Assembly (NCBI GenBank): GCA_020072645.1
Contig: JAIQGK010000012.1
Location: forward strand, 434,001-498,000
DNA from: Terriglobia bacterium
GTDB taxonomy: Bacteria > Acidobacteriota > Terriglobia > Terriglobales > Acidobacteriaceae
Reading direction: 5' to 3'
Length of the DNA stretch: 64,000 nt
Every line of letters starts with the position of its first letter. The first letter of the stretch is position 1. Position numbers and translations under genes: made by a program. Below the pieces are notes generated by a model. That model did no database searches. It was not told where the DNA came from and worked only from the letters and a program-made list of their open reading frames with translations. Positions 1 through 64,000 of this stretch are shown piece by piece.

Positions 1-2520
1 AAAACCTTGGCCGCTGGCGGGATGATTGTTGGATTGAACATACCATTTGACCTGTCTCGTCTCGCTCTTGGCTGGGCAAGAGCCCGTAACGGCGGGTGGT
101 CGCTTATCATGTCAGAGCGCATCTCTCGCAAGACAGGTCAAAGTGAGCCCAATCCAAACCGGCCCCGGATTCGAGTTGACGCACCTTTCATAGCTTTGCT
201 TCGTTCCGAACATCCAGAGGAATGGCCCCCAGGTAGGTTTCTCGATCTGCACACTGTTTCCCTTGCATTATTTGGCGAAGCCATGGGCTTAGAGGCTTTG
301 TGTCAACGGTTAGAAATCCCCGGAAAAATTGCGCACGAACCAAGCGGAAAAATTATGCCTGCCGAAATCGATTATTGTCGGGGAGATGTACGAGCAACCC
401 ATACCGCGCTGAATGAATTGAAAAAAGAATTCGATCTGCATCCGTTGGAACACCTGTGGCCTGACAAAGCTTATTCTCCCGCCTCAATAGCTAAAGCTTA
501 CTTGGACGGAATGGGAATTATTCCACCAAAAGAAAAATTCGCCGTATCGAACAAAGTCCTGGGCATTGCGATGCAAGCATACTATGGCGGTAGAGCGGAA
601 TGCCGGGTGCGGAGGACTCCCGTTCCGGTGATTCATACAGATTTCAAAAGCCAATATCCGACCGTAAATACGCTCCTTGGAAACTGGAGAGTGTTAACCG
701 CTAAGAGCATATCGTTCGACGACGCAACCGAAGATGTGCGGAGATTTGTTAGCGCCGTAAAATTAGATGATCTTTTCAATCCTGATACGTGGAAAAAGTT
801 ATCTTTTTTTGCGCTTGTCCGGCCAGATAAAGACATCCTGCCAATTCGGACGGCGTATAACAACGTAACGCAAAACATCGGCATAAACGAACTTACCTCA
901 AATCAGCCGATCTGGTTTGCGGGTCCTGATGTCGTCAAGTCAGCAATTCTGAGCGGCAAGGTGCCACATATCGAAAGAGCGATTCGGATAAAGCCGATAG
1001 GCAAACAGCCCGGACTAAAGACAATAAGATTGCGGGGAACTCTCGCAATAGACCCGAGACGAAATGATTTCTTTCGCTATGTTGTAGAGGAACGCGAACG
1101 CCAAAAAGGCAACAAAGCGCAGGCTGACTTCTTAAAAGTTCTTGCCAATGCCGGAAGTTACGGTCTATTCGTGGAAATCAATCCAGAGAAATCGGCGAAG
1201 CCAGTCAAAATTAAAGTTTTTTCCGGTGAACAGTCGTTTGAGCAATCATCACAGGTTATTGAAAAACACGGTCGATGGTACTTCCCGCCCCTTGCGGCGC
1301 TAATCACTGCGGGTGGTCGGTTGCTTTTGGGAATGCTTGAAAAATCTGTAATAAACGAGGGAGGAGCACACCTCTTTTGCGACACCGATTCACTGTGCAT
1401 CGTTGGATCAAATCAGGGCAGCTTCGTTCCTTGTTTAGGGGGAAGGCACAGTTTGCCGAATGGTAAAGACGCGGTCAAAGCCCTTTCGCGAAAAGCTATT
1501 GAGCAAATTGCAAATAGGTTCAGGTTGCTCAATCCGTATCATCCTCACGTTGTCCCGCACCTTCTAAAGATCGAGGATATTAATTTTGATTCGTCAGGCC
1601 AGCTTCGCAAACTTATGGGTTACGCGATTTCTGCCAAACGGTACGTTCTTTATCAGCAATCCAAATCTCAGCTCACCATAATCGAACCAAAGGCTCACGG
1701 CTTAGGCTATCTTTATCCGCCAATAGAGAAAAAAGGGAAGGATGATCCGCACTGGACATTCGAGGCTTGGAAATGGATGTTGTGCAAGGAACTTGGTTTG
1801 CGAAGTTCCGCGCCTCGCTGGGTTGATCTGCCTGCAATGATGCGAATTGTTGTAAGCACGCCGAATGTGCTCGGTAGGTTTAATCAGCTGACGCGACCTT
1901 ACAATTTTCTGTTTTGTCCCTTGATCGATGCGGTTGCCGGTTATCCAGCAAATTTGGATAGAGACAATTGCACATTGATAACAGCATTCACAAAAAATCG
2001 AAGGCACTGGATACAGGCGGAATGCATCAACGTTCTTGACGGAGCACGTTATCAGCTTGCAGAAAAGCAGAGCAATAAGCTAGACAAGTTGATTCCTCAA
2101 ACTTTTGAATATGTACTTAGACTCTATCTTTGCCATCCTGAGGCAAAGTCTCTTGCCCCTGATAGCACGGCATCCGTCGCTGATACGCGGGGACTATTGA
2201 AACGCTCATCTATTATCGCAGGCCAGTTGCGCTATGTCGGAAAAGAAACCGATAGGCGGTGGACGGAGGACGAAAACCCAAGCCTGCTGACATTTTCACC
2301 CGTCGAATATCTTCCCTCCGGCAAGGTTGCTGCTGATACGAACTTACAAGCTAAAGTCAGCGACCTGGGTGTTCGCGAACTTATGCGGAGAACGGGATTT
2401 AGCCAACACACGATAGAAGCGATTCGCGACGGGAAACCAGTGCGACGAACTACTTTGACGCGGATGCAAGCGACGGTACTGCTTCCCCGAAATTTGAAGC
2501 GGCAAACTCTAAAAGATTAA
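1..2520 (+). CDS. Family B DNA polymerase, 5' end beyond window
   Basis: Template-directed DNA synthesis with a probable 3'-5' proofreading domain. The frame is open to base 1, so the N-terminus (including an expected ExoI D-x-E motif) lies outside the window. Counting from a TTG at base 7, visible motifs are ExoII NIPFD (11-15), ExoIII Y123-x3-D127, a YxGG motif (192-195), polymerase motif A DFKSQYP (212-218), motif B K377 to YG386, T-x2-GR (434-438), motif C DTDS (459-462) and K-x-Y (543-545). All catalytic motifs look intact. The last ~50 residues resemble a helix-turn-helix and recur downstream at 3928. It is followed by an AAA ATPase on the same strand after a 40-base gap. A cellular replicative role is unlikely, since bacterial replicases are family C. 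Mobile-element or defence origin is inference. Family assignment is firm; subfamily is not. Confidence 0.85.
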   Translation, partial: KTLAAGGMIVGLNIPFDLSRLALGWARARNGGWSLIMSERISRKTGQSEPNPNRPRIRVDAPFIALLRSEHPEEWPPGRFLDLHTVSLALFGEAMGLEALCQRLEIPGKIAHEPSGKIMPAEIDYCRGDVRATHTALNELKKEFDLHPLEHLWPDKAYSPASIAKAYLDGMGIIPPKEKFAVSNKVLGIAMQAYYGGRAECRVRRTPVPVIHTDFKSQYPTVNTLLGNWRVLTAKSISFDDATEDVRRFVSAVKLDDLFNPDTWKKLSFFALVRPDKDILPIRTAYNNVTQNIGINELTSNQPIWFAGPDVVKSAILSGKVPHIERAIRIKPIGKQPGLKTIRLRGTLAIDPRRNDFFRYVVEERERQKGNKAQADFLKVLANAGSYGLFVEINPEKSAKPVKIKVFSGEQSFEQSSQVIEKHGRWYFPPLAALITAGGRLLLGMLEKSVINEGGAHLFCDTDSLCIVGSNQGSFVPCLGGRHSLPNGKDAVKALSRKAIEQIANRFRLLNPYHPHVVPHLLKIEDINFDSSGQLRKLMGYAISAKRYVLYQQSKSQLTIIEPKAHGLGYLYPPIEKKGKDDPHWTFEAWKWMLCKELGLRSSAPRWVDLPAMMRIVVSTPNVLGRFNQLTRPYNFLFCPLIDAVAGYPANLDRDNCTLITAFTKNRRHWIQAECINVLDGARYQLAEKQSNKLDKLIPQTFEYVLRLYLCHPEAKSLAPDSTASVADTRGLLKRSSIIAGQLRYVGKETDRRWTEDENPSLLTFSPVEYLPSGKVAADTNLQAKVSDLGVRELMRRTGFSQHTIEAIRDGKPVRRTTLTRMQATVLLPRNLKRQTLKD
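2368..2476 (+). repeat. Direct repeat copy 1: polymerase C-terminal HTH segment
   Basis: This segment encodes the C-terminal helix-turn-helix-like part of the polymerase (GVRELMRRTGF and following). It aligns without gaps, at a fixed offset of 1560 bases, to 3928-4036. By eye the two are roughly three-quarters identical in DNA and closer in protein, so this is an old duplication or two members of one domain family, not a recent copy. Confidence 0.8.
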
Positions 2521-2560
2521 GAGTGCCCAAACATAGAGATTAGAGGTAAACTCCCCAAAT

Positions 2561-3859
2561 ATGCTTGTCAATCCGTTTACTCCCACGAGAATTGCGTCCA
2601 AGCCAAACGAGTTTTTCGGAAGATTCGATGAGATCACCATATTGGAGAGATCGCTGCAAATGGGGTCAGTAGTTTTGGACGGGCCAATAGGAATTGGAAA
2701 ATCATCCTTGTTGTCGCGGGTTGTATTGGCAATGGAGGGATTTGCGACTGGCAAGAAAGCAAAATCGGTACTGGCTACGGGACACAGGGGTATCCAGACT
2801 GTTGATGATGCTGCGCGCATTCTCCTTCACAAATTTGTTGATATTGATGAGAAGCAAAAATCCGTATCCTTTAAAGTCGCATTGGGCATACCGAAGTTCG
2901 GCTTGGGGGTTGAATATGAACGAAAAACCCAGGAAATATATAAGAATTTTTCCGATGGCCAGCATCTTGCAGCCTTATTGAATATTATTGAGCGTGAAAC
3001 ATTGTTGAAAATTCTCGGCTCAGACCATGTTCTTCTTTTATGCGTTGATGAAGCTGATAAATGTCCCGTTGCCTTGGCCAGATTGGTCAGATCTATTTCA
3101 AATGATATACAACATCAAGGCATTGATTCTGTGCGATTCGTTTTAGCGGGGGTTAGTCCTTATTTCCAAGCGATGGTAGCAGAAGATGAGGGAATTCGCA
3201 GGTTTTTCTATAAGACAATTCGTCTCAAGTCTCTCTCCGATTCAGACAGCCAAGACCTTCTGCACACCAAGTTGACCGTGGTCGCACAACGGGCAGAGAA
3301 AGATGGTATAAGGCTGCGCATCCATCCGAACGTAATTGGGCGTGTCGTATCTCTCTCAGGGGGTCATCCTCATATCTTGCAACTACTAGGCTCTCATTTG
3401 GTCGAGCATGAAAATGAGGACCCTGACGGTATCATTGACGCAAAAGACTTGGTCAATTCACTTAGAAGGGTATGCTACGAGGATCGAAGTCAGGTGTATG
3501 AGTCTACCCTCCACATGCTCGAAATCGAGGGTAGGCTTGACGGTCTTCTGGAACTGTTCGCCCGAGGCTCATCTGGCTTTCCAACTAAAATCGATCAAAC
3601 CGTTGCACTTGAAACTGTTGGTACAGATACGATTCAGTGGTTTGTTGACCACAACATTCTTGCGCGAACCGAGGATGGCTCATACGGCTTGGTAGATGAG
3701 TTCTTGCGGATACGCATGTTGTTGGATTCCTTAGACAGCAATGACGAGATTAAACAAGTCGAATTGGAGATACTCGAACAGTTTGCCATTCAGTCGGCTT
3801 ACCTAGAAAACTCTTACTCCAATGACAGAATACGGATCACTGGAGATACTGAGGATTAG
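2561..3859 (+). CDS. Orc/STAND-like AAA ATPase
   Basis: A 432-residue P-loop ATPase of the AAA_16/Orc1-Cdc6-like kind. The N-terminal NPF...FFGR signature (residues 4-21) leads to Walker A GPIGIGKS (41-48) and Walker B LLLCVDEADK with D163 and E164. A lid-like region follows (SGGHPHILQLLG), and the C-terminal third looks like a winged helix (DHNILARTEDGSYGLVDEFLRIR). No signal peptide or membrane segment is seen. The ATG start is 40 bases after the polymerase stop, so the two are probably cotranscribed; the upstream Shine-Dalgarno is weak. With a family B polymerase upstream it could act as a loader or DNA-binding partner, or as an NTPase sensor in a defence module. Both roles are inference. 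The ATPase family call is secure. Confidence 0.8.
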   Translation: MLVNPFTPTRIASKPNEFFGRFDEITILERSLQMGSVVLDGPIGIGKSSLLSRVVLAMEGFATGKKAKSVLATGHRGIQTVDDAARILLHKFVDIDEKQKSVSFKVALGIPKFGLGVEYERKTQEIYKNFSDGQHLAALLNIIERETLLKILGSDHVLLLCVDEADKCPVALARLVRSISNDIQHQGIDSVRFVLAGVSPYFQAMVAEDEGIRRFFYKTIRLKSLSDSDSQDLLHTKLTVVAQRAEKDGIRLRIHPNVIGRVVSLSGGHPHILQLLGSHLVEHENEDPDGIIDAKDLVNSLRRVCYEDRSQVYESTLHMLEIEGRLDGLLELFARGSSGFPTKIDQTVALETVGTDTIQWFVDHNILARTEDGSYGLVDEFLRIRMLLDSLDSNDEIKQVELEILEQFAIQSAYLENSYSNDRIRITGDTED

Positions 3860-3927
3860 TATGGGGCCGCTGGGGGGCGAGCGGCACTCGCATCTGCCCG
3901 CCCCCTAACACCTGGATTGCAAATCGT

Positions 3928-4036
3928 GGTGTTCGCGAACTCATGCGCAAAACTGGATTCAGACAGCACACTATCGAAGCGCTTCGCGATGGAAAGCCCG
4001 TGCGCCGCACAACACTTATCCGAATGCGGACTGCGG
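3928..4036 (+). repeat. Direct repeat copy 2: HTH segment
   Basis: Partner of 2368-2476, at a constant offset of 1560 bases. It lies just after the AAA ATPase stop codon, so the two copies bracket that gene. Recombination between them would delete the ATPase. Confidence 0.75.
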
Positions 4037-4224
4037 TGGAAACACAAGTCTTCGGGGATGAGTCCCCAAACAGCGTTTCCCGAAAGTTCGCCGAAGAAAG
4101 AGGAATGATCGTCCCAGATAGACTTCAGCTATCATGTAAGTTCATTTTGGATCACTTATGCCTTCAGGAGCCGTCAACGCCCGTTTTCCATGTCGAGAGC
4201 TTGGCGACTACATGGAGGAAGTGA
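3928..4224 (+). pseudogene. Relic of polymerase-type C-terminal HTH, open frame running into FRG gene
   Basis: The frame is open from 3853 to a stop at 4222-4224. It reads GVRELMRKTGFRQHTIEAL..., matching the polymerase C-terminus almost residue for residue over about 35 positions, then a tail with no match to the polymerase. No good start codon or ribosome site precedes it; the first ATG is 3943. It may be the tail of a lost second polymerase copy, or the N-terminal HTH of the FRG protein cut off by a frameshift: its last residues (FHVES) would join smoothly to the FRG N-terminus if one base were restored near 4200. Confidence 0.5.
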
Positions 4225-5012
4225 AGAAAGTCCAGAAGACGTGGAGAAAAGGAAAAGTGGAATCCAAAGGGGACAGTATGCCACTTTGGTTTCGAGGTCA
4301 ACGGTCTGCAAAGTGGGATCTCCGGCCTCGAATCTATCGTCATGAATATGCTGAGGCTTTAGAATCTGAGATTAGGCTTGAGTTTGAGGGCCACGGCTTA
4401 CAACTAGCGACAACAAATCTGAACCGCACGAAGTGGGAATGGTACTTCTTGATGCAACATTACGGTGCGCCGACAAGATTGTTGGATTGGACTGGAAACC
4501 CGCTAGCGGCGCTCTATTTTGCGATTGCAGACGAGTCGATAAAGGACGATGTCAAGAATCAAGACGCTGCGGTCTGGATTTTTGACCCCTGGCGTTGGAA
4601 CAACTTGCATTTTAGTGGACTCAGTGGCCCTAGCTTGCCGGGCTGGAAGGAAACCGAACCGTTTCTTCCTGATCTTGAAGATGCCTGCAATCGAGAACGG
4701 GTTCGGAAGCGCTGGCCAATCGCCATCGAACCTCCGAGCATCGACCGACGACTCGCTAATCAGGCAGCTCGATTCCTCTTGTTCGGCAAGGAGAAAGACC
4801 TTGTCAAGGCTATGGACCGAACAAAGAACGAGCGCGAGAAAACACCTAGACTGGCGTATATCGTGCTCGCACATGAGAAATTGGATAGCATTCGCTGCGA
4901 GCTCGACGACATTGGCGTCAACCATCGCATGCTTTTTCCCGATCTACAGGGATTGGGGGCCCACTTATCGTGGGAGTGGAAAGGGTTCCGCAAAGCAAGG
5001 CATCTCTACTGA
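4158..5012 (+). CDS. FRG-domain protein
   Basis: A 284-residue protein with the FRG fold, named for its F-R-G motif. It shows WFRGQ (about residue 44), then LRPRIYR, then the core LMQHYGAPTRLLDWTGNPLAALYFA, all typical of the family. The FRG domain is known from phage-defence and mobile contexts, but its biochemical activity is poorly established. The ATG at 4158 gives an N-terminus that only partly fits the family; the overlapping frame ending at 4224 supplies the better-looking piece FHVES just before LGDYMEEVKK, so a one-base deletion near 4200 is possible and the true start may lie further up. It follows the ATPase and relic HTH in the same orientation and precedes a GNAT-like gene by 62 bases. 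No membrane segment. Confidence 0.75.
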   Translation: MPSGAVNARFPCRELGDYMEEVKKVQKTWRKGKVESKGDSMPLWFRGQRSAKWDLRPRIYRHEYAEALESEIRLEFEGHGLQLATTNLNRTKWEWYFLMQHYGAPTRLLDWTGNPLAALYFAIADESIKDDVKNQDAAVWIFDPWRWNNLHFSGLSGPSLPGWKETEPFLPDLEDACNRERVRKRWPIAIEPPSIDRRLANQAARFLLFGKEKDLVKAMDRTKNEREKTPRLAYIVLAHEKLDSIRCELDDIGVNHRMLFPDLQGLGAHLSWEWKGFRKARHLY

Positions 5013-5074
5013 TGGTTATTTCTAACGGGAAAAAAGGCACGACTAAGGCCAAAAAAAAAAGGAGTGCTTGATTG

Positions 5075-5572
5075 ATGTTGGGCGTTATCACATTTAAGTA
5101 CGATGTTCGACTCGACCAAACGATGGCATTTGAATCTGTGTATCACGAGAATCTGCGTTACGACTTCGAAGAGAAACAGGAGCTACGGGCTACGCGGGGA
5201 GCACTGTTTGTGTGGATGTTTATAGGTGAAGAACTTGCTGGAGAGTCCTATGGCATTCCTCTCGCAAATCTCGATGAACCAATCGAGGGCTTGACTGAAT
5301 TAACTGATACAGAAAAACGGGCAGGAATTTACTGCTACTCAAATACGATCCTCCCCTCTTTTCAAAAGCAGGGTTTCGGGAAAATTCTCAAAGCTCACTG
5401 GCTAGGGGTAGTCGCAGGTAAGGGGTTTGAGCTTGTTTATGGCCATGCACGTCCGGGAGGAAGTCAGGCACTAAACGTCCAGTTCGGAGCCGCCCTTCTT
5501 GGTGTCTTTCCCAATTGGTATGACACGGGCGAGGATTACAGGATGTACCGCCTCGTACTCGATTCGGTGTAA
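5075..5572 (+). CDS. GNAT-like acetyltransferase
   Basis: A 165-residue protein with a GNAT-type acetyl-CoA binding signature, LPSFQKQGFGKILKAHW (Q-x-x-G-x-G-like loop), preceded by a beta-strand-like stretch and followed by a conserved-looking C-terminal strand (YRMYRLVL). The fold call is moderate because overall similarity to known GNATs is visible only in this core. The ATG at 5075 has a good ribosome site (AAAGGAG at 5058-5064); a TTG three bases earlier is in frame. It is the last gene of the accessory island, 62 bases after the FRG gene and probably cotranscribed with it. The substrate cannot be told. Confidence 0.6.
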   Translation: MLGVITFKYDVRLDQTMAFESVYHENLRYDFEEKQELRATRGALFVWMFIGEELAGESYGIPLANLDEPIEGLTELTDTEKRAGIYCYSNTILPSFQKQGFGKILKAHWLGVVAGKGFELVYGHARPGGSQALNVQFGAALLGVFPNWYDTGEDYRMYRLVLDSV

Positions 5573-5753
5573 ACCAGCATACGGTGAGCGCAATTTTATC
5601 GCGGTTTTCACCCCCCCAATCCCTCGCACCGCCCCCTAAGGCACTGAGGTGTAGCAGTTTTCCCGTTCTAATAGCTATCCCCGTCAAACGACGCACATGT
5701 GAGAATAGCGCGACAGCCAATGCAAACCACCGCTACTGGGGATTTAAAGGACC
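5573..5753. other. Boundary between accessory island and core-like genes
   Basis: No supported gene. The stretch holds a C-rich run (5608-5637) whose CCGCCCCCTAA core also occurs at 3899-3909, before the FRG cassette. The similarity is short and could be chance, but it brackets the FRG and GNAT genes. Confidence 0.3.
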
Positions 5754-6528
5754 TTACTCAGCCGCCCTACACGTCCGCGAGTCCGCGTCGCGCCATTCAC
5801 GTGACCACAATTTTGACGACAGCGCCTTATCGGGATGGGTCGATTCGTACTCGGCAATTATCCGGTCATAGGCGGATGAAGCCTTACTGCGGTCATCGTC
5901 ACCGAAAATCACTCCGGTTCCACGTTCGACCTCAATCTTCGCTCCGAGCCTATGAGCGGCCTTCCGGACCGCTGCATCGGAAGTGCCTTCCGGCAAAAAA
6001 CGAGCACTCGATGCTCATCGAGCAGCGTGCGGCTGGAACTCCGGTCTCATCCAGGACTTGCTCCATGCGTACACGCGGGATCTTTTGCGGAACGCGCAGC
6101 CGAACCATCTCTGCCGGCTTTGTCCGCGAAGCGACGGCGGCTTCCGGAATGAATGCAACCACGAACTTCTGATGGGCAAAGCGGCCAAGCAGCGCCATCA
6201 TGTACCGCATCTCTTCAAGCGACACCGGCACTTTTACCACTACGGAATTCTCTGCGCCGCTCACGCCCAGTGTCCCTTGCTCGTGGACTTCACCGATCAC
6301 CGTTTCCACAGAACCGCGCGCCGCAACCGCGCATACGATACGATCAGCCACCGCGACAAAGTTCGCTTCCTCAAACGACCGCAGAGAGACCTTTGCGTCG
6401 GCATAGCTCATTGAATCTCGCGTGTTAGGCGAGCCCAGGCCGACCGCCATCTGCTGTCCCGCAGCCGATCCGAGCAAAACCAAAATACTCACGAGACAGC
6501 GCGTGAACATTGTTTCGGTCAATGCCAT
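5754..6528 (-). pseudogene. Exported hypothetical protein with apparent frameshift
   Basis: Two minus-strand frames make one protein. The first (6528 down to 5950) starts with a signal peptide (MFTRCLVSILVLLGSAAGQQ, alternative start at 6510) and runs to a stop soon after ARCSMSIECSFF. The second (from about 5996 down to 5754) begins LPEGTSDAAVRKAAHRLGAKI and ends in an alpha-helical tail. A run of six T on the coding strand (5995-6000) sits exactly at the switch; with five T the reading would be SIECSFLPEGTSDAAV without a break. So this is a one-base slip: sequencing error, real mutation, or slippage. The restored protein is about 257 residues and matches no family I recognise. It is divergent from the next gene. 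Confidence 0.55.
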
Positions 6529-6653
6529 GGCAAGATCATACCTACTCTGGGAACAACCGAGTTGCGCAGAATCGCTTCTATGCTGGGCCCAACTCGTAAT
6601 GTGGCGCGCCAGCTATAATTGGCCGTTTCCCATCCTTCGATTGGAGAAGTTGC

Positions 6654-7991
6654 ATGTTTCGACCCATCATCCTGGCCGTGGTTCTTACCGCTTCCTGTCT
6701 GGCGCAAGATAAAACACCGACAGCCGACGTCGCGCGGATGGAACAGATCGTACAGTCCTACGTGCCCAGCAAATTTATGGGATCGGTGCTGGTGGCCCAG
6801 GACGGCAAGGTCTTGCTCGACAAGGGATACGGATTCGCCAACCTAGAGTGGGGCGTCCCGAACACGCCCACCACAAAGTTCCGTCTGGGATCGCTTACCA
6901 AGCAGTTCACCGCTGCGTCGATCTTGCTGCTGGAAGAGCGCGGCAAGCTGAAGGTGGAAGATCCTGTTAAGAAATACATGCCGGACGCACCGGCGGCCTG
7001 GGACAAGATAACGATCTTTCATCTGCTGACGCATACGTCGGGCATCCCGAGCTTCACCGGCTTTCCTGACTACGAATCTCGTGAGGCGCAGGCCATGACG
7101 CCGGAAAAGCTTGTGGAATGGTTTCGCGACAAGCCCCTGGAATTTGAGCCGGGAACGAAGTGGAACTATTCGAACTCCGGATACGTCTTGCTCGGTTACC
7201 TCATTGAAAAGATCAGCGGACAGAGTTACAGCGACTTTGTGCAGCAGAATATCTTCACGCCGCTGGGAATGAAGGATTCAGGCTACGATTCAAATTCCGC
7301 GATCATCGCCCATCGGGCCGCAGGTTATGCGCCGGGCAAGAGCGGCCCTGTGAACGCCGGATTCGTCCACATGAGTATTCCGTTTTCCGCCGGGGCGCTT
7401 TATTCCACCACTGAAGACCTGCTGCGCTGGGAACAGGGCCTGTTCGGCTGCAAGGTGTTAAAGCCTGAATCGCTGGCCAAGATGACTACGCCTTTCAAGC
7501 AGGACTATGCTTTTGGGCTGGGTGTATCAACCAATAATGGACATAAGATGATCGCGCATGATGGCGGAATCCAGGGCTTTAATACGTTTTTGGGTTATTT
7601 TCCCGACGACAAGCTGGTAGTGGCGGTGCTGGCCAATCTGAATGGACCCTTTGCGGAGCAAATTGCGAGAAATCTGGTGAAAGTGGCGCATGGCGAGAAG
7701 GTAGTGCTGCCTACGGAGAGAAAAGAGATCAAGGTATCGCAGGAAATTTTGAAACAGTATGTGGGGACGTATGAACTAACGCCCAAATTCAGCCTTGCCA
7801 TCACACTGGAGGATGGCCAGTTGATTTCACAAGGTACGAACCAGGGAAAGGTGCCGATGTTCGCCGAATCAGAAACCATGTTCTTCCTGAAGCTGGTGGA
7901 TGCGCAAATAGAATTCGTGAAGAACGAAAAAGGCGAGGTGAATCTTGTGCTGCACCAGAACGGGCGCGATGTGAAAGGCGTGAGGAGATAG
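6654..7991 (+). CDS. Exported serine hydrolase of the beta-lactamase/PBP4 type
   Basis: A 445-residue class C-type beta-lactamase-fold hydrolase. The N-terminal signal peptide ends near CLAQD. The catalytic S80-L-T-K tetrad, the Y172-S-N motif and a late HDGG box (near 305, taking the place of KTG) are all present. The C-terminal ~100 residues form the small lipocalin-like DUF3471-type tail seen in acidobacterial members. Such proteins are usually esterases or D-Ala-peptidases rather than drug-inactivating enzymes. The ATG has a GGAG ribosome site 9 bases upstream. It stands alone or with the small membrane protein downstream. Substrate is unknown. Confidence 0.85.
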   Translation: MFRPIILAVVLTASCLAQDKTPTADVARMEQIVQSYVPSKFMGSVLVAQDGKVLLDKGYGFANLEWGVPNTPTTKFRLGSLTKQFTAASILLLEERGKLKVEDPVKKYMPDAPAAWDKITIFHLLTHTSGIPSFTGFPDYESREAQAMTPEKLVEWFRDKPLEFEPGTKWNYSNSGYVLLGYLIEKISGQSYSDFVQQNIFTPLGMKDSGYDSNSAIIAHRAAGYAPGKSGPVNAGFVHMSIPFSAGALYSTTEDLLRWEQGLFGCKVLKPESLAKMTTPFKQDYAFGLGVSTNNGHKMIAHDGGIQGFNTFLGYFPDDKLVVAVLANLNGPFAEQIARNLVKVAHGEKVVLPTERKEIKVSQEILKQYVGTYELTPKFSLAITLEDGQLISQGTNQGKVPMFAESETMFFLKLVDAQIEFVKNEKGEVNLVLHQNGRDVKGVRR

Positions 7992-8039
7992 CGGACCAGC
8001 CGAGAGGATTTCGGTTCGTATGTAAGGAGAGAAATTGCA

Positions 8040-8507
8040 GTGAGAAGAAACCGGATCGTGTTGGCGGTTGCGATGGCATTATTCGCGGGTTCTTTTTTGG
8101 GAACCGCCGTGGTTTGCAGGTCGGCTTTCATCAGTGGTACGGAAGTCTCCGGCTATTCTTGCGCGGAGATGGCGATCCTCATGCCGTGGAGCGATGATGG
8201 GGGCAAGTTGCTGCACGAGCGTCCGCTAGGGTACGTTGCCACGCTTCTAAGCGGATGGATCAATCTCATTTTTGTGGCCGCGGTGATCTTACTGCTTAAT
8301 GGACGGCATCGCAGGCTGGCCAATGTGATTCGGTCCGCTCTTCTGCTCATGCTTCCGGCGTGTTGGATTGTTTTCTTTTATCAAAGCATGCGGCCTGATT
8401 ATGCTTATTTTCTGTGGACGGCCGCGATACTTCTGGCACTCTTCTCCCGTTCATTTTCGAATCTGCTGGTTAGAACTGCACCGGCGAGATCAGTTGATTT
8501 GGCCTGA
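8040..8507 (+). CDS. Small polytopic membrane protein, unknown function
   Basis: A 155-residue protein starting at GTG 8040 with AAGGAG about 12 bases upstream. Four hydrophobic segments are visible: near residues 8-30, 70-90, 98-118 and 122-142. No motif is recognised. It lies 48 bases after the serine hydrolase on the same strand and may be cotranscribed with it. Confidence 0.6.
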   Translation: MRRNRIVLAVAMALFAGSFLGTAVVCRSAFISGTEVSGYSCAEMAILMPWSDDGGKLLHERPLGYVATLLSGWINLIFVAAVILLLNGRHRRLANVIRSALLLMLPACWIVFFYQSMRPDYAYFLWTAAILLALFSRSFSNLLVRTAPARSVDLA

Positions 8508-8560
8508 GTGTACACGCGAGTAAAGATTTAACGTATGTGTGAGCAGCGTAAAATCCCACC

Positions 8561-9301
8561 ATGCGATTAGCGGGCAAAGTTGCGATCATCACCGGCGGAG
8601 GCAGCGGCATTGGAAAAGCCATTGCGCAGGCGTTTGTGCGCGAAGGTGCAAAAGTGGTAATCGCTGGGCGGGACAGTAAGAAGCTTGATCGTGCGGCTAT
8701 GGAGATCGCCGGCGATTGTTTGGCGGTGAGGGCCGATGTGAGCAGTGCCGGCGATGTAAAGAAACTGGTGTCCGCGACGCTGGAGAGGTTTAGACAGATC
8801 AACGTGCTCGTGAATAATGCGGCGGTGCTACTGCCGGGAGCGGCGGAGTCGCTCACAGAACAAGATTTTGACCAGACCTTTGACATTAATGTGAAAGGCC
8901 TGTGGTTGCTTTCACGCGCGGTGCTGCCACACATGCGCGTGGCCGGTGGCGGGTCAATTGTGAATATTGGTTCAGTGCTGAGCATGGTGGGAGCGCGGAA
9001 CCGCGTGGCGTATTCCGCATCGAAGGGCGCGGTGATGGCCATGACGAAGGCGATGGCGCTGGACCATGCGGCGGAAAAGATACGAGTGAACTGCATCGCG
9101 CCGGGAATCGTTGAGACGGAGATGGTAGCCAGGTTCAGCACGGACGAAAACGCGCGCAAGCAGCGCGTGGCCTTGCATCCCATGGGCCGCTTTGGCCAGC
9201 CTGCGGAGGCAGCAAGCGCAGCGGTCTTCCTGGCCAGCGACGAATCGGCGTGGACAACCGGCAGCGTGCTTACGATTGATGGCGGCTACAGCGCGCAATG
9301 A
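8561..9301 (+). CDS. SDR family oxidoreductase
   Basis: A 246-residue classical short-chain dehydrogenase/reductase. It has the TGGGSGIG cofactor loop (11-18), the NNA motif (85-87), and the catalytic Ser138, Tyr151 and Lys155. The residue pattern after the second strand (AGRD) suggests NADP(H), though this is a weak predictor. The C-terminal DGG motif is the usual family ending. The length is normal. It is followed by an alpha-hydroxyacid oxidase after 66 bases, so the two may share a transcript. Substrate cannot be predicted; SDRs near FMN oxidases often work on hydroxy or keto acids, which is inference only. Confidence 0.9.
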   Translation: MRLAGKVAIITGGGSGIGKAIAQAFVREGAKVVIAGRDSKKLDRAAMEIAGDCLAVRADVSSAGDVKKLVSATLERFRQINVLVNNAAVLLPGAAESLTEQDFDQTFDINVKGLWLLSRAVLPHMRVAGGGSIVNIGSVLSMVGARNRVAYSASKGAVMAMTKAMALDHAAEKIRVNCIAPGIVETEMVARFSTDENARKQRVALHPMGRFGQPAEAASAAVFLASDESAWTTGSVLTIDGGYSAQ

Positions 9302-9367
9302 TTTAGTGTGCATAGTAATCAAGAGACAAAGAGAATGCAGCTTCGGCGTCGAGGAGAATGATCTGCG

Positions 9368-10495
9368 ATGAGACGATCCAGGATTTACAAGATGCGCTTC
9401 GGCGCCATCAGCGACGCGTTTGAGCGGAGGATGCTGGAGAAAGTCCGGACCCTTGCGGACATGGAAGCGCTGAGTGAAAAGCGCATGGCGCATATCGCCC
9501 ATGCTTACCTGACGGGAGGGGCGGGCGACGAAATTACCTTACGCGCCAACAGCGAGCAGTGGGCACGAATTCGATTGAACCCTAACATGCTGGTTGATGT
9601 TTCGGAGATTGATCTCACGACGCAGATTGCAGGCCAGTCATTGGATGTGCCGATTTTGCTTGCTCCTGCCGCCATCCACAGACTCTGGCACCGGAAGGGC
9701 GAGATGGCTGTCGTGGCGGGCGCGAACCAAGGAAAGGTAACCGTGGTGACGAGCACGTTTGCCACCGAGTCAGTGGAAAACATGTGCCGGGCCGCAACTC
9801 AGCCGGTATGGTTCCAGCTATACACCAGGCCGGACCGGACTTTCAATCAGAGCCTCATTCAACGCGCCGAAGCGGCGGGCTGCAAGGCAATCGTGATCAC
9901 GGTGGACACGCCGGTAATCGGCACTCGTAACCGGGAAGAACGCGCTTATTTCCGGATGCCGCCGAATTTCAATCTGCCGAACATCAATATTGGCAGTGAG
10001 ATTCACCGTCATTCGCCGGATTATGCCTTCAGTCTGGTGCCGAATGGGAAGCTCACCTGGAAGGAAATTGAATGGATGTGCTCCATCGCCAAAACGCCGG
10101 TGTGGCTGAAAGGCGTGATCAATCCTGAAGACGCTCTGCGTGCCGTGGATACGGGCGCCGCCGGAATCATTGTTTCTAATCACGGCGCACGCAACCTGGA
10201 CACGTTGCCCGCCACCGCCGACGCGCTTCCGCGGATTGCGGAGAAACTGCAGGGCAGGCTTCCATTGATGGTAGATGGAGGAATCCGCAGGGGCACCGAC
10301 ATACTCAAGGCATTGGCCATGGGCGCCAAGGCTATCTTGATTGGGCGGCCCTATCTGCACGGTGTGGCTGCGGCCGGAGCGGATGGCGTCGCCCGCGTCA
10401 TTGGGATCCTTCGCTCGGAGTTAAAATCCGCCATGGCGCTGACCGGAAGGACGACAATCGCGCAGATTGATCCATCAGTGTTGTGGAAGCCATAG
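9368..10495 (+). CDS. FMN-dependent alpha-hydroxy-acid oxidase/dehydrogenase
   Basis: A 375-residue TIM-barrel flavoprotein of the lactate dehydrogenase/glycolate oxidase family, oxidising an L-2-hydroxy acid to a 2-keto acid. Visible markers are the FMN-binding start of the barrel (VPILLAPAA), WLKGV carrying the flavin-contacting lysine, the catalytic His in SNHGARNLD, and the phosphate-binding DGGIRRGTDILKALAMGA and IGRPYLHG segments. The usual SNHGGRQLD box is slightly changed. The region after the signature is shortened relative to LldD. There is no signal peptide. The ATG at 9368 is used; a later ATG (9398) is possible. Confidence 0.88.
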   Translation: MRRSRIYKMRFGAISDAFERRMLEKVRTLADMEALSEKRMAHIAHAYLTGGAGDEITLRANSEQWARIRLNPNMLVDVSEIDLTTQIAGQSLDVPILLAPAAIHRLWHRKGEMAVVAGANQGKVTVVTSTFATESVENMCRAATQPVWFQLYTRPDRTFNQSLIQRAEAAGCKAIVITVDTPVIGTRNREERAYFRMPPNFNLPNINIGSEIHRHSPDYAFSLVPNGKLTWKEIEWMCSIAKTPVWLKGVINPEDALRAVDTGAAGIIVSNHGARNLDTLPATADALPRIAEKLQGRLPLMVDGGIRRGTDILKALAMGAKAILIGRPYLHGVAAAGADGVARVIGILRSELKSAMALTGRTTIAQIDPSVLWKP

Positions 10496-10748
10496 GAAGG
10501 GGAAACCCAGAAACCGCGGCTTAACTGCCTGGCTGATGGCCTGGCCCACCACTCGCGTGGAAAGGATTCCTGACTCGAGGATCTCGCGGCGGTTAGATGG
10601 CGTGTAACGGCAATTCACGCTGCATCCGGCAAGGATGATGACGATATCGGCACTCCATCGTGCCTTGCCTAAATTTCCAGTTCACGTCCATTCCAGTCCG
10701 CCAAATTGGCGAAGGTGTGGCGTGCGAAAAGAATGAGAGTGTTCACTT
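10496..10748. other. Intergenic stretch with a possible gene relic
   Basis: No intact gene. Read on the minus strand, about 10505-10660 gives a protein-like stretch (DIVIILAGCSVNCRYTP, then ILESGILSTRVVGQA) ending in a stop under the 3' end of the oxidase gene, without a start. It looks like the tail of a decayed gene but I cannot name it. Confidence 0.25.
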
Positions 10749-11423
10749 ATGGCTCAAGATATATGGACAACGGTTGACACCTACATCGCCGATCTTTTTA
10801 TCGCGACGGATTTCGCCCTGGAAGCCGCGCTTGATTCGAGCAAAGCGGCCGGTTTGCCGACTATCAACGTGTCTCCCGCGCAAGGCAAGCTCCTGCACAT
10901 GCTGGCCAGAGTGCAGCGAGCAAGCAAAATCCTGGAACTGGGCACGCTGGGCGGATACAGCACGATCTGGCTCGGTCGCGCGCTGCAGCCCGAAGGCCGC
11001 CTGATCTCGCTGGAGATCGACCCCAAGCGAGCGGAGATTGCTCGCGCCAACATCGCGCGCGCGGAACTGGCGAACGTAGTCGAAATTCGGGTGGGCGCGG
11101 CGACAGATTCATTGCAAAAATTGTTGAGTGAAGGCCGCGGACCATTTGACCTGATCTTTATTGACGCCGACAAACCCGGCTATGCCGACTATCTGCAATG
11201 GTGTCTCAAGCTGTCGCGGCCGGGCACACTGATTCTTGCCGACAACGTAATTCGCAAAGGCGCTGTAGCTGATCCAGCCAGCACCGACGAGAACGTACAG
11301 GGCATCAGGAAATTCAACGAAGCCCTGGCCGCGGAAAAACGCGTGACCACCACCGTGATACAGACGGTGGGCTGCAAAGGTTATGACGGGCTGGCAGTGA
11401 TTCTGGTAACGGCAAATACCTGA
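10749..11423 (+). CDS. SAM-dependent O-methyltransferase, family 3
   Basis: A 224-residue class I methyltransferase of the catechol/caffeoyl-CoA O-methyltransferase type. The SAM motif is ELGTLGGYST (about 59-68), followed by the acidic strand-2 end (LEID) and the metal-binding FIDADKPGYADY and ADNVIRKG segments that carry the divalent-cation ligands (Asp, Asp, Asn). The length is normal. Members methylate hydroxyls on aromatic or phenolic substrates; the actual substrate is not predictable. Same strand as its neighbours but isolated by about 250 bases upstream and 340 downstream. Confidence 0.88.
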   Translation: MAQDIWTTVDTYIADLFIATDFALEAALDSSKAAGLPTINVSPAQGKLLHMLARVQRASKILELGTLGGYSTIWLGRALQPEGRLISLEIDPKRAEIARANIARAELANVVEIRVGAATDSLQKLLSEGRGPFDLIFIDADKPGYADYLQWCLKLSRPGTLILADNVIRKGAVADPASTDENVQGIRKFNEALAAEKRVTTTVIQTVGCKGYDGLAVILVTANT

Positions 11424-11761
11424 AATTAGTGGGGGGTGTTTTCTGCGGGCTTCAGCGCTTTTTATCGCCGCCAGTGTGGTGTCTGAGGAGCAAAGGCTGA
11501 GCTTAAGAAAACCATGGATCGTGCTTAAGAGCAGGCGAGGTATTGTGAGAACTCCCTGATGCTGTATGGATGGAAGAAAAATCCTCGGGGTCCTTCGACT
11601 CCGCGCCCGTCAGCTTAAATCCGTTGAATATCCTGGAGGCGCTGCGCTCAGGATGACAGAGATAAACATTTTGCTTGAATATGAGTTCCTGGTGTTGTGA
11701 AGCTATTTCTGAGACACCACACTAGAGCGCATTGCGGTTGTGGCTGATTTAAAATTAGTTA
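11424..11761. other. Intergenic region with a dispersed repeat unit
   Basis: No gene seen. The part at about 11588-11662 contains TCCTTCGACTCCGCGC and, further on, GCTCAGGATGACAGAG. This pair of half-sites resembles the repeats at 63085-63290 and looks like a dispersed palindromic unit. Confidence 0.45.
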
Positions 11762-12475
11762 ATGTCCCGTTTCCCTGGTTTCTCCCCTGATGCTCTTTCA
11801 TTCCTGCGTGCGCTCAAACGCAATAACCGTCGCGAATGGTTCCAGCCGCGCAAAGAGAAGTATGAAGCGCTGATTAAAGCGCCGATGCTGGAATTTGTCG
11901 GGTGCCTGAATGAAGAGATGGCCCGCTTTGCGCCGACGTACGTCACGCCACCGGCAAAGGCCGTTTACCGCATTTATCGGGACACGCGTTTTTCTCCGGA
12001 CAAGACGCCGTACAAAACGCATATTGCCGCCATTTTCCCGCGCAACAGCGCGGTCAAGCGCGAGGGCGCGGTGTTCTATCTGCATTTCACGGAAAAAGAA
12101 TTGCTGGCTTTCGGCGGTGTATGGGGGCCTGACCGCGACGAGCTGCTGGCGTATCGCACATTGCTGCAACAGAACCATGAGGAATTTGCGGAGATCCTCA
12201 AGGACAAGCAATTGCGAAAACTTGTGGGCGAGCTCCAAGGCGAACAGTTGAGCCGCATGCCCAAGGGCTTTCCCGTGGACCATGCGGCAGAGAGCCTGCT
12301 GCGGAGGAAGCAATGGTATCTGGAGTCCACGCTCCCGGTCAGCGTGCTTACCACGCCGCGCGTAGTGCCCGAGCTGGCAAAACGATTTGCCGTGATGGCG
12401 CCGATGGTGGAATTTCTCAACCGGCCGTTTGCGCAAAAGAAAGCGCCGAAAAAGATGCTGTTTATGGGGTTCTAG
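11762..12475 (+). CDS. DUF2461 (TIGR02453) family protein
   Basis: A 237-residue protein matching the DUF2461 family across its length: FPGFSPDALSFLRALKRNNRREWF at the N-terminus, the YRIYRDTRFSPDKTPYKTHIAA signature at about 76-97, and FYLHF later. Function is unknown across bacteria and fungi. ATG start at 11762 without an obvious Shine-Dalgarno. The length is standard and nothing is missing. Confidence 0.88.
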   Translation: MSRFPGFSPDALSFLRALKRNNRREWFQPRKEKYEALIKAPMLEFVGCLNEEMARFAPTYVTPPAKAVYRIYRDTRFSPDKTPYKTHIAAIFPRNSAVKREGAVFYLHFTEKELLAFGGVWGPDRDELLAYRTLLQQNHEEFAEILKDKQLRKLVGELQGEQLSRMPKGFPVDHAAESLLRRKQWYLESTLPVSVLTTPRVVPELAKRFAVMAPMVEFLNRPFAQKKAPKKMLFMGF

Positions 12476-12693
12476 CGGGGGGCCAAAAGGGTGGGGGCGT
12501 TCTGGGTGGACTTATCCCTGTAGGGAGTGCGCAAGGATTACATTCACCGGAGCGTTGAACATTTCAAAACCTTTTGGTTTTAATCTACTGCTTTCAAAAT
12601 AAGGTGCTGGTAACACCTGCTTTTGAAAGTGGCACATTATACGTATGCCAACCGCCCAGGAGAGTATATTATGGACGGTTTCCAGAAGGTAGC

Positions 12694-13878
12694 TTGAGCC
12701 ATGCCCCTATAAGTCCGGCGCTGATGAAATGGGCACGTCAACGTGTCGGCCTTACCCTTGAGCAACTGAGCCACAATTTTGTCCCATTGGAAAAGTTGAT
12801 GGCGTGGGAACGCGAAGTAGATCCTGAACTTCCTACATTGGCTCAGGCAGAGACACTCGCAAGCAAATTAAAAATACCGCTGCCAATTCTTTTCTTGTCC
12901 GAGCCGCCGGACGAGAGCATTCCTGTAGTTGACTTTCGCACTGTAAGCGGCAAACGACGCACAAAGCCCAGCGCGGAGTTTTTGGACACGGTTAATGGTG
13001 CCGTAGTACGCCAGGAGTGGTATAGCGAGTACGTGCGCCGTGAGTACCGGAATCGTCCATTGCCGTTTGTGGGAAGTTTCACCGCACTGGACACAACCGA
13101 AGTCATAGCACAAGACATTAGGGACACACTGAAGATTGACGCAGCATTAAGGCAGGAATGCGAGAGCTGGAAAGAATTTCTGGCGAAGCTTATACACAGA
13201 GCAGAACAACGTGGAATTCTGGTAATGCGAAATGGGATTGTTGGATATGAGCACACTCGTAAACTTCGAGTTGAGGAGTTTCGCGGGTTCGCTCTCAGTG
13301 ATCCGTACGCGCCATTGATATTTATCAACTACAGAGATGCAAAAGCAGCTCAAATTTTCACTTTAACCCATGAATTAGCACACGTCTGGCTAGGTGCGAG
13401 CGGGATATCTAATCCTGATCCAACAAAAGCGTTAGCAGATTTCAAGGTTGCGATTGAGCAGAAGTGCAATGCCATTGCTGCGGAGGTCCTGCTGCCCAAA
13501 GATACATTTTCTTGGGACCGTTCGGCATCCACTGAAACAAATATTCACAATATTTCCGTCGAATACCGGGTAAGCAGAATCGTTGCGCTTCGCAGAGCAA
13601 GTGATCTTAGCAAGATTACAAAAGAGGAATTTACACGTATTGCAAAAAAAGAATATGGGAAGTCCAAGAAGGCTGAAACTAAAGACTTGCGAGAGGAGGA
13701 GGGCAGAGCACACTTTTGGAATTGGAATCTTTTCTTAATGAGAAATGGACATGCTTTCACCAAGGAAGTAGCAATAGCCGCTAAAGCGGGGCGTATTCCC
13801 TTTGTACGCGCAGCGCATCTTCTAGGCGTAAGGGCTTCCACTGTTGAGTCGTACCTAACAAAATTCCATTCTGCTTAA
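12694..13878 (+). CDS. XRE HTH plus ImmA/IrrE-type metallopeptidase
   Basis: A 394-residue two-domain protein. Residues 6-70 form an XRE-type helix-turn-helix (MKWARQRVGLTLEQLS...). After a linker comes an IrrE/ImmA-like zinc peptidase core with H226-E-L-A-H230, then a downstream helix (EQKCNAIAAEVLLP) carrying the third-ligand position. Such proteins cleave or sequester regulators and often act as antitoxin-like partners. I use TTG 12694, placed just after AGAAGG and right before the HTH; the frame is open to 12574 but the extra N-terminal stretch has no family similarity. A PIN-like DUF4411 gene follows 8 bases later, so the two form a probable toxin-antitoxin-like operon. Pairing of these families is known; the activity here is inferred. 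Confidence 0.8.
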   Translation: MSHAPISPALMKWARQRVGLTLEQLSHNFVPLEKLMAWEREVDPELPTLAQAETLASKLKIPLPILFLSEPPDESIPVVDFRTVSGKRRTKPSAEFLDTVNGAVVRQEWYSEYVRREYRNRPLPFVGSFTALDTTEVIAQDIRDTLKIDAALRQECESWKEFLAKLIHRAEQRGILVMRNGIVGYEHTRKLRVEEFRGFALSDPYAPLIFINYRDAKAAQIFTLTHELAHVWLGASGISNPDPTKALADFKVAIEQKCNAIAAEVLLPKDTFSWDRSASTETNIHNISVEYRVSRIVALRRASDLSKITKEEFTRIAKKEYGKSKKAETKDLREEEGRAHFWNWNLFLMRNGHAFTKEVAIAAKAGRIPFVRAAHLLGVRASTVESYLTKFHSA

Positions 13879-13886
13879 AATCGCAC

Positions 13887-14384
13887 GTGCCACGCTATTG
13901 GATTGACTCAAGCGTATTTATAACATCGAAAGACACAATGTATGCGTTTGATATTCATACAAGCTTTTGGGCATGGATGGATGGCGCACTAAAACGTGGT
14001 GATGTTGGATGCCCTCGTTACGTGTTTAAAGAGATAGTCGAAAATGTCCGCGTGGAGGATAATTTAGCGCGATGGATGGCGGCTAGGAAGAAAAACCACT
14101 TGCACATTGAACCGAACGGGGATGTGTATGCTGCTCTGAGAAAAGTAAATGAACACTTATTCAAGAGCGGACGATACAAGATGCCTTTCGCTTTAGACTT
14201 TGTAAAATTTGCTGATCCATGGATTATTGCATTCGCTATGGGCTATGGTGGAAAAATTGTAACTCAGGAAAGCGGCACAGATGACAAGGCAGAGAGAGTA
14301 CTAATTCCTGACGTGTGCCGCAAATTCGGTGTCGAATGCATCAAAGTATGGGACATGCTACGAGAGCTAGAAGTGAAGTTATGA
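13887..14384 (+). CDS. DUF4411 PIN-like protein (probable toxin)
   Basis: A 165-residue protein of the DUF4411 family, related to PIN-domain nucleases. It begins YWIDSSVFI with the first acidic residue (D7), has KEIVENV, and a later FADPWIIAFAMGYGGKIVTQE segment carrying the second acidic site, ending in the family-typical PDVCRKFGV. It starts with GTG 8 bases after the ImmA/IrrE gene. Together they are the usual arrangement of a predicted RNase toxin with a regulatory partner. Its stop codon lies 2 bases from the 3' end of the tRNA-like gene on the other strand, which suggests the pair was inserted at that tRNA. Confidence 0.8.
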   Translation: MPRYWIDSSVFITSKDTMYAFDIHTSFWAWMDGALKRGDVGCPRYVFKEIVENVRVEDNLARWMAARKKNHLHIEPNGDVYAALRKVNEHLFKSGRYKMPFALDFVKFADPWIIAFAMGYGGKIVTQESGTDDKAERVLIPDVCRKFGVECIKVWDMLRELEVKL

Positions 14385-14386
14385 GG

Positions 14387-14500
14387 TGCGGCTACCGGGA
14401 ATCGAACCCGGACGGGTTTCCCCAGTGACTTGGCTAAACGCTCAAAATGGATGTTGAGCACTTAGCAAGCCACCGCGTCTGCCAGTTCCGCCACAGCCGC
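14387..14500 (-). tRNA. tRNA-Leu-like gene with a ~20-bp anticodon arm
   Basis: Acceptor stem (GCGGCUG with UAGCCGC), D arm with the Leu-type GGCGGAACUGGCAGAC, T arm (CCGGG/UUCGAUU/CCCGG), a variable arm GGGGAAACCC and discriminator A all fit tRNA-Leu. Between D arm and variable arm there are far too many bases. They fold into one long hairpin: 14425-14445 pairs with 14454-14473, 20 bp with one bulged base and an 8-base loop. Three of the pairs are G-U wobbles only on this strand, which argues that the RNA, not the DNA, is what is conserved. No 7-base anticodon loop is visible, so the decoding identity is undefined. CCA is not encoded. Total 114 bases against about 87 normally. It could be a functional oddity or a tRNA broken by insertion. 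Confidence 0.6.
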
Positions 14501-14509
14501 ACAAAAAGG

Positions 14510-14515
14510 ATTATA
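14510..14515 (-). promoter_or_regulatory. -10 box for the tRNA-Leu-like gene
   Basis: A perfect TATAAT on the minus strand ends 10 bases before the first base of the tRNA, the expected spacing for transcription. The -35 region is not convincing. It suggests the odd tRNA is expressed. Confidence 0.5.
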
Positions 14516-15252
14516 CTGCGGCCATGAAGCCCACTACCAGCACCGCACATTTCCGGCAGGATGCAATTAAAGAGATTCGATAATGCTCTCTGTCGTGTTT
14601 TAATGTGTCGAAAGACGAGCTGCTGAATAGAAGTGTTACGATGGAAAGCGGTTCTATGGTTGCGAATCACAATCGCTATTCTCCATGAATGCGCCATCCT
14701 GACCCGAGCAGTCCTGGACGCCCTTATGACGCAGCGGAGCCGATCCTTCGGCTGCGCGTAAACCGTGTTGAAACATTTTGCAGTTCGGCGTGGCTTGCCT
14801 CAGGATAGCGCGTCGTGGGGGTGAAATGGATGTGGACCGGGAACGCTTCCCGCAGGCATGAAAGCCTGAACGCGTGCTTCACCTCCGTTTGACTTGATCA
14901 ATGTTGTTGGTGCGAATCGTTCTACAGCGATGCTTGAGCAGTACGACGTGGGTCGCTCCGCTGTGCGCAGTCGCCTTCGCTTCATGTTGAAGCGACGCCT
15001 CCACCAAGCTTCCATCTTAGGGCAATGGTGTGCCTCAGCTTTTAGGCGAAGCCGCAGTAGGCAGCGAACCATACCCATCCAGCTCACGCGAAAAAGAACA
15101 ATGACCTGTTTCGCAATTGATTCGCAGGCTCAAGAGGGTTAATATGCCGCATGGATGTTTGTAAAGTGGTAAATTTTCATCGGTTCGCCACCGGATTCTC
15201 CGATTGGGATGGATTCCCCGGAGGCGAGTGGGATAAACCTACGCCAAACTGG
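14516..15252. other. Gene-free stretch between tRNA and IS1595 element
   Basis: About 740 bases with no frame that looks like a real protein. Several frames are open by chance in GC-rich sequence. The stretch from 14800 to 15080 has small inverted motifs (for instance GCTTCGCTTCATGTTGAAGC near 14970) but no function can be assigned. Confidence 0.4.
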
Positions 15253-15261
15253 GATGGGGTG
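15253..15261. repeat. Target-site direct repeat, left copy
   Basis: GATGGGGTG lies immediately outside the left inverted end and is repeated exactly at 17853-17861 outside the right end. IS1595 elements usually make 8-bp duplications, so one of the nine bases may match by chance. Confidence 0.75.
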
Positions 15262-15283
15262 GGCATTAATATACTTGACACAG
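15262..15283 (+). repeat. Left terminal inverted repeat of the IS1595 element
   Basis: GGCATTAAT followed by ATACTTGACACAG; it differs from the right end at two positions. It contains the -35 hexamer of the transposase promoter, so the inverted end doubles as promoter. Confidence 0.85.
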
Positions 15284-15303
15284 TAACAAGTTTCCGGTAT
15301 TCT
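15275..15303 (+). promoter_or_regulatory. Sigma-70 promoter of the transposase
   Basis: TTGACA (15275-15280), a 17-base spacer and TATTCT (15298-15303). The ATG at 15313 is only about 3-5 bases beyond the expected transcription start, so the message would be nearly leaderless. Confidence 0.75.
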
Positions 15304-15312
15304 GGTCTTGCT

Positions 15313-16284
15313 ATGAAACAGCCTATGACCCTGCAAGCCGCAATCATCTTCTACGCCGATCTCGACAACTGCCTGAATCATCTTGTGGCGCAGCGTTGGC
15401 CCGATGGTGTTGTCTGTCCAACTTGCGGAAGCAAGGATGTTAAATTCATTCCGACTCGCCGCATTTGGGAGTGCAAAACCAAACACCCCAAGAAACAATT
15501 CAGCATTAAGGTAGGAACCATATTTGAGGACAGTCCCATTGGCCTCGACAAGTGGCTCACCGCTGCATGGATGGTTGCCAACTGCAAGAATGGCGTTTCC
15601 TCTTACGAGATTCACCGTGCAATCGGCGTGACTCAAAAAACCGCATGGTTCATGCTTCACAGAATCAGACTCGCAATGCAGGATGAAGATGCGGGAAAAT
15701 TTCAAGGGCACGTCGAAGTTGACGAAACCTTCATCGGCGGTAAGGCCCGCTTCATGCACAAGAAACAACGCGCCAAAATGACTCAGCCCGGAATGCCAAA
15801 AGGTGGTGCCAATAAAGTTATCGTCGGCGGTATTTTGGAGCGTGAGGGCAAAGTCAGAACTCAGATTCTTGAGAACAGAGAGCGTCACACTCTTCATGCT
15901 CTGGTAAAAGATAACGTCGAGTTTGGTTCTTGCCTGTCTACCGATGATTGTCATTCCTATTGGGGGTTGGATAAGGAATACGCTCACGGAATTGTTGACC
16001 ATGCCAAAGAGTACGTTAACGGGCAGGTACACACTAATGGGCTGGAGAACTTCTGGAGCCTCGTAAAACGCGGATTGAAAGGCACCTATATTTCCGTTGA
16101 GCCGTTCCATCTTTTCCGTTACCTCGATGAGCAGGTATTTCGTTACAACAATCGTGCGACCAAAAAGAAATTCATCTCTGACTTTGACCGTTTCGCAATG
16201 GTCACTGATAACCTGCTAGGCAAGCGCGTAACCTACGAACAACTGATTGGCCGTGCGACGCAATTCGGGGCGCAAGCCAACTAA
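15313..16284 (+). CDS. IS1595 (ISXO2-like) transposase
   Basis: A 323-residue DDE transposase. An N-terminal zinc-ribbon (CPTCG ... WECKTKHPKKQFS) precedes a helix-turn-helix and the ISXO2-type catalytic domain with VEVDETFIGGK (first Asp), LSTDDCHSY (second Asp) and VHTNGLENFWSLVKRGLKGTY (Asn/Glu region). All expected acidic residues are present, so it should be active. The frame is open to 15151 but the promoter and family similarity both support ATG 15313. It differs clearly from the second IS1595 transposase at 45962, so the two elements are not recent copies of each other. Its stop overlaps the last bases of a convergent 58-aa gene. Confidence 0.92.
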   Translation: MKQPMTLQAAIIFYADLDNCLNHLVAQRWPDGVVCPTCGSKDVKFIPTRRIWECKTKHPKKQFSIKVGTIFEDSPIGLDKWLTAAWMVANCKNGVSSYEIHRAIGVTQKTAWFMLHRIRLAMQDEDAGKFQGHVEVDETFIGGKARFMHKKQRAKMTQPGMPKGGANKVIVGGILEREGKVRTQILENRERHTLHALVKDNVEFGSCLSTDDCHSYWGLDKEYAHGIVDHAKEYVNGQVHTNGLENFWSLVKRGLKGTYISVEPFHLFRYLDEQVFRYNNRATKKKFISDFDRFAMVTDNLLGKRVTYEQLIGRATQFGAQAN

Positions 16285-16457
16285 GTATCGCCGCCAGAAT
16301 CGCGGGAAACGCCGCGTCCGCTGGTTTTCTTAGCCTTCTGTTTTCGGTCCTTTTTCTGTTCCCATTTCTTGTGCCTCTTGTCGATCTCTGCTTTCGGGAC
16401 TGACAAGAGGCGTTTCGTTAGGCTTGAGAATTTTTCAAATTCAGTCTTTTCTTTCAT
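16281..16457 (-). CDS. 58-aa basic protein downstream of HEPN gene
   Basis: A short open frame on the minus strand. Its ATG overlaps the HEPN stop codon (ATGA), the mark of translational coupling, and its stop overlaps the transposase stop by a few bases. It reads MKEKTEFEKFSSLTKRLL, then SVPKAEIDKR and a lysine-rich tail. The pattern F-x2-L-x-K-R-L-L...P-K resembles the 47-aa protein at 48088 in the second IS1595 block (FDAVLKRLIEHKPVPKKSV), and such small proteins are common beside mobile genes. No function is known to me; an antitoxin or chaperone-like partner of the HEPN protein is possible. The coding call rests on coupling and on the second example. Confidence 0.6.
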   Translation of the reverse strand: MKEKTEFEKFSSLTKRLLSVPKAEIDKRHKKWEQKKDRKQKAKKTSGRGVSRDSGGDT

Positions 16458-17287
16458 TGCTCTTTGACCTCGGAAAGCTTACCGGCTAAAAGTGCCATCA
16501 GTCTTTTGACGTGGGCAAGAATGGCATCAGCTTCTTCCTTGATATAAATAGCTCGCGTATGCATCACATGATTTCGCCACGCATCGCGAATGCCGCGAAT
16601 GTCCTGCAATACCGGATAGTAAAATTCTTGTGCCGCCTGTTTGCGCTTGCCTCGTTTCATCTTATTGATCTTAGAGTCAACCTTATCCTGTAGCTGATTA
16701 AGCATCGTTTCCCAGTCGGTATAGGGGATTGGAGTGTATTTTATCCGGCCCGTTTTTGTGTGTCGGCGCACTCGACGCAGACCTAGATGAACACAGAGTG
16801 CCCTTAATCCCCATTCGACTACCCGCATCAAATGAAACACGGCGGCAGTATTGCAATCGGCAATCAAACAGCTTGACGCTTCCATGATGTCCTCTATCGT
16901 GTGCGGGAATGCGTTAATGACTTCCAGCCCCAGCAATTCGGTGTATCCAGGGCACGGTGCGCGCTTTGTATCCACCATAACAAAGGTGATCTTTGTTATT
17001 TCATCCACAATCGCTTCTCGCGCGTGTCTCAATTCCGTAGACATAGCGGAATAATCTCTCTTGCGGAACTCAAAGCCGACCACTGTTCGATTGATAATTT
17101 CATGCGCAGCTTCAAATCTTTCGGCTTCGCAATATTTTTGTGCTTCTGTCAATATCGAAAGCGCCGTGTTTACCTCTCCTTCATCCGGCTCCGCTCCTAC
17201 AACCTCACCATATCTAACAAAGTCGGTTTCGAGGAGCAGCATACGCTCAAACAAATCCACTAGATCAGCAACATTAAATTCATTCAT
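16454..17287 (-). CDS. HEPN-like protein, IS passenger
   Basis: A 277-residue, mainly helical protein. The middle has AAVFHLMRVVEWGLRALCVHLGL, and the C-terminus has RDAWRNHVMHTRAIY followed by KEEADAILAHVKRLMALLA. The R238-N-x3-H243 motif is the signature of HEPN ribonucleases or their relatives. HEPN proteins often serve as RNase toxins in defence and toxin-antitoxin systems; activity here is inference. The frame continues upstream to 17839, but that part overlaps another gene in a different frame and has no protein character, so I start at ATG 17287. It is coupled to the 58-aa gene downstream and preceded by a small conserved gene. It sits inside the IS1595 inverted repeats. Confidence 0.75.
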   Translation of the reverse strand: MNEFNVADLVDLFERMLLLETDFVRYGEVVGAEPDEGEVNTALSILTEAQKYCEAERFEAAHEIINRTVVGFEFRKRDYSAMSTELRHAREAIVDEITKITFVMVDTKRAPCPGYTELLGLEVINAFPHTIEDIMEASSCLIADCNTAAVFHLMRVVEWGLRALCVHLGLRRVRRHTKTGRIKYTPIPYTDWETMLNQLQDKVDSKINKMKRGKRKQAAQEFYYPVLQDIRGIRDAWRNHVMHTRAIYIKEEADAILAHVKRLMALLAGKLSEVKEQ

Positions 17288-17357
17288 AATGTCCCAGAGG
17301 CTCCACACTCTGCGGCCATAATCATCCCCGCCATTGCCTCCATAAGCAAGCGCAGAC

Positions 17358-17388
17358 GGAGAAACCCGCCTTTCGGCGGGTTCTGGTT
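17358..17388 (-). terminator. Hairpin between small passenger gene and HEPN gene
   Basis: AACCCGCC-GAAA-GGCGGGTT followed on the minus strand by TTTCTCC. It lies 18 bases after the small gene's stop and about 70 bases before the HEPN start, so it may end or attenuate the transcript. A like hairpin follows the paralogous gene at 47730. Confidence 0.65.
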
Positions 17389-17405
17389 TGATGTTGGACA
17401 GATTT

Positions 17406-17669
17406 TCAGCGCGACGATCTGCTGTGAACAGGTCGCCAGCGTTTGAGCGGTTTGTATTCTCCGGTGCCCCAATTCGCAAATTCAGGGTAGACCATGACAT
17501 ACGGCTCAAGATCGAAGGTAAGAGCGGTCTTGTCCTTGAAACGGATGTCAATGAGGAAGTATTCGGGGGTAACGTCCAGTTCGACGCGCTCAATGATCTT
17601 GCCTTTGGCTTGCGGGAAGGCCAGAACGCGCCTGTAGGCTTGCTTTTTGGTACGCTTAGAGACAGCCAT
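17406..17669 (-). CDS. Small conserved IS-associated protein, copy 1
   Basis: An 87-residue protein, MAVSKRTKKQAYRRVLAFP then AKGKIIERVEL, a beta-rich middle (YFLIDIRFKDKTALTFDLEP) and a tail YKPLKRWRPVHSRSSR. It is a clear paralogue of the 90-residue protein at 47450: same start, same KGKI-x3-VEL, DKT-x-LTF-x-LE and YKPLKRWR-x-VHS. The DNA just upstream is also nearly identical between the two (AACCACAAATCACCTTCC and beyond), which suggests a conserved promoter or leader. Both lie in IS1595-linked blocks. I do not recognise the family. First gene of the minus-strand passenger set. Confidence 0.75.
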   Translation of the reverse strand: MAVSKRTKKQAYRRVLAFPQAKGKIIERVELDVTPEYFLIDIRFKDKTALTFDLEPYVMVYPEFANWGTGEYKPLKRWRPVHSRSSR

Positions 17670-17722
17670 GGATTCGCCTTTCTAGGAAGGTGATTTGTGG
17701 TTAGGGCTGCGTCGATGCTGAT
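17670..17722 (-). promoter_or_regulatory. Conserved leader upstream of small passenger gene
   Basis: On the minus strand this reads CGACGCAGCCCTAACCACAA, then ATCACCTTCC and GAAAGGCGAATC, ending 1 base before ATG. The same run, with very few changes, precedes the paralogue at 47450 (47406-47449). GAAAGGCG supplies the ribosome site. Conservation beyond that site suggests regulation or a recent common origin. Confidence 0.6.
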
Positions 17723-17830
17723 AACATCGGCGTGGCCCGTCTCTCTTGTAGCGCACCCACAGAGAGTCAGCAACAAAAAAATAGCGAAAACCCTGTCACG
17801 GCTGGAAATATCTTGTGACAAAATTCGGCA

Positions 17831-17852
17831 CTGTGTCAAGTATGTTAGTGCC
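17831..17852 (-). repeat. Right terminal inverted repeat of the IS1595 element
   Basis: Inverted match to 15262-15283 at 20 of 22 positions. It also carries an inward TTGACA, so a -35 element faces the passenger genes. Confidence 0.85.
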
Positions 17853-17861
17853 GATGGGGTG
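17853..17861. repeat. Target-site direct repeat, right copy
   Basis: Exact copy of 15253-15261 (GATGGGGTG), directly outside the right inverted end. Confidence 0.75.
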
Positions 17862-18171
17862 GGATATCAGGGGAGGGGGTAGGGGAGGATGGAAAGTTAA
17901 CCAGAAAGTAACTTTTTGCTTTTTGGGTTCCGGCTTCTCGGATCAGACCTTTTCGGATTGCACCAGGCTGAAACCGCCCAAAAGTGTCAAGTGAAAGCCG
18001 CCGAGGCGGCAGGTCAAGATACGATCTTTGAAAATTTGTGAACAGCCAAAGCCGCATCGGTAAAGCCGAGGTGCAGAGAACAGTTCTTTGGCGTTGCTGC
18101 AAACAATCGAGGGTGAAACCGTGGCCTGCCCAGCCCAGAAGGGCGAAGCCGGAAGGGGGTGGAATGAGTTT
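17862..18171. other. Gene-free stretch right of the IS element
   Basis: No supported gene in about 310 bases. It was joined to 15252 before the element inserted. Open frames here are short and without protein character. Confidence 0.4.
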
Positions 18172-19098
18172 TTACTGGAAGAATTCCTCCATCGTGGCCG
18201 CCGTGGCCGAATTGCCGGGATGGTCCGTTACGCGCAAAAGATCCAGGACCAGCCGCAAAGTGCTTTGGTGTTGATAGAACCTGGTGGACTTAAAGCCCGT
18301 TTTTACATGCGAACCCGCTATTACCCAGGCCACGTTGCCGCCGCCATTGATCACGTCAATGGCCAGCGATTCATCAAAGACAATAATGAACACGCTGTTA
18401 GCCAGAGCGGGTGAATTGATCAAAGGGCCGATGTTGTTGCTGAGCCAGCTATCGGCGGCGGAAAGCTTCGCATCATCGGTACAAAGCGGGCCACCGCTTG
18501 GGCAATCATGTGCGTCGTTTTCCGCGTTGGGCGCGATGAAAGCAAAACTTGGAAGCGTGCCCGCAGCGGCGTCTGCTGAAAGCTGGGTGACAGGAACAAG
18601 GTTAGCGGTCTGGGATCCCAGGACGCTCTGCATGTACGCAAATGGATTGTGGTGCTTGAAATAGGGATATACGTCACCACCGGTATAGCCGGGTGAAGGC
18701 AGGCTCTGCATGTAGGCCTTCCAGGTCTTGCCCGCGCTGGTCAGAGCTTGTGCAACATTGTCTGAGCTAATGGCGCCGGGAAAGGAATCGTCGTTGGTCT
18801 CAACATTTCCCGTGGTCAGCATGAAGTAATTGCCGATTGAAGGATGCGTGTTGGCAAAATAATTTGCCGCATGCGAATGCGCTGTGGCCAAAGAATTCAG
18901 GAACGGCATTGATGAATTGCCGATCACCTGGGCAGCTGCGTGGTTCTCCAGCACAACCAGAAAAACATGGTCTGCCGCAGGGATGGCCGTCGTGCTGGGC
19001 GTGGGTGTGGGTGGGCCGCCTACGTGGTTTACACCTCCGCATCCAACCATTACCGCAAGAAAAACCAAGAGGAAAAGAGGTGTAATTTTGCAGCGCAT
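18172..19098 (-). CDS. Lipoprotein phosphoesterase (acid phosphatase-like)
   Basis: A ~308-residue member of the phosphoesterase family (alkaline-phosphatase-like fold, PF04185 type). It starts with a lipoprotein signal (FLLVFLAVMVGCGG), so it is probably membrane-anchored outside the cytoplasm. The family marks are HVFLVVLENHAAAQVIGN near the start, ANTHPSIGNYFMLTTG, FAFIAPNAENDAHDC, and VFIIVFDES (metal-binding Asp and Glu). ATG 19098 is chosen over an upstream ATG (19122) because AGGAG lies 10 bases before it. Homologues include acid phosphatases and phospholipase C-type enzymes; substrate is not predictable. Monocistronic. Confidence 0.85.
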   Translation of the reverse strand: MRCKITPLFLLVFLAVMVGCGGVNHVGGPPTPTPSTTAIPAADHVFLVVLENHAAAQVIGNSSMPFLNSLATAHSHAANYFANTHPSIGNYFMLTTGNVETNDDSFPGAISSDNVAQALTSAGKTWKAYMQSLPSPGYTGGDVYPYFKHHNPFAYMQSVLGSQTANLVPVTQLSADAAAGTLPSFAFIAPNAENDAHDCPSGGPLCTDDAKLSAADSWLSNNIGPLINSPALANSVFIIVFDESLAIDVINGGGNVAWVIAGSHVKTGFKSTRFYQHQSTLRLVLDLLRVTDHPGNSATAATMEEFFQ

Positions 19099-19433
19099 CA
19101 AATTGAATCTCCTGTGGAGCACCCGTTTTTAGATGCCGGCCAACCTTAGGACGTGGTCTTAACGACCTAGACTAGGTTGTTTGGGTAGGAAGATGCTCTT
19201 TGAGGCCTGTCCATCAGTTTATTGCCGATACGGTGGTGAAGGTCCTTGGACACAAGCGGGCGTGGAAGATGATTGAACAGATTGAGATCCGCAAAAGATA
19301 GTCAACGTGCGTTTGCAGATAAAAATCGAATAAGACCGGAGTTGCGGGCTAACTCGCAGCTTGCATTCTCCATCCTACATAGCTGGAAAGATGCGCCGTC
19401 CTCAAATGGCGCATCTTAGGAACCTGGAAAATC
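19099..19433. other. Intergenic stretch with a possible C-terminal relic
   Basis: No intact gene. One plus-strand frame from about 19205 to 19304 gives a credible tail (HQFIADTVVKVLGHKRAW, then MIEQIEIRKR and a stop) with only a TTG as a start. It may be a gene remnant or a ~33-residue peptide. Confidence 0.25.
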
Positions 19434-19616
19434 ATGTTAATCACATTGGCATTACTCGTTCTCTGGATTCTTAGCATGTACTTTTACCTTCCTCTACCGG
19501 TAGTGGTGCTGCTCTTTGCCGCGCTGGCGACTGGAACCACAATGACCATCTGGCAGGCGTGGATGAGCCGCAAACAGCGCCTGGCAGCTATTGGCGAGCA
19601 GGATTCAAACAGCTAA
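19434..19616 (+). CDS. 60-aa membrane protein
   Basis: Residues 1-42 are almost wholly hydrophobic and give one or two membrane helices; the tail is short and polar (MSRKQRLAAIGEQDSNS). It starts at ATG 19434 with a weak AGGAA about 20 bases upstream. Not recognised. It may share a transcript with the exported protein at 19658. Confidence 0.45.
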   Translation: MLITLALLVLWILSMYFYLPLPVVVLLFAALATGTTMTIWQAWMSRKQRLAAIGEQDSNS

Positions 19617-19657
19617 TTCGCGGCGCATTCGGTGCTGAAAAGCGATAGACTTTGCTC

Positions 19658-20260
19658 ATGAAGTTTCTGGGCAAATTCCTGCTGCTGGCCGCGTGCGTCG
19701 CGGCTGCGCAATCGCCGCAGACCAGCCAGCCGGCTGCACCGAAGGCCCCGGCAGCCAGCGCCGATCAAACGCAGCTTGCCGCGATCGTAAAGCAGCAGTT
19801 CGGCGATACGTTTACGCTTCCGGCAAAGTTTTCTCCGCCGCTGATCACGGCGGATTTTGACGGCGATGGCGTCGAAGATGTCGCGATCGTGGCCGATAGC
19901 AAAGATCCGCTGCCCGATTCTTTTGCTTTCAAATACGATGTGGCCGACCCTTACCACGCTTATTTCGGCTTTGGAAATCCCAAAATTACATCCACGTTTA
20001 GCGCTGATCCGGGGCACACGCATCATTTCCTGGTGATATTTGGCAGCGGCAAAGAAGCCTGGCATGCTGCAACGCCAAAAGCAAAGTTCGTCCTGATCAA
20101 CGTTCCGTTTGATACGTTTGAAGTCGGGCGAATGCTCATCAGCAAAAAGAAGCCGCCCATCTTTGTCATCAAGGCCCTGGAGTCGCAAATAATGGATTCC
20201 GCCTTGTGGTGGGAAGCCAAGAAGAAACGCTGGCGCTGGGAGCCAGGCAACACACTGTAG
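19658..20260 (+). CDS. Exported hypothetical protein with one FG-GAP-like motif
   Basis: A ~200-residue protein with a signal peptide (MKFLGKFLLLAACVAAAQS) and an Ala/Pro-rich linker. Residues near 70 read ITADFDGDGVEDVAIVAD, an Asp-rich FG-GAP or dockerin-like calcium loop. The rest is beta-rich and ends in WWEAKKKRWRWEPGNTL. Similar exported proteins occur in acidobacteria; function is unknown. ATG 19658 is preferred; a TTG two codons upstream is in frame. Confidence 0.7.
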   Translation: MKFLGKFLLLAACVAAAQSPQTSQPAAPKAPAASADQTQLAAIVKQQFGDTFTLPAKFSPPLITADFDGDGVEDVAIVADSKDPLPDSFAFKYDVADPYHAYFGFGNPKITSTFSADPGHTHHFLVIFGSGKEAWHAATPKAKFVLINVPFDTFEVGRMLISKKKPPIFVIKALESQIMDSALWWEAKKKRWRWEPGNTL

Positions 20261-20323
20261 TAATGGCGCGATGCGCTCTTGTGATGGCTGCCTTTACCTG
20301 TGAACCGCCAATCTATGTGCCAC

Positions 20324-21319
20324 CTATCTGGCTGATGCGGCTTCTGCTTTTGGCCGGATTTTTCTGGCGCCGAAGAACGCTTCCCTGGCTGGCTTTTGGG
20401 AAGCCAACCAGAGTTTTACTACTTCAAACGTAATTGTGGTGCCGTAAGTCACCGCAATCCAGACGCAAACGGCTTCAAGAGGCAGGTTCGACCACGCCTT
20501 TACCGACAAGCCAAGCATCTGCTTCGGTTGATATCCCCACCAACCGTATGGCAGAGCCAGCGTGGCTTCCCAAACCAGGCTAACCAGCAGAACGTATAAC
20601 AGCACCAGACTAAAAGCGCGCCAGTTGATGGATGCTTTCACCGTCGGATAGAAACCTACTGCCGGAATGAGCCCGCCTGCAATCAGCACGGTCAGATAAC
20701 CAGGGAAACCGACAGGTTCCGGTGAAAACATCTTTTTGTAAAGAATGGCAGTCCCCACCAGCAGCGCACCCAATACAGCCGAGGTTGGATGAAACACCAG
20801 CAGCCTCGATTTCCCTTTTGCTTCCTCCGCGTAGTCGGGAATGTTGTAAGCAGCAAGCCAGAACTCGTCGAGCCAAATGTAGATCAGAAGGATGGCGATG
20901 AAACCTGAGAAGTAGAACAGGTATTCTTCAATCGGTACCGGACCGCCCAATGCGGGTGCGCCAATTCCCAGCGTGGCATGGCGATTGGGAAACACAAAGA
21001 ACTTATGAGCAAAGAAAAAATCCAGAGCGAAGCCAAGCGGAACCAGGATTGAAATCGTTCTCCAAAAAGCACTCTTGGGAAGCCTGATGCGTTCCTGTGG
21101 AAAGAGCCAGCCGGCGATCACGATAATCGGAACAACAAACAGCAGCAAACTCCATGTATACCCTTGCGGTGTAGGATCAGCGCTGGTGATCGTGATGGAA
21201 CCCGCATCGCGAACTCTGTTGAGCGTTATGGCCGCGGGAACGGCGATCATTGCAAGAATGGTCAAAACAATTCCCGGCCCAAGCCGAAATGTGGGTGAAG
21301 GCTTCTGCGATGAAGGCAT
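20324..21319 (-). CDS. Lycopene-cyclase-domain membrane protein
   Basis: A 331-residue protein with about eight membrane segments. The PVPIEEYLFYF motif at about 128-138 is the (I/L)P-x-EE signature of the CrtYc/CrtYd and CarR lycopene cyclase domain, and WEATLALPYGWWGYQP with LPLEAVCVWIAVTY give the second half-domain with another P-x-E. So both halves of a heterodimeric-type cyclase seem fused in one chain, as in fungal and archaeal forms. Its likely role is ring closure in carotenoid synthesis, but no other carotenoid genes are in the window, so function is tentative. Convergent with the gene at 19658. Confidence 0.7.
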   Translation of the reverse strand: MPSSQKPSPTFRLGPGIVLTILAMIAVPAAITLNRVRDAGSITITSADPTPQGYTWSLLLFVVPIIVIAGWLFPQERIRLPKSAFWRTISILVPLGFALDFFFAHKFFVFPNRHATLGIGAPALGGPVPIEEYLFYFSGFIAILLIYIWLDEFWLAAYNIPDYAEEAKGKSRLLVFHPTSAVLGALLVGTAILYKKMFSPEPVGFPGYLTVLIAGGLIPAVGFYPTVKASINWRAFSLVLLYVLLVSLVWEATLALPYGWWGYQPKQMLGLSVKAWSNLPLEAVCVWIAVTYGTTITFEVVKLWLASQKPAREAFFGARKIRPKAEAASAR

Positions 21320-21452
21320 GGACGGCCCTCCTGATCTTCGCGATTCTACTCTGCTTTGTTCCGGAACCGATCAGTAACTTTTTCGCTAATTCATTGGATG
21401 TCGCATGATCAGAAATACTTCAAGGTTGGGGTTTCCCCTATAATTCCATCTC

Positions 21453-23036
21453 ATGGACCTGGAACAGAAGATTGAAGAGCTTAAGCGCCGTGATTCGCTG
21501 GCTGAAGCCGGGGGCGGCAAGGAACGACAGGAGCGCCAGCACAAAGAAGGCAAGATGTCCGCGCGTGAGCGCATTGAATTCCTGCTGGATGAAGGCACCT
21601 TTGAGGAATTCGACAAGATGGTCACGCACAGCTGCACGGACTTTGGCATGGAGCAGAACAAAGTGTATGGTGACGGCTTTGTTACCGGCTATGGCCGCAT
21701 TGAAGGCCGGCTGGTATTTGTTTTTGCCCAGGATTTCACCGTGTTCGGCGGATCGCTTTCAGCGGCCAATGCCGGCAAGATCGTAAAGATCATGGACACC
21801 GCGATGAAGGTTGGCGCGCCGGTGATCGGGCTGAATGATTCCGGCGGCGCGCGCATTCAGGAAGGTGTGATGTCTCTGGCCGGCTATGCCGATATTTTTC
21901 TGCGCAACACGCTGGCCAGCGGCGTGATCCCGCAAATTTCCGCCATCATGGGCCCGTGCGCAGGCGGAGCGGTGTATTCGCCTGCCATTACAGATTTCAT
22001 CCTGATGGTGGACAAAACTTCTTATATGTTCGTGACCGGCCCGGACGTGATTAAGACCGTGACGCATGAAGAGGTCACTAAAGACGAGCTTGGCGGCGCG
22101 GGAACGCACAATGAAACTTCCGGCGTGGCGCATTTTATGGCGCATGACGATGCCGAATGTCTCTCGATGGTGCGCGAACTGTTCGGGTTTATTCCTTCCA
22201 ATAATCTCGACGATCCGCCCCGCCGCGAATGCACCGATCCCATTGACCGTGCGGATTCCGAGCTGCAGACCGTGGTCCCGGTTGAATCCAGCCAGCCTTA
22301 TGACATGAAAGATGTGATCACGCGCGTGGTGGATGACGGTTACTTCTTTGAAGTGCATGAGCACTACGCAAAAAACATCGTCGTGGGATTCGCCCGCCTG
22401 AATGGCCGTTCCGTGGGGATCGTAGCCAATCAACCCGCGTTTCTGGCTGGCGTGCTCGATATCAATGCGTCAGTAAAAGGCGCGCGGTTTGTGCGCTTTT
22501 GCGATGCCTTTAACATTCCGCTGATCACATTTGAAGATGTCCCCGGATTTCTCCCCGGGACGCAGCAGGAGTACGGCGGCATCATCCGCCACGGCGCAAA
22601 GTTGTTGTTTGCCTTTGCTGAAGCCACGGTCCCCAAGATCACCATAATCACGCGCAAAGCTTATGGCGGCGCATATTGCGTCATGTCATCCAAGCACATC
22701 CGTACGGACGTGAATTATGCGTGGCCCACGGCGGAAATCGCGGTGATGGGAGCAGAAGGAGCGGTCAACATTGTGTACAAGCGCGAGCTGGAGCGCGCGG
22801 CGCTTTCAGCGAAATCAGAGAAAGAAAAAGCTGAAGTCATTGCCAGGGCGCGCAATGAAAAGATTGAAGAATTCCGCGACCGCTTTGCCAGCCCTTACGT
22901 TGCCGCCGAACGCGGCTATATTGACGCCGTGATTCGTCCGCAGGAAACGCGTAAAAAGCTGATTGACGCGCTGGAAATGCTCCAGAACAAGCGCGACAAG
23001 AATCCGCCGAAGAAGCATGCGAATATTCCGCTGTGA
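21453..23036 (+). CDS. Acyl-CoA carboxylase carboxyltransferase subunit
   Basis: A 527-residue carboxyltransferase of the PccB/methylmalonyl-CoA decarboxylase alpha type. It transfers carboxyl from biotin carrier protein to propionyl- or acetyl-CoA, in the cytoplasm. The N-terminal half has the oxyanion-hole segments [10 protein letters not shown] and [17 protein letters not shown]; the C-terminal half has [37 protein letters not shown]-type sequence (each marker is typical). It ends [13 protein letters not shown], the usual PccB end. No biotin carboxylase gene is adjacent. Acceptor is not certain; propionyl-CoA is most common for this subgroup. Confidence 0.92.
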
Positions 23037-23215
23037 GCTCTCATGTTTTGTCCCCTGAGCGCAAGGAACTCCTATAGCAGCGGGACGCTTATCGCGGATT
23101 ACGCGGAATAACTCGGATTTTTATTGAACCCTGAAGCAAAAGAAATCTCGATAAACTTTGGGAGTGCGACTTTCCCCAAATCGCATTCCTCAACTCCTCG
23201 TAGTCAAGTGCCTTC

Positions 23216-24274
23216 CTAGGCCGGGCCGTTCCACCACTCTGGCTCCTTGGGGACGCCGAGGATGGATATCGCATCTATTTGGACAAGTGGAAGCTGCTGG
23301 TGCCCGAAGGTTCCGAACAGCGTCAGTCGCATGGTCAACGCCGCACCGGCAGTTGAAGGCGCAGTCACCTTGTACCAAGCTGCCGCTTTCTGTGCGATCA
23401 TCGACGCTATTGCCGGTACTGAACTGGGATCGATTGGAATCCAGTCCACCAGCGACACCGGCATCACGACTGGAAGTACGGGACCGGCCAGTTGGTGCTC
23501 ATACAGAAGTACAACTCTCAGATGGCAGTCTAACTCCTGAGTCGGTGCAATAACCTTGAATATGTCTTGCAGCGTTTGCGCGAGAGTGGCAGCTGGTGTC
23601 AGCGCTCGGGTCTGTCCGCATTGCAACAGTGGAGCTACCGGACTTAAAAAACGACTTACATGTGATTGATAGATAGACTCCTTGGTCTCGCCGTCAGCAA
23701 CGATCTTCACGATCTGTTTTACAAACAAGCTCAAATTGGCGGTCCGCCTCTGGCGGAAGTCCAGGTTGCGCCATATCAAGGTCATGTGGCCAAAAAACGA
23801 GAGAGGATCCTCGACATTCTCAAAGCAGTGGCTGACTTGCCACCATTCTTTCTCATCCTTGAGAACGTGGTCAGCCGGCGAGTCGCTTTGGTGATCCCAG
23901 ACTTGATCCTGCACGGTGACAACTGGCCATTGCGACGGGGGACCACCGGATTGGTTTCGCCCGGACAGCCGCATCATTTCTATCTCGTCGGGCAGCTCGA
24001 TAAAAAAGTGCTCCAGTAGAAGCCCGCTGTTCGCCGCCAGCTGTTCCATGTTGGGCCCGGCTGGATCTGCGTTGAAGATAACGTCTAAATACAACTCGTC
24101 CCGCAACGCAAAATTGTGCGCGAACTGCACGGTGTAATCCCATTTCAACACCTCGGCAATTGCGTCTTCAATATTGGCCGGACCGGCGTCGGAATGCGAC
24201 GCTAGAGGTGCGGCCGTCGCCGCTTGTGAGATGAGAATGGGAGCATCGGGGATCCATGGGGTTCTAGTTTTCAA
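23216..24274 (-). CDS. Hypothetical protein, 352 aa
   Basis: The composition is that of a true protein and the frame is long, but I do not recognise it. It has no signal peptide or membrane segment. Features: an acidic region with repeated aromatic residues (EKEWWQVSHCFENVEDPLSF), then FFGHMTLIWRNLDFRQRR, and a C-terminal beta-rich half (LVDWIPIDPSSVPAIASMIA). Upstream on its 5' side is the mnmG fragment and the truncated lysozyme, so it lies in a rearranged area. Start at ATG 24274 with no strong ribosome site. Confidence 0.55.
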   Translation of the reverse strand: MKTRTPWIPDAPILISQAATAAPLASHSDAGPANIEDAIAEVLKWDYTVQFAHNFALRDELYLDVIFNADPAGPNMEQLAANSGLLLEHFFIELPDEIEMMRLSGRNQSGGPPSQWPVVTVQDQVWDHQSDSPADHVLKDEKEWWQVSHCFENVEDPLSFFGHMTLIWRNLDFRQRRTANLSLFVKQIVKIVADGETKESIYQSHVSRFLSPVAPLLQCGQTRALTPAATLAQTLQDIFKVIAPTQELDCHLRVVLLYEHQLAGPVLPVVMPVSLVDWIPIDPSSVPAIASMIAQKAAAWYKVTAPSTAGAALTMRLTLFGTFGHQQLPLVQIDAISILGVPKEPEWWNGPA

Positions 24275-24443
24275 CGTTTGGCCAACGTTTCATTGTGTTC
24301 CGCCGCGCTTCAGTGATTGCTCAGCTGGCGGCTTACTTATCTTCGTACTGTGGAGTGGTCCCGAAAGTGATGCATGTCACGACGATGAGTGATGCTGTAA
24401 TAATAAAGTCAAGTCAGTGAGCTTTTCGATGGACTAACTTGAA

Positions 24444-24657
24444 TTATCCCAGGCTTTGCGAAGAAGCAAAGCGCTTCGCCTGTATCTCAATGTAGACGTT
24501 GATCAGCGAAACCGCAGCCGGCGTTACGCCTGGAATGCGCGACGCGTGGCCGAGCGTGCGTGGGCGGACTCGTTGCAACTTTTCATTCATCTCGCGCGAA
24601 AGACCGCTGACTTTGCCGTAGTCAAACCAATCAGGAATCGGTCTTCATTTCATTGTG
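24444..24657 (-). pseudogene. Fragment of a second mnmG 3' end
   Basis: On the minus strand this encodes [20 protein letters not shown] and onward to [21 protein letters not shown], then a stop: the C-terminus of MnmG, nearly identical in protein to the intact gene at 25708. DNA identity is lower (about 80% by eye) with mainly silent changes. Just upstream NEMKT is present but about 84 bases (28 codons of the intact gene) are missing, breaking the frame. Homology stops at about 24657. So it is a partial, diverged copy, either a relic of a replaced gene or DNA brought in from a relative. Confidence 0.85.
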
Positions 24658-25151
24658 CGCCAGCAGAATACCGTGTCGATCCGGTTGTGATCGGCGGTAT
24701 TGGTTCGCGTGAATCAAGGTGGGGCCTTATCAATCGCTCACCCGGGCCGGCGGGCACGGGAGACTTTGGGCCGCGCAGGTTTCCTACCGCATTCCGGACA
24801 GGCGCATTACCACCCGACGGGGGAGGATATGGCCGCGGGTTGATGCAGATTGATTTTGATGCTTTTCCCTTTGCCCGCAACGGCAACTGGCAAGACCCTG
24901 AAGCCAATATCAATACTGGCTGTAGCGTGTTGAAATCAAATCTGGATCTGCTGGGAAGAAAAACGTCCCTTACCGGGCGCGACCTGCTTCAGGCAGCGAT
25001 TGCTGCTTATAACTGCGGCGCAGGAAACGTTCTCACCGCGATAAGTGAAAGCCATGACGTGGATTTTTTCACCACCGGTAGGAACTACTCAAAGGATGTT
25101 CTGAACCGCGCCGGATTTTTCCAGAATGCGGGATGGGATTCGCAGTCGTAG
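24456..25151 (+). CDS. Goose-type lysozyme-like domain, 5'-truncated, chimeric start
   Basis: The last ~165 residues match a g-type lysozyme/SLT transglycosylase: [16 protein letters not shown] (catalytic Glu in SRES), [46 protein letters not shown] and [17 protein letters not shown]. It would cleave peptidoglycan. The first ~65 residues, up to about 24651, are merely the antisense of the mnmG fragment and have no lysozyme character, so the true N-terminus (and any signal peptide) has been lost. The gene is probably a relic, or translated from a late start. Next gene, a VOC protein, is convergent. Confidence 0.6.
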
Positions 25152-25164
25152 ACCGGCAACTTGG

Positions 25165-25704
25165 TTAAAGGTCTCTGGTTGTTGGAAGCTCGTTTGCCTC
25201 GTTGGCCGGCAATTCCGCCAGCAGCCCTCTCAGATCCAGGTGTCGCGTGTACATGGCCAGCTTGCCATCCGGCGTGCGTGGCCATGTCTCTCTAGGACGA
25301 TCAACGTACAATTCCACTCCATTCCCGTCAGGATCGCGCAGGTAAAGCGATTGGCTTACGCCGTGATCGGCAGCGCCTTCAAGGCCGATTCCGGCTGCGA
25401 TCAAGCGCCGCAGCGCGTCTGCCAATGCCGCCCGACTGGGATAGACGATGGCGTGATGGTAAAGGCCGGTTGTGCCGAACGGAGGAGGCGGACCATCGAG
25501 GCTCTCCCACGTGTTGAGAGCAATGTGATGGTGATAGCCGCCGGCCGAGAGGAATGCAGCCTGGTCGCCCATACGTTGCATCAGCTCAAACCCAAGCACG
25601 TCCCTGTAAAATCCTATGGCGCGTTCCAGGTTAGCGACTTTCAAGTGCACATGGCCAATGCGCACTTCAGGATCGATCGGATTGCTTTTCTTTCCCGTCG
25701 CCAT
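25165..25704 (-). CDS. VOC/glyoxalase family protein (CatE-like)
   Basis: A 179-residue vicinal-oxygen-chelate protein. It shows RIGHVHLKVANLERAIGFY (first metal His), YHHHIALN, LYHHAIVYP (second His) and DPDGNGVELYVDRP (Glu ligand), so a metal site is likely. It most resembles the N-terminal half of catechol-2,3-dioxygenase-like CatE proteins; it could be a ring-cleaving dioxygenase or isomerase. The stop lies 13 bases from the lysozyme stop. It starts 3 bases after the mnmG stop, so it is probably cotranscribed downstream of mnmG. Confidence 0.85.
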   Translation of the reverse strand: MATGKKSNPIDPEVRIGHVHLKVANLERAIGFYRDVLGFELMQRMGDQAAFLSAGGYHHHIALNTWESLDGPPPPFGTTGLYHHAIVYPSRAALADALRRLIAAGIGLEGAADHGVSQSLYLRDPDGNGVELYVDRPRETWPRTPDGKLAMYTRHLDLRGLLAELPANEANELPTTRDL

Positions 25705-25707
25705 AAC

Positions 25708-27957
25708 TTAGCTGGGGTTCTGTTGGGCCTGCGCAAACCGCTTGCCCTGAATTTCAATATAGACATGAATGAGCGAAACCGCAGCCGGGGTTACCCCGGG
25801 AATGCGCGAGGCGTGGCCCAGTGTGCGGGGACGGACGCGCTGGAGTTTCTCATTCATCTCTCGCGAAAGGCCGCTCACCTTGCCGTAATCGAACCAGTCA
25901 GGAATGACCCGCTGCTCGGCCTTCTTCAGTCGCTCAATGGACTTACGTTGCTGGTCAAGATAACCGGCGTATTTGATTTCCGTCTCGACGGTCTTCATTT
26001 CATTGCGCGCGGCCGTGGAGAGTTTCGGCCGTGAATCAGGACCATTTTCAGACCGGTTTTCCTCCGTGTCTCCGTGTCTCCGTGATGGATTTTCGGTTTC
26101 AGTTAACAACGCGATCTCGACAAAATACTCCGTATAGACTTCCGCCACTACGCCCGCCAGGTCTTCAATCACAATCTCTGGCCGTTTCAGCAATTGCGCC
26201 AGCGTCGACCCGAGCGCGCTAGAAAGATTATTTCCGTTTGCAGCAGTTGGAGAGACCTCCATTGATTCGGCCTCACCCTCAATCTCATTCAATTTCGATG
26301 CAAGCACGGCCACCCTCTCCTGCTGCGTCCGGCCGATCTTCTCCAGCATCTCGCCGCTGACGCGCGTCTTTTCAAGCAACGCCGCAAGCTTTTGTGCGCG
26401 ATTCTCCTTGGCCTGATAATCTGCCCATGCCTGGTCGTTGATCAGGCCGATGCGGCGGCCATGCGGCGTGAGGCGACGGTCAGCATTATCAATGCGCAAA
26501 TGCAGCCGGAACTCTGCGCGTGAAGTGAACATCCGGTAAGGCTCGTTGGTCCCTTTGCTGATGAGGTCGTCAATCAGGATGGCCGTGTAGGCTTCTGTGC
26601 GGTCCAGCACCAGCGGCGGCTCGCCTTTGATCTTCAACGGTGCATTGATACCTGCCATCAGCCCCTGGCAGGCCGCTTCCTCATAGCCGGAGGTCCCATT
26701 GATCTGTCCGGCAAGGAATAGGCGATCGATCTTCTTGGTTTCCAGCGTGCGCTCAAGCTCGGTTGGATCAATAGAGTCGTATTCGATGGCATATCCCGGC
26801 CGCAGCATCTCCGCCTTTTCCAGACCGGGAATTGATTTGACAATCGCAAGTTGCACGTCAATCGGCAGGGATGTGCTCATGCCGTTGACATAAATCTCAT
26901 GTGTGTTCAGGCCTTCCGGCTCTAGAAAAAGTTGGTGCGTGGTCTTGTCCGGAAATTTGACGATCTTGTCTTCAATGCTTGGACAATACCGTGGGCCAAT
27001 GCTCTGGATCTGTCCGGAATACATGGGCGAGCGATGAACGTTCTCAGCGATGATGCGGTGCGTCTCCGCCGTGGTGAACGCGATATAACAGGGCACCTGC
27101 TTCTGCGTGATTCTCTTTGTGCGGAAGCTGAAAGGCGTGGGATCGGCGTCGCCCGGTTGCACTTCAAAGCGCGCCCAGTCAATGCTACGGCCATCGAGGC
27201 GCGGCGGCGTCCCGGTCTTAAGCCTGCATCCGCGCAGACCCAACAGCTTGAGCGATTCGCCCAGAAGCTGCGATGGTGGTTCACCACTGCGTCCGGCAGG
27301 ATATGTTTGCTCGCCGCAATGGATCAGCCCATTGAGGAAAGTTCCGGTAGTGACGATGACGGCCTGCGCGCCTACCGTGCGCCCGTCGCGGAGTTTGATG
27401 CCACGTGCAACGGCGAACCTACCACGGAGGCACGGAGACACGGAGGAATCTAATTGTGCTGATGATTCGTGGTTGAATGTTCCGGATCCGATCCCCCGAT
27501 GATTTTCCCCAGAATTGTTTTTCTCCGCGTCTCCGCGCCTCCGCGGTGAGTCCTCGGTGTCTTCAATTATCAGCTCGGCCACTTCAGCCTGCTTGATAAA
27601 CAGATTCGGCTGGCTCTCCAGCACTTCACGCATCTTGAGCCGGTATTGCTGCTTGTCACATTGTGCGCGCGGTGACCACACCGCCGGCCCGCGTGAAGTG
27701 TTGAGCAGGCGGAACTGAATACCTACGGCGTCCGTGACTTCGCCCATGATCCCGCCCAGCGCGTCCACCTCGCGGACCAGGTGTCCTTTGGCGATCCCGC
27801 CGACAGCAGGATTGCATGACATTTGCGCGATTAAGTCCACATTCAGCGTAAAAAGCGCGGTCTTAAGTCCCATGCGGGCGGCGGCCATCGCGGCTTCGCA
27901 GCCGGCATGGCCTGCGCCGACAACCACTACATCGTATTGTTCAGTGAAATGCACCAT
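25708..27957 (-). CDS. mnmG: tRNA uridine-5-carboxymethylaminomethyl modification enzyme MnmG
   Basis: FAD-dependent enzyme that, with MnmE, adds the cmnm5 group to wobble uridine of some tRNAs. Marks: [15 protein letters not shown] (FAD loop, 9-23), [26 protein letters not shown], the [17 protein letters not shown] box, the TGTFLNG and [21 protein letters not shown] segments, and the C-terminal helical domain [13 protein letters not shown]. At 749 residues it is over 100 longer than usual. The excess is largely two insertions: about residues 133-183 (27412-27561) and a stretch [17 protein letters not shown] at about 26037-26100, both repeat-derived and both in frame. The catalytic parts look intact. 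The VOC gene follows. Confidence 0.95.
26061..26088 (-). repeat. Half-palindrome repeat inside mnmG
   Basis: CCTCCGTGTCTCCGTG and continuing TCTCCGTGATGG, the same motif as the arms of the insertion at 27412-27561. It encodes SRRHGDTEE in mnmG and keeps the frame. Confidence 0.75.
27412..27561 (-). repeat. Palindromic repeat inserted in frame in mnmG
   Basis: About 150 bases (about 50 codons). The arms, 27421-27445 and 27523-27547, are 25 bases and pair except at three places, which are G-U wobbles in the mnmG message. The arm motif (ACGGAGGCACGGAGACACGG) is a widespread kind of intergenic repeat in soil bacteria, by my recollection. It adds [13 protein letters not shown] to [11 protein letters not shown] between two parts of MnmG that are normally adjacent. 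Confidence 0.8.
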
Positions 27958-28060
27958 TGACTGACTCTATTTTACAGGCCGCAGCCTTTCCCCGCTGGCA
28001 CATGCCCGTTCGCAGCGCGCACCGGACTTAAGCGCCAGTAATCATGCGAAGGACGGTTGT

Positions 28061-30808
28061 TTAGTGATCCAGATCAATTGTCTGTGGCGCTTGCGCGCGT
28101 AGAGGCGTGCTTTCGGACTGAGAAGGGTTTGAAGCCGAATCTTTGGGAAGAGCATCCTTGATGGCGATGAACAGCTTTGCGGCATCTACGGGCTTTGTCA
28201 CATAGGCATCCATGCCTGCGGCCAGGCAGCGCTCACGGTCTCCGATCATGGCATGGGCGGTCATGGCGACAATCGGCAGATGTTTGTGGGAGATTTGTTC
28301 GTGGGCGCGTATGACTTTGGTAGCCTCAAAGCCGTCCATATCGGGCATCTGCACGTCCATCAGGACCAAATCAAAACTTTGTTGCTCCAGTGCGGCCAGA
28401 GCCTCTCGTCCACTACCCACAGCCACGGCAGAATGGCCTTGCTTTGCCAACAGACTCCGGGCCAGTCGGAGGTTCACCAGGTTATCGTCGGCAATCAGGA
28501 TATGGAGCTTCCTGGTTGGAACTGCCGCCATGCGCTCTTCGCGAGCCTGCATCGTGTCTATGACCGGGGTCGCGGCAGCTTGACCGAAGCGAGCCGTAAA
28601 GTAAAACGTGCTGCCATTGCCGGGTTTGCTCTCCAGCCATATGCGGCCTTGCATGAGCGCAACCAATTGCGTAACGATCGCCAAACCCAGTCCCGTACCT
28701 CCGTATTGGCGGGTGGAGGAAGTATCCGCCTGTACAAAGGCTTCAAAAATCGTTTTTTGCTTGTCCTCGGAGATTCCGATTCCCGTATCGCTCACGCTGA
28801 ATTGAAGTGTTTCGCCGTGCAGTTTTATTACGCTTACAATGACCTCTCCCTTGTCGGTGAACTTCACCGCATTGCCAACAAGGTTCATCAATATTTGCCG
28901 CAGGCGTCCGGGATCGCCGATTGCGATGTCAGGCAAGTCCGCCGAGAAATGGGTTTGCAGAGACAGCTGCTTGTTCCTGGCCTGAACGGAAAATTCTTTG
29001 ACTGTCGCTTTTACAACCTCTCTTACGCTGAAGGGGACGCGTTCCAATTCCAGCTTGCGCGCTTCAATCTTTGAAAAATCAAGAATGTCATTGATGATTT
29101 CGAGCAATGCGCCAGCCGAGCTTTTTACGGTTGCCAGGTAATCGCGCTGCTCGGGAGTAAGATCGGTATCGAGGGCCAGGTCAATCATTCCTATCACGCC
29201 GTTCATTGGCGTGCGAATTTCATGGCTCATATTCGCCAGGAACTCACTCTTTGCCCGGTTGGCGGATTCCGCGGCTTCCTTGGCCATGCGCATTTGCTCT
29301 TCCGCCTGCTTGAGCAAAGTGATGTCCAGAAATGTCCCTTCAATTTCAGTCCCGGCAGCGCCGGGAATCATGGTGGTGTTGGCCATTACCCAGACCGAAC
29401 TTCCATCCTTGCGACGGAGAGACAACTCCTGGTTGGAAGCAGTTCCGTACTTGGCCATTCTCTGGTCGGCAACGTTCTTGTCGGCAAGATCGAAAAATAC
29501 GTCCAACACGGAGCGGCCAATCAGGTCTTCGCGCGAATCATAACCAAGAATTTTGGCGCCCGCGTCATTGCAATCAAGAAAGCTTCCTACCTGCGAACAC
29601 CGAAATACGCCCGCCAGGTTGCGCTCAAACAGGAGCCGGTAGCGCTGTTCCGATTCGCGCAGCGATTCCTCGGCTGCTTTGCGCTGGGTAATGTCCGTCA
29701 CTAGCCCACTGGCATACCGCAAGCCGTCTTTTTCAAATGTCTGGATGGCCCGGTTATGGACCCAGCGCCATTCTCCGTCTTTGCGGCGTACGCGGAACTC
29801 CATGTCGAATGGTGCGCCTTCGTTAAAGAACAACCTGAACGAGCCCAGGACTTGTTGGGCTTCATCCGGATGGACGCATTCGAAGAGAATTGGGAGCCCG
29901 CGAGCGTAACATTCTTCCACGCTGTACCCCAAAACCTTCTCTGTATTAGGGCTTAGAAATTTTATCTGGTCATTGCTGTCAACCATCCAAATGACGTCTG
30001 GCATGGTCTGGATAAGAGCGCGATAATTTTCGTTCGCTTCACGTAGCGCCTGCTGCGTAGCTTTGGCCTGTGTGATATCGCGTGCGATCGCGGAAACGCC
30101 GATGACCTCTCCCTTCGGGTTCTTGATTGGACAATATGTCAGGGACACGTCAACCCGGCGGCCATCTTTGTGATGGCGCTCGGATTCGAATCGAACCAGT
30201 GTCTCTCCTGCCAGCACGCGTGCGAAGCATCTGTTGTATTCATCTACCCGCTCTGGCGGAATAATGGTGGCGAAGACAGATTCTCCAAGAATGTCTTCCG
30301 CGGGAAATCCATAAATGGCCTGCGCGCCCCGGTTCCAGCTCAAGACCCTCTTGTCCAGTGAAACGGCAATAATTCCCTCTTCAGAGTACTCAACCACCGC
30401 TGCCAGCAGAGCTCGCGCTTCGTCGGCGCGCCTGCGCTCACTTACGTCCCTTAAAATTGCCGCGACGCCTATCAATTTTCCATCGGCATCTTTCACCGGC
30501 GATGCGGAACAACTGATTTCAATCCGGCGTCTGTCCTTGGTCACGCCACTGCCGTCAAAAGGATGTACGGTTTCGCCTCGCTTCATGCGCTCAATGACAG
30601 CATTTACCGCGGGTATCGCCTCATCAATCGCTAGTGTGGCAATGTTCTGTCCAATGATTTCTTCAGCGCGATAACCAAACAGCTTTTCCGCTGCCTGGTT
30701 CCAGCTCTCGATGGTCGCGTCCGGCGTGCACCCGATGATCGCGTCTTCAGCATTTTCCACGATGGATGCCAGGAACTTCTGTGCGTCTTCTGCTGACTTA
30801 TTCGTCAT
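28061..30808 (-). CDS. Cytoplasmic hybrid histidine kinase with four PAS domains
   Basis: A 915-residue soluble sensor. Order: four PAS/PAC units (about 1-130, 131-255, 256-380, 381-505; each ends in a PAC-like block such as VAAILRDVSERR), HisKA with the phospho-accepting His in ANMSHEIRTPMNGVIGMI (about 533), HATPase with N, G1 (DTGIGIS) and G2 (GGTGLGLAI) boxes, and a C-terminal receiver (LIADDNLVNLRLA ... LVLMDVQMPD, phospho-Asp in LMDV). No membrane segment. It should be a phosphorelay sensor of an internal signal, perhaps redox or ligand binding through PAS. No output regulator is adjacent. The second PAS domain might bind a cofactor; none is evident from sequence. Confidence 0.93.
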   Translation of the reverse strand: MTNKSAEDAQKFLASIVENAEDAIIGCTPDATIESWNQAAEKLFGYRAEEIIGQNIATLAIDEAIPAVNAVIERMKRGETVHPFDGSGVTKDRRRIEISCSASPVKDADGKLIGVAAILRDVSERRRADEARALLAAVVEYSEEGIIAVSLDKRVLSWNRGAQAIYGFPAEDILGESVFATIIPPERVDEYNRCFARVLAGETLVRFESERHHKDGRRVDVSLTYCPIKNPKGEVIGVSAIARDITQAKATQQALREANENYRALIQTMPDVIWMVDSNDQIKFLSPNTEKVLGYSVEECYARGLPILFECVHPDEAQQVLGSFRLFFNEGAPFDMEFRVRRKDGEWRWVHNRAIQTFEKDGLRYASGLVTDITQRKAAEESLRESEQRYRLLFERNLAGVFRCSQVGSFLDCNDAGAKILGYDSREDLIGRSVLDVFFDLADKNVADQRMAKYGTASNQELSLRRKDGSSVWVMANTTMIPGAAGTEIEGTFLDITLLKQAEEQMRMAKEAAESANRAKSEFLANMSHEIRTPMNGVIGMIDLALDTDLTPEQRDYLATVKSSAGALLEIINDILDFSKIEARKLELERVPFSVREVVKATVKEFSVQARNKQLSLQTHFSADLPDIAIGDPGRLRQILMNLVGNAVKFTDKGEVIVSVIKLHGETLQFSVSDTGIGISEDKQKTIFEAFVQADTSSTRQYGGTGLGLAIVTQLVALMQGRIWLESKPGNGSTFYFTARFGQAAATPVIDTMQAREERMAAVPTRKLHILIADDNLVNLRLARSLLAKQGHSAVAVGSGREALAALEQQSFDLVLMDVQMPDMDGFEATKVIRAHEQISHKHLPIVAMTAHAMIGDRERCLAAGMDAYVTKPVDAAKLFIAIKDALPKDSASNPSQSESTPLRAQAPQTIDLDH

Positions 30809-31005
30809 CGGCTTCTCCTTCCTCTTATTGTCATGCTGCGCCTTTGTTTCTTTTAAGACAAGCTTCTTCCGGACTCTGCTGGAAAGGCCCCTGCAAACTC
30901 CATATTCTTCAATATTTTACCGGCTCTTTGGGGGCGTGCTTGTGCCTTGAGCGTGGCCATGCGTCTCAAATGGATTGAGTTGTTGGATTGTAACCGCGAT
31001 TGTTC

Positions 31006-31467
31006 CTATTTCCCCTTGTCGAGCCCGAGAGAGGTTCCTGCGTTGTGGGCAAAAAACACCAGGAACAAAAGTAGAAGTCCTATATTATCCAGTTCATTGC
31101 CAAAATATCGCCACATCGGAACGCCTTGCGGAAGGACCCAGGTAGAAAGTAGCAGGTTGGCCATGAACAATGCCCCTACAATGGCAAAGGGACGCACCCA
31201 GAAGCCCAGCACCATGGAAAGCCCAATCAGCAGCTCCGCCACGCCAACGGCATAGCCGGAGGCGGTTGGATACTTCAGCGTCGCTCGCAGGAATGGCTTG
31301 TACGCGGGCACGGCGCTTTCCTGGACGTATCCTGTGACATATTTCGCATAACCACCGTGAGCAAAGTCATGCCCCACGAGTTTGTATTGGGCGAAGAACA
31401 GAAACATGACGCCCACGATAATCCGTGCCACTGCCATGGTTGCAGATGACGAGCCAGTATTTTTCAT
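31006..31467 (-). CDS. DoxX family membrane protein
   Basis: A 153-residue protein with four membrane helices and the DoxX pattern: ARIIVGVMFLFFAQYKLVGH, AVGVAELLIGLSMVLGFWVRPFAI, a third helix, and LDNIGLLLLFLVFFAHNAG. DoxX proteins take part in quinone-linked thiosulfate oxidation in some archaea and in redox or membrane stress elsewhere; here the exact role is unknown. Standalone gene between the histidine kinase and an amidohydrolase on the same strand. Confidence 0.8.
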   Translation of the reverse strand: MKNTGSSSATMAVARIIVGVMFLFFAQYKLVGHDFAHGGYAKYVTGYVQESAVPAYKPFLRATLKYPTASGYAVGVAELLIGLSMVLGFWVRPFAIVGALFMANLLLSTWVLPQGVPMWRYFGNELDNIGLLLLFLVFFAHNAGTSLGLDKGK

Positions 31468-31534
31468 GCTGATCGACTTTTCTCCTCAAACCTGTAGATG
31501 AACGATTTCGTTGACTCGCCGATTCAACGCGGCT

Positions 31535-32863
31535 TTACTGCTTAAATACGTTGCCGTCTTTCATCACAAACTTCACGCTCTTAAGTGCTTCTACGTTTGT
31601 GAGCGGATCACCCTGTACCGCCATGATGTCGGCAAATGCTCCTGGCGCAATCACACCGATATCGCCTTTCATGTCCAGCAGATTGGCGGCCGTGGAAGTT
31701 GCGGACTTGATGGCGTCCATGGGCGACATGCCGAACTTGACCATGAAACCAAATTCATTTGCGATGGGCTCAGTCCATGGAATACCGCCCATATCCGTTC
31801 CGAAAGCAATTTTCACTCCGGCCTTCAATGCTTTCTTGAATGAGACCTCATGTTCAGTGGCCCGCGCGCGATCACGCTTTCCATCTTCAGTATTTTCCGG
31901 CGACCAATCTGTGTAGTAAACGCTAAGGGTCGGCACGTACCATGTTCCCTGCTTGAGCATCTGCGCGATCGCGGCATCGTCCAGGGACAGTCCGTGTTCA
32001 ATGGAGTCGCACCCGCCATCCAACGCCCGATGCAGGCCAATACCGCTGTAGGCGTGACAAGCAACCTTCTTCTGCTGGCCATGCGCTTCATCCACTACGG
32101 CTTTCAGCTCTTCCACAGTCAATGTGGGTTGGGAAACCAAATGGCCTTCCTTATCGACCCATGAGCGGTGCGTCATGTAAACCTTGATCCAGTCTGCGCC
32201 GTTTTCCAGTTGCTGGCGCGTAATCTTGCGCAACTCAACAGGGCCATCGCCAAGCTGCGCGCCTTTCGGTACCACAATGTCAGGGTTGTAGCCTTCCAGC
32301 GGATAACCGCCTGTCACGGAGATGGCGCGCGTTACCACCAGTAGTCGCGGGCCTGGAATAAAGCCATTGTTGATCGCCTCTTTGATTCCCACGTCGCCGT
32401 AACCTGCGCCTTCAGTCTCAAGGTCGCGTAGCGTGGTGAATCCCTGTTCCAGTGCGCGCCGCGCCGACACGGCGGCCCGCGCGGCCCTGTAGGATGAAGG
32501 ATGTTTCAACAGTTGGTCATCGTAGCTCTCAACCTTGGGGTCTTCACCCTGAAGAAAAATGTGGGTATGGGTATCGATCAGCCCCGGGAGAACCGTGACC
32601 TCCGCAGGCAGATTGATAACAGTGGCTCCTGCCGGCGAATTGCCTCCACTCGTTACGCTTTCAATCTTGTTGCCTTTGATCACAACCAGCACGTTGTGCC
32701 GGACTTGGTTCGATACGCCATCAATCAAATTCGCGGCATGGATGGCAATCACTTTCTCGGGAGCAGGGCTGCCCTTTGGCTGCGCTGTTTGCGCCTTGGC
32801 GGTTGTTACCAGAGTTGAAGCGAACAGCAGGATGACGCACAGAACGGCTTTGCGGCTCAACAT
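31535..32863 (-). CDS. Exported amidohydrolase (imidazolonepropionase/prolidase-like)
   Basis: A ~442-residue metal-dependent hydrolase with a signal peptide (MLSRKAVLCVILLFASTLV). Metal ligands visible: the H-x-H in GLIDTHTHIFLQ, Lys in ADWIKVYMT, His in KVACHAYSG, His in DSIEHGLSLDD and Asp in AFGTDMGGIPW. Acidobacterial relatives are annotated as Xaa-Pro dipeptidases or imidazolonepropionase-like amidohydrolases; the substrate is unknown, possibly periplasmic peptides. ATG 32863 is preferred over 32896 since AGGAG lies 7 bases upstream of it. The length is normal. Confidence 0.87.
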   Translation of the reverse strand: MLSRKAVLCVILLFASTLVTTAKAQTAQPKGSPAPEKVIAIHAANLIDGVSNQVRHNVLVVIKGNKIESVTSGGNSPAGATVINLPAEVTVLPGLIDTHTHIFLQGEDPKVESYDDQLLKHPSSYRAARAAVSARRALEQGFTTLRDLETEGAGYGDVGIKEAINNGFIPGPRLLVVTRAISVTGGYPLEGYNPDIVVPKGAQLGDGPVELRKITRQQLENGADWIKVYMTHRSWVDKEGHLVSQPTLTVEELKAVVDEAHGQQKKVACHAYSGIGLHRALDGGCDSIEHGLSLDDAAIAQMLKQGTWYVPTLSVYYTDWSPENTEDGKRDRARATEHEVSFKKALKAGVKIAFGTDMGGIPWTEPIANEFGFMVKFGMSPMDAIKSATSTAANLLDMKGDIGVIAPGAFADIMAVQGDPLTNVEALKSVKFVMKDGNVFKQ

Positions 32864-33059
32864 AAGAACTCCTACCCTCTCAGTGATTAAGTTCATAACA
32901 AATACGCCTTGAAACTTAAATTTGCAATTGGTTTTGCTGAGATGGCTTATGGATTTTACTAGGCAGAAGCTTCAAGATATGTGGAGTGAGAAAAATTCTC
33001 GGCTAACTCCGACGATACCTTTAATGGCATGGTGGAAAGCGCGGTAACGAACAAAGAAA

Positions 33060-33083
33060 CAGGGCAGCCGAAGCTGCCCCTGC
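33060..33083 (-). terminator. Rho-independent terminator after ftsH
   Basis: On the minus strand GGGCAGC-TTCG-GCTGCCC then TGTTTCTTTG, 21 bases after the ftsH stop. A stable UUCG tetraloop caps a 7-bp GC stem. Confidence 0.75.
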
Positions 33084-33103
33084 ATGTGAATCTACAGAAA
33101 AGT

Positions 33104-35011
33104 TTATGCGGGAGAAGGTTTGCCCGGCGCGATTCCCGGCGTTCTGCCCGGCTCCGGCTTCAGGACCTGCTGCACACCGTCGCCATCGCCCTTTTGCGGG
33201 ACGACGCGGGCCGGAAGCTGCTTGCCTTCAAGAATCAACTTCAGTTCGTTGGCGTCCAGTACTTCGCGCTCCAGCAAGGCCAAAGCTATGCGAACCATGG
33301 CATCACGGTTTTCCAGAATGATGCTCTTGGCTTTTTCATAGCCGGTGTTGACCAGGCGGCGGACTTCAGAATCGATCTCGCGGGCAGTCTCTTCGCTGAA
33401 ATCGCGATGCTGTGAAAGCTCGCGACCCAGGAATATCTGCTCTTCTTTTTTGCCGAAGGTCAGCGGTCCCAGGCTGCTCATGCCCCATTCGCAAACCATC
33501 TTGCGCGACATTTCCGTGGCGCGCTCAATGTCATTGCCGGCGCCGGTGGACATCTGGTTGAGGAAAATTTCTTCCGCCAGGCGTCCGCCCATCATCACGG
33601 CAATCTGCGTGTTGAGGTAATCAAGCGTGTAATTGTGCTTGTCAGTTTCCGGCAGCTGCATGGTCACGCCCAAAGCCATTCCGCGAGGAATGATGGTGAC
33701 CTTATGCAGCGGATCGGCATGCGGCATTAGGGCCGCCACAATCGCATGGCCAGCTTCGTGATATGCCGTGACCTTCTTCTCTTCTTCCGTCAGGAGCAGG
33801 CTCTTGCGCTCTGCGCCCATCAGGACCTTGTCCTTGGCCAACTCAAAGTCATACATCAGCACGGATTTGCGATTGTTGCGGGCCGCATTCAACGCAGCTT
33901 CATTCACCATATTGGAAAGCTCGGCGCCAGAGAAGCCCGGTGTGCCGCGCGCCAGAATGGAGAGATCAACGTCGTCCGCCAAGGGAATCTTACGGGTATG
34001 CACGCGCAGGATCTCTTCGCGTCCACGAACATCTGGAAGTGGAACCACAACGCGGCGGTCGAAACGTCCCGGACGCAGCAGAGCGGGATCAAGCACGTCA
34101 GGCCGGTTGGTGGCGGCGATCAGAATCACGCCTTCATTCGATTCAAAACCGTCCATCTCGACCAGCAACTGGTTGAGTGTCTGTTCACGTTCATCGTGTC
34201 CGCCGCCCAGGCCTGCGCCGCGATGGCGTCCAACAGCGTCAATTTCGTCAATGAAGATGATGCAGGGCGCGTTTTTCTTGCCCTGCTCAAACAGGTCGCG
34301 TACGCGGCTTGCGCCTACGCCGACAAACATTTCAACAAAGTCTGAACCGGAGATGCTGAAGAACGGTACGTTCGCTTCGCCGGCGACCGCACGCGCCAGC
34401 AGGGTCTTACCAGTTCCCGGGTGGCCGACCAGCAGCACGCCCTTAGGAATGCGTCCGCCGAGCTTCTGGAACTTCTGCGCTTCGCGCAGGAACTCGATAA
34501 TTTCGCGCAGCTCTTCTTTGGCTTCATCCACGCCAGCCACATCTTTAAACGTGATCTTCTTCTGCTGCATGGAGAGCAATCGAGCGCGGCTCTTGCCAAA
34601 ACTTAGCGCCTTGTTCCCACCGGTCTGCATTTGCCGGATCATCACAAACCACAGCACACCAAGCAGTATGAAAGGCGAGAACTGGATAATGGCCATGGGC
34701 CAGTTCCATCCCTGGCTATCTTTAAACGTCGTCTTGGTGTCCTTGTGGTCGTCCAGCGCCTTCAACAGGGCAGGATTTGTGGCTGGAACCACGGAATGAT
34801 ACATGCTGCCATCGCGTAACTTGCCCCGCGCCACATTGCCTTCAATCGTGACATCCGCGACCTTGCCGTCATTCAGGTCTGACATGAACTGGGTGTAGGC
34901 GATTTCCTGGTCTTTGCCGGCGTTCGGGCCGCCTTGAATCATTCTCCAAAGGACGACGGCGACCGCTACCAGCGTCACCCACAAGATCACCGTTTTAAAT
35001 GTCGAATTCAC
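33104..35011 (-). CDS. ftsH: ATP-dependent zinc metalloprotease FtsH
   Basis: A 635-residue membrane protease that degrades misfolded membrane and regulatory proteins. Two N-terminal membrane helices flank a periplasmic part (about 6-22 and 105-125). The AAA module has Walker A GHPGTGKT (second residue His rather than the usual Pro), Walker B IIFIDEID, the [13 protein letters not shown] pore loop and the second-region-of-homology Arg pair. The protease zinc site HEAGH is near residue 423. The C-terminus is Pro/Gly-rich. It lies downstream of tilS and hpt, the order known from Bacillus, though about 230 bases separate hpt and ftsH. It ends in a terminator. Confidence 0.96.
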
Positions 35012-35245
35012 TGATTGCTCCTAGATTCCCGGTCAGGACACCTATAACTCTGACCTGCATGGCTTTTAAAGACGTCGCATCCGTTACAGACGTTTTCCAA
35101 TGAAAAAGGTTCCCCGAGCCCTTGACACGCCGGGTTATGCCAATTAGATGCGGAACGACTGGGTTTCGGACTTAAACTTTCCCACTCCAAAGATTTTATA
35201 CCTATTCCCGCCACTCTGGGGGCAGTAAAACCGCTTAAGACATGC

Positions 35246-35785
35246 TTAAGGAATTACCCCAGATTCGGCCCGTCCCGCGATATAAGGCAGATTTCGGCCC
35301 AAATGGCGCTCTCCCAGCCCATAGCCTACGACAAAATTTTCATTCATGAGAAAACCAAAGTAATCGGGCTGCAGGGACACACGGCGGGCCGACTGCTTGT
35401 CCAGAAGGACAGCCAGTTTCACGCTGGCAGCACCCCGTCCCACCAGGTTCCGAATCAGGAATTCACTCGTCAGGCCGGACTGCACCAGCGCTTCCACCAG
35501 CAAAACATGCTGCCCTTTCACGTCGAGCTCAGGACTGAAAAAGATCTCGGTGGTGGTGGAGTTGGCTTCCTTTGACTCGGCTTTTACAAACTGGCAAACC
35601 ACGTCCAGATTGAGCTCCCGAACCAAGTCAGCCATAAAGACAAATCCGTTTTCCATCACGCCGACAACATGCAGGGTTTTGCCCTGAAAATCAGCGGAAA
35701 TCCGGCGGGCCATCTCCTGCACGCGTTTCTTGATCTGGTCAGCAGTCAACAGAATTCTGGGATATTCAGACTGAACGCTGTTCAC
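35246..35785 (-). CDS. hpt: Hypoxanthine phosphoribosyltransferase homologue with altered active site
   Basis: A 179-residue type I PRTase, the expected Hpt length, starting at GTG 35785 that overlaps the tilS stop (GTGA). The family normally makes IMP or GMP from base and PRPP. The fold marks remain: ILLTADQIKKRVQEMA, GVMENGFVFMADL, LLDKQSARRV, FVVGYGLG...RNLPYI. But the PRPP loop reads VEALVQSGLT where V-E-D-I-V-D-(S/T)-G is expected, so the second acidic residue and the catalytic Asp are Ala and Gln; the late G-Y-G-L-D is G-Y-G-L-G. Three key acidic residues are lost, so catalysis is doubtful. A regulatory partner for TilS or FtsH is possible. Confidence 0.8.
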   Translation of the reverse strand: MNSVQSEYPRILLTADQIKKRVQEMARRISADFQGKTLHVVGVMENGFVFMADLVRELNLDVVCQFVKAESKEANSTTTEIFFSPELDVKGQHVLLVEALVQSGLTSEFLIRNLVGRGAASVKLAVLLDKQSARRVSLQPDYFGFLMNENFVVGYGLGERHLGRNLPYIAGRAESGVIP

Positions 35786-37248
35786 TCGCCTGCCTCGGTA
35801 GTCATGGTTATCTCCTCGATCAGGACCGCGTCCCCTGAGCTGCTGGCAAAGTCCTTGGAAGCGGGAAAAGACCGCATCCAGACGATTTGTCCCGCGCTTT
35901 CTATCACAGGCCAAGTTTTGCGCTCGTCGGGAGAAATCTCATGCCCCAGTCGACCGGGCTGCAGCAACTCTTTTACTTTCTTGGGGGATTGGGTGTGGAC
36001 CGGAAAGAACTTATCTCCAGCACGCCAATTTCTTACTTTTAGTTCGGAACCAAGCAGGCTTGCTTCTAAGAGCGTTACCCCATTATAACTTGAAGCCTTT
36101 TGTTTTCCATCACTTATTAACCGCGCTCGGATGGTAATTCCCAGCTCCGGTACGGCAACTTCGCCCGGAATTGGCAGGGAGTAGGAGTAGTTTCCTAGCG
36201 TTTTTTGCATATTGCGGCTGAATTGGACCTCTCGGCTGCTGCGATTTGCCACTAAACCATCAGGTAACGCCACCTTTGTACCCGGTTTTCCATGATCCGC
36301 CAGTGCCGTAAGTTGTTGAATATGCTTAAATTCGAGTGAAATACCTAACCGCTGAAGAGTTCTCTGGATGACGTGCCGCTGGATGGCCAAAGGCAGATTT
36401 CGCAAGGCCGAAAGATCCAGAGCCAGGACACCCTGGGCATCGCCGCTTGAGCTGCGTCCGCTGCGGCTGGGCTTTCCTTCATGAATCAGCCTCGGCAACA
36501 ATGCGGAGAGTTCGTCGTTCCAATAGTCATTTTCAGCCTGCGCCACGTCTACGAGATCGGCCAGAGTCTGCCGGATTGCCGGATTGAAGTCGCGTTCAAG
36601 CAGAGGAAGCAGGGTATGCCGGACGCGATTGCGGGTGTGGCCAAGATCCAGATTGGATGAGTCTTCGCGCCAGGGTTGGCTCATAGCTTTCAGATAGGCC
36701 TCGACTTCACTCCGGCTAGTGGTTAAAAGAGGCCGGACGAGGTGCTTTGCTTTGTGTGCAGGAGCAATGCCAGCCAGTCCGCGTGCGCCAGTACCGCGCA
36801 GGATGCGCATCAGCACGGTTTCAGCCTGGTCATCGAGCGTGTGGGCCGTGGCGATCTTGTCGGTTTTCCCTTGCCTGATCAGCTCGGCGAACCACTTATG
36901 GCGCAATTCGCGGGCAGCCGTCTCAATGCTGATTTTTTGCGCGACAGCGTGTGCCGGCACATTGCCCGAACTGTAGTGAAATTCCAGCTGCAGACTGGCT
37001 GCCAGTTCTTCGACGGATTGCTTGTCGCCATCGGCATCGGCACCGCGAATCCCGTGATGGAAGTGGGCAACCAAGAGAACGACGCCAAGTTCTTCCCGCA
37101 AGTCCGAGAGGATGCGGAGTAGAGCTACGGAATCGGCGCCACCGGAACACGCGACTGCCACGCGCTCACCCGGCCGGAGCAGTTGCTGTTTGCGGATATA
37201 CTTGAGGACTTTTTCCAGCATTGAGTTCTTGGAAACACTTCGTACCAT
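35782..37248 (-). CDS. tilS: tRNA(Ile)-lysidine synthase
   Basis: A 488-residue enzyme that puts lysine on C34 of tRNA-Ile(CAU), essential for AUA decoding. The PP-loop VACSGGADSVALLRIL is at about 30-45, HFHHGIRG and the TAHTLDDQAETVLMRILRGTGARGLAGI motif follow, then the substrate-binding C-terminal TilS_C domain (RNWRAGDKFFP, then SPKKVKELLQ). The length is normal for the long-type TilS. Translation is coupled to hpt by a 4-base overlap. Divergent from the gene at 37269, with only 20 bases between start codons, so their promoters must overlap coding sequence. Confidence 0.96.
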   Translation of the reverse strand: MVRSVSKNSMLEKVLKYIRKQQLLRPGERVAVACSGGADSVALLRILSDLREELGVVLLVAHFHHGIRGADADGDKQSVEELAASLQLEFHYSSGNVPAHAVAQKISIETAARELRHKWFAELIRQGKTDKIATAHTLDDQAETVLMRILRGTGARGLAGIAPAHKAKHLVRPLLTTSRSEVEAYLKAMSQPWREDSSNLDLGHTRNRVRHTLLPLLERDFNPAIRQTLADLVDVAQAENDYWNDELSALLPRLIHEGKPSRSGRSSSGDAQGVLALDLSALRNLPLAIQRHVIQRTLQRLGISLEFKHIQQLTALADHGKPGTKVALPDGLVANRSSREVQFSRNMQKTLGNYSYSLPIPGEVAVPELGITIRARLISDGKQKASSYNGVTLLEASLLGSELKVRNWRAGDKFFPVHTQSPKKVKELLQPGRLGHEISPDERKTWPVIESAGQIVWMRSFPASKDFASSSGDAVLIEEITMTTEAGE

Positions 37249-37268
37249 TGTGAAATAATTGCCAGCCT

Positions 37269-37697
37269 ATGTACAGGAAACCGAGCACGCTGAAGGGCCG
37301 GGCCATTTTCAGTTTTGGCTTGGGCTTCGGGATATTTCTTCTTGGCGTCACTCTGAGGACGCTGCTGGACCGCTGGGGCGTGAGCGGCGTGACAGCGGCA
37401 GTCGATGACCTGCTGATCGGCGTTCTTGCTGGAGTCCTGGTATTCGCCTATGAGCGTCACCAGCACAAGCTCATTCTTGAAAAGATGCGCGTAGTCTCTG
37501 AGATGAACCACCACGTCCGCAATGCGCTGCAGCCGATCATGTATTCGCCATATTTAAAAGAACAGGCAGAACAAGTCAAAGTCATTCAGGAAGGAACTCG
37601 TCGGATTGAATGGGCGCTGCGAGAAGTGCTTTCAGGAGAAGACGCGGTCCCGCCAAGCTCCAAATTGCCAAACTCGGCATCGAAGTCCACAGCCTAA
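37269..37697 (+). CDS. Membrane protein with orphan HisKA-like helix
   Basis: A 142-residue protein. Two membrane helices (about 14-33 and 44-62) are followed by a cytoplasmic helix with VVSEMNHHVRNALQPIMYS, which looks like the dimerisation and phospho-acceptor part of a histidine kinase (H-x-x-x-N), but there is no ATPase domain. It might be a phosphotransfer partner or a relic; similar short proteins occur in acidobacteria. It is divergent from tilS and lies 47 bases before ispD on the same strand. Confidence 0.6.
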   Translation: MYRKPSTLKGRAIFSFGLGFGIFLLGVTLRTLLDRWGVSGVTAAVDDLLIGVLAGVLVFAYERHQHKLILEKMRVVSEMNHHVRNALQPIMYSPYLKEQAEQVKVIQEGTRRIEWALREVLSGEDAVPPSSKLPNSASKSTA

Positions 37698-37744
37698 GCA
37701 GCGGCAGCCGTTAACAGACAAAGTTGCTATACTTTCCTCCCCGT

Positions 37745-38467
37745 ATGAAGGTCACCGTCATTATCCCCGCGGCCGGTCTTGGCACCCGCATGGCGCCGGC
37801 CGGCAAAAAAGGCGCGCCCTCAAAACAATTTTTTGAAATCAGTGGAACGCCCATCGTGATCCACACGCTGCGTGTCTTTGCGCGCAATCAGCAGATCAGC
37901 CAGATTGTAGTGGCGCTGCGCAAGAATGAGATGGAGCGCTTTACCCGTCAACTGGAAAAAGAGAAACTGGCAGAAAAAGTGAAAGTCGTGGAAGGAGGCG
38001 AACACCGCCAGGAATCCGTGGCCAACGCGCTGGCACAGCTCAAAGCTGCTCCTGACGATATTGTGCTGGTGCATGATGCCGTGCGGCCGTTCGTCGATGA
38101 TGAAATTATTGCCAACGTGATTCATGAAGTGGAGAAGCACGGCGCCGCCATCGCCGGATTGCCGGCAGTCGATACCATCAAGCAGGTGGAGCGCGCGGCA
38201 GAAGGCGCAATTATTACTTCGACTATTCCGCGTGAACGAATCGTTCAAGCGCAGACACCGCAGGGCTTCCGCTATGAACTGATCAAGCGCGCCTTTGACA
38301 GCGCCGCCGCCGATGGCTTTACCGGCACCGACGAAGCGTCATTGGTGGAGCGTCTGGGAGACAGCGTCTGGGTGGTGATGGGCTCGGCGAGAAACATCAA
38401 GATCACTACGCCGGGGGACATGGATTTGGCGGAGTATTTTATTGGACTGAGCGCTCGGGAGCGCTAG
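37745..38467 (+). CDS. ispD: 2-C-methyl-D-erythritol 4-phosphate cytidylyltransferase
   Basis: A 240-residue IspD, third step of the MEP isoprenoid pathway: makes CDP-ME from MEP and CTP. It begins MKVTVIIPAAGLGTRM, the G-x-G-x-R-M-rich nucleotide-binding loop; EGGEHRQESV and VLVHDAVRPFV are the family's central motifs, and IVQAQTPQGFRY with GTDEASLVE close the active site. ATG 37745 fits the family start. ispF lies 480 bases downstream on the same strand, with a GxxExxY cassette inserted between them. Confidence 0.95.
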   Translation: MKVTVIIPAAGLGTRMAPAGKKGAPSKQFFEISGTPIVIHTLRVFARNQQISQIVVALRKNEMERFTRQLEKEKLAEKVKVVEGGEHRQESVANALAQLKAAPDDIVLVHDAVRPFVDDEIIANVIHEVEKHGAAIAGLPAVDTIKQVERAAEGAIITSTIPRERIVQAQTPQGFRYELIKRAFDSAAADGFTGTDEASLVERLGDSVWVVMGSARNIKITTPGDMDLAEYFIGLSARER

Positions 38468-38480
38468 CAAAACCTTTTTA

Positions 38481-38510
38481 CCGCGGATCAACGCGGATGA
38501 ACGCGGATCA
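38481..38510 (+). repeat. Left inverted repeat of GxxExxY cassette
   Basis: CCGCGGATCAACGCGGATGA followed by ACGCGGATCA, ending one base before the GxxExxY ATG. Inverted relative to 38911-38937. Confidence 0.8.
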
Positions 38511-38951
38511 ATGGAAAAACAAAACTCGAAACTGCTACATTCCGAAATCACCGAAAAGATTCTCGGCATTTATTACGATGTATATAACGAGATTGGCCAC
38601 GGCTTTCTGGAATCCGTTTACAACAACTGTATGTTCTTCGCTCTTACCAAAGCCGGAATTTTGGTTCGACGAGAAGTTCCAGTGCCTGTCTATTTTCGCG
38701 GTCAAGATGTAGGTCAATTCAAGGCTGACTTGGTGGTTGATAACGCCGTCCTCGTCGAACTTAAAGCCGTCCAGAATCTAGATCGGGCCCATGAAGCCCA
38801 AGTCATGAATTATCTTCGGGCAACGCAACTGGAGATTGGCCTGTTACTAAATTTTGGGTCACCAAAGCCCCAGTTCAAGAGAATCGTTTTTGAGAATTCC
38901 AATAAAAAAATCCGCGTGTATCCGCGTGGATCCGCGGTAGGTAATTCATGA
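38511..38951 (+). CDS. GxxExxY family protein
   Basis: A 146-residue protein of the GxxExxY family (PF13366): GHGFLESVYNNC carries the name motif, then PVPVYFRGQDVGQFKADLVVDNAVLVELKAV, a PD-(D/E)xK-like nuclease core with D, E-L-K. Such proteins are predicted nucleases of unknown role, often surrounded by repeats. Here the inverted repeats at 38481 and 38911 begin right at the start codon and supply the last residues (RVYPRGSAV). It splits the ispD-ispF pair, so it seems to be a mobile cassette. It overlaps the ispF start by 4 bases (ATGA). Confidence 0.85.
   Translation: MEKQNSKLLHSEITEKILGIYYDVYNEIGHGFLESVYNNCMFFALTKAGILVRREVPVPVYFRGQDVGQFKADLVVDNAVLVELKAVQNLDRAHEAQVMNYLRATQLEIGLLLNFGSPKPQFKRIVFENSNKKIRVYPRGSAVGNS
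38911..38937 (-). repeat. Right inverted repeat of GxxExxY cassette
   Basis: TCCGCGTGTATCCGCGTGGA then TCCGCGG, inverted match to 38481-38507 with few changes. It encodes the protein's C-terminus. Confidence 0.8.
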
Positions 38952-39487
38952 GAATCGGTTACGGATGGGACTCCCACGAATTTCAAGCCGGCGTCCCTTT
39001 AAAGATTGGCGGTGTGGAGCTTCCCCACGATAAAGGCCTCGCCGGACACTCGGACGGCGACGTCCTTCTTCATGCCATTACTGACGCGCTCCTGGGAGCG
39101 GTGGCGGCGGGCGATATCGGCAGCTACTTTCCACCGACCGATCCCAAGTGGAAAGGGGCAAACTCGGTCATCTTTCTGGAAGAAGCGCTGAAGCAGGTGC
39201 GCCTTGCCGGATACAAAGTGAGCAATATCGACTCCACGTTGATTCTGGCCGAACCCAAGATCGTCCCCCACGCAAAGAAAATCCAGGCGCGCGTGGCTGA
39301 GTTGCTGGGCGTAAAGCCAGACCAGGTCGGGATCAAAGCAAAGACTCCCGAAGGCATGGGCACAGACAATGCGGCGATCGCTCACGTGGCGGTTTTACTG
39401 GAACGGGCCGCCAGGGTTCGACCAGCTACTAAGAAAGGATCTCGCAAAACGAAGAGCAAACCCTTGAAACGCAGAGGAAGGGAGTAA
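38948..39487 (+). CDS. ispF: 2-C-methyl-D-erythritol 2,4-cyclodiphosphate synthase
   Basis: A 179-residue IspF, fifth step of the MEP pathway, cyclising CDP-ME-2-phosphate. The metal site is D-S-H in GYGWDSHEF (8-10) with a second His in LAGHSDGDVLLHAITDALLGA; the substrate loops GDIGSYFPPTDPKWKGA and KTPEGMGTDNAAIAHVAVLLE are complete. The C-terminal ~25 residues form a lysine/arginine-rich tail (KKGSRKTKSKPLKRRGRE) beyond the usual end. It follows the GxxExxY cassette with a 4-base overlap. Confidence 0.95.
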   Translation: MRIGYGWDSHEFQAGVPLKIGGVELPHDKGLAGHSDGDVLLHAITDALLGAVAAGDIGSYFPPTDPKWKGANSVIFLEEALKQVRLAGYKVSNIDSTLILAEPKIVPHAKKIQARVAELLGVKPDQVGIKAKTPEGMGTDNAAIAHVAVLLERAARVRPATKKGSRKTKSKPLKRRGRE

Positions 39488-39663
39488 GCGAAGGAAAGAA
39501 AGTAGGAGACGAAGATAATCGGCTGCGTCTTCAAACTTGTTCCCCTTCCTTTCCTCTGTTCCTCTGTGTTTCAGGGTTTCAGCCCTTGTTTCTTGCGCAT
39601 GCGTGCTGCTAACCTAAGCTGCCTCGTCGAGTCAAATCATTTCATTTCCGGTTGGTGTCTCCT

Positions 39664-42600
39664 ATGAAAAATTCCCTCACCCGTCTGTTCCTGATCGTTG
39701 CTCTTTTCTGTTGTGCTCTCAGCGCGCACGCTTCTGGGCCGTTGCTCATGCAGAAGCCCACGCTTTCCAAAACGAACATCGCGTTTTCTTATGCGGGCGA
39801 CTTGTGGCTGGTGGCGCGTGACGGCGGCGAAGCGCGGCTGCTGACCAGCGGCGACGGCACCAAGAGTGATCCGGTGTTTTCACCGGACGGCAGCATGATC
39901 GCCTTTTCCGGCGACTATGACGGCAATGTAGACGTTTACGTAATGCCGAGTGAAGGCGGAGTTCCGCGCCGACTTACGCACCATCCCGCAGTCGATGAAG
40001 TTGTGGGTTGGTCGCCCGACGGTAAATCTATCCTGTTCCGTTCAACGCGCAACAGTTATTCACGCTTCAACCGGCTGTTCACCGTCTCGCTCGAAGGCGG
40101 TTTGCCGCATGAATTGCCGCTGCCCACTGCGGAATTCGGCGCGTTCTCTACAGACGGCAAGCACATTGCGTACGTTCCGGTAGACAACAACCGCAGGCTC
40201 TCAGCGATTGGATGGAAGCGCTATCGCGGCGGCAAGGCATCGCGCGTGTGGATCGCAAACCTGTCTGATCTCAACGTAGACCAGGTGCCGCGCGAAACTT
40301 CCAATGACGGCAATCCCATGTGGGTTGGCGGGAGGGTTTATTTTCTGTCTGATCGCAATGGCCCGTTCACGCTTTTCTCCTACGATCCCAAAGACAAGAA
40401 AGTGGAGCAGGCGCTTGCCAGCAATGGCGCTGACATCAAATCGGCCTCAGCAGGACCGGGTGCGATTGTCTATGAGCAGTTTGGTTCTTTGAACCTCTTT
40501 GATCCCGCGACGGGCAAGTCCAAAGCGGTTGCGGTGACGGTACCTGCCGACCTCCCCAATGTCCGGCCGCATTTCAAGAAAGCTGAAAGTGAGATTGCTT
40601 CGGCCACGCTATCTCCCAGCGGGGCGCGAGCGGTGTTTCAAGCTCACGGTGAAGTGCTGACCGTACCGGCGGAAAAAGGCGACATCCGCAATCTGACGAA
40701 CACGCCGGGCGTTATGGAGCGCGATCCTTCATGGTCGCCAGATGGCAAGTGGGTAGCGTATTTCTCTGATGAGTCCGGGGAATATCAGCTATTCCTGAAA
40801 AATCCTGATGGCATGGGAGAAGCGCGAAAGATTTCTCTGGGAACACCGGCTTCCTTCTATTACGACCCGCTATGGTCGCCGGACAGCAAGAAAATTGCTT
40901 TCAGTGACAAGCGGCTCAACCTCTGGTATATCGATCTGGCCAAGGGAACGCCGGTAAAGGTTGACACGGATACCTACGACGCGCCGCAGCGCACGCTTGA
41001 TCCTGTGTGGTCGCCTGACAGCCGTTGGATTTCCTATTCAAAAACTCTCACGAGCCATATGCACGCCATCTTTGCTTATTCGCTGGAACAAGCGAAGAGT
41101 TTTCAGCTCACGGACGGCCTGAGCGATGCGCGATTCCCAGCCTTCGACCAGAAAGGACAATATCTTTATTTCACGGCCAGCACAGACGTGGGCCCGACAA
41201 CCGGCTGGCTCGATCTTTCCAGCACCAATCGCCCGATTACGCGCAGCCCGTATCTGATGGTGCTGCGCAAAGACCAGCCTTCACCGCTGGCGCCGGAAAG
41301 CGATGAAGAAAAATCCGCTGCGGATGACGCTAAGCAAGATACCGATAAGTCATCCAAGGCCGAAGACAAGGCAGAGCAGGAACCAGGCAGTGCCGAGGAG
41401 AAAGCCAAGGCGCAGGACGCGCGCGCAGCCAAGTCAGTAAAGAATGAAGGCGTGGTGGTGCGGATTGATACGGAAAACATTGGCCAGCGTATTGTGGCCA
41501 TGCCGATTCCGCCTCGCGACTACAGCAAGCTCGTCGCAGGAAAAGCCGGGACAATCTTCTTGATTGAAGATTCGCCTCGTCGCGGACCGGACCAGATGAA
41601 CACGCTTTGGCGTTTTGATCTCACGTCACGCAAGCCGGAAAAGCTGATGGAAGGCGCAAATGATTTTGCCGTCTCGTTTGACGGCAAGAAGATGCTTTAC
41701 AGCAAAGGCCGTCGCGAGAACAGGAAATGGTTTATCAGTTCAGCCACGGCCCCAGCCCGCGGTGAAGGTGGTCCGGCAGCAGGCAAGCCGGAGATGCCGC
41801 TGGCTTTGACCAAGATGGAAGTGCGCGTCGATCCCCGTGCGGAATGGAAGCAGGAGTACAACGAAGTCTGGCGGATAGAGCGCGACTTCTTTTACGATCC
41901 CAACCTGCACGGTCTGGACCTGGCCGCCACCAAGAAACAATATGAGCCCTATCTGGAGAACTTGGGGAGCCGCTATGACTTCAGCTATCTGCTGGCGGAA
42001 ATGCTGGGAGAAATCACAGTGGGCCACATGTACATCCGCACGCCTCCGGAGCCGCCGGCGGAGCAGGGTAAGGTAGGTCTGCTGGGAGCGGAATACACGG
42101 TGGAAAATGGCCGTTATCGGTTCCAAAAGATCTATCAGGGTGAAAACTGGAACCCGCAACTGCGCGCGCCCCTGACACAGCCGGGAGTCAACGTCCAGGA
42201 AGGCGAATACCTGCTGGCCGTGAATGGCCGCGAACTGCGCGGGACAGATGAAATCTTTGAGCTCTTTGAGGGCACAGCAGATAAATCGACTGTACTGAAA
42301 GTTGGCCCTGCGGCGGACGGCAAAGGCGCGCACAATGTGACAGTGGTGCCGATTGAGAGTGAAGCGGCACTGCGCAACCGCGCATGGATTGAAGGCAATC
42401 TGCAGAGGGTGGAAAAGCTCAGCGGCGGGAAACTGGCTTATGTCTATCTACCTGATACAGGATTTGGCGGCTACACGTCATTCAATCGCTACTTTTTTGC
42501 CCAGGTGGGACGTGAAGGCGCTGTGATTGACGAACGCTTCAATGGCGGCGGTTCAGCGGCAGATTATGTGATCGATTACCTGCGGCGACCGCTCCAGAAT

Positions 42601-43086
42601 TACTGGATGACGCGTGAAGGCCATGATTTCACCACGCCTGTAGGGGCAATATTTGGGCCGAAAGCCATGATCACCAACATGTATGCCGGTTCCGGAGGCG
42701 ATGCGCTGCCATGGTATTTCCGCGATGCCAAGCTGGGCCCGCTCGTCGGCACCCGTACATGGGGCGGACTGGTGGGAATTTATGACTATCCTGAGCTCAT
42801 GGACGGCGGAGGAGTCACCGCGCCGCGTGTGGCCTTTTACAATCGCACGGGAGACTGGGACGTGGAGAACCACGGCGTTGCGCCCGATTATGAAGTCGAA
42901 ATCATGCCCAGGGACTGGGCCAGCGGGCATGATCCGCAGCTGGAAAAAGCGGTGGCGCTGGTAATGGATGCGCTCAAGAAGAACCCGCTGCCCGTGGCCA
43001 AGCATCCTGCGTTCCCCAATTATCATAATCAGTCGCCGCAAAGCGTCCCGGCGGCGGGACATTCAACAGGCGGAAGGAAAAAATAG
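39664..43086 (+). CDS. Exported tricorn-like S41 protease
   Basis: A ~1140-residue peptidase of the tricorn family. It has a signal peptide (MKNSLTRLFLIVALFCCALSAHA), then two beta-propellers built of WD40-like/TolB units (for example DPVFSPDGSMIAFSGDYDGN), an Asp/Lys/Ala-rich low-complexity stretch (about 545-595), the core domain C1, a PDZ-like domain (GVNVQEGEYLLAVNGREL) and the C2 catalytic domain with NMYAGSGGDALPW, whose Ser (about 1008) is the tricorn nucleophile, and GTRTWGGLVGI. It probably degrades peptides outside the cytoplasm, unlike the archaeal cytosolic enzyme. Ends in a clear terminator. Confidence 0.93.
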   Translation: MKNSLTRLFLIVALFCCALSAHASGPLLMQKPTLSKTNIAFSYAGDLWLVARDGGEARLLTSGDGTKSDPVFSPDGSMIAFSGDYDGNVDVYVMPSEGGVPRRLTHHPAVDEVVGWSPDGKSILFRSTRNSYSRFNRLFTVSLEGGLPHELPLPTAEFGAFSTDGKHIAYVPVDNNRRLSAIGWKRYRGGKASRVWIANLSDLNVDQVPRETSNDGNPMWVGGRVYFLSDRNGPFTLFSYDPKDKKVEQALASNGADIKSASAGPGAIVYEQFGSLNLFDPATGKSKAVAVTVPADLPNVRPHFKKAESEIASATLSPSGARAVFQAHGEVLTVPAEKGDIRNLTNTPGVMERDPSWSPDGKWVAYFSDESGEYQLFLKNPDGMGEARKISLGTPASFYYDPLWSPDSKKIAFSDKRLNLWYIDLAKGTPVKVDTDTYDAPQRTLDPVWSPDSRWISYSKTLTSHMHAIFAYSLEQAKSFQLTDGLSDARFPAFDQKGQYLYFTASTDVGPTTGWLDLSSTNRPITRSPYLMVLRKDQPSPLAPESDEEKSAADDAKQDTDKSSKAEDKAEQEPGSAEEKAKAQDARAAKSVKNEGVVVRIDTENIGQRIVAMPIPPRDYSKLVAGKAGTIFLIEDSPRRGPDQMNTLWRFDLTSRKPEKLMEGANDFAVSFDGKKMLYSKGRRENRKWFISSATAPARGEGGPAAGKPEMPLALTKMEVRVDPRAEWKQEYNEVWRIERDFFYDPNLHGLDLAATKKQYEPYLENLGSRYDFSYLLAEMLGEITVGHMYIRTPPEPPAEQGKVGLLGAEYTVENGRYRFQKIYQGENWNPQLRAPLTQPGVNVQEGEYLLAVNGRELRGTDEIFELFEGTADKSTVLKVGPAADGKGAHNVTVVPIESEAALRNRAWIEGNLQRVEKLSGGKLAYVYLPDTGFGGYTSFNRYFFAQVGREGAVIDERFNGGGSAADYVIDYLRRPLQNYWMTREGHDFTTPVGAIFGPKAMITNMYAGSGGDALPWYFRDAKLGPLVGTRTWGGLVGIYDYPELMDGGGVTAPRVAFYNRTGDWDVENHGVAPDYEVEIMPRDWASGHDPQLEKAVALVMDALKKNPLPVAKHPAFPNYHNQSPQSVPAAGHSTGGRKK

Positions 43087-43102
43087 CTGCAAACACAAGG
43101 GT

Positions 43103-43137
43103 CTGGGTCTTGCCGCAGAGGTAAGGCCCAGTTTTTT
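43103..43137 (+). terminator. Rho-independent terminator of tricorn-like gene
   Basis: CTGGGTCTTGCC-GCAGA-GGTAAGGCCCAG followed by TTTTTT, 17 bases after the stop. Confidence 0.9.
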
Positions 43138-43213
43138 ATGGCATGCGGCTGCTTGAAGCGAGCGCTTTAAGATTGGCCGCGTAACTTTTCCGACATTGGA
43201 GCGTACAAAGACT

Positions 43214-43420
43214 ATGGGAAACAGACCAGCAGCTTATTGGGTTCTTGTGCTAGTTGCGATCGCGATGGCCGTGGCTGGCTTTGTCATAAGATCGTCTCCT
43301 GATCCCCAGAGGCATGCCATGGCGCCATACCTCGGCTGGGGAGCGATTGCCTTGTTGCTGATTGCGCGCTTCTTTTTCAGAGGAAAACCGGACACTACTC
43401 CCCCAATGCCTAAGGATTAA
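43214..43420 (+). CDS. 68-aa two-helix membrane protein
   Basis: MGNRPAAYWVLVLVAIAMAV starts a first membrane helix; a second lies near residues 40-56 (GWGAIALLLIARFFF). The tail is short and polar. GGAG lies 17 bases upstream of ATG 43214. Not recognised. Convergent with another small membrane protein. Confidence 0.55.
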   Translation: MGNRPAAYWVLVLVAIAMAVAGFVIRSSPDPQRHAMAPYLGWGAIALLLIARFFFRGKPDTTPPMPKD

Positions 43421-43448
43421 AGAAAACTGGGGAGTGTAGAAGCGCGGC

Positions 43449-43679
43449 TTAGCTGATGGAGAACCAGATCCGTCCAGATTCAATCAACGCAATGAAGATG
43501 CCGATGATGAAATAGAGATTCTGGGCGGTGGCGTCACTGGGGGGCGCGGGCAGCTGCACGCCACGGCTGCGGAAGAAGCCGTCAAGTTGACGCTCCTGCT
43601 GCATGATCATGTTGGCCAGTGGACGGTGAAAGACAGCAATGGCCACGCCCAACAGCAGTCTGGTGATTTCTACGATCAT
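43449..43679 (-). CDS. Small membrane protein, unknown
   Basis: About 76 residues from ATG 43679 (the frame goes up to 43706). It has an N-terminal helix (ITRLLLGVAIAVFH), a polar middle with QQERQLDGFFRSRGVQLPAPP, and a C-terminal helix (LYFIIGIFIALIESG). Similar short proteins occur in acidobacteria; function is unknown. Confidence 0.55.
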   Translation of the reverse strand: MIVEITRLLLGVAIAVFHRPLANMIMQQERQLDGFFRSRGVQLPAPPSDATAQNLYFIIGIFIALIESGRIWFSIS

Positions 43680-43799
43680 ATGATTTGAGTCTAAGCATGC
43701 CACCACAGCGCGGCAATCAGTAGAAAAACCTAGTTAAAGGCGCAAAAGTGGTGCCGAACGGCCAATTACGCATGTTAGAATTGGGTCTAGCCCTTCCCC

Positions 43800-44618
43800 A
43801 TGAACGCAGACCTGCAAAGACTCATCGAGCTGGAAAAAATTGATCGGGAAGCCCTTCGCCTGACCGAAGAAGTGGCCAGCCTGCCCAGGCGGGTGGCTGC
43901 CATCGAGGCGAAACTGGCAGAGCATAAGGCTGCCGTGGAGCAGGCCAAAGCGCGGGTTAAAGCCAATGAGGCCAGCCGTCGCCAGAATGAAGCCGACATC
44001 AAGGGGTTCCAGGAAAAAATTGCCAAGTACCGCAGCCAGTCATCCAGCGTAAAGACAAATGACGAATATCGCGCCCTGATGCACGAGGTGGAGTTCGCGG
44101 AAAAGCAGATCAGCGGTTGCGAAGACAAAATTCTGGAATTGATGATCGGGCTGGAGAATGAAGAAAAAGCCCTGAAACTTGCCGAAGCCGAATTAAAGAC
44201 TGAAGCCGCGGACGTGGAAAAAGAAAAAACCGAAGCGCATGTTCGCACGGCTGAAGACGAAAAACTTCTGGCAGGACTGAAAGGTAAGCGCGACGAGCTG
44301 CGCGCCGGAGTGGATTACAGCGCTTTGGCCCACTATGACCGCGTGATGCGGCAGCGCAAGTCTGCCCTGGCTGAAGCCCGCGACCAGAAATGTATGGCCT
44401 GCTTTGTTATGGTCCGTCCCCAAATCTGGCAGGAAGTCCGCACCAACGAGCAGATCATTACCTGCAACTCCTGCGGACGAATCCTGTACTTTGATCCGGC
44501 CAGCGAACCGGCAGCTCCGGAACCGGTAAAAAAGAAATCCAAAGCTAGAGCGGCAGAAGTGGCGGAGGCCGAAACCGAAGCCGAGCAGCCCGAGCAGGAA
44601 ACCAGCCCCACACAGTAA
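43800..44618 (+). CDS. Zinc-ribbon coiled-coil protein (CT398-like)
   Basis: A 272-residue protein with a long coiled coil (about 1-180: rich in E/K/A heptads, ending TEAHVRTAEDEKLLAGLKGK) and a C4 zinc ribbon with C-x2-C pairs: KCMACF and TCNSCGRILYF. This is the CT398/DUF164 family, thought to bind nucleic acid or the flagellar/sigma-54 machinery. The C-terminal tail is K/A/E-rich and low complexity. 27 bases separate it from the methyltransferase gene, so the two are likely cotranscribed. Confidence 0.88.
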   Translation: MNADLQRLIELEKIDREALRLTEEVASLPRRVAAIEAKLAEHKAAVEQAKARVKANEASRRQNEADIKGFQEKIAKYRSQSSSVKTNDEYRALMHEVEFAEKQISGCEDKILELMIGLENEEKALKLAEAELKTEAADVEKEKTEAHVRTAEDEKLLAGLKGKRDELRAGVDYSALAHYDRVMRQRKSALAEARDQKCMACFVMVRPQIWQEVRTNEQIITCNSCGRILYFDPASEPAAPEPVKKKSKARAAEVAEAETEAEQPEQETSPTQ

Positions 44619-44645
44619 CGTTCCTTCCTATATGCTGATTGCCTG

Positions 44646-45845
44646 ATGGCAAACGGTCCAACTAGAAAAGTGATTGTGAATGAGCGCGCAGCCAAACGGC
44701 TCCGCGACGGCCATGTCTGGGTTTACGCCTCGGATGTGCTCTATGACGCTGGCGCCAAGCCCGGCGCGATGGTCCATGTAATCGGCCCGAAAGACAAGAT
44801 TTTGGGATCGGCGATTTACAGTTCATCGTCACAGATCAAGCTGAGGCTGCTGGGGCGTGAGGCCCTGCGGTCAGAAGAAGAGTTGCTGCAACTCATACGG
44901 CAGCGGCTGGCTGAAGCTGTGGACTATCGAGCCAAAGTCGTGCGGGACTCTGATGCCTGCCGGCTCGTTTTCAGCGAAGCAGATCGCCTGCCGGGGTTGA
45001 TTGTTGACCGTTACAATGATGTTTTTACGATTCAGGTCTTGACGCAGGCATGGGCCGCGCCGGAGCGGAAGCAGGCGATTATCGAAGGGCTGAAAGAGTT
45101 TGCCGGTGCGGAAAACATTGTGGAGCGCGCCGATGCCCGTATCCGCGAGCTGGAGCAGCTGCCGGAGATGGAATCCGGGCTGGTTGAGGGCCACAAGAGC
45201 AGCACGGTCTTTGCGATGAATGGCATTAAGTTCCACTATGACGCGCTGGGCGGCCAGAAGACAGGGGCGTTTCTGGACCAGCGCGAAAACTACGCTGCGG
45301 CAGCGCAATACGCCAAAGGCGAGGCGCTGGACGTTTGCACCTACCAGGGCAGGTTTGCGCTCCACCTGGCGCTGGCCTGCGACAAGGTGACTGCCGTGGA
45401 CATCTCCCGCGAAGTGCTGGAAGTGGCCGAGCAGAATGAAAAGCTGAACGCGGCCGCGCACAAGAGGGAGATTGAGTGGATTGAAGGTAACGCCTTTGAT
45501 CTGATGAAAGACTATTCATCCGCTGGCAAGCAGTACGACACAATCGTGCTCGATCCGCCGGCTTTCGCCAAGTCAAAGAAGCATCTGGAATCGGCGATTC
45601 GTGGATATAAAGAGCTCAACCTGCGGGCCATGAAAATGCTGCGTCCCGGCGGAGTGCTGGTCACGTGCTCATGCTCATTTGCCGTGAGCGAACAGGACTT
45701 TTTTGAGGTGCTAAATGAGGCCGCGCAGGACGCTCACCGCTCTGTCAGGGTGCTGGAAAAACGAACCCAGGCCAAAGACCACCCGATCCTGCTGGGCGTG
45801 CCGGAGACGTATTATTTGAAGTGCTTTTTGCTATCCGTGAGCTAA
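44646..45845 (+). CDS. RlmI-like class I rRNA methyltransferase
   Basis: A 399-residue protein with an N-terminal PUA domain (KRLRDGHVWVYASDV), an EEHEC-like middle, and a Rossmann methyltransferase: QKTGAFLDQRENY, DVCTYQGRFALHLAL (SAM motif I), AVDIS, and IVLDPPAFAKSKK (D-P-P-x-F, motif IV), with SCSCSFAVSEQDFF containing the Cys region. It probably makes 5-methylcytidine on 23S rRNA as RlmI/YccW does. The exact target base is inferred from the family. Confidence 0.88.
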   Translation: MANGPTRKVIVNERAAKRLRDGHVWVYASDVLYDAGAKPGAMVHVIGPKDKILGSAIYSSSSQIKLRLLGREALRSEEELLQLIRQRLAEAVDYRAKVVRDSDACRLVFSEADRLPGLIVDRYNDVFTIQVLTQAWAAPERKQAIIEGLKEFAGAENIVERADARIRELEQLPEMESGLVEGHKSSTVFAMNGIKFHYDALGGQKTGAFLDQRENYAAAAQYAKGEALDVCTYQGRFALHLALACDKVTAVDISREVLEVAEQNEKLNAAAHKREIEWIEGNAFDLMKDYSSAGKQYDTIVLDPPAFAKSKKHLESAIRGYKELNLRAMKMLRPGGVLVTCSCSFAVSEQDFFEVLNEAAQDAHRSVRVLEKRTQAKDHPILLGVPETYYLKCFLLSVS

Positions 45846-45906
45846 AACCACTAAAATTTCAACCTAAGCAATTGAAAATAATAGGAATATTTTCAGTATT
45901 ATATAC

Positions 45907-45935
45907 TTGACGCAGAATTATTAACGAGTTAGGAT
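45907..45935 (+). promoter_or_regulatory. Promoter of the second IS1595 transposase
   Basis: TTGACG, 17-base spacer, TAGGAT. The -35 lies in ATACTTGACGCAG, nearly the same as the terminal repeat core of the first element, so the left end of this block is probably here. Confidence 0.6.
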
Positions 45936-45961
45936 TGCCTCAGTACAAAAGAGGCGACCCA

Positions 45962-46891
45962 ATGAGATTGATTGACGTTCACCAGCGCTTTACTTCGGAA
46001 CTGCAATGCATCGAACACTTGGTTAACATGCGCTGGCCTCATGGGGTGCGCTGCATTGCCTGTAACTCTGATTGGGTACAGCGGTATGACTCACACGGCA
46101 AGACTGGCAAGTTCCGGCGGGTCTACCAGTGCGGAGATTGCGGCAAACAATTCACAGCACAGTCCAATACCCTCTTTCACGATTCCCACCTTCCCTTACA
46201 AAAATGGTTCATGGCGATTGCTTTGATGTGCGAGTCCAAAAAGGGCATGAGCGCAAACCAGCTTGCGCGTTCGCTTGGGGTCACTTACAAAACAGCGTGG
46301 TACCTGGCCCACCGCATACGCGAAGCAATGACAGACGGTAAGGGAAACATGCTAAGCGGCATCATTGAAATTGATGAAACCTATGTCGGCGGCAAGCGCA
46401 GGGGCGTTTACGCTGGTAAGAAAGCTAAGACTCCGGTAATCGGTTTGCGGGAACGTGGCGGCGATCTGAAACTAAGAAAAGTTCCCTACGCAACTTCCGA
46501 AGTGGTTAAAGATTTAATGGCAGAGCATGTCAGCAAAGATGCGCGGGTCATTATGACGGATGACAGTGTGATCTATCCGTTTGCGATGAAAGGAACCGGA
46601 CTCAAACATCGCACAGTCACCCATAGCAAGGGCGAGTATGCGCGATATACAAAGTCCGGTACCATTCACACAAACACTGTCGAGAGCGCGTTTTCACTGC
46701 TCAAGCGTGGAATTATTGGAACGTATCACCAGTTAAGCCCTAAGCACATGCAGCGATATCTGCACGAGTTTGAGTGGCGTTTCAATCGTAGAAAAGAGCA
46801 GTCCACAATGCATGACATGGTTATGAGAAACCTTGCTAAGAAAAAGGAACTGCCCTACAAAGAACTTACCGCTGGCGTTCCCGCGTGGTAG
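45962..46891 (+). CDS. IS1595-type transposase, second element
   Basis: A 309-residue DDE transposase with an N-terminal zinc ribbon (CIACNSDW ... YQCGDCGKQF), an HTH, and the ISXO2-like catalytic part with EIDETYVGGK, MTDDSVIYP and HTNTVESAFSLLKRGIIGTYHQL. All key acidic residues are present. It differs from the first transposase (15313) across its length, so this is another subgroup. ATG 45962 has GAGG 7 bases upstream. Its right-hand end was not found. It is followed on the same strand by an 85-aa gene. Confidence 0.9.
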   Translation: MRLIDVHQRFTSELQCIEHLVNMRWPHGVRCIACNSDWVQRYDSHGKTGKFRRVYQCGDCGKQFTAQSNTLFHDSHLPLQKWFMAIALMCESKKGMSANQLARSLGVTYKTAWYLAHRIREAMTDGKGNMLSGIIEIDETYVGGKRRGVYAGKKAKTPVIGLRERGGDLKLRKVPYATSEVVKDLMAEHVSKDARVIMTDDSVIYPFAMKGTGLKHRTVTHSKGEYARYTKSGTIHTNTVESAFSLLKRGIIGTYHQLSPKHMQRYLHEFEWRFNRRKEQSTMHDMVMRNLAKKKELPYKELTAGVPAW

Positions 46892-46910
46892 TGGGGAGTA
46901 TCATTTAGCC

Positions 46911-47168
46911 ATGAGCGAAAACAAAGAAAAGAATTTTCCTACATTTGTGTGGATGGCTAACGATAACTCACAACAACTAATAAATCTTGGACAGGTGCGC
47001 GTAATAGACGAAATCAGTAAAGGGCATTGTCGTCTTGTGTTTTCAGAAAATTATACTCACACTCTTACCGGAGATGGTGCCGACTCTTTAGTTGCACAGA
47101 TTGTCGCACATTCAGTGACTATAGACGGAACACCTACAGCGGAGTTATGGGCTAAACTTGGAAAATAA
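46911..47168 (+). CDS. 85-aa hypothetical protein, IS-linked
   Basis: MSENKEKNFPTFVWMANDNS, then LGQVRVIDEISKGHCRLVFS and a tail QIVAHSVTIDGTPTAELWAKLGK. It is beta-rich with no recognised motif. ATG 46911 is 19 bases after the transposase stop with GGGGAG upstream; the frame is open further up inside the transposase. It looks like a passenger gene. A terminator hairpin follows about 110 bases later. Confidence 0.65.
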   Translation: MSENKEKNFPTFVWMANDNSQQLINLGQVRVIDEISKGHCRLVFSENYTHTLTGDGADSLVAQIVAHSVTIDGTPTAELWAKLGK

Positions 47169-47277
47169 TTCTGAGATATTTTCCAGCGCTCAAAATGCTC
47201 AGACAAAAACTTACGGGCTGTAGGGGTGTTTGGCATCTCAGGTGTGTATGTCAAATGGGGCATATTGAAACCGTAGA

Positions 47278-47315
47278 AAACCCGCCGCGAAAACAGGCGG
47301 GTTTATTTCTTTTGA
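47278..47315 (+). terminator. Rho-independent terminator
   Basis: CCCGCC-GCGAAAACA-GGCGGG followed by TTTATTTCTTTT. Ends transcription from the transposase and 85-aa gene. Confidence 0.8.
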
Positions 47316-47405
47316 ATTTGTTTATTTGTTGTTTCGTTATTTTTTCGTTGCTTTAAATTCGATATAGAGTTATAAGCAAGTCGGGCCGCGCCAGTGTGCA
47401 ACCAC

Positions 47406-47449
47406 CGACGCAGCCCTAACCACAAATCACCTTCCTTGAAAGGCGAATC
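47406..47449 (+). promoter_or_regulatory. Conserved leader upstream of small passenger gene, copy 2
   Basis: CGACGCAGCCCTAACCACAA, then ATCACCTTCC and GAAAGGCGAATC, nearly identical to the leader of the paralogue at 17406-17669. GAAAGGCG serves as ribosome site. Confidence 0.6.
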
Positions 47450-47722
47450 ATGGCTGTCTCTAAGGCTACCCGCTCACGCGCAAGAAAGAAAGCCACTCCG
47501 TATCAGCGCGTTATGAAGTTTCCAACGGCAAAGGGCAAGATCGTTGCCGAAGTGGAATTATCAATCTCACCCGATTATCGAATCATAGAAATTATCTTTC
47601 AGGACAAAACTTCGCTCACGTTCAATCTTGAATCGTGTTTGCAGGTTGTCCCTGAATTGGTAAGTTGGAAATCTGGTAGTTACAAACCGCTCAAACGCTG
47701 GCGATCTGTTCACAGCGTTTAA
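47450..47722 (+). CDS. Small conserved IS-associated protein, copy 2
   Basis: A 90-residue paralogue of the protein at 17406. It starts MAVSKATRSRARKKATPYQR, has KFPTAKGKIVAEVELSI, a beta-rich part with FQDKTSLTFNLE, and ends YKPLKRWRSVHSV. It is basic at the N-terminus. Here it reads in the same direction as its transposase; in the first element it is opposite. Its own terminator follows. Not recognised as a named family; the strong conservation with the leader suggests it matters to the elements. Confidence 0.75.
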   Translation: MAVSKATRSRARKKATPYQRVMKFPTAKGKIVAEVELSISPDYRIIEIIFQDKTSLTFNLESCLQVVPELVSWKSGSYKPLKRWRSVHSV

Positions 47723-47729
47723 AACCCGA

Positions 47730-47750
47730 CCCGCCGCAAGGCGGGTTTTT
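47730..47750 (+). terminator. Rho-independent terminator after small passenger gene
   Basis: CCCGCC-GCAA-GGCGGG followed directly by TTTTT. Confidence 0.9.
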
Positions 47751-47788
47751 ACTTGCTGCTCTATAGTAATTCGCACAGCGAAGTGATT

Positions 47789-48091
47789 TTAGGGGTGACT
47801 TTCAATAAGATGTAAAAGCGTGATTATGTAGCTGGAATTTACAGAGAAACTTAGCTCGTGCCGCTTTACCTTGCCAGCCTTGTAATCGTCCCAAACATCA
47901 AAGACGCTTTCAAAATCGCTGCGCGGTATTTTTCTAGTCTGTCCATTGCTGGGATTTACTGTTATGGAACTGTGATCTACGCTCACAATTTCAAACACGA
48001 TTTTGGCTTTTCCTGCCCTGCTCCATGTTGATAATCGCCCAATTGGGCGTAGCCTTTGGATTGCATCCCAGTATTCAGGAAATGTGTTCAT
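47789..48091 (-). CDS. 100-aa hypothetical protein, paired with 47-aa gene
   Basis: MNTFPEYWDAIQRLRPIGRL, then FEIVSVDHSSITVNPSNGQ, RKIPRSDFESVFDVWDDYKAG and NSSYIITLLHLIESHP. A small mixed alpha/beta domain that resembles one often found in predicted DNA-binding or restriction-linked proteins; I cannot name it. Its ATG overlaps the stop of the 47-aa gene (ATGA), so the two are coupled. Passenger pair of the second IS1595 block. Confidence 0.65.
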   Translation of the reverse strand: MNTFPEYWDAIQRLRPIGRLSTWSRAGKAKIVFEIVSVDHSSITVNPSNGQTRKIPRSDFESVFDVWDDYKAGKVKRHELSFSVNSSYIITLLHLIESHP

Positions 48092-48231
48092 TGCGTCTTG
48101 AGTATCTTGCCCCGTTTAGTCCGGCGGCTTGCCTTGACGCTTTTCTTTGGCACTGGCTTGTGCTCTATGAGGCGCTTGAGTACCGCGTCGAATCTATCTT
48201 CGTCAACCTTGATCGGTTTTTGTTCTGCCAT
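48088..48231 (-). CDS. 47-aa basic protein upstream of 100-aa gene
   Basis: MAEQKPIKVDEDRFDAVLKR, then LIEHKPVPKKSVKASRRTKR and a short tail. Its stop overlaps the start of the 100-aa gene by ATGA. The F-x2-(V/L)-x-K-R-L...P-K-K pattern is like the 58-aa protein at 16281 in the first element. A small helical partner protein, perhaps antitoxin-like, is possible. It is below the size that gene finders usually report. Confidence 0.55.
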   Translation of the reverse strand: MAEQKPIKVDEDRFDAVLKRLIEHKPVPKKSVKASRRTKRGKILKTQ

Positions 48232-48263
48232 AGCTTTATAGTTATGAAGGACTTAGGCTGGGG

Positions 48264-48291
48264 TTGATTCCTTCAATTTATTTGATAAACT
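48264..48291 (+). promoter_or_regulatory. Promoter of the tRNA-like gene
   Basis: TTGATT, 16-base spacer, TAAACT, ending 9 bases before the first base of the tRNA. Confidence 0.5.
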
Positions 48292-48300
48292 AAAGAGTAT

Positions 48301-48374
48301 GGCCCCGTAGCTCAAACGGACAGAGCGCCTGCCTACTAAGCTCGGAGATGCCAGTTCGAGTCTGGCCGGGGCCA
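48301..48374 (+). tRNA. tRNA-Arg-like gene with ACU anticodon, noncanonical
   Basis: A 74-base cloverleaf: acceptor GGCCCCG/CGGGGCC, D stem GCUC/GAGC with a GGACA loop (Arg-type A20), T stem GCCAG/CUGGC and discriminator A. The anticodon loop CUACUAA gives ACU, which would read the Ser codon AGU, whereas Arg tRNAs have UCU or CCU. The anticodon stem CCUGC/GCUCG has two central mismatches (U-U and C-C). So this is either a decayed tRNA or an unusual one. CCA is not encoded. It has a plausible promoter and lies 70 bases from the 47-aa gene. Confidence 0.6.
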
Positions 48375-48448
48375 TTCCAAGTTCCCTTTTTCGGCTCTCA
48401 GGGTGCTGTTACACCCTGAAATTACGGGCCGAAGGAAAGGGGTGTTCC

Positions 48449-48526
48449 ATGATTCATCGCCCAGCGCGGTTTGTCATGGTTGTTATCCAGATGGACGGCC
48501 TGATCGTCGCCCTGATCTGGATATAA
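48449..48526 (+). CDS. Possible 25-aa hydrophobic peptide
   Basis: MIHRPARFVMVVIQMDGLIV then ALIWI. The ribosome site AAAGGGG is 7 bases upstream, an inverted repeat (CAGGGTG/CACCCTG) lies before it and a terminator after it. A leader or type I toxin-like peptide is possible; evidence is limited to these signals. Confidence 0.35.
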   Translation: MIHRPARFVMVVIQMDGLIVALIWI

Positions 48527-48531
48527 CTCCT

Positions 48532-48565
48532 GGCCCCGGCTTTCATAGCGGGGCCAAACTTTTTA
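48532..48565 (+). terminator. Rho-independent terminator downstream of tRNA-like gene
   Basis: GGCCCCG-GCTTTCATAG-CGGGGCC followed by AAACTTTTT. The stem repeats the tRNA acceptor sequence. Confidence 0.8.
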
Positions 48566-48870
48566 AAAGATCAATGGCCAACGTGACAAGTAATGTCACC
48601 GTGCCATTATTATATATAAAAGTTATCACTCATGCATGTTACTGTGCAACCACTTTATGTGTGTTTGAACACAACATAATCATGTGATATTCATTAACAT
48701 TTTCGAGATTGTAATTTCAGCCCCCAATTATTTAACAGCAATCTACCTACTGCACACTTCAATTGTAATTTATCCGCAATTCTAAGTCCACTCATAACAG
48801 ATAAAATAAGTCATTTGTTTTCAACGAGCTGCGTCAAAGGCATGCTCCTTAATATTTTTTTGTTAGATAC
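48566..48870. other. AT-rich gene-free stretch before hsp20
   Basis: Marked drop in GC compared with both sides, with runs such as TATTATATATAAAAG and long A/T tracts. No gene seen. It may be horizontally acquired with the preceding block or a bent-DNA regulatory region. Confidence 0.5.
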
Positions 48871-48899
48871 TTGACAATAACACGCTCATATTTTATTAT
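48871..48899 (+). promoter_or_regulatory. Strong sigma-70 promoter of hsp20
   Basis: TTGACA (48871-48876), a 17-base spacer and TATTAT (48894-48899). The leader would be about 75 bases. No CIRCE operator (TTAGCACTC...) is seen. Confidence 0.75.
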
Positions 48900-48980
48900 C
48901 GTTTTGTAGTCATATAGCATCAAATCATCCGTAACCGGCAATTATAAGAAACACAAACTCATTTGAAGGAGACAAGAACC

Positions 48981-49418
48981 ATGACCATCACTCGAATCGA
49001 CCCCTTTCGTGAACTGGCGAGCTTTTTCCAGACCTTTGAGCCTACCGGCAAAGAGCAGCTGAGCGCGGGCAGCTTCGTTCCTCCCGTTGACGTATACGAG
49101 GACGAGCAGCACCTGGTGCTCAAGCTGGAAATCCCCGGCCTGAACGATGAGGACATCAACGTCAGCGTAGAAAACAACACCCTGACCGTTCAGGGCGAGC
49201 GCAAGTTTGAGAAGGAAGAGAAAGAAGAGAACTTCCATCGCATTGAGCGCAGGTACGGCTCTTTTGCCCGCACCTTTAAGCTCCCGAACACAGTGGACGC
49301 AGAGAAGGTGGAAGCCAGCTATGAAAAGGGCGTTCTGAAGATCATGCTGGCAAAGAGGGCAGAAGCCAAGCCGCGGCAGATCAAAGTTGGAATCGGCCAG
49401 AAGACCCTCCAGGGGTAA
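48981..49418 (+). CDS. Hsp20 family small heat-shock protein
   Basis: A 145-residue ATP-independent holdase. N-terminal MTITRIDPFRELASFFQTFE, then the alpha-crystallin domain from FVPPVDVYEDEQHLVLKLEIPGL to the conserved YGSFARTFKLP and the A-x-x-x-x-G-V-L motif (ASYEKGVLKIML). It binds unfolding proteins and hands them to the disaggregase encoded next. ATG 48981 has AAGGAG at 48966-48971. It has a strong promoter and its own terminator, and clpB follows. Confidence 0.95.
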   Translation: MTITRIDPFRELASFFQTFEPTGKEQLSAGSFVPPVDVYEDEQHLVLKLEIPGLNDEDINVSVENNTLTVQGERKFEKEEKEENFHRIERRYGSFARTFKLPNTVDAEKVEASYEKGVLKIMLAKRAEAKPRQIKVGIGQKTLQG

Positions 49419-49460
49419 GTAGCCAAGGAGAAGGCCAAACGCTGCTTATGAACGGCCGTA

Positions 49461-49495
49461 CGGGAGATGAAATGTTCATCTCCCGTTTTCTTTTA
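49461..49495 (+). terminator. Rho-independent terminator after hsp20
   Basis: CGGGAGATGAA-ATG-TTCATCTCCCG followed by TTTTCTTTT. Confidence 0.92.
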
Positions 49496-49600
49496 AGCCG
49501 CAGCCGCTATGCAGGCAGATCAAGCGCAAAAGGAAGACAATAGAAAACAGAAACACTTGGCAGCAACAAGCGATCTAATAGAAGTTGAGGAGCACTTAAT

Positions 49601-52249
49601 ATGGCAATTCGTTGGGACAAATTCACGATCAAGGCGCAGGAAGCAATCCAGCAGGCAAATGAGCTGGCGGGCCAGCACGGCAATCCGGAAATGCTGCCGT
49701 TGCATTTGCTGGCTGGGCTGTTGCAGGACGCCGAAGGGATTGTTGCGCCTGTCCTGGCCAAGCTGGGCGTGAATCCGGCGACACTTCAGTTGCAGGTGAT
49801 GGAGAGGATTGACCGGCTGCCGAAAGTCTCTGGCGCCGCGGCACAACCGCATCTTTCCGCTGCGATGTCGAAATTGCTGGACCAAGCTTTCAAAGAAGCG
49901 GATACCTTCAAGGACGAGTATGTCTCCACGGAGCACCTGCTTCTGGCGATGACGGCGGATAAAGACAAAGCCAACGAAGCACGCCAGCTTCTGAGCGGCG
50001 CAGGAGCCGACCACGATGCGATTTTGAAGGCGTTAACTTCGGTGCGCGGTTCGCAGCGCGTGACCGACCAGAATCCTGAAGGAAAATATCAGGCGCTGGC
50101 CCGCTATGCCAAGGACCTGACGGAGCTGGCGCGGAAGGGCAAGCTTGATCCGGTGATCGGCCGCGACGAAGAAATCCGCCGCGTGGTGCAGGTCCTTTCG
50201 CGCAGGACGAAAAACAATCCGGTACTGATCGGTGAGCCAGGTGTGGGCAAGACGGCCATTGTGGAAGGGCTGGCGCAACGCATTATCTCCGGCGACGTTC
50301 CGGAAATCTTGAAGAACAAGCGTGTGGTCGGACTGGATTTGGGTTCGATGCTGGCCGGGGCCAAGTATCGCGGGGAGTTTGAAGACCGCTTGAAAGCGGT
50401 GCTAAAGGAAATTGAAGACTCCAACGGGCAGATCGTTCTCTTTATTGACGAGCTGCACACGCTCGTCGGGGCGGGCGCATCTGAAGGCGCAATTGACGCC
50501 AGCAACATGCTTAAACCGGCGCTGGCTCGCGGAGAGCTGCGCGCGATTGGCGCGACCACGCTGAACGAATTCCGTAAATATATCGAGAAGGACGCGGCTT
50601 TGGAACGGCGCTTCCAGCCGGTGTTTGTGGGCGAACCGAACGTAGAAGATACGATCTCGATCCTGCGCGGCCTGAAAGAAAAATACGAAGTGCACCATGG
50701 TGTACGGATCAAGGACTCAGCCATTGTCTCGGCAGCGACTTTATCGAACCGCTACATTACCGACCGTTTTCTGCCGGACAAAGCGATTGACCTGATCGAT
50801 GAAGCCGCGTCTTCATTGCGCATACAGATTGATTCCATGCCGACCGAGATCGACCAGTTGGAGCGCAGGGCGACGCAGCTTGAGATCGAAAAGCAGGCGC
50901 TGAAGAAGGAAGACGATGCCAACTCGAAAGACCGGCTGGCTGTGGTGGAGCGCGAGTTGGCGCAGATCCGTGAGCAGGCCAACGCGCTGAAGGTCCGCTG
51001 GAAGGAAGAGAAGGAAGGCATCACCCGCATCCGCGCCCTTAAAGAAAAAATCGAGCAGCTGAAGATTGAAGAGCAGCAGGCGGAGCGCAACGGAAACCTG
51101 GAGCGCGTGGCGGCGATCCGTTATGGCGATCTGCGCCAGGCCGAGACGGAGCTGGCGAAGTTGAGCGCGCAGGCAGACGACAAGCAGCGCCGCATGCTGA
51201 AAGAAGAAGTGGACGAAGAAGACGTGGCGCGGATCGTTTCCAAGTGGACCGGCATACCGGTATCAAAGATGCTGGAAGGCGAGGTGCGCAAGCTGGTGAG
51301 CATGGAAGACCGGCTGCGCCAGCGCGTGGTTGGACAGGATGAAGCGTTACAGCGCGTGTCGAATGCGGTAAGGCGTTCGCGCGCGGGGTTGAGCGATCCC
51401 AAGAAGCCGATTGGCTCGTTCATTTTTCTGGGCCCGACGGGCGTAGGAAAGACTGAACTAGCGAGGGCGCTTGCGGAGTTCTTGTTTGACGACGAGCACG
51501 CCATGGTGCGGATCGACATGTCGGAATACATGGAGAAGCATGCGGTCTCGCGGCTGATTGGCGCGCCTCCCGGATACATTGGCTATGACGAAGGCGGGCA
51601 GCTTACTGAGGCCGTGCGCCGCCGGCCTTACAGCGTGATTCTGTTCGACGAGATCGAGAAAGCGCATCCGGATGTGTTCAACATTCTGCTGCAGATTCTT
51701 GATGACGGACGGCTAACGGATTCTCGCGGCCGCACCGTGGATTTCAAGAACACGGTGATCATCATGACGTCGAATATTGGCGCCAGTTATTTGCAGGCTG
51801 AAGGCGTGAGTTCGCCGGAAGCGTTTGCTGAAGCCACCGACCATGTAATGGAAGCGCTGCGGCAGCATTTCCGGCCTGAGTTCCTGAATCGCGTGGACGA
51901 CGTGATTGTGTTCAAGCCGCTGGGCGAGGAGCAGTTAACGCATATCATCGAGCTGCGGTTGGACGATCTGCGCAAGCTATTGGCAGACCGTAAGATCACT
52001 ATCGAGCTTTCGCAACCGGCCAAGGAACTGCTGTTCCTGGAAGGCTACGACCGGGCTTATGGTGCTCGTCCGCTGAAGCGGGCCATCCAAAGGCTGATCC
52101 AGGACCCGCTGGCATTAAAGATCCTGGAAGGCGAAGTGCTGCACGGCGATCACGTAGTCGTGGACGCGGATGTGCCGAAACGGCAGATGGTGTTTACCGT
52201 GAGCGGGCGAACGGAAGCAAAGCCGACGCCGGCAAAGCGCGCAAGCTGA
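49601..52249 (+). CDS. clpB: ATP-dependent chaperone ClpB
   Basis: An 882-residue disaggregase working with DnaK. Order: N-terminal double Clp repeat (about 5-150), first AAA domain (Walker A GEPGVGKT at about 208-215, Walker [10 protein letters not shown]), the middle coiled-coil M domain (about 410-530, rich in E/K/Q) that separates ClpB from ClpA/C, second AAA domain ([22 protein letters not shown]) and the C-terminal ClpB D2-small domain. All ATPase residues are present. It lies 183 bases after hsp20, the usual pairing for heat-shock partners, and ends in a terminator. Confidence 0.97.
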
Positions 52250-52261
52250 GAAAGCAAAAAT

Positions 52262-52315
52262 CAGGCCGCAGGCAAGCGCTGAAGGATGCGCTTGTTTGCG
52301 GCCTTTTGTTTTAGA
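52262..52315 (+). terminator. Rho-independent terminator after clpB
   Basis: GGCCGCAGGCAAGCGC and GCGCTTGTTTGCGGCC form a long stem followed by TTTTGTTTT. Confidence 0.92.
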
Positions 52316-52341
52316 AGATTCGCCAGGACGCCAAAAATGTT

Positions 52342-52683
52342 TTAGTCCTTGGATTTCTTGCTCTCGGACTTTTTGGATTCTGACTTCTTCGAGCTGCTGT
52401 CCTTGTCTTTCGACTTCGCTCCGTCTTCTTTGGCGGACGACTCCTTCTTCTCTGAGCCGCTTTTATCTGAGCTGCCCTCAGATTTGGACTTTTCGGACTT
52501 GTCCTTGCCGCCATAGTCGGTCACATACCAGCCAGTGCCCTTGAACTGGACGTTTGGAGCATGCATGACCTTTTCGACCGGGCCGCCGCACTCCGGACAC
52601 TTTCTAACCGGAGGATCAGAAAACTTTTGTATCTTTTCGAATTTGTGTTTGCACTTCTTGCACTGATATTCGTAAAGAGGCAC
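52342..52683 (-). CDS. FmdB-type zinc-ribbon protein with Ser/Lys tail
   Basis: A 113-residue protein. The N-terminal FmdB zinc ribbon (MPLYEYQCKKCKHKFE, then RKCPECGG) spans about 1-45. After GWYVTDYG comes a long low-complexity tail of S, K, E and D (about 60-113). FmdB ribbons are regulators by name only; the function is unknown. Convergent with clpB and divergent from rsmI. Confidence 0.85.
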   Translation of the reverse strand: MPLYEYQCKKCKHKFEKIQKFSDPPVRKCPECGGPVEKVMHAPNVQFKGTGWYVTDYGGKDKSEKSKSEGSSDKSGSEKKESSAKEDGAKSKDKDSSSKKSESKKSESKKSKD

Positions 52684-52735
52684 TTAAAGACACCCTCAAT
52701 TGTAAGAGTTTGCGATGTGATTTTAGCAGAGAGCC

Positions 52736-53629
52736 ATGTGGCAGATGCTATTCTTAGCGCCGGAAAACAAACGCATGATCGAGCAGAAAAAACCGGGCAC
52801 GCTGTATGTTGTGGCGACTCCAATCGGCAATCTGGAAGACATCAGCTATCGCGCGGTGCGGATATTGAAAGAAGCCGACCTGATTGCCTGCGAGGACACG
52901 CGCCACACGGCCAAGCTGCTGCATCACTACGGTATTGACAAGCCCACGGTGAGCTATCACGAACACAATGAGGCTGCACGGGCGGAAGAACTGGTGGCGA
53001 AGCTTACCGCAGGGTTGAATGTTGCCCAGGTTTCCGACGCGGGGATGCCGGGGATTTCTGATCCCGGATATCGCGTGATCAAGCTGGCGATTGAGCGCGG
53101 CGTGAAGGTGGTTCCGATACCGGGCGCGTCGGCGCTGGTGGCGGCTCTGGCTGGCAGCGGATTGCCTACCGATAGCTTTCAGTTTCTGGGCTTTCTTCCT
53201 GCGCGATCCGGTGAGCGACGTACGCTGCTGGAGTCAGTGCGGGATGTGCAGCAGACGACTGTGGTTTACGAAGCGCCGCACCGCATTGCGGAGACGATGA
53301 AAGATATCGTCGAATTGCTGGGAGCGGAGCGGCCCGTGGTGCTGGCGCGTGAGCTGACCAAGGTGCATGAGGAATTTATTCGCGGCAGCGCGGCGGAGGT
53401 GCTGGCAGGTTTGCAGCAGCGGGAGATCAAAGGCGAGATTACGCTGCTGATTGGGAAGTCTAAAGGCTTTCCGCAGGCGCAGAAGAAAAACCTGGTTTCG
53501 CGGATGCAGGAGATCATGCGCGAGCAGCAGCTCGATGAGAATGGGGCACTAAAGGTCCTGGCAAAAGAGCAGGGAATTTCAAAGAGTGAGGCATATAGAG
53601 AACTACAACGGATGCGCGGGAAAATTTAG
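52736..53629 (+). CDS. rsmI: 16S rRNA (cytidine-2'-O)-methyltransferase RsmI
   Basis: A ~290-residue tetrapyrrole-methylase-fold enzyme that 2'-O-methylates C1402 of 16S rRNA. Family marks: GTLYVVATPIGNLEDISYRAVRIL, CEDTRHTAKLL, VSDAGMPGISDPGYRVI, VPIPGASALVAALAGSGLPTD and FLGFLPARSGER. The C-terminus is helical (SKSEAYRELQRM). ATG 52736 or the in-frame ATG at 52775 may be the start; the family match begins just after the second. Confidence 0.95.
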   Translation: MWQMLFLAPENKRMIEQKKPGTLYVVATPIGNLEDISYRAVRILKEADLIACEDTRHTAKLLHHYGIDKPTVSYHEHNEAARAEELVAKLTAGLNVAQVSDAGMPGISDPGYRVIKLAIERGVKVVPIPGASALVAALAGSGLPTDSFQFLGFLPARSGERRTLLESVRDVQQTTVVYEAPHRIAETMKDIVELLGAERPVVLARELTKVHEEFIRGSAAEVLAGLQQREIKGEITLLIGKSKGFPQAQKKNLVSRMQEIMREQQLDENGALKVLAKEQGISKSEAYRELQRMRGKI

Positions 53630-53635
53630 CTCATA

Positions 53636-53810
53636 TATCGCACGAGCGAACGTGCAACCAATCCAGAACAGTAAAAATTGGAAGATTCCAATGGTACTCG
53701 GCGACATCCTTCACATGCCGCTATCGCACGAGTGAAAGATGCAACCAATCCATAACAGTAAAGATTGAAAGATCTCAATTGGTACTAGAGCAACATCCTT
53801 CACATGCTGC
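53636..53810. repeat. Tandem duplication of ~86 bp
   Basis: Copies 53636-53721 and 53722-53810 align head to tail: both read TATCGCACGAG, then CAACCAATCCA-AACAGTAAA and end ACATCCTTCACATGC. About 80% identity by eye. Copy 2 forms the 3' end of the minus-strand gene at 53711; copy 1 is its decayed extra tail. Confidence 0.85.
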
Positions 53811-54373
53811 CCCGGGTGGCTGCCGTAAGGCCACAGGTGTTCAACTACTTCGGTATTGTGCTCCACTACAGTAGCTTGGAAAACGGTATTGATGGCTTGA
53901 GTTGTAGCTGCTTGTCCCGGTTCGGCGATTTCATACTGCAGGATCCCACGAATGGACAAAACCCCAAGAGGTGTACCACTGCCTGCAATCATCCTGAGCA
54001 AGAGCACGTCATTTTTGTCGGAAAGGTGTACCGGTGCACCTGAGCTAATCGGAAGGTACTTCCGTCCCTTCCTATAGGAGGCTGTAATCTCTGGTGGAAG
54101 ATCTAACATAAGTGAAACAGGAGTAATTCCGTTCAGTTTACGATGATCTGTGAAGCCACAACTTCCATTCGGAAATGGTGGGGAGCATAGAAACACAGCA
54201 ATATCTTCCTGGTAGCCACGTCGCAGCAGATTGTGCCGCTCGTCAAAGCCAACCCCTAGACCGGCAGCGATTGTGTCAGCATGCGCAATGGGTAAGTTGC
54301 TGTTGGAAAATGTCAGTTGCTGGCCCTGAAGGACGCCAGAGATAAGAAGCACTGCAAGAACCCTCTTGAGCAT
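53711..54373 (-). CDS. Exported hypothetical protein
   Basis: About 220 residues with a signal peptide (MLKRVLAVLLISGVLQGQQ). It has LGVGFDERHNLLRRGYQEDI, SPPFPNGSCGFTDHRK, LPISSGAPVHLSDKNDVL and a beta-rich middle. Not recognised. Its 3' end lies in a tandem duplication, so the last ~30 residues may differ from the ancestral protein. ATG 54373 is chosen as it begins a signal peptide; the frame continues to 54451. Confidence 0.65.
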   Translation of the reverse strand: MLKRVLAVLLISGVLQGQQLTFSNSNLPIAHADTIAAGLGVGFDERHNLLRRGYQEDIAVFLCSPPFPNGSCGFTDHRKLNGITPVSLMLDLPPEITASYRKGRKYLPISSGAPVHLSDKNDVLLLRMIAGSGTPLGVLSIRGILQYEIAEPGQAATTQAINTVFQATVVEHNTEVVEHLWPYGSHPGQHVKDVALVPIEIFQSLLLWIGCIFHSCDSGM

Positions 54374-54481
54374 GCTAGACTCCCGAAGCGAGTCCAGCCT
54401 ATGAGAGTCATGAAAAGATGCCAAGCGGCAAAGACCGGCAAAGCACGACAATTCTCGACAGCCGCTTGAGATTCCCGCGAC

Positions 54482-55012
54482 CTATTCCGCCGCCGAAGTG
54501 TGGTCATGCACAATCCTCCAGCCTTCTGGCGGAATGCGTTTGAAGATCAGCGTGAACAGTCCGTGCGGTTGTTTGCCATCGGACATGGTGAGATGCCATT
54601 CGCCGGTCACTACGGCGGACCTTCGGCTCAGCAGATCGATATCCAACTTTTGAAATTCAAGCTTGCCCATTTCCTTGCCTTCAGCCTGGTAGCGCTGGCG
54701 GTAGCGAGCCAAAGTGGGCTCCCATCCACGGGTTTCCGTGGCGCCGGAAAAGAACGTGAGATCGGGCGAGTGCCAGTAACCCTGCATAAAGCCCTCAAGC
54801 TTGCCGTGGTTCCACGCTTCGACCTGGGAGAGCAGGATGTGCTTGATGCCTTCTTCAAGATTGGCGCGCTGGTCGTCGGAAAGTTCCCCGCCTTGCGAAT
54901 TCATCGCGCCTTGTGGTGGGCGCGATGAAGCTTTGTCCGGCGTTATCGTTTGGGCGGAAAGGACAAATGGCAGCAGAAGCAAGGCGATCAGTTGAAGGCG
55001 CATGGGAAACAT
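54482..55012 (-). CDS. Exported NTF2-like/DUF4440 protein
   Basis: A 176-residue protein with signal peptide (MRLQLIALLLLPFVLSAQ) and a SnoaL/NTF2-like fold: ILLSQVEAWNHGKLEGFMQGYW, FFSGATETRGW and WRIVHDHTSAAE. The W-N-x-G-D/K and HDH-T-S ends are typical of the YybH/DUF4440 group. Members bind small ligands or act as isomerases; function here is unknown. Start at 55012 or 55003. Confidence 0.8.
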   Translation of the reverse strand: MFPMRLQLIALLLLPFVLSAQTITPDKASSRPPQGAMNSQGGELSDDQRANLEEGIKHILLSQVEAWNHGKLEGFMQGYWHSPDLTFFSGATETRGWEPTLARYRQRYQAEGKEMGKLEFQKLDIDLLSRRSAVVTGEWHLTMSDGKQPHGLFTLIFKRIPPEGWRIVHDHTSAAE

Positions 55013-55236
55013 TGTAAGGCGATGGGAGCGGCTAGCTTAAGGTATTTCTCCCCGGTGTATCGGCAAACTAAAGTCACATGTCCACAGGGGACGAGCATTG
55101 ACCCGGAGTAATGGAATGAGATATTTTCGGGTCACTCGGAGTGTATGTCCTCCAGCAATAGTTTCGAATAAATTTGAATACGTCTACTCCCCCAAGACAG
55201 GCAAGGGCGCCACTGAGTCACAAAAGATAAGCCCTC

Positions 55237-57258
55237 ATGATGTCTCTACAGACGGTTGGCAGATACGAGATTACCGGTGAGCTTGGTCGCGGCGCCATGG
55301 GCGTTGTGTACAAGGCGCTGGACCCTACGATCGGGCGGACCGTAGCGCTTAAAACGATGCGGCTCGACGTCCACGGACTGGACGCGCAGGAAATGGTGCG
55401 CCGTTTCCAGAATGAAGCGCGCGCGGCGGGCGTCCTGAACCATCCCAACATCGTTACTATTTACGACGCCGGCGAGCAGGACGGAATTTTCTACATCGCC
55501 ATGGAGTTCATTGAAGGCACCACGCTGCATGAACTGCTGGCGGAAAAGCGCGTTCTGGCGACAGGAGAAGTGCTCCAGCTAACGCGGCAGATATGCCGTG
55601 GCCTGGATTATGCGCATTCGAATAGCATTGTCCATCGCGACATAAAACCTGCCAACATCATGATTACCGGCAACGGCACGGTAAAGATCATGGACTTTGG
55701 CATTGCCAAGTCTGGCGGGCAGGTGACGAATACCGGGCAGGTGCTGGGTACGCCAAACTACATGGCCCCCGAACAGGTTAAAGGCCGGCAGCTGGATGGA
55801 CGGTCTGACCTTTTCAGCCTGGGCGTTATTCTTTATGAGATGCTGACCGGCGAAAAACCTTTCGTCGGCCAGAATGTTACGACGATCATTTACAAAATCG
55901 TCAACGAAAACCCGATCACGCCACGCGATCTGGATGTAACTGTCCATCCCGGTTTGAGCGCGATTGTCACCAAGGCACTGGCCAAAGCGCCTGACGATCG
56001 CTACCAGACCGGAGCGGACCTTGTACGCGACCTGGAAAACTACAAACTGGCTGGGCCGGTGCGCACCGGCTCAACTTCTGCCATTACACCCGCGCCCGGC
56101 GCACCGGAAAAGACCCTGGTATTGCCGTTAAGGGTGGTCGCCGGAAACACCGCCAGAGTCGCCGGAGCAGCCGCACCGGCGCTGGCTAAAAAGCCTGTTC
56201 CGGTAAAGCGTCCCACAACGGCAATTCTTTCCAGCAAGCACAGCGTTCTGATGGCCACCATTGTGACTATCGTAGTGCTGGGCTGCGCCATGGGAGGTTA
56301 TGCGTATCATCGGACGCAGGTAAAGATGCGTCAGCTTGCGGAAGAAGCAAAGATAAAAGAAGCACAGCAGGCGGCACGCGAGCCAATAGCCATCGCCATT
56401 CCCGCGCCCACGCCGGAGAAAAAAGAAGAGATAGCGCCGGACACTACTGTCAAATTTTTCCCGACGAAAAAATCTACGTCTGCGCAAAAAGCAGCACCAG
56501 CGCCATTCAAGGCCACCAGTTCGCCGAATAAAGTCTTTGTCGCGCAAAGCGAATTGAAGTTGCTTTCACAGCCGGACAACGCCAAGGTGGAAATCGATGG
56601 ATGGAGCGAGCCGAATTGGGTGACGCCGTTTACCGCATCGCATCTGGCGGCTGGCACGCATACGATTGTGTTCAGCAAGTCAGGCTATCTGCAACAGACA
56701 AAGTCAGTGGAGTCAGTGGCCGGAAAGAGCATTGATGTTTCGGCACAATTGGCGCCGGCGGTTTCCACGATTGTGGTCACCAGCAATCCGCAGGGCGCAA
56801 ATGTCTGGGTGGACGGCAAAGACAGCGGCCTGACCACGCCGACGCAGCTAACCGTCGAAAAAGGATTTCATAAAGTCACGGTGCGCAAAGCCGGTTTCAA
56901 AGAAATGTCCATGGAAGATACCGTGGCTGAGGGCCAGACCATGAGCTTTTCGCCGGTATTGCTGAGCACGAACGTTCAACCTGAGGACGGCAAAAGCCCG
57001 AACCCGCTGCGGCGGTTCTTTGGCACCGATACCATTCCGGAAGGCAAAGGGCTGGTGCATATCCGGACGAACCCTGAAGGCGCAACGATCATGGTGGACG
57101 GCAAGGCCGCTCCCAAAAAGACGAATGCGCGGTGGCCCGCCGATCCTGGTGTTTACAGCATTGTTTTGCAGATGAGCGGCTACAAGCCCGTGCACAGAAA
57201 CATCAAAGTGCAAAAAGGTAAAGTTGTCAACATTGACGAGCTTCTAGAAAAACAATAA
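55237..57258 (+). CDS. Membrane Ser/Thr protein kinase with PEGA repeats
   Basis: A 673-residue Hanks-type kinase. The kinase domain (about 8-275) has GELGRGAMGVVYKA, K39, catalytic HRDIKPANI with D135, and DFGIAKSG with D153; all key residues are present. A Pro/Ala-rich linker leads to one membrane helix (about 337-357). Outside the membrane lie PEGA-type repeats, such as TSNPQGANVWVDGKDSGLTTP and RTNPEGATIMVDGKAAPKKT, probably for cell-wall or polysaccharide contact. An FHA-containing cyclase follows 9 bases later, so FHA may read the kinase's phosphothreonines. Confidence 0.92.
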   Translation: MMSLQTVGRYEITGELGRGAMGVVYKALDPTIGRTVALKTMRLDVHGLDAQEMVRRFQNEARAAGVLNHPNIVTIYDAGEQDGIFYIAMEFIEGTTLHELLAEKRVLATGEVLQLTRQICRGLDYAHSNSIVHRDIKPANIMITGNGTVKIMDFGIAKSGGQVTNTGQVLGTPNYMAPEQVKGRQLDGRSDLFSLGVILYEMLTGEKPFVGQNVTTIIYKIVNENPITPRDLDVTVHPGLSAIVTKALAKAPDDRYQTGADLVRDLENYKLAGPVRTGSTSAITPAPGAPEKTLVLPLRVVAGNTARVAGAAAPALAKKPVPVKRPTTAILSSKHSVLMATIVTIVVLGCAMGGYAYHRTQVKMRQLAEEAKIKEAQQAAREPIAIAIPAPTPEKKEEIAPDTTVKFFPTKKSTSAQKAAPAPFKATSSPNKVFVAQSELKLLSQPDNAKVEIDGWSEPNWVTPFTASHLAAGTHTIVFSKSGYLQQTKSVESVAGKSIDVSAQLAPAVSTIVVTSNPQGANVWVDGKDSGLTTPTQLTVEKGFHKVTVRKAGFKEMSMEDTVAEGQTMSFSPVLLSTNVQPEDGKSPNPLRRFFGTDTIPEGKGLVHIRTNPEGATIMVDGKAAPKKTNARWPADPGVYSIVLQMSGYKPVHRNIKVQKGKVVNIDELLEKQ

Positions 57259-57267
57259 CCATGGAAT

Positions 57268-58959
57268 ATGGCCCGCCTAATTATTTCGTCGCCTGACGGG
57301 AAAAACGGCATTCTGGAACTTAACAAGCCGCTCATTACGGTGGGCCGGGGCAATGCGAACGATCTCGTTCTGAATGACGCCAGCGTCAGCCGCTTTCATG
57401 CGGTCTTCAAGCTCAGAGACAACTCCATTTTTGTTGCCGACCGAGGCAGCACGAACGGCATTGTCCTGAACGACGAAAAAATCAGCAAAGAAACCGAACT
57501 TAAAAATGGCGATGTTGCCCTGCTGGGACTTTACCGGCTGCGCCTGGAAAACGTGGATGATAACGGACTTCAGGTCCGGCGGGGCGAATGGCCTTCCACA
57601 CTGAACAACCTCATGCGCGACCGGCCCCAGCAGGCCGCGTTGCCGCGCAGCAGTGATACGCACAGCAATGAGCTTACAGACCTGGCTGTCCGCGTAAAAA
57701 AACTGGAACGTGAAAATTATCTGCTCACGGTCCTATATGAAGCCGGTAAAGCCTTGAGTTCCAAGCTTGACCTGGAACATATCTGCGAGCAGGTGATTTC
57801 GCTGGCCTGCCTGATTGAAGGCGTGGAGCGGGGCTTTGTAATGCTGTTTGACGAGCGCGGGGAGGTAGCAAAGCAAACCGAGGTTCGCTATCGCGATCCG
57901 GCTAGCGCCGGGAGCCGGCCACAGATCATCCTGAGCACGCGCGTGCTGGAGCTGATTCGCAAAGAGCGCCAGCCGATACTAATTGATGACGTGAGCGCGG
58001 ACGAGCGCTTCAGCGGCAGTGAAAGCCTCAAGATTTCCGGCTTGCGCTCCGCCATGTGCGCGCCGCTGGTGGGCAAAGACCAGCTTTTTGGCGTGCTGTA
58101 TGTGGACAATCTGGAGAAAGCCTCAGCGTTCACCCAAGATGAGCTCAACGTTTTTGCGCTGGTGGCGGCGCAGGCGGGCGCGGCCGTGGACAATGCCATG
58201 GCGCATGAAAAGATCGCGCAACAATCCTTGCAGCGTTCGGCCCTTGAACGCTTTCTCTCGCCAGAGGTCGTGGAAATGGTTGTGGCGAATCCTGACATCA
58301 GGCTGGGCGGCGTGAATCAGGAAGTCACTGTAATGTTTGCCGACATTCGCGGCTTTACCACCATGAGTGAAACCATGGAGCCGAGCCGGGTGGTGGAGAT
58401 ACTGAACGAATATTTCACGCGCGTCACGGACGTGATTTTTGATAATGGCGGCACCTTGGACAAATACATTGGCGACGCGGTAATGGCAGTGTTTGGAGCG
58501 CCGATCTCCAAGGGCAATGACGCGGCTGCTGCAGTAAATTCGGCAATGCAGATCCAGCGGCTGCTGGTCGAATTGAACCGAGACGCAGCGACGCGAGAGT
58601 GGCCGGAGCTGCGCGTAGGTATCGGGATCAATACGGGGAACGCCATTGCGGGCAACATTGGATCGCCACGGAGGCTTGACTATACGGTAGTGGGGGATGC
58701 CGTAAACACCGCGCAGAGGCTGATGACAAATGCCGCGGGCGGACAGATTTTGATTTCAGAGTCGACCGCAAGAAAGCTCGGCAAAACGGGCAAGACGATT
58801 GATCTGGAGCGGCTGCCGGAACTGAAAGTAAAAGGCCGCAGCGAAGCCGTTCCTGTCTTCCGGGTGAATTGGGTGGAGGAGTCGGACGAGACTGTGGTCT
58901 TGCCAAAGAAAAAGCGCCCCGCCAGGAGCGCTTCAAAGTCACGCAAGGTTTCTACTTAG
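57268..58959 (+). CDS. FHA-GAF adenylate/guanylate cyclase
   Basis: A 563-residue class III cyclase. An FHA domain (about 1-95; [32 protein letters not shown]) is followed by GAF (about 155-320) and a class III catalytic domain (about 350-530) with [16 protein letters not shown] and [11 protein letters not shown] carrying the two metal Asp residues, and VGIGINTG. The purine-specificity positions suggest adenylate cyclase but are not decisive. It probably makes cAMP in response to a GAF ligand and kinase phosphorylation. Its start is GTG-free: ATG at 57268, 9 bases after the kinase gene. 8-base overlap at the 3' end with the convergent ComEA-like gene. Confidence 0.92.
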
Positions 58960-59356
58960 GTGTGGCCGTGGCAGCAGCGCCTTTTTTGCCGCCCTTCTTG
59001 TCTGTAGAACTCCCAACATGGTGGGCAATGATCTTGTCTTTGATCTGGTCGTAGGTGGCTTGGGGTACGATCTTCTTGGTGACGAGATCACGCTTGGTCT
59101 TGTATGGGCGGCCATCAATGATCTTCTGGCTGTATGCGTCGCCGATTCCGGGAAGCGCGGTGAGTTCTTCCTTACTGGCGGCATTGATATCGACCAGGTC
59201 CGCTTTTTTAGTTTTCTTTGTGCTGGCATCGGACGAAGCCGTTTTCTTGGCTGCGTCTTTGCTGCCGGCAGCCGCGCCGCCTTGGGCGAAGGCACCTGTG
59301 GCGAAAAGCGAGAGCATGAACAGAACTGCAAGGGCCCGAGTATTTTTGTGGAACAT
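58952..59356 (-). CDS. Exported ComEA-like helix-hairpin-helix protein
   Basis: A 134-residue protein with a signal peptide ([18 protein letters not shown]), a low-complexity K/T/S/A spacer, and a helix-hairpin-helix domain [28 protein letters not shown], the ComEA-type DNA-binding unit. It ends in a lysine-rich tail. It may bind DNA at the cell surface during uptake, or be one of the many acidobacterial exported HhH proteins. Its 3' end overlaps the cyclase gene by 8 bases. Confidence 0.85.
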
Positions 59357-59452
59357 GATCAGGAATCTCCTCCAGAGCTAAAGAAGTACAAATCAATTTA
59401 CTTCAAGACCTTGAAAGTCTAGGTTGGAGAAGACTAATTTGTCAAAACAGAA

Positions 59453-59920
59453 TCAGGCGGGCTTGCGGCCGGTTTTCTTTTTGCCTTCCCAGGCGCGCTT
59501 GGGGCGCTGGGCCTCAGGCAGATCGCGGTTCTCCACGCGGTCATATGTATAACGGTCGCTTACGGTTCCCAGCGACTGGTTATAGAGGCTGGTAGCGCCG
59601 GTGGCTTCTGTGAGTTCTTCAGAAAACTGATGAATCGCCTGGAGATGTTCGGCTGTAGCCGGAACTTCTGCCTTGGTGGTCTTCAGAAATTTCTGGTATC
59701 CCTTGTCCACAAGGCGGGAGATTTCACCGCCAATCTGGATGCCGGGCTTGGCAAAGAGACGGGCCGCGCCATCATCGCCGCGCTCAATGGCGGCGGAAAC
59801 GCTCGATTTTTTCAGGAAGACACGGTTTTTTGTGCCGGGAGCTTCGAGAATGTCAAAGCCATGATCGCGAAGCCAATTCACAGCTTCTTCATATGTGCGT
59901 TTCTCTGTTGTTGTCGCCAT
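59453..59920 (-). CDS. Hypothetical protein, 155 aa
   Basis: TYEEAVNWLRDHGFDILEAP at the N-terminus, SVSAAIERGDDGAARLFAKPG, then a helical C-terminal half ending in a K/R-rich tail (KKKTGRKPA). No signal or membrane segment. A soluble protein of unknown role that recurs in acidobacterial genomes by my recollection. ATG 59920. Confidence 0.65.
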   Translation of the reverse strand: MATTTEKRTYEEAVNWLRDHGFDILEAPGTKNRVFLKKSSVSAAIERGDDGAARLFAKPGIQIGGEISRLVDKGYQKFLKTTKAEVPATAEHLQAIHQFSEELTEATGATSLYNQSLGTVSDRYTYDRVENRDLPEAQRPKRAWEGKKKTGRKPA

Positions 59921-60267
59921 AAACCACCTGACCGCGGATTCGATTCTAAACGTGAACGAGCCGTTGCCCCGGAAAGCAGGGAATGGCTAATGTCGCACAT
60001 GGAGAGCAGTTGAAGCAACATTACTGTTGTGCAAAGGGTTACCCCCGCCCTGCGGGGAATGTTTGCCCTCAAGCCAAATGCCGGCTGTTCCGGCGGGAAG
60101 TGGTTGACCGGTCACACCTATGATTGCAACGGTCCCGGCGGTAGAAGCTCAGTAATGTTACTTATTTGATTTATATCAACATCAATTTAAGTTGATCTTA
60201 GGCAGCATGCGATGAATACTTACGGGCGCTAGCCCGAGTACTCTGCTCCACGGAGTTTTAAAAAAGA
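59921..60267. other. Intergenic region upstream of M1 peptidase
   Basis: No gene seen. One GC-rich inverted pair is present (CCCCGCC...GGCGGGG-like, near 60042-60056), and the part at about 60150-60200 is AT-rich and may hold the promoter of the peptidase gene, though no clear -35/-10 pair was found. Confidence 0.35.
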
Positions 60268-63042
60268 ATGAAAGCTTTTCCAATTCGCTTCTACAACATG
60301 CCGGTCCTGCCGGGTGGTTCCATGGCGCAGCTATTCTCTTTGCTGCCAAAGCTTGCGTTGTTCCTGCTTTGCTTAACGAGTCCGGTGCTTCTGCATGCCG
60401 AAACCATCTCCGGCACAGTTCTTGATCCTTCAGGCGCTGTGATTGTGGGCGCGCGTATTGAAATTAGCGGCGGGGAGCTTTCTCAACCAATCATATTTTC
60501 CTCCGATGAGCGAGGCAGGTTTGTGTCCCCTGACTTAAAGCCCGGTAACTATTCATTACGGGTAACCCGGGAAGGCTTTGAGCCGCTGGTAAAGACAGTA
60601 GATTTGCACGGAACAGCAGAACTGGAGCTGAAGCTGGCGATCGCCAAACAACGAGAGGAAATTACCGTTTCAGGCAAAGGCCGCGCTTACGCCAATAGCG
60701 ATCCCATTTACAAGCAACTGCGAAATATTGGCCTCGGCGACACTTTCCGTATCGAGGATTTCACCTTACATTTTGACACTGCGACCTTCCATCTGCAGAA
60801 AGGCACACTGACGTTGTTGAACCCGGTGAATGGGATTGTTACCGGAGCAATCTTCATTGGGGAAGGCCATTTGAATCTCAAGGCAGTCACCGCGCTCGAT
60901 GGAGCAGAACTCAAACGGCGTTCGGGAAGCCCGGAAGTTGACGAGGATTTTACCGAAGCCGTTTTCCGTTTCACCGGCGGAGAGCGCCAGGAGTTTCTTG
61001 GTGGAGTCAAGGAAAAGGTCGAGACTCCGGGCGATGCCGTCAGCCTTTTCGATCGCTGGAAGGAAAAGGTGCGGAAAACGCGCGAGGTAGCGCAGGGTTT
61101 TACCGAGTATCTGCTGCATGGCGAAACCATGGACAATGTTGACGCCGACCTTCTGGCAGCCGTTTACAATCCGGGCCATCCCCCTTTCATGAATGCCTAT
61201 CTCCACGGCAGGAAACACAAGGACATGCGTTTTTTCATGCGGACACGCGTGGGCGCGTTGCCGCAGCTTGATTCACCGGAGGAAGTAGCGCTGATCAACT
61301 ACGACCAGGGAGCGATGGACGACGGCGTCTGGTACCTGGCCCATACGCAGCCGGAATATGCGGAGCGCCGAGCCAGTTCGTCTGAGGACCGCCGGCTTTT
61401 TGCAACGCACGGGTACAAGATCGAAACGATCATTTCCAGGAACGACCATCTGTTTTCGACGGCAACCATTTCATTTGAGCCGCTGCTTGCAGGCGAGAGA
61501 GTACTCAAATTCGGGCTATTGCCCAACCTGCGCGTCTCCCGCGTGGTGGATGACCATGCACAGGACATCTATTACGTTCAGGAGAGCCGAAAAGAAGACG
61601 GCTCGTTTTACGTGATTTTGCCGCAGGCTCCGGAGCTGGGAAAGCAGTACTCCATCACAGTGCAGTATGAGGGAGACAAGGTGCTGGACTCAGCCGGAGA
61701 TGGCAGCTATTACGTGCGGGCACGGACATCGTGGTATCCGAACCTGAATGGGTTTGGGGAACATGCGCTATACGATCTCACGTTCAAAGTCCCGAAAAAG
61801 TACAAGGTCATCAGCATTGGCACGCTGAAGGATGAATCGATAGAGCAGGAGTATGCAGTGACGCATTGGGTGACTCCTGGGCCTGTGGCCGTAGCGGGAT
61901 TTAATTATGGCAATTATCAGAAACTGGAACTGGCGGACGAAAAGACGGGTTTCAAGATTTCCGGCTACTACCTTACAGTGCTGCCCGACAATCTGAGTCA
62001 CTACAGCATTCTCCAGACGATGGCGCCGAAAAGTATGACCAAGTACGCGCTGGAGCAGACACGCGCCCAATTACAGCTTTGCAACTTTTTCTTCGGCAAG
62101 ATTCCTTACAATGAAATCTCTATTACGGAACAGCCGGATTTTAACTTTGGCCAATCCTGGCCCAACCTGGTCTATCTACCGATCTCAGCCTACACGGACT
62201 CAACGCAGCGCTGGATGCTCTTTGGGACCATCAACAGCAAATTTACTGGATTTGTGCAGGAGGTAACGCCGCACGAGGTGGCGCACCAATGGTGGGGACA
62301 CGCCGTGGGTTGGGCTTCTTATCACGATCAGTGGCTTTCAGAAGGGTTTGCCGAATTCTCCGCAGGGCTGTTTCTGCAACAAGCCGTGGCCGGCGACTGG
62401 CGCAAGGATTACATTGAATTCTGGGACCGGCTGCAGAAACGCATCGTGGAAAAAAACAATTTCGGCATCGCTCCTAATGATGCAGGCCCTCTCTGGATGG
62501 GATTACGCCTGATCTCTCCGCGCACGGCGAACGCTTACCAGAACGTTACCTATCCTAAAGGGGCGTACGTTCTGCAGATGCTTCGCTCCATCATGTATAG
62601 CCCGCAGGACCAGGACAAGCCGTTCATTGCCATGATGCATGATTTCGTGGAAAGCCACAGCGACAAGCCAGCGTCGACCGAGTCATTCAAAGCCATTGTC
62701 CAGAAGCATATGTCAAAAACCATGGACCTGGCGGGCAACGGGCGCATGGACTGGTTCTTTAATGAATGGGTTTACGGAACGCAGATACCGAAGTACCACT
62801 TCGACTATCAACTCTCTCCCGCTGACGGCGGGAAGGTAAATCTGCACATGACCATCACGCAGAGCGAGGTAGACGACCAGTTTCTTATGCTGGTTCCCGT
62901 TTTCGCCGATTTCGGCAAGGGCATGGTGCGCATAGGCCAGCTTGGGATCAAGGGTAATTCCAGCCGCAGCGTGGATGTGCCTTTACCCATGCAGCCGAAA
63001 AAAGTCGCGCTGAATGCCTACAAGGAAATTCTGGAGAGGTAG
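60268..63042 (+). CDS. Exported M1-family aminopeptidase with carboxypeptidase-like N-domain
   Basis: A 924-residue protein with a signal peptide (near residues 18-48), then a carboxypeptidase-regulatory-like beta-sandwich (TISGTVLDPSGAVIVGARIEI to TVDLHGTAELELKL), a middle region, and an M1 gluzincin core with the zinc motif HEVAHQWWGH (about 669), the downstream E in SEGFAEFS (ligand Glu 19 residues after the second His), and the C-terminal helical domain. The family trims N-terminal residues from peptides; the classical GAMEN box is not seen. Probably a periplasmic or surface enzyme. Confidence 0.88.
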   Translation: MKAFPIRFYNMPVLPGGSMAQLFSLLPKLALFLLCLTSPVLLHAETISGTVLDPSGAVIVGARIEISGGELSQPIIFSSDERGRFVSPDLKPGNYSLRVTREGFEPLVKTVDLHGTAELELKLAIAKQREEITVSGKGRAYANSDPIYKQLRNIGLGDTFRIEDFTLHFDTATFHLQKGTLTLLNPVNGIVTGAIFIGEGHLNLKAVTALDGAELKRRSGSPEVDEDFTEAVFRFTGGERQEFLGGVKEKVETPGDAVSLFDRWKEKVRKTREVAQGFTEYLLHGETMDNVDADLLAAVYNPGHPPFMNAYLHGRKHKDMRFFMRTRVGALPQLDSPEEVALINYDQGAMDDGVWYLAHTQPEYAERRASSSEDRRLFATHGYKIETIISRNDHLFSTATISFEPLLAGERVLKFGLLPNLRVSRVVDDHAQDIYYVQESRKEDGSFYVILPQAPELGKQYSITVQYEGDKVLDSAGDGSYYVRARTSWYPNLNGFGEHALYDLTFKVPKKYKVISIGTLKDESIEQEYAVTHWVTPGPVAVAGFNYGNYQKLELADEKTGFKISGYYLTVLPDNLSHYSILQTMAPKSMTKYALEQTRAQLQLCNFFFGKIPYNEISITEQPDFNFGQSWPNLVYLPISAYTDSTQRWMLFGTINSKFTGFVQEVTPHEVAHQWWGHAVGWASYHDQWLSEGFAEFSAGLFLQQAVAGDWRKDYIEFWDRLQKRIVEKNNFGIAPNDAGPLWMGLRLISPRTANAYQNVTYPKGAYVLQMLRSIMYSPQDQDKPFIAMMHDFVESHSDKPASTESFKAIVQKHMSKTMDLAGNGRMDWFFNEWVYGTQIPKYHFDYQLSPADGGKVNLHMTITQSEVDDQFLMLVPVFADFGKGMVRIGQLGIKGNSSRSVDVPLPMQPKKVALNAYKEILER

Positions 63043-63084
63043 GGAAGACGCTCAGGCGGCGCGGAACAGATCAGTGGCCAAAGA

Positions 63085-63290
63085 GATCCTTCGACTCCCT
63101 TTCGGCAAGGCTCAGGGTCGCTCAGGTTTTCGCCTGCGGGCTCCCGCTCACCCTTCGGCAGGCGCAGGGCTCGCTCACGGCTCCAAGCGGTTCTAGAGTA
63201 GATCCTTCGCGCAAGACCAGCGCTCAGGATTTCGGCAGGAGGCTCCCGCTCGCCCTTGGACAAGGTCAGGGCTCGCTCACGCCTCCTAAT
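63085..63290. repeat. Cluster of dispersed palindromic repeats
   Basis: Repeated TCCTTCGACTC, TTTCGGCAAGGCTCAGG, GGCTCCCGCTC-CCCTT and CAGGGCTCGCTCACG blocks in both orientations. Two copies of a unit at 63085-63185 and 63200-63290. The same half-sites occur near 11590-11660. REP-like, function unknown. Confidence 0.65.
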
Positions 63291-63300
63291 CGCCTCAATA

Positions 63301-63346
63301 TAAAACCGGCGCCTATTCTCCCCCGAGATTTTCAGCGCCGGTTTTA
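63301..63346. terminator. Bidirectional rho-independent terminator
   Basis: AAAACCGGCGC (63302-63312) and GCGCCGGTTTT (63335-63345) form an 11-bp stem, with T runs on both strands. Confidence 0.8.
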
Positions 63347-63716
63347 AAGGGCCTCCCGAAATCGGGAGAACCAGGCCGCTCATCTACTTCCGGCCAACTT
63401 GTTCGCAGAGCAAAGGCGGGGTGTGCGAAGATCAAAAAATTGGATGCGAAGCTCTGCATCACCAAGATGCCTTGCGCTCCTGAGGCCGGTCAATAACAAA
63501 CAGGGCGCGGTATTTACTTAGTCGATAACAAACAAGGTGGCATTGGAATTTGGCTGGCTGATGTATACTGTGCCGAACTCGAATTATTGCGGGGCTTTTT
63601 AAGTTATTTTTTAATCCCTGCATGCCAAAAGCTGTGGGGAGCTACTTATTAAGGGTTCGAAGAACACCATAAACTTTTTACCTTGACCAGCAGCAGCCCC
63701 GGTCGGGAGGGTCCGT
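63347..63716. other. Upstream region of YacL-like gene
   Basis: No gene seen. A short palindrome CCTCCCGAAATCGGGAG (63352-63368) follows the terminator. Around 63560-63600 is a plausible leader (TGTATACTG, then TTTTTAAG), but no clear promoter. Confidence 0.35.
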
Positions 63717-64000
63717 ATGGACCTAATAATTATTCGTCTCGTTTTCATTTCTGTTGTTGCAGTCGCCTGTTACCACTTAAGACCGTTCGGATTAGCAAAC
63801 CTGCCCGCATGGATCGCGGCGTGCGTCGGCGTGGTGATTGGCCTGATGGTGGTGTGGTTTGAAGCGCGCCTGCGCGTAGTGAGCCTGAAGCGGCTGATCG
63901 GGGCCGTGATCGGCAGCATCCTGGGCATTCTGGGCGCTTACCTCTTCAGCGTTGTCATCAAGAACAGCATCACGCATTCAGAAACGCAGCGTTTCCTCAT
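63717..64000 (+). CDS. YacL-like PIN/TRAM protein, 3' end beyond window
   Basis: The frame from ATG 63717 is open to the window end (about 94 residues). GGGAGG lies 7 bases upstream. It has four membrane segments (MDLIIIRLVFISVVAVACYH, then LPAWIAACVGVVIGLMVVWF, RLIGAVIGSILGILGAYLF and the next), the N-terminal membrane part of the YacL family, whose cytoplasmic PIN and TRAM domains would follow outside the window. Function of YacL is little known, a membrane-bound RNase is suspected. Confidence 0.65.
   Translation, partial: MDLIIIRLVFISVVAVACYHLRPFGLANLPAWIAACVGVVIGLMVVWFEARLRVVSLKRLIGAVIGSILGILGAYLFSVVIKNSITHSETQRFL

Follow-up and report, generated by a model that had tools for sequence, protein, structure and literature searches.

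The window analyzed here (64,000 nucleotides of a Terriglobia bacterium genome, contig JAIQGK010000012.1, hereafter C12, positions 434,001 to 498,000) opens with four genes on the plus strand (Table 1), which a sequence-only reading had described as an accessory island at positions 1-5572 comprising a full-motif family B DNA polymerase, an Orc-like AAA ATPase, an FRG-domain protein, and a GNAT-like protein. The common strand was confirmed, and the genes do lie in that interval; however, the unit they belong to is cut by it, starting 5,889 bases to the left of the window and ending at position 5682, 110 bases past the proposed end.

Table 1. Features of the element and its right-hand border (window positions unless marked C12)
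Feature	Position	Strand	Remark
Left terminal inverted repeat (TIR)	C12:428111-428146		
Family B DNA polymerase (CDTDS type), probable C-terminal helix-turn-helix (HTH)	1..2520	+	First 369 nt of the gene precede the window
polB 3' end (HTH tail), copy 1 of a 100-nt direct repeat	2368..2467	+	Repeat search
Cargo: AAA/STAND-like P-loop ATPase	2561..3859	+	Matches AAA_16 and AAA_22 below curated cut-offs
Second copy of polB 3' tail	3928..4027	+	Repeat search; 77% identical
Cargo: FRG-domain protein, candidate defence gene	4158..5012	+	PF08867, E = 1.2e-22; PADLOC PDC-S15, E = 2.5e-48
Cargo: small protein	5072..5572	+	GNAT-like at E = 0.12, below cut-off
Right TIR	5647..5682	-	36/36 identical to left TIR
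14-nt interval abutting right TIR	5683..5696	+	

The full polymerase ORF starts at C12:433632 and encodes 962 amino acids. Its exonuclease and polymerase motifs are conserved across 16 homologues; in motif C (CDTDS), the DTD is invariant and the flanking residues vary. Family B polymerases make up all of the best 50 PDB fold matches listed for its predicted structure (pLDDT 76). The polymerase assignment was confirmed. At the C terminus, HTH_26 matches below the cut-off (E = 0.05), and the fold model shows four helices at 903-950. The second gene does encode a P-loop AAA ATPase. An Orc-like role, though possible, was not adopted, as the best PDB sequence match was RFC2 at an E value of 0.32; a fold model built from 4 sequences had a pLDDT of 39.7. 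The FRG domain was likewise verified, and its profile matches make this protein a defence candidate, carried as cargo, whereas the GNAT-like label was not confirmed for the small protein.

The sequence-only reading had left open whether the locus is a defence system or the replication part of an integrated element. In the former case, the polymerase and the ATPase would act on foreign DNA, with the FRG protein as the effector, and both the PDC-S15 match and the defence-like cargo of related elements (see below) fit this proposal. Rare co-occurrence of the four genes had been named beforehand as the result that would speak against it, and their homologues are indeed rarely found together. The ATPase family is present in 4 of 300 family genomes, including the source genome, versus 47 of 300 for the polymerase. 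None of 40 related loci, several of which are short contigs, contained homologues of the AAA, FRG, or GNAT-like proteins at E 1e-3, so that the polymerase and ATPase occur together in 0/40. A weak ATPase match in another genome (G147:C53, E = 4.8e-4) shares a contig with PolB but lies ~16 kb off, outside the complete element there. The polymerase instead travels with Cas1, which was found in 18 of 20 neighbourhoods around PolB matches (orf164 in 15). Further, the polymerase had no match among PADLOC families, and the ATPase matched mad8 alone (E = 0.0037). The co-occurrence result refutes the defence island as a unit, and we regard this explanation as highly improbable.

No integrase had been seen in the sequence-only reading, but the left flank encodes a Cas1 casposase (PF01867, E = 1.7e-41), whose gene is divergently oriented to that of the polymerase. 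Its catalytic residues Glu-190, His-273, Asp-285, and Glu-288 are invariant in 16 sequences. The best PDB match of the Cas1 profile is 6opm (E = 3.7e-33), a structure cited in the Methanosarcina mazei casposase paper, and 13 other Cas1 sequences rank behind it. The C terminus matches HTH_3 (E = 5e-4) and a double zinc ribbon (E = 0.05), both below the Pfam cut-off; Cys-394, Cys-397, Cys-408, Cys-411, and the tail pattern are kept in 16 sequences, in line with the HTH/Zn-binding fusion of family 2/3 casposons. In a Cas1 tree, the protein separates from six CRISPR-type rows, named casposases being represented there by one partial M. mazei sequence on a long branch. The element extends from C12:428111 to 439682 (window -5889 to 5682; 11,572 bp) and is flanked by a perfect 14-bp target site duplication (TSD; 14/14). 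Pfam scans of 11 of its ORFs gave no match to a tyrosine or serine recombinase or a classical transposase, and a repeat search of C12:430001-446000 listed no CRISPR array. The element thus combines a Cas1 with a complete catalytic set outside a CRISPR locus, a PolB gene, TIRs, and a TSD. Because of the casposase, the inverted ends, and the target duplication, we assign the polymerase gene and its product to a transposon and not to a defence system; judged by sequence, they make up, with the other three genes, the right half of a casposon, and the idea of a replication part of an integrated element proved apt.

We also considered another kind of integrated element, such as the remnant of a phage, plasmid, or pipolin that brings a recombinase of its own. 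The polymerase does match phrog_1907, a family of phage DNA polymerases (E = 8.2e-12), but the TSD and TIRs bracket exactly this unit, a casposase is present, the scanned ORFs match no such recombinase, and CDTDS is the motif of the polymerase group linked by Kazlauskas et al. with the Aciduliprofundum boonei casposon; we therefore give this explanation next to no weight. A single-sequence query for the polymerase in named genomes found nothing.

The insertion adjoins thrS. In a relative without the element (G134), the gene on the other side neighbours thrS directly, the two being divergent with ~120 bp separating the matches, which brackets the insertion site. The right TSD is separated from the next host promoter by 917 bp that are absent from all 8 other genomes of the genus compared, so the empty-site comparison only brackets the right border, which is placed by the TSD and TIR. 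Another genome (G170) was dropped as a clean empty site because its one TSD-like copy is followed by a sequence resembling an element end. Overall, we conclude, with a probability of roughly 0.9, that the locus holds an 11,572-bp casposon with a stand-alone Cas1 integrase, inserted at a predicted sigma70-type promoter by way of its -35 box.

The promoter assignment draws on related elements, of which 26 distinct complete ones with TSD and TIRs were found, and a 27th separately. The TSD/TIR detector scored 32 of 107 real, partly overlapping loci, whereas 214 block-shuffled loci gave 0, as did the window by itself. Of 300 family genomes, 36 (the source genome among them) have a casposon-type Cas1 match of at least 200 bits, which suggests that casposons are common in some bacteria. 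Some of these casposons carry defence genes. The lineage is a large group in soil Acidobacteriota, with insertions in cultured hosts such as Edaphobacter lichenicola M8UP30 and Granulicella sp. L46; relatives from chloroflexal, actinobacterial, and gemmatimonadal genomes yielded no convincing end pair even under relaxed rules. Cargo varies between elements and is often defence-like. One element encodes type I-C CRISPR effectors together with an array, a system apparently without a Cas1 of its own. Two cargo proteins of other elements have matches to phage integrase. Some elements are arranged in tandem with single 14-bp copies next to them, and some are cargo-only. In both two-element arrays read through (2/2), the autonomous element adjoins the leader. 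The second copy of the polB tail (Table 1) is possibly a scar of recombination between two casposon ends. The repeated tail was also considered as a mark of cargo cassettes, an idea that was dropped, as tail-only matches lie inside complete but cargo-only elements.

The duplication ends in TTGAC in 24 of the 26 complete elements (TTGAG in L050). At 19 of the 22 complete-element sites with host DNA following, TAnnnT stands 18 or 19 nt past TTGAC, and adding five one-ended sites brings this to 24 of 27; the latter five were found with a pattern requiring GTCAA or CTCAA, so only the -10 box is informative there. The three sites without TAnnnT are L079 (GAGACT), L134 (AATACT), and L115 (TTGTC replacing TTGAC). 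The sites are partly non-independent, since six are valS, five are the same promoter in Edaphobacter-type genomes, and L084 and L135, near-identical elements from two strains, are both within the 27. Counted by gene (valS and rplU once each, L126 and L072a separate, and L050 separate from the L051 group), 12 of 15 promoters carry the box; automatic leader clustering gave 17 clusters, 14 with a -10 box, and a set of 14 representatives that merges L050 with the L051 group had 11. In intergenic stretches of the same loci, TAnnnT stands at this distance after 58 of 696 TTGAC and 19 of 211 TTTGAC (sites included in both), an overall background of 8-9%. With TTGAC at the end of the TSD and TAnnnT 18 or 19 nt on, the site looks like a predicted sigma70 promoter cut at its -35 box, at a fixed distance and in front of different genes. 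An ORF of at least 80 amino acids starts within 260 nt at 15 of 22 complete-element sites, and none such at 7, including five Edaphobacter-type sites and L050. The genes downstream comprise thrS, a class I tRNA synthetase (valS by eye), the L21 gene rplU, and RodZ-type, radical SAM, and kinase genes; because they differ, a single-gene target of the attTn7 kind was dropped.

The promoter of valS is an insertion hotspot. TTGAC-N19-TAnnnT precedes valS in 26 of 30 genomes, the source genome being among the 4 without the motif, and CCC lies exactly 14 bp upstream of the cut at 13 of the 26. Five of these CCC sites were followed up, revealing casposon-type ends at 4 and a second TSD copy at 2; one of the 13 (L220) looks like a chance match.

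An alternative target, TTGAC in gene-poor DNA with the -10 box a by-product of insertions that survive near promoters, would agree with the border being best conserved (TTG in 14 of 14 representatives) and with selection removing insertions within genes. It is, however, at odds with the excess of the -10 box at 24 of 27 sites over 58 of 696 intergenic TTGAC and with the second leader motif that A. boonei and M. mazei casposases require (PMC6614799, PMC6977970), and we consider it unlikely. The lineage appears, from sequence comparison, to insert exactly at predicted promoters of host genes.

By analogy with published casposase biochemistry, the polymerase would copy the element, and the casposase would join its C-rich 3' ends to both target strands, 14 bp apart, with the first cut at the leader/target border. 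In this lineage, the border would lie where the TTGAC -35 box ends on its 3' side, and the -10 box, 18 or 19 nt further along, would coincide with the second leader motif required by casposases, making the site a predicted sigma70-type promoter. As the -35 box lies within the 14-bp duplication, insertion would restore a core promoter beside the -10 box, and the host gene should remain expressed. A restored site would be reusable, which would give tandem elements with single 14-bp repeats between them.

The casposase may read the -35 box as border motif and the -10 box as leader motif, or it may follow RNA polymerase. Ty3, which uses Pol III factors for targeting, offers an analogue of the second route, in which promoter-bound sigma70 or RNA polymerase, and not DNA read by the casposase, would direct insertion. 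The 18/19-nt spacing and the unconstrained centre of the -10 box resemble what RNA polymerase may tolerate, and promoter features are all that the different genes have in common. Conversely, the casposase might read the DNA directly through its C-terminal HTH and zinc ribbon, and purified archaeal casposases find the leader motif in vitro (PMC6614799, PMC6977970). Guidance by bound polymerase is possible, though we lean against it.

Taken together, we think it probable that the whole lineage uses a predicted sigma70 promoter as its attachment site and rebuilds it with each insertion, forming promoter-anchored, CRISPR-like transposon arrays with defence cargo. Casposons are already known; promoter targeting and this lineage are apparently unreported, no report having been found in the open-access literature searched. 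If true, valS, thrS, and similar genes have defence cargo collected in front of them, and the role of the leader motif and the casposase HTH becomes testable in this lineage. The CRISPR adaptation enzyme is considered to descend from casposases, and a promoter-like leader with elements added beside it would be a natural model for the origin of the leader-plus-repeat array.

Compared with the casposons of Krupovic et al. (2014; PMC4046053), the element resembles family 2 in its Cas1 C-terminal HTH (the C-terminal HTH of family 2 PolB probably has a counterpart here), AceAut-C1 of family 3 in the Zn-binding domain plus HTH at the Cas1 C terminus, and both families in TIRs, TSDs (median 15 nt for published casposons), variable cargo, and adjacent copies in some genomes. 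Unlike families 2 and 3, for all of which that paper reports an HNH nuclease, the element at C12:428111-439682 gave no PF01844 match; among 13 complete elements in 10 genomes searched, 2 contained matches (G069:C11 and, weak and partial, G256:C2). The sites described there are tRNA 3' ends, aEF-2 genes, and ten intergenic loci, whereas this lineage stands at sites resembling sigma70 promoters, and against the four bacterial casposons listed there in 2014, it forms one large acidobacterial clade including cargo-only derivatives. Like the A. boonei and M. mazei casposases (PMC6614799, PMC6977970), it has a two-part target of leader/TSD border bases plus a leader motif, and a 14-bp TSD; the A. 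boonei enzyme can do without the far part of the TSD, and TCCCC at the 3' end of the TIR is important to it. Their leader lies in a tRNA gene, with the A. boonei motif TCAAATC at -14 to -9, whereas in the present lineage the leader motif falls on a -10 box (at about -19 to -25) and the border on a -35 box. TnGBS, ISLre2, and ISKra4-group Mutator-like elements (Guerillot et al. 2014; PMC3942029) use unrelated DDE transposases, and the insertion point of TnGBS is 15-17 bp upstream of the -35 region, in contrast to the cut at the 3' edge of a duplicated -35 box here. Finally, as in CRISPR arrays (PMC9939771), a Cas1 homologue is involved and a repeat is regenerated with each insertion beside a fixed leader, but the units here are transposons of 5-17 kb, the repeats are 14 bp long, and the leader is a predicted host promoter.

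The 20 kb to the left of the window (C12:434001-498000), which the sequence-only reading had proposed to extract, contain a cas1 gene on the minus strand, and the genes at the left end of the window proved to be the right half of a casposon (a transposon moved by a Cas1-type integrase, the casposase) in this 6.4-Mb genome. Two copies of the target duplication (TSD), GTCAAACGACGCAC, enclose 11,572 bp whose terminal inverted repeats (TIRs) are identical at 36 of 36 bases, and the right border of the element is fixed by TSD and TIR together. The left TSD copy lies directly upstream of thrS, identified by Pfam. In a relative of the same genus (G134), thrS diverges from the gene found on the right-hand side of the island, and ~120 bp separate the two matches. 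The 917 bp from the right TSD to the next host promoter (window 5697-6613) were absent from all eight other genomes of the genus searched. We note that a further relative (G170) carries the thrS target in single copy, followed by sequence resembling a decayed casposon end (locus L060, 5790-5850), as if an element had been lost there along with neighbouring genes.

Features of the casposon and of related elements (C12, contig of the genome under study; L, loci of relatives)
Feature	Position	Strand	Length	Remarks
Casposon under study	C12:428111-439682		11,572 bp	
TSD, left copy	C12:428097-428110			
TSD, right copy	C12:439683-439696			
orf231, orf115, orf157, cas1, orf187 (left to right)		-		
orf164, polB, AAA, FRG, GNAT-like (then left to right)		+		
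P-loop ATPase (AAA)	window 2561-3859	+		AAA_16/AAA_22 matches, both below cut-off
FRG-domain protein	window 4158-5012	+		E 1.2e-22
Small GNAT-like protein	window 5072-5572	+		GNAT match at E 0.12 only
Cargo-only element	L039:14104-19441		5,338 bp	beside autonomous element; perfect 14-bp duplication
Cargo-only element	L047:782-6666		5,885 bp	beside autonomous element; perfect 14-bp duplication
Cargo-only element	L075:5312-10530			perfect 14-bp duplication; without full cas1 and polB
Complete casposon with CRISPR set	L069:369-13784 (G268:C25; JAIQEY010000065.1)			Terriglobia bacterium SRVP_12; perfect 14-bp duplication

The polymerase ORF (962 amino acids) extends past the left window edge. As shown by an alignment of 16 homologues, it keeps exonuclease-type residues (D40xE42, N136..F139D140 and Y248..D252) and polymerase-type residues (D337..S340xY342, K502..Y510G511, D584TD586 and K669RY671), which we take to represent the exonuclease and polymerase motifs, and its predicted fold (pLDDT 76) resembles family B polymerases in 50 of the 50 matches listed. 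It contains CDTDS, as does the PolB_CDTDS group described by Kazlauskas et al. (PMC7544198), which has a member in the A. boonei casposon. The polB tail is repeated after the ATPase gene (100 nt, 77% identity), perhaps as a scar left when two casposon ends recombined. Among defence families, the FRG protein matches the candidate PDC-S15 (E 2.5e-48). Cas1 (523 amino acids; PF01867, E 1.7e-41) carries a zinc ribbon (CxxC..CxxC) and, at its C-terminus, an HTH. Its residues E190, H273, D285 and E288, invariant among 16 homologues, would by our matching correspond to the catalytic E141, H208, D218 and D221 of E. coli Cas1, as listed in PMC4046053. When the Cas1 profile was compared with PDB sequences, the top match, ahead of 13 others, was 6opm (E 3.7e-33), an entry cited in the M. 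mazei casposase paper (PMC6977970).

The sequence-only reading, which grouped polymerase, ATPase, FRG and GNAT-like genes in one island, would be refuted if their homologues rarely occurred together. Among 300 genomes of the family, a PolB relative was found in 47, the ATPase family in 4 and Cas1 in 89 if weak CRISPR-Cas1-like matches are counted in, or in 36, our own included, for rows of at least 200 bits. Cas1 was present in 18 of the 20 neighbourhoods fetched around PolB matches, orf164 in 15 and orf187 in 3. In 40 loci compared, some of them short contigs, no homologue at E 1e-3 was found for the three left ORFs or for AAA, FRG and GNAT. Co-occurrence therefore holds for polymerase and Cas1, and not for the four genes. 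A weak ATPase match in one relative (G147:C53) shares its contig with a PolB, at a distance of ~16 kb and beyond the limits of the complete element there.

When named genomes were scanned with a profile and the best 80 of 108 relatives taken, 78 loci were obtained, several of them the same contigs as matches from the family genomes, which places the host family in the Acidobacteriota. Most came from Acidobacteriaceae/Terriglobia, Edaphobacter lichenicola and Granulicella sp. L46 among them; more distant relatives belong to Chloroflexi, Gemmatimonadetes and Actinomycetes, and a few loci, at <33% identity, look like CRISPR Cas1. A Cas1 tree of 36 rows groups the 20 from Acidobacteriota in a single clade (98/100), separate from the six CRISPR-type rows; the M. 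mazei row sits on a long branch and its placement is unsure. A detector requiring an exact 12-16-bp direct repeat with inverted ends directly inside returned 26 distinct elements of 5.1-17.1 kb; it responded in 32 of 107 real, partly overlapping loci, in 0 of 214 block-shuffled loci and not in the window alone. The repeat measured 14 bp in 21 elements and 16 bp in five, and the latter were trimmed to 14 because one base on each side belongs to the ends. A 27th element (17,215 bp) was seen in a longer stretch.

Read in one direction, the TSD ends in TTGAC in 24 of the 26 elements, often as CGTTTGAC, with the exceptions of L050 (TTGAG) and L115 (TTGTC). Beyond this end lies host DNA, hereafter the leader, for 22 elements and another element for four. 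In 19 of the 22 leaders TAnnnT starts 18 or 19 nt past the end of the TSD, and five extra one-ended sites, located by a pattern requiring GTCAA or CTCAA, all carry it, giving 24/27 (12/15 when counted by gene); the box is missing from L079 (GAGACT), L134 (AATACT) and L115. With the insertion sites counted in, the background outside long ORFs of the same loci was 58/696 for TTGAC and 19/211 for TTTGAC, and regardless of ORFs 34/1292 and 17/370. By its sequence the target looks like a promoter, with TTGAC(C)-N17/18-TAnnnT in the arrangement typical of sigma70. An ORF of at least 80 amino acids begins within 260 nt downstream at 15 of the 22 sites and at none of the other seven. Pfam identified the downstream gene as thrS for our element and, at six sites, as a class I tRNA synthetase (valS by eye); ribosomal L21 lies downstream in L125 (Pfam) and L117 (by eye), and RodZ-type, radical-SAM and protein kinase genes have Pfam support elsewhere. 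Among elements oriented by both cas1 and polB, the promoter-side end is the cas1 side in nine and the polB side in nine.

A valS search matched in 80 of 80 genomes, and loci were taken from the best 30 (L189-L218). TTGAC-N19-TAnnnT was found in the 260 nt upstream of valS in 26 of these genomes, beside an element or not, so the motif belongs to the host; our own genome is among the four lacking it. At 13 of the 26 sites the leader/TSD border is preceded, at a distance of exactly 14 bp, by the CCC seen at casposon ends, for which we estimate a chance expectation of roughly 2-3% for three given bases. Two of the 13 were already known elements (G006 and G069). Upstream stretches were sought for eight of the others, and three of these were cut short by contig ends. 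Of the other five, four have casposon-type ends and two a second TSD copy, the fifth (L220) having the appearance of a chance match. The valS promoter thus looks like a family-wide insertion hotspot. We also note that in L219 (533-8839) and L221 (6193-12174) the segment between identical 14-bp copies has unlike end types at its two sides, as would be expected after recombination of adjacent casposons.

Two relatives (G006:C27 and G028:C12) carry two elements each, and a single 14-bp sequence occurs there three times without change. In both arrays cas1 and polB lie in the element adjoining the valS promoter, and the distal element (5,338 and 5,885 bp, respectively) has neither in full. Cargo-only elements (see table), presumably moved in trans, account for some tail-only Cas1 or PolB matches. 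Some other junctions consist of one 14-bp copy flanked by two outward casposon ends, and in 16 of 26 elements the far TSD copy is followed by GGG, although three bases make a weak criterion. At L072, matching inverted ends at 1605 and 15099 have different 14-bp sequences outside, and a separate predicted promoter is faced by each side, so that two insertions may have recombined here.

The cargo set comprised 24 elements (our own and L135 left out) with 152 non-core ORFs of at least 110 amino acids; Pfam and PADLOC profiles were run on the 132 of at least 150, and of the 75 and 288 families the 25 commonest were listed. PADLOC matches were obtained for 12 of 30 individually scanned proteins, a non-random choice (5/10, 6/10 and 1/10), and the matches include a type II restriction-modification pair in L050, PDC-M54A in L079, AbiU- and LmuA-like proteins in L117, an Nhi/AbiO-like protein in L097, a PD-T4-6-like kinase in L125 and a type I-C CRISPR set in L069. 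This set in the L069 casposon (Cas5c, E 5e-15; Cas8c, 5e-97; Cas7, 1e-37; Cas3c, 5e-106) is accompanied, inside the element, by an array in which six or more repeats (32 nt by eye) were counted; visual inspection of its ORFs of at least 90 amino acids showed neither a second Cas1 nor a Cas2.

Casposons, tandem casposons with only TSDs between them and HTH fusions are already known (PMC4046053 and PMC9939771). In the open-access literature, to which our search extended, we found no report of acidobacterial casposons beyond a single paper with the word 'casposon' in a reference only, and nothing closer on casposon promoter targeting; the word 'promoter' is absent from PMC6614799 and PMC10359463. 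A 2024 review of CRISPR in mobile elements mentions casposons once in its text, as source of the adaptation module.

The casposases of A. boonei (PMC6614799) and M. mazei (PMC6977970) depend on bases at the leader/TSD border together with a further motif in the leader; for the A. boonei enzyme, the far TSD is described as mostly dispensable and a C-rich 3' end as needed (PMC6614799). The elements described here would fit this scheme if the -35 box served as border motif and the -10 box as leader motif. As the duplication includes the -35 box, integration would then leave the core promoter whole and open to further insertion. The M. mazei authors suggest that the HTH reads the leader (PMC6977970). 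It is also possible that RNA polymerase guides the casposase to the site, since the 1-nt play in spacing seems closer to RNA polymerase than to a rigid protein contact. Unrelated DDE elements are known to target promoters: insertions of TnGBS lie upstream of the -35 region, at a distance of 15-17 bp (PMC3942029).
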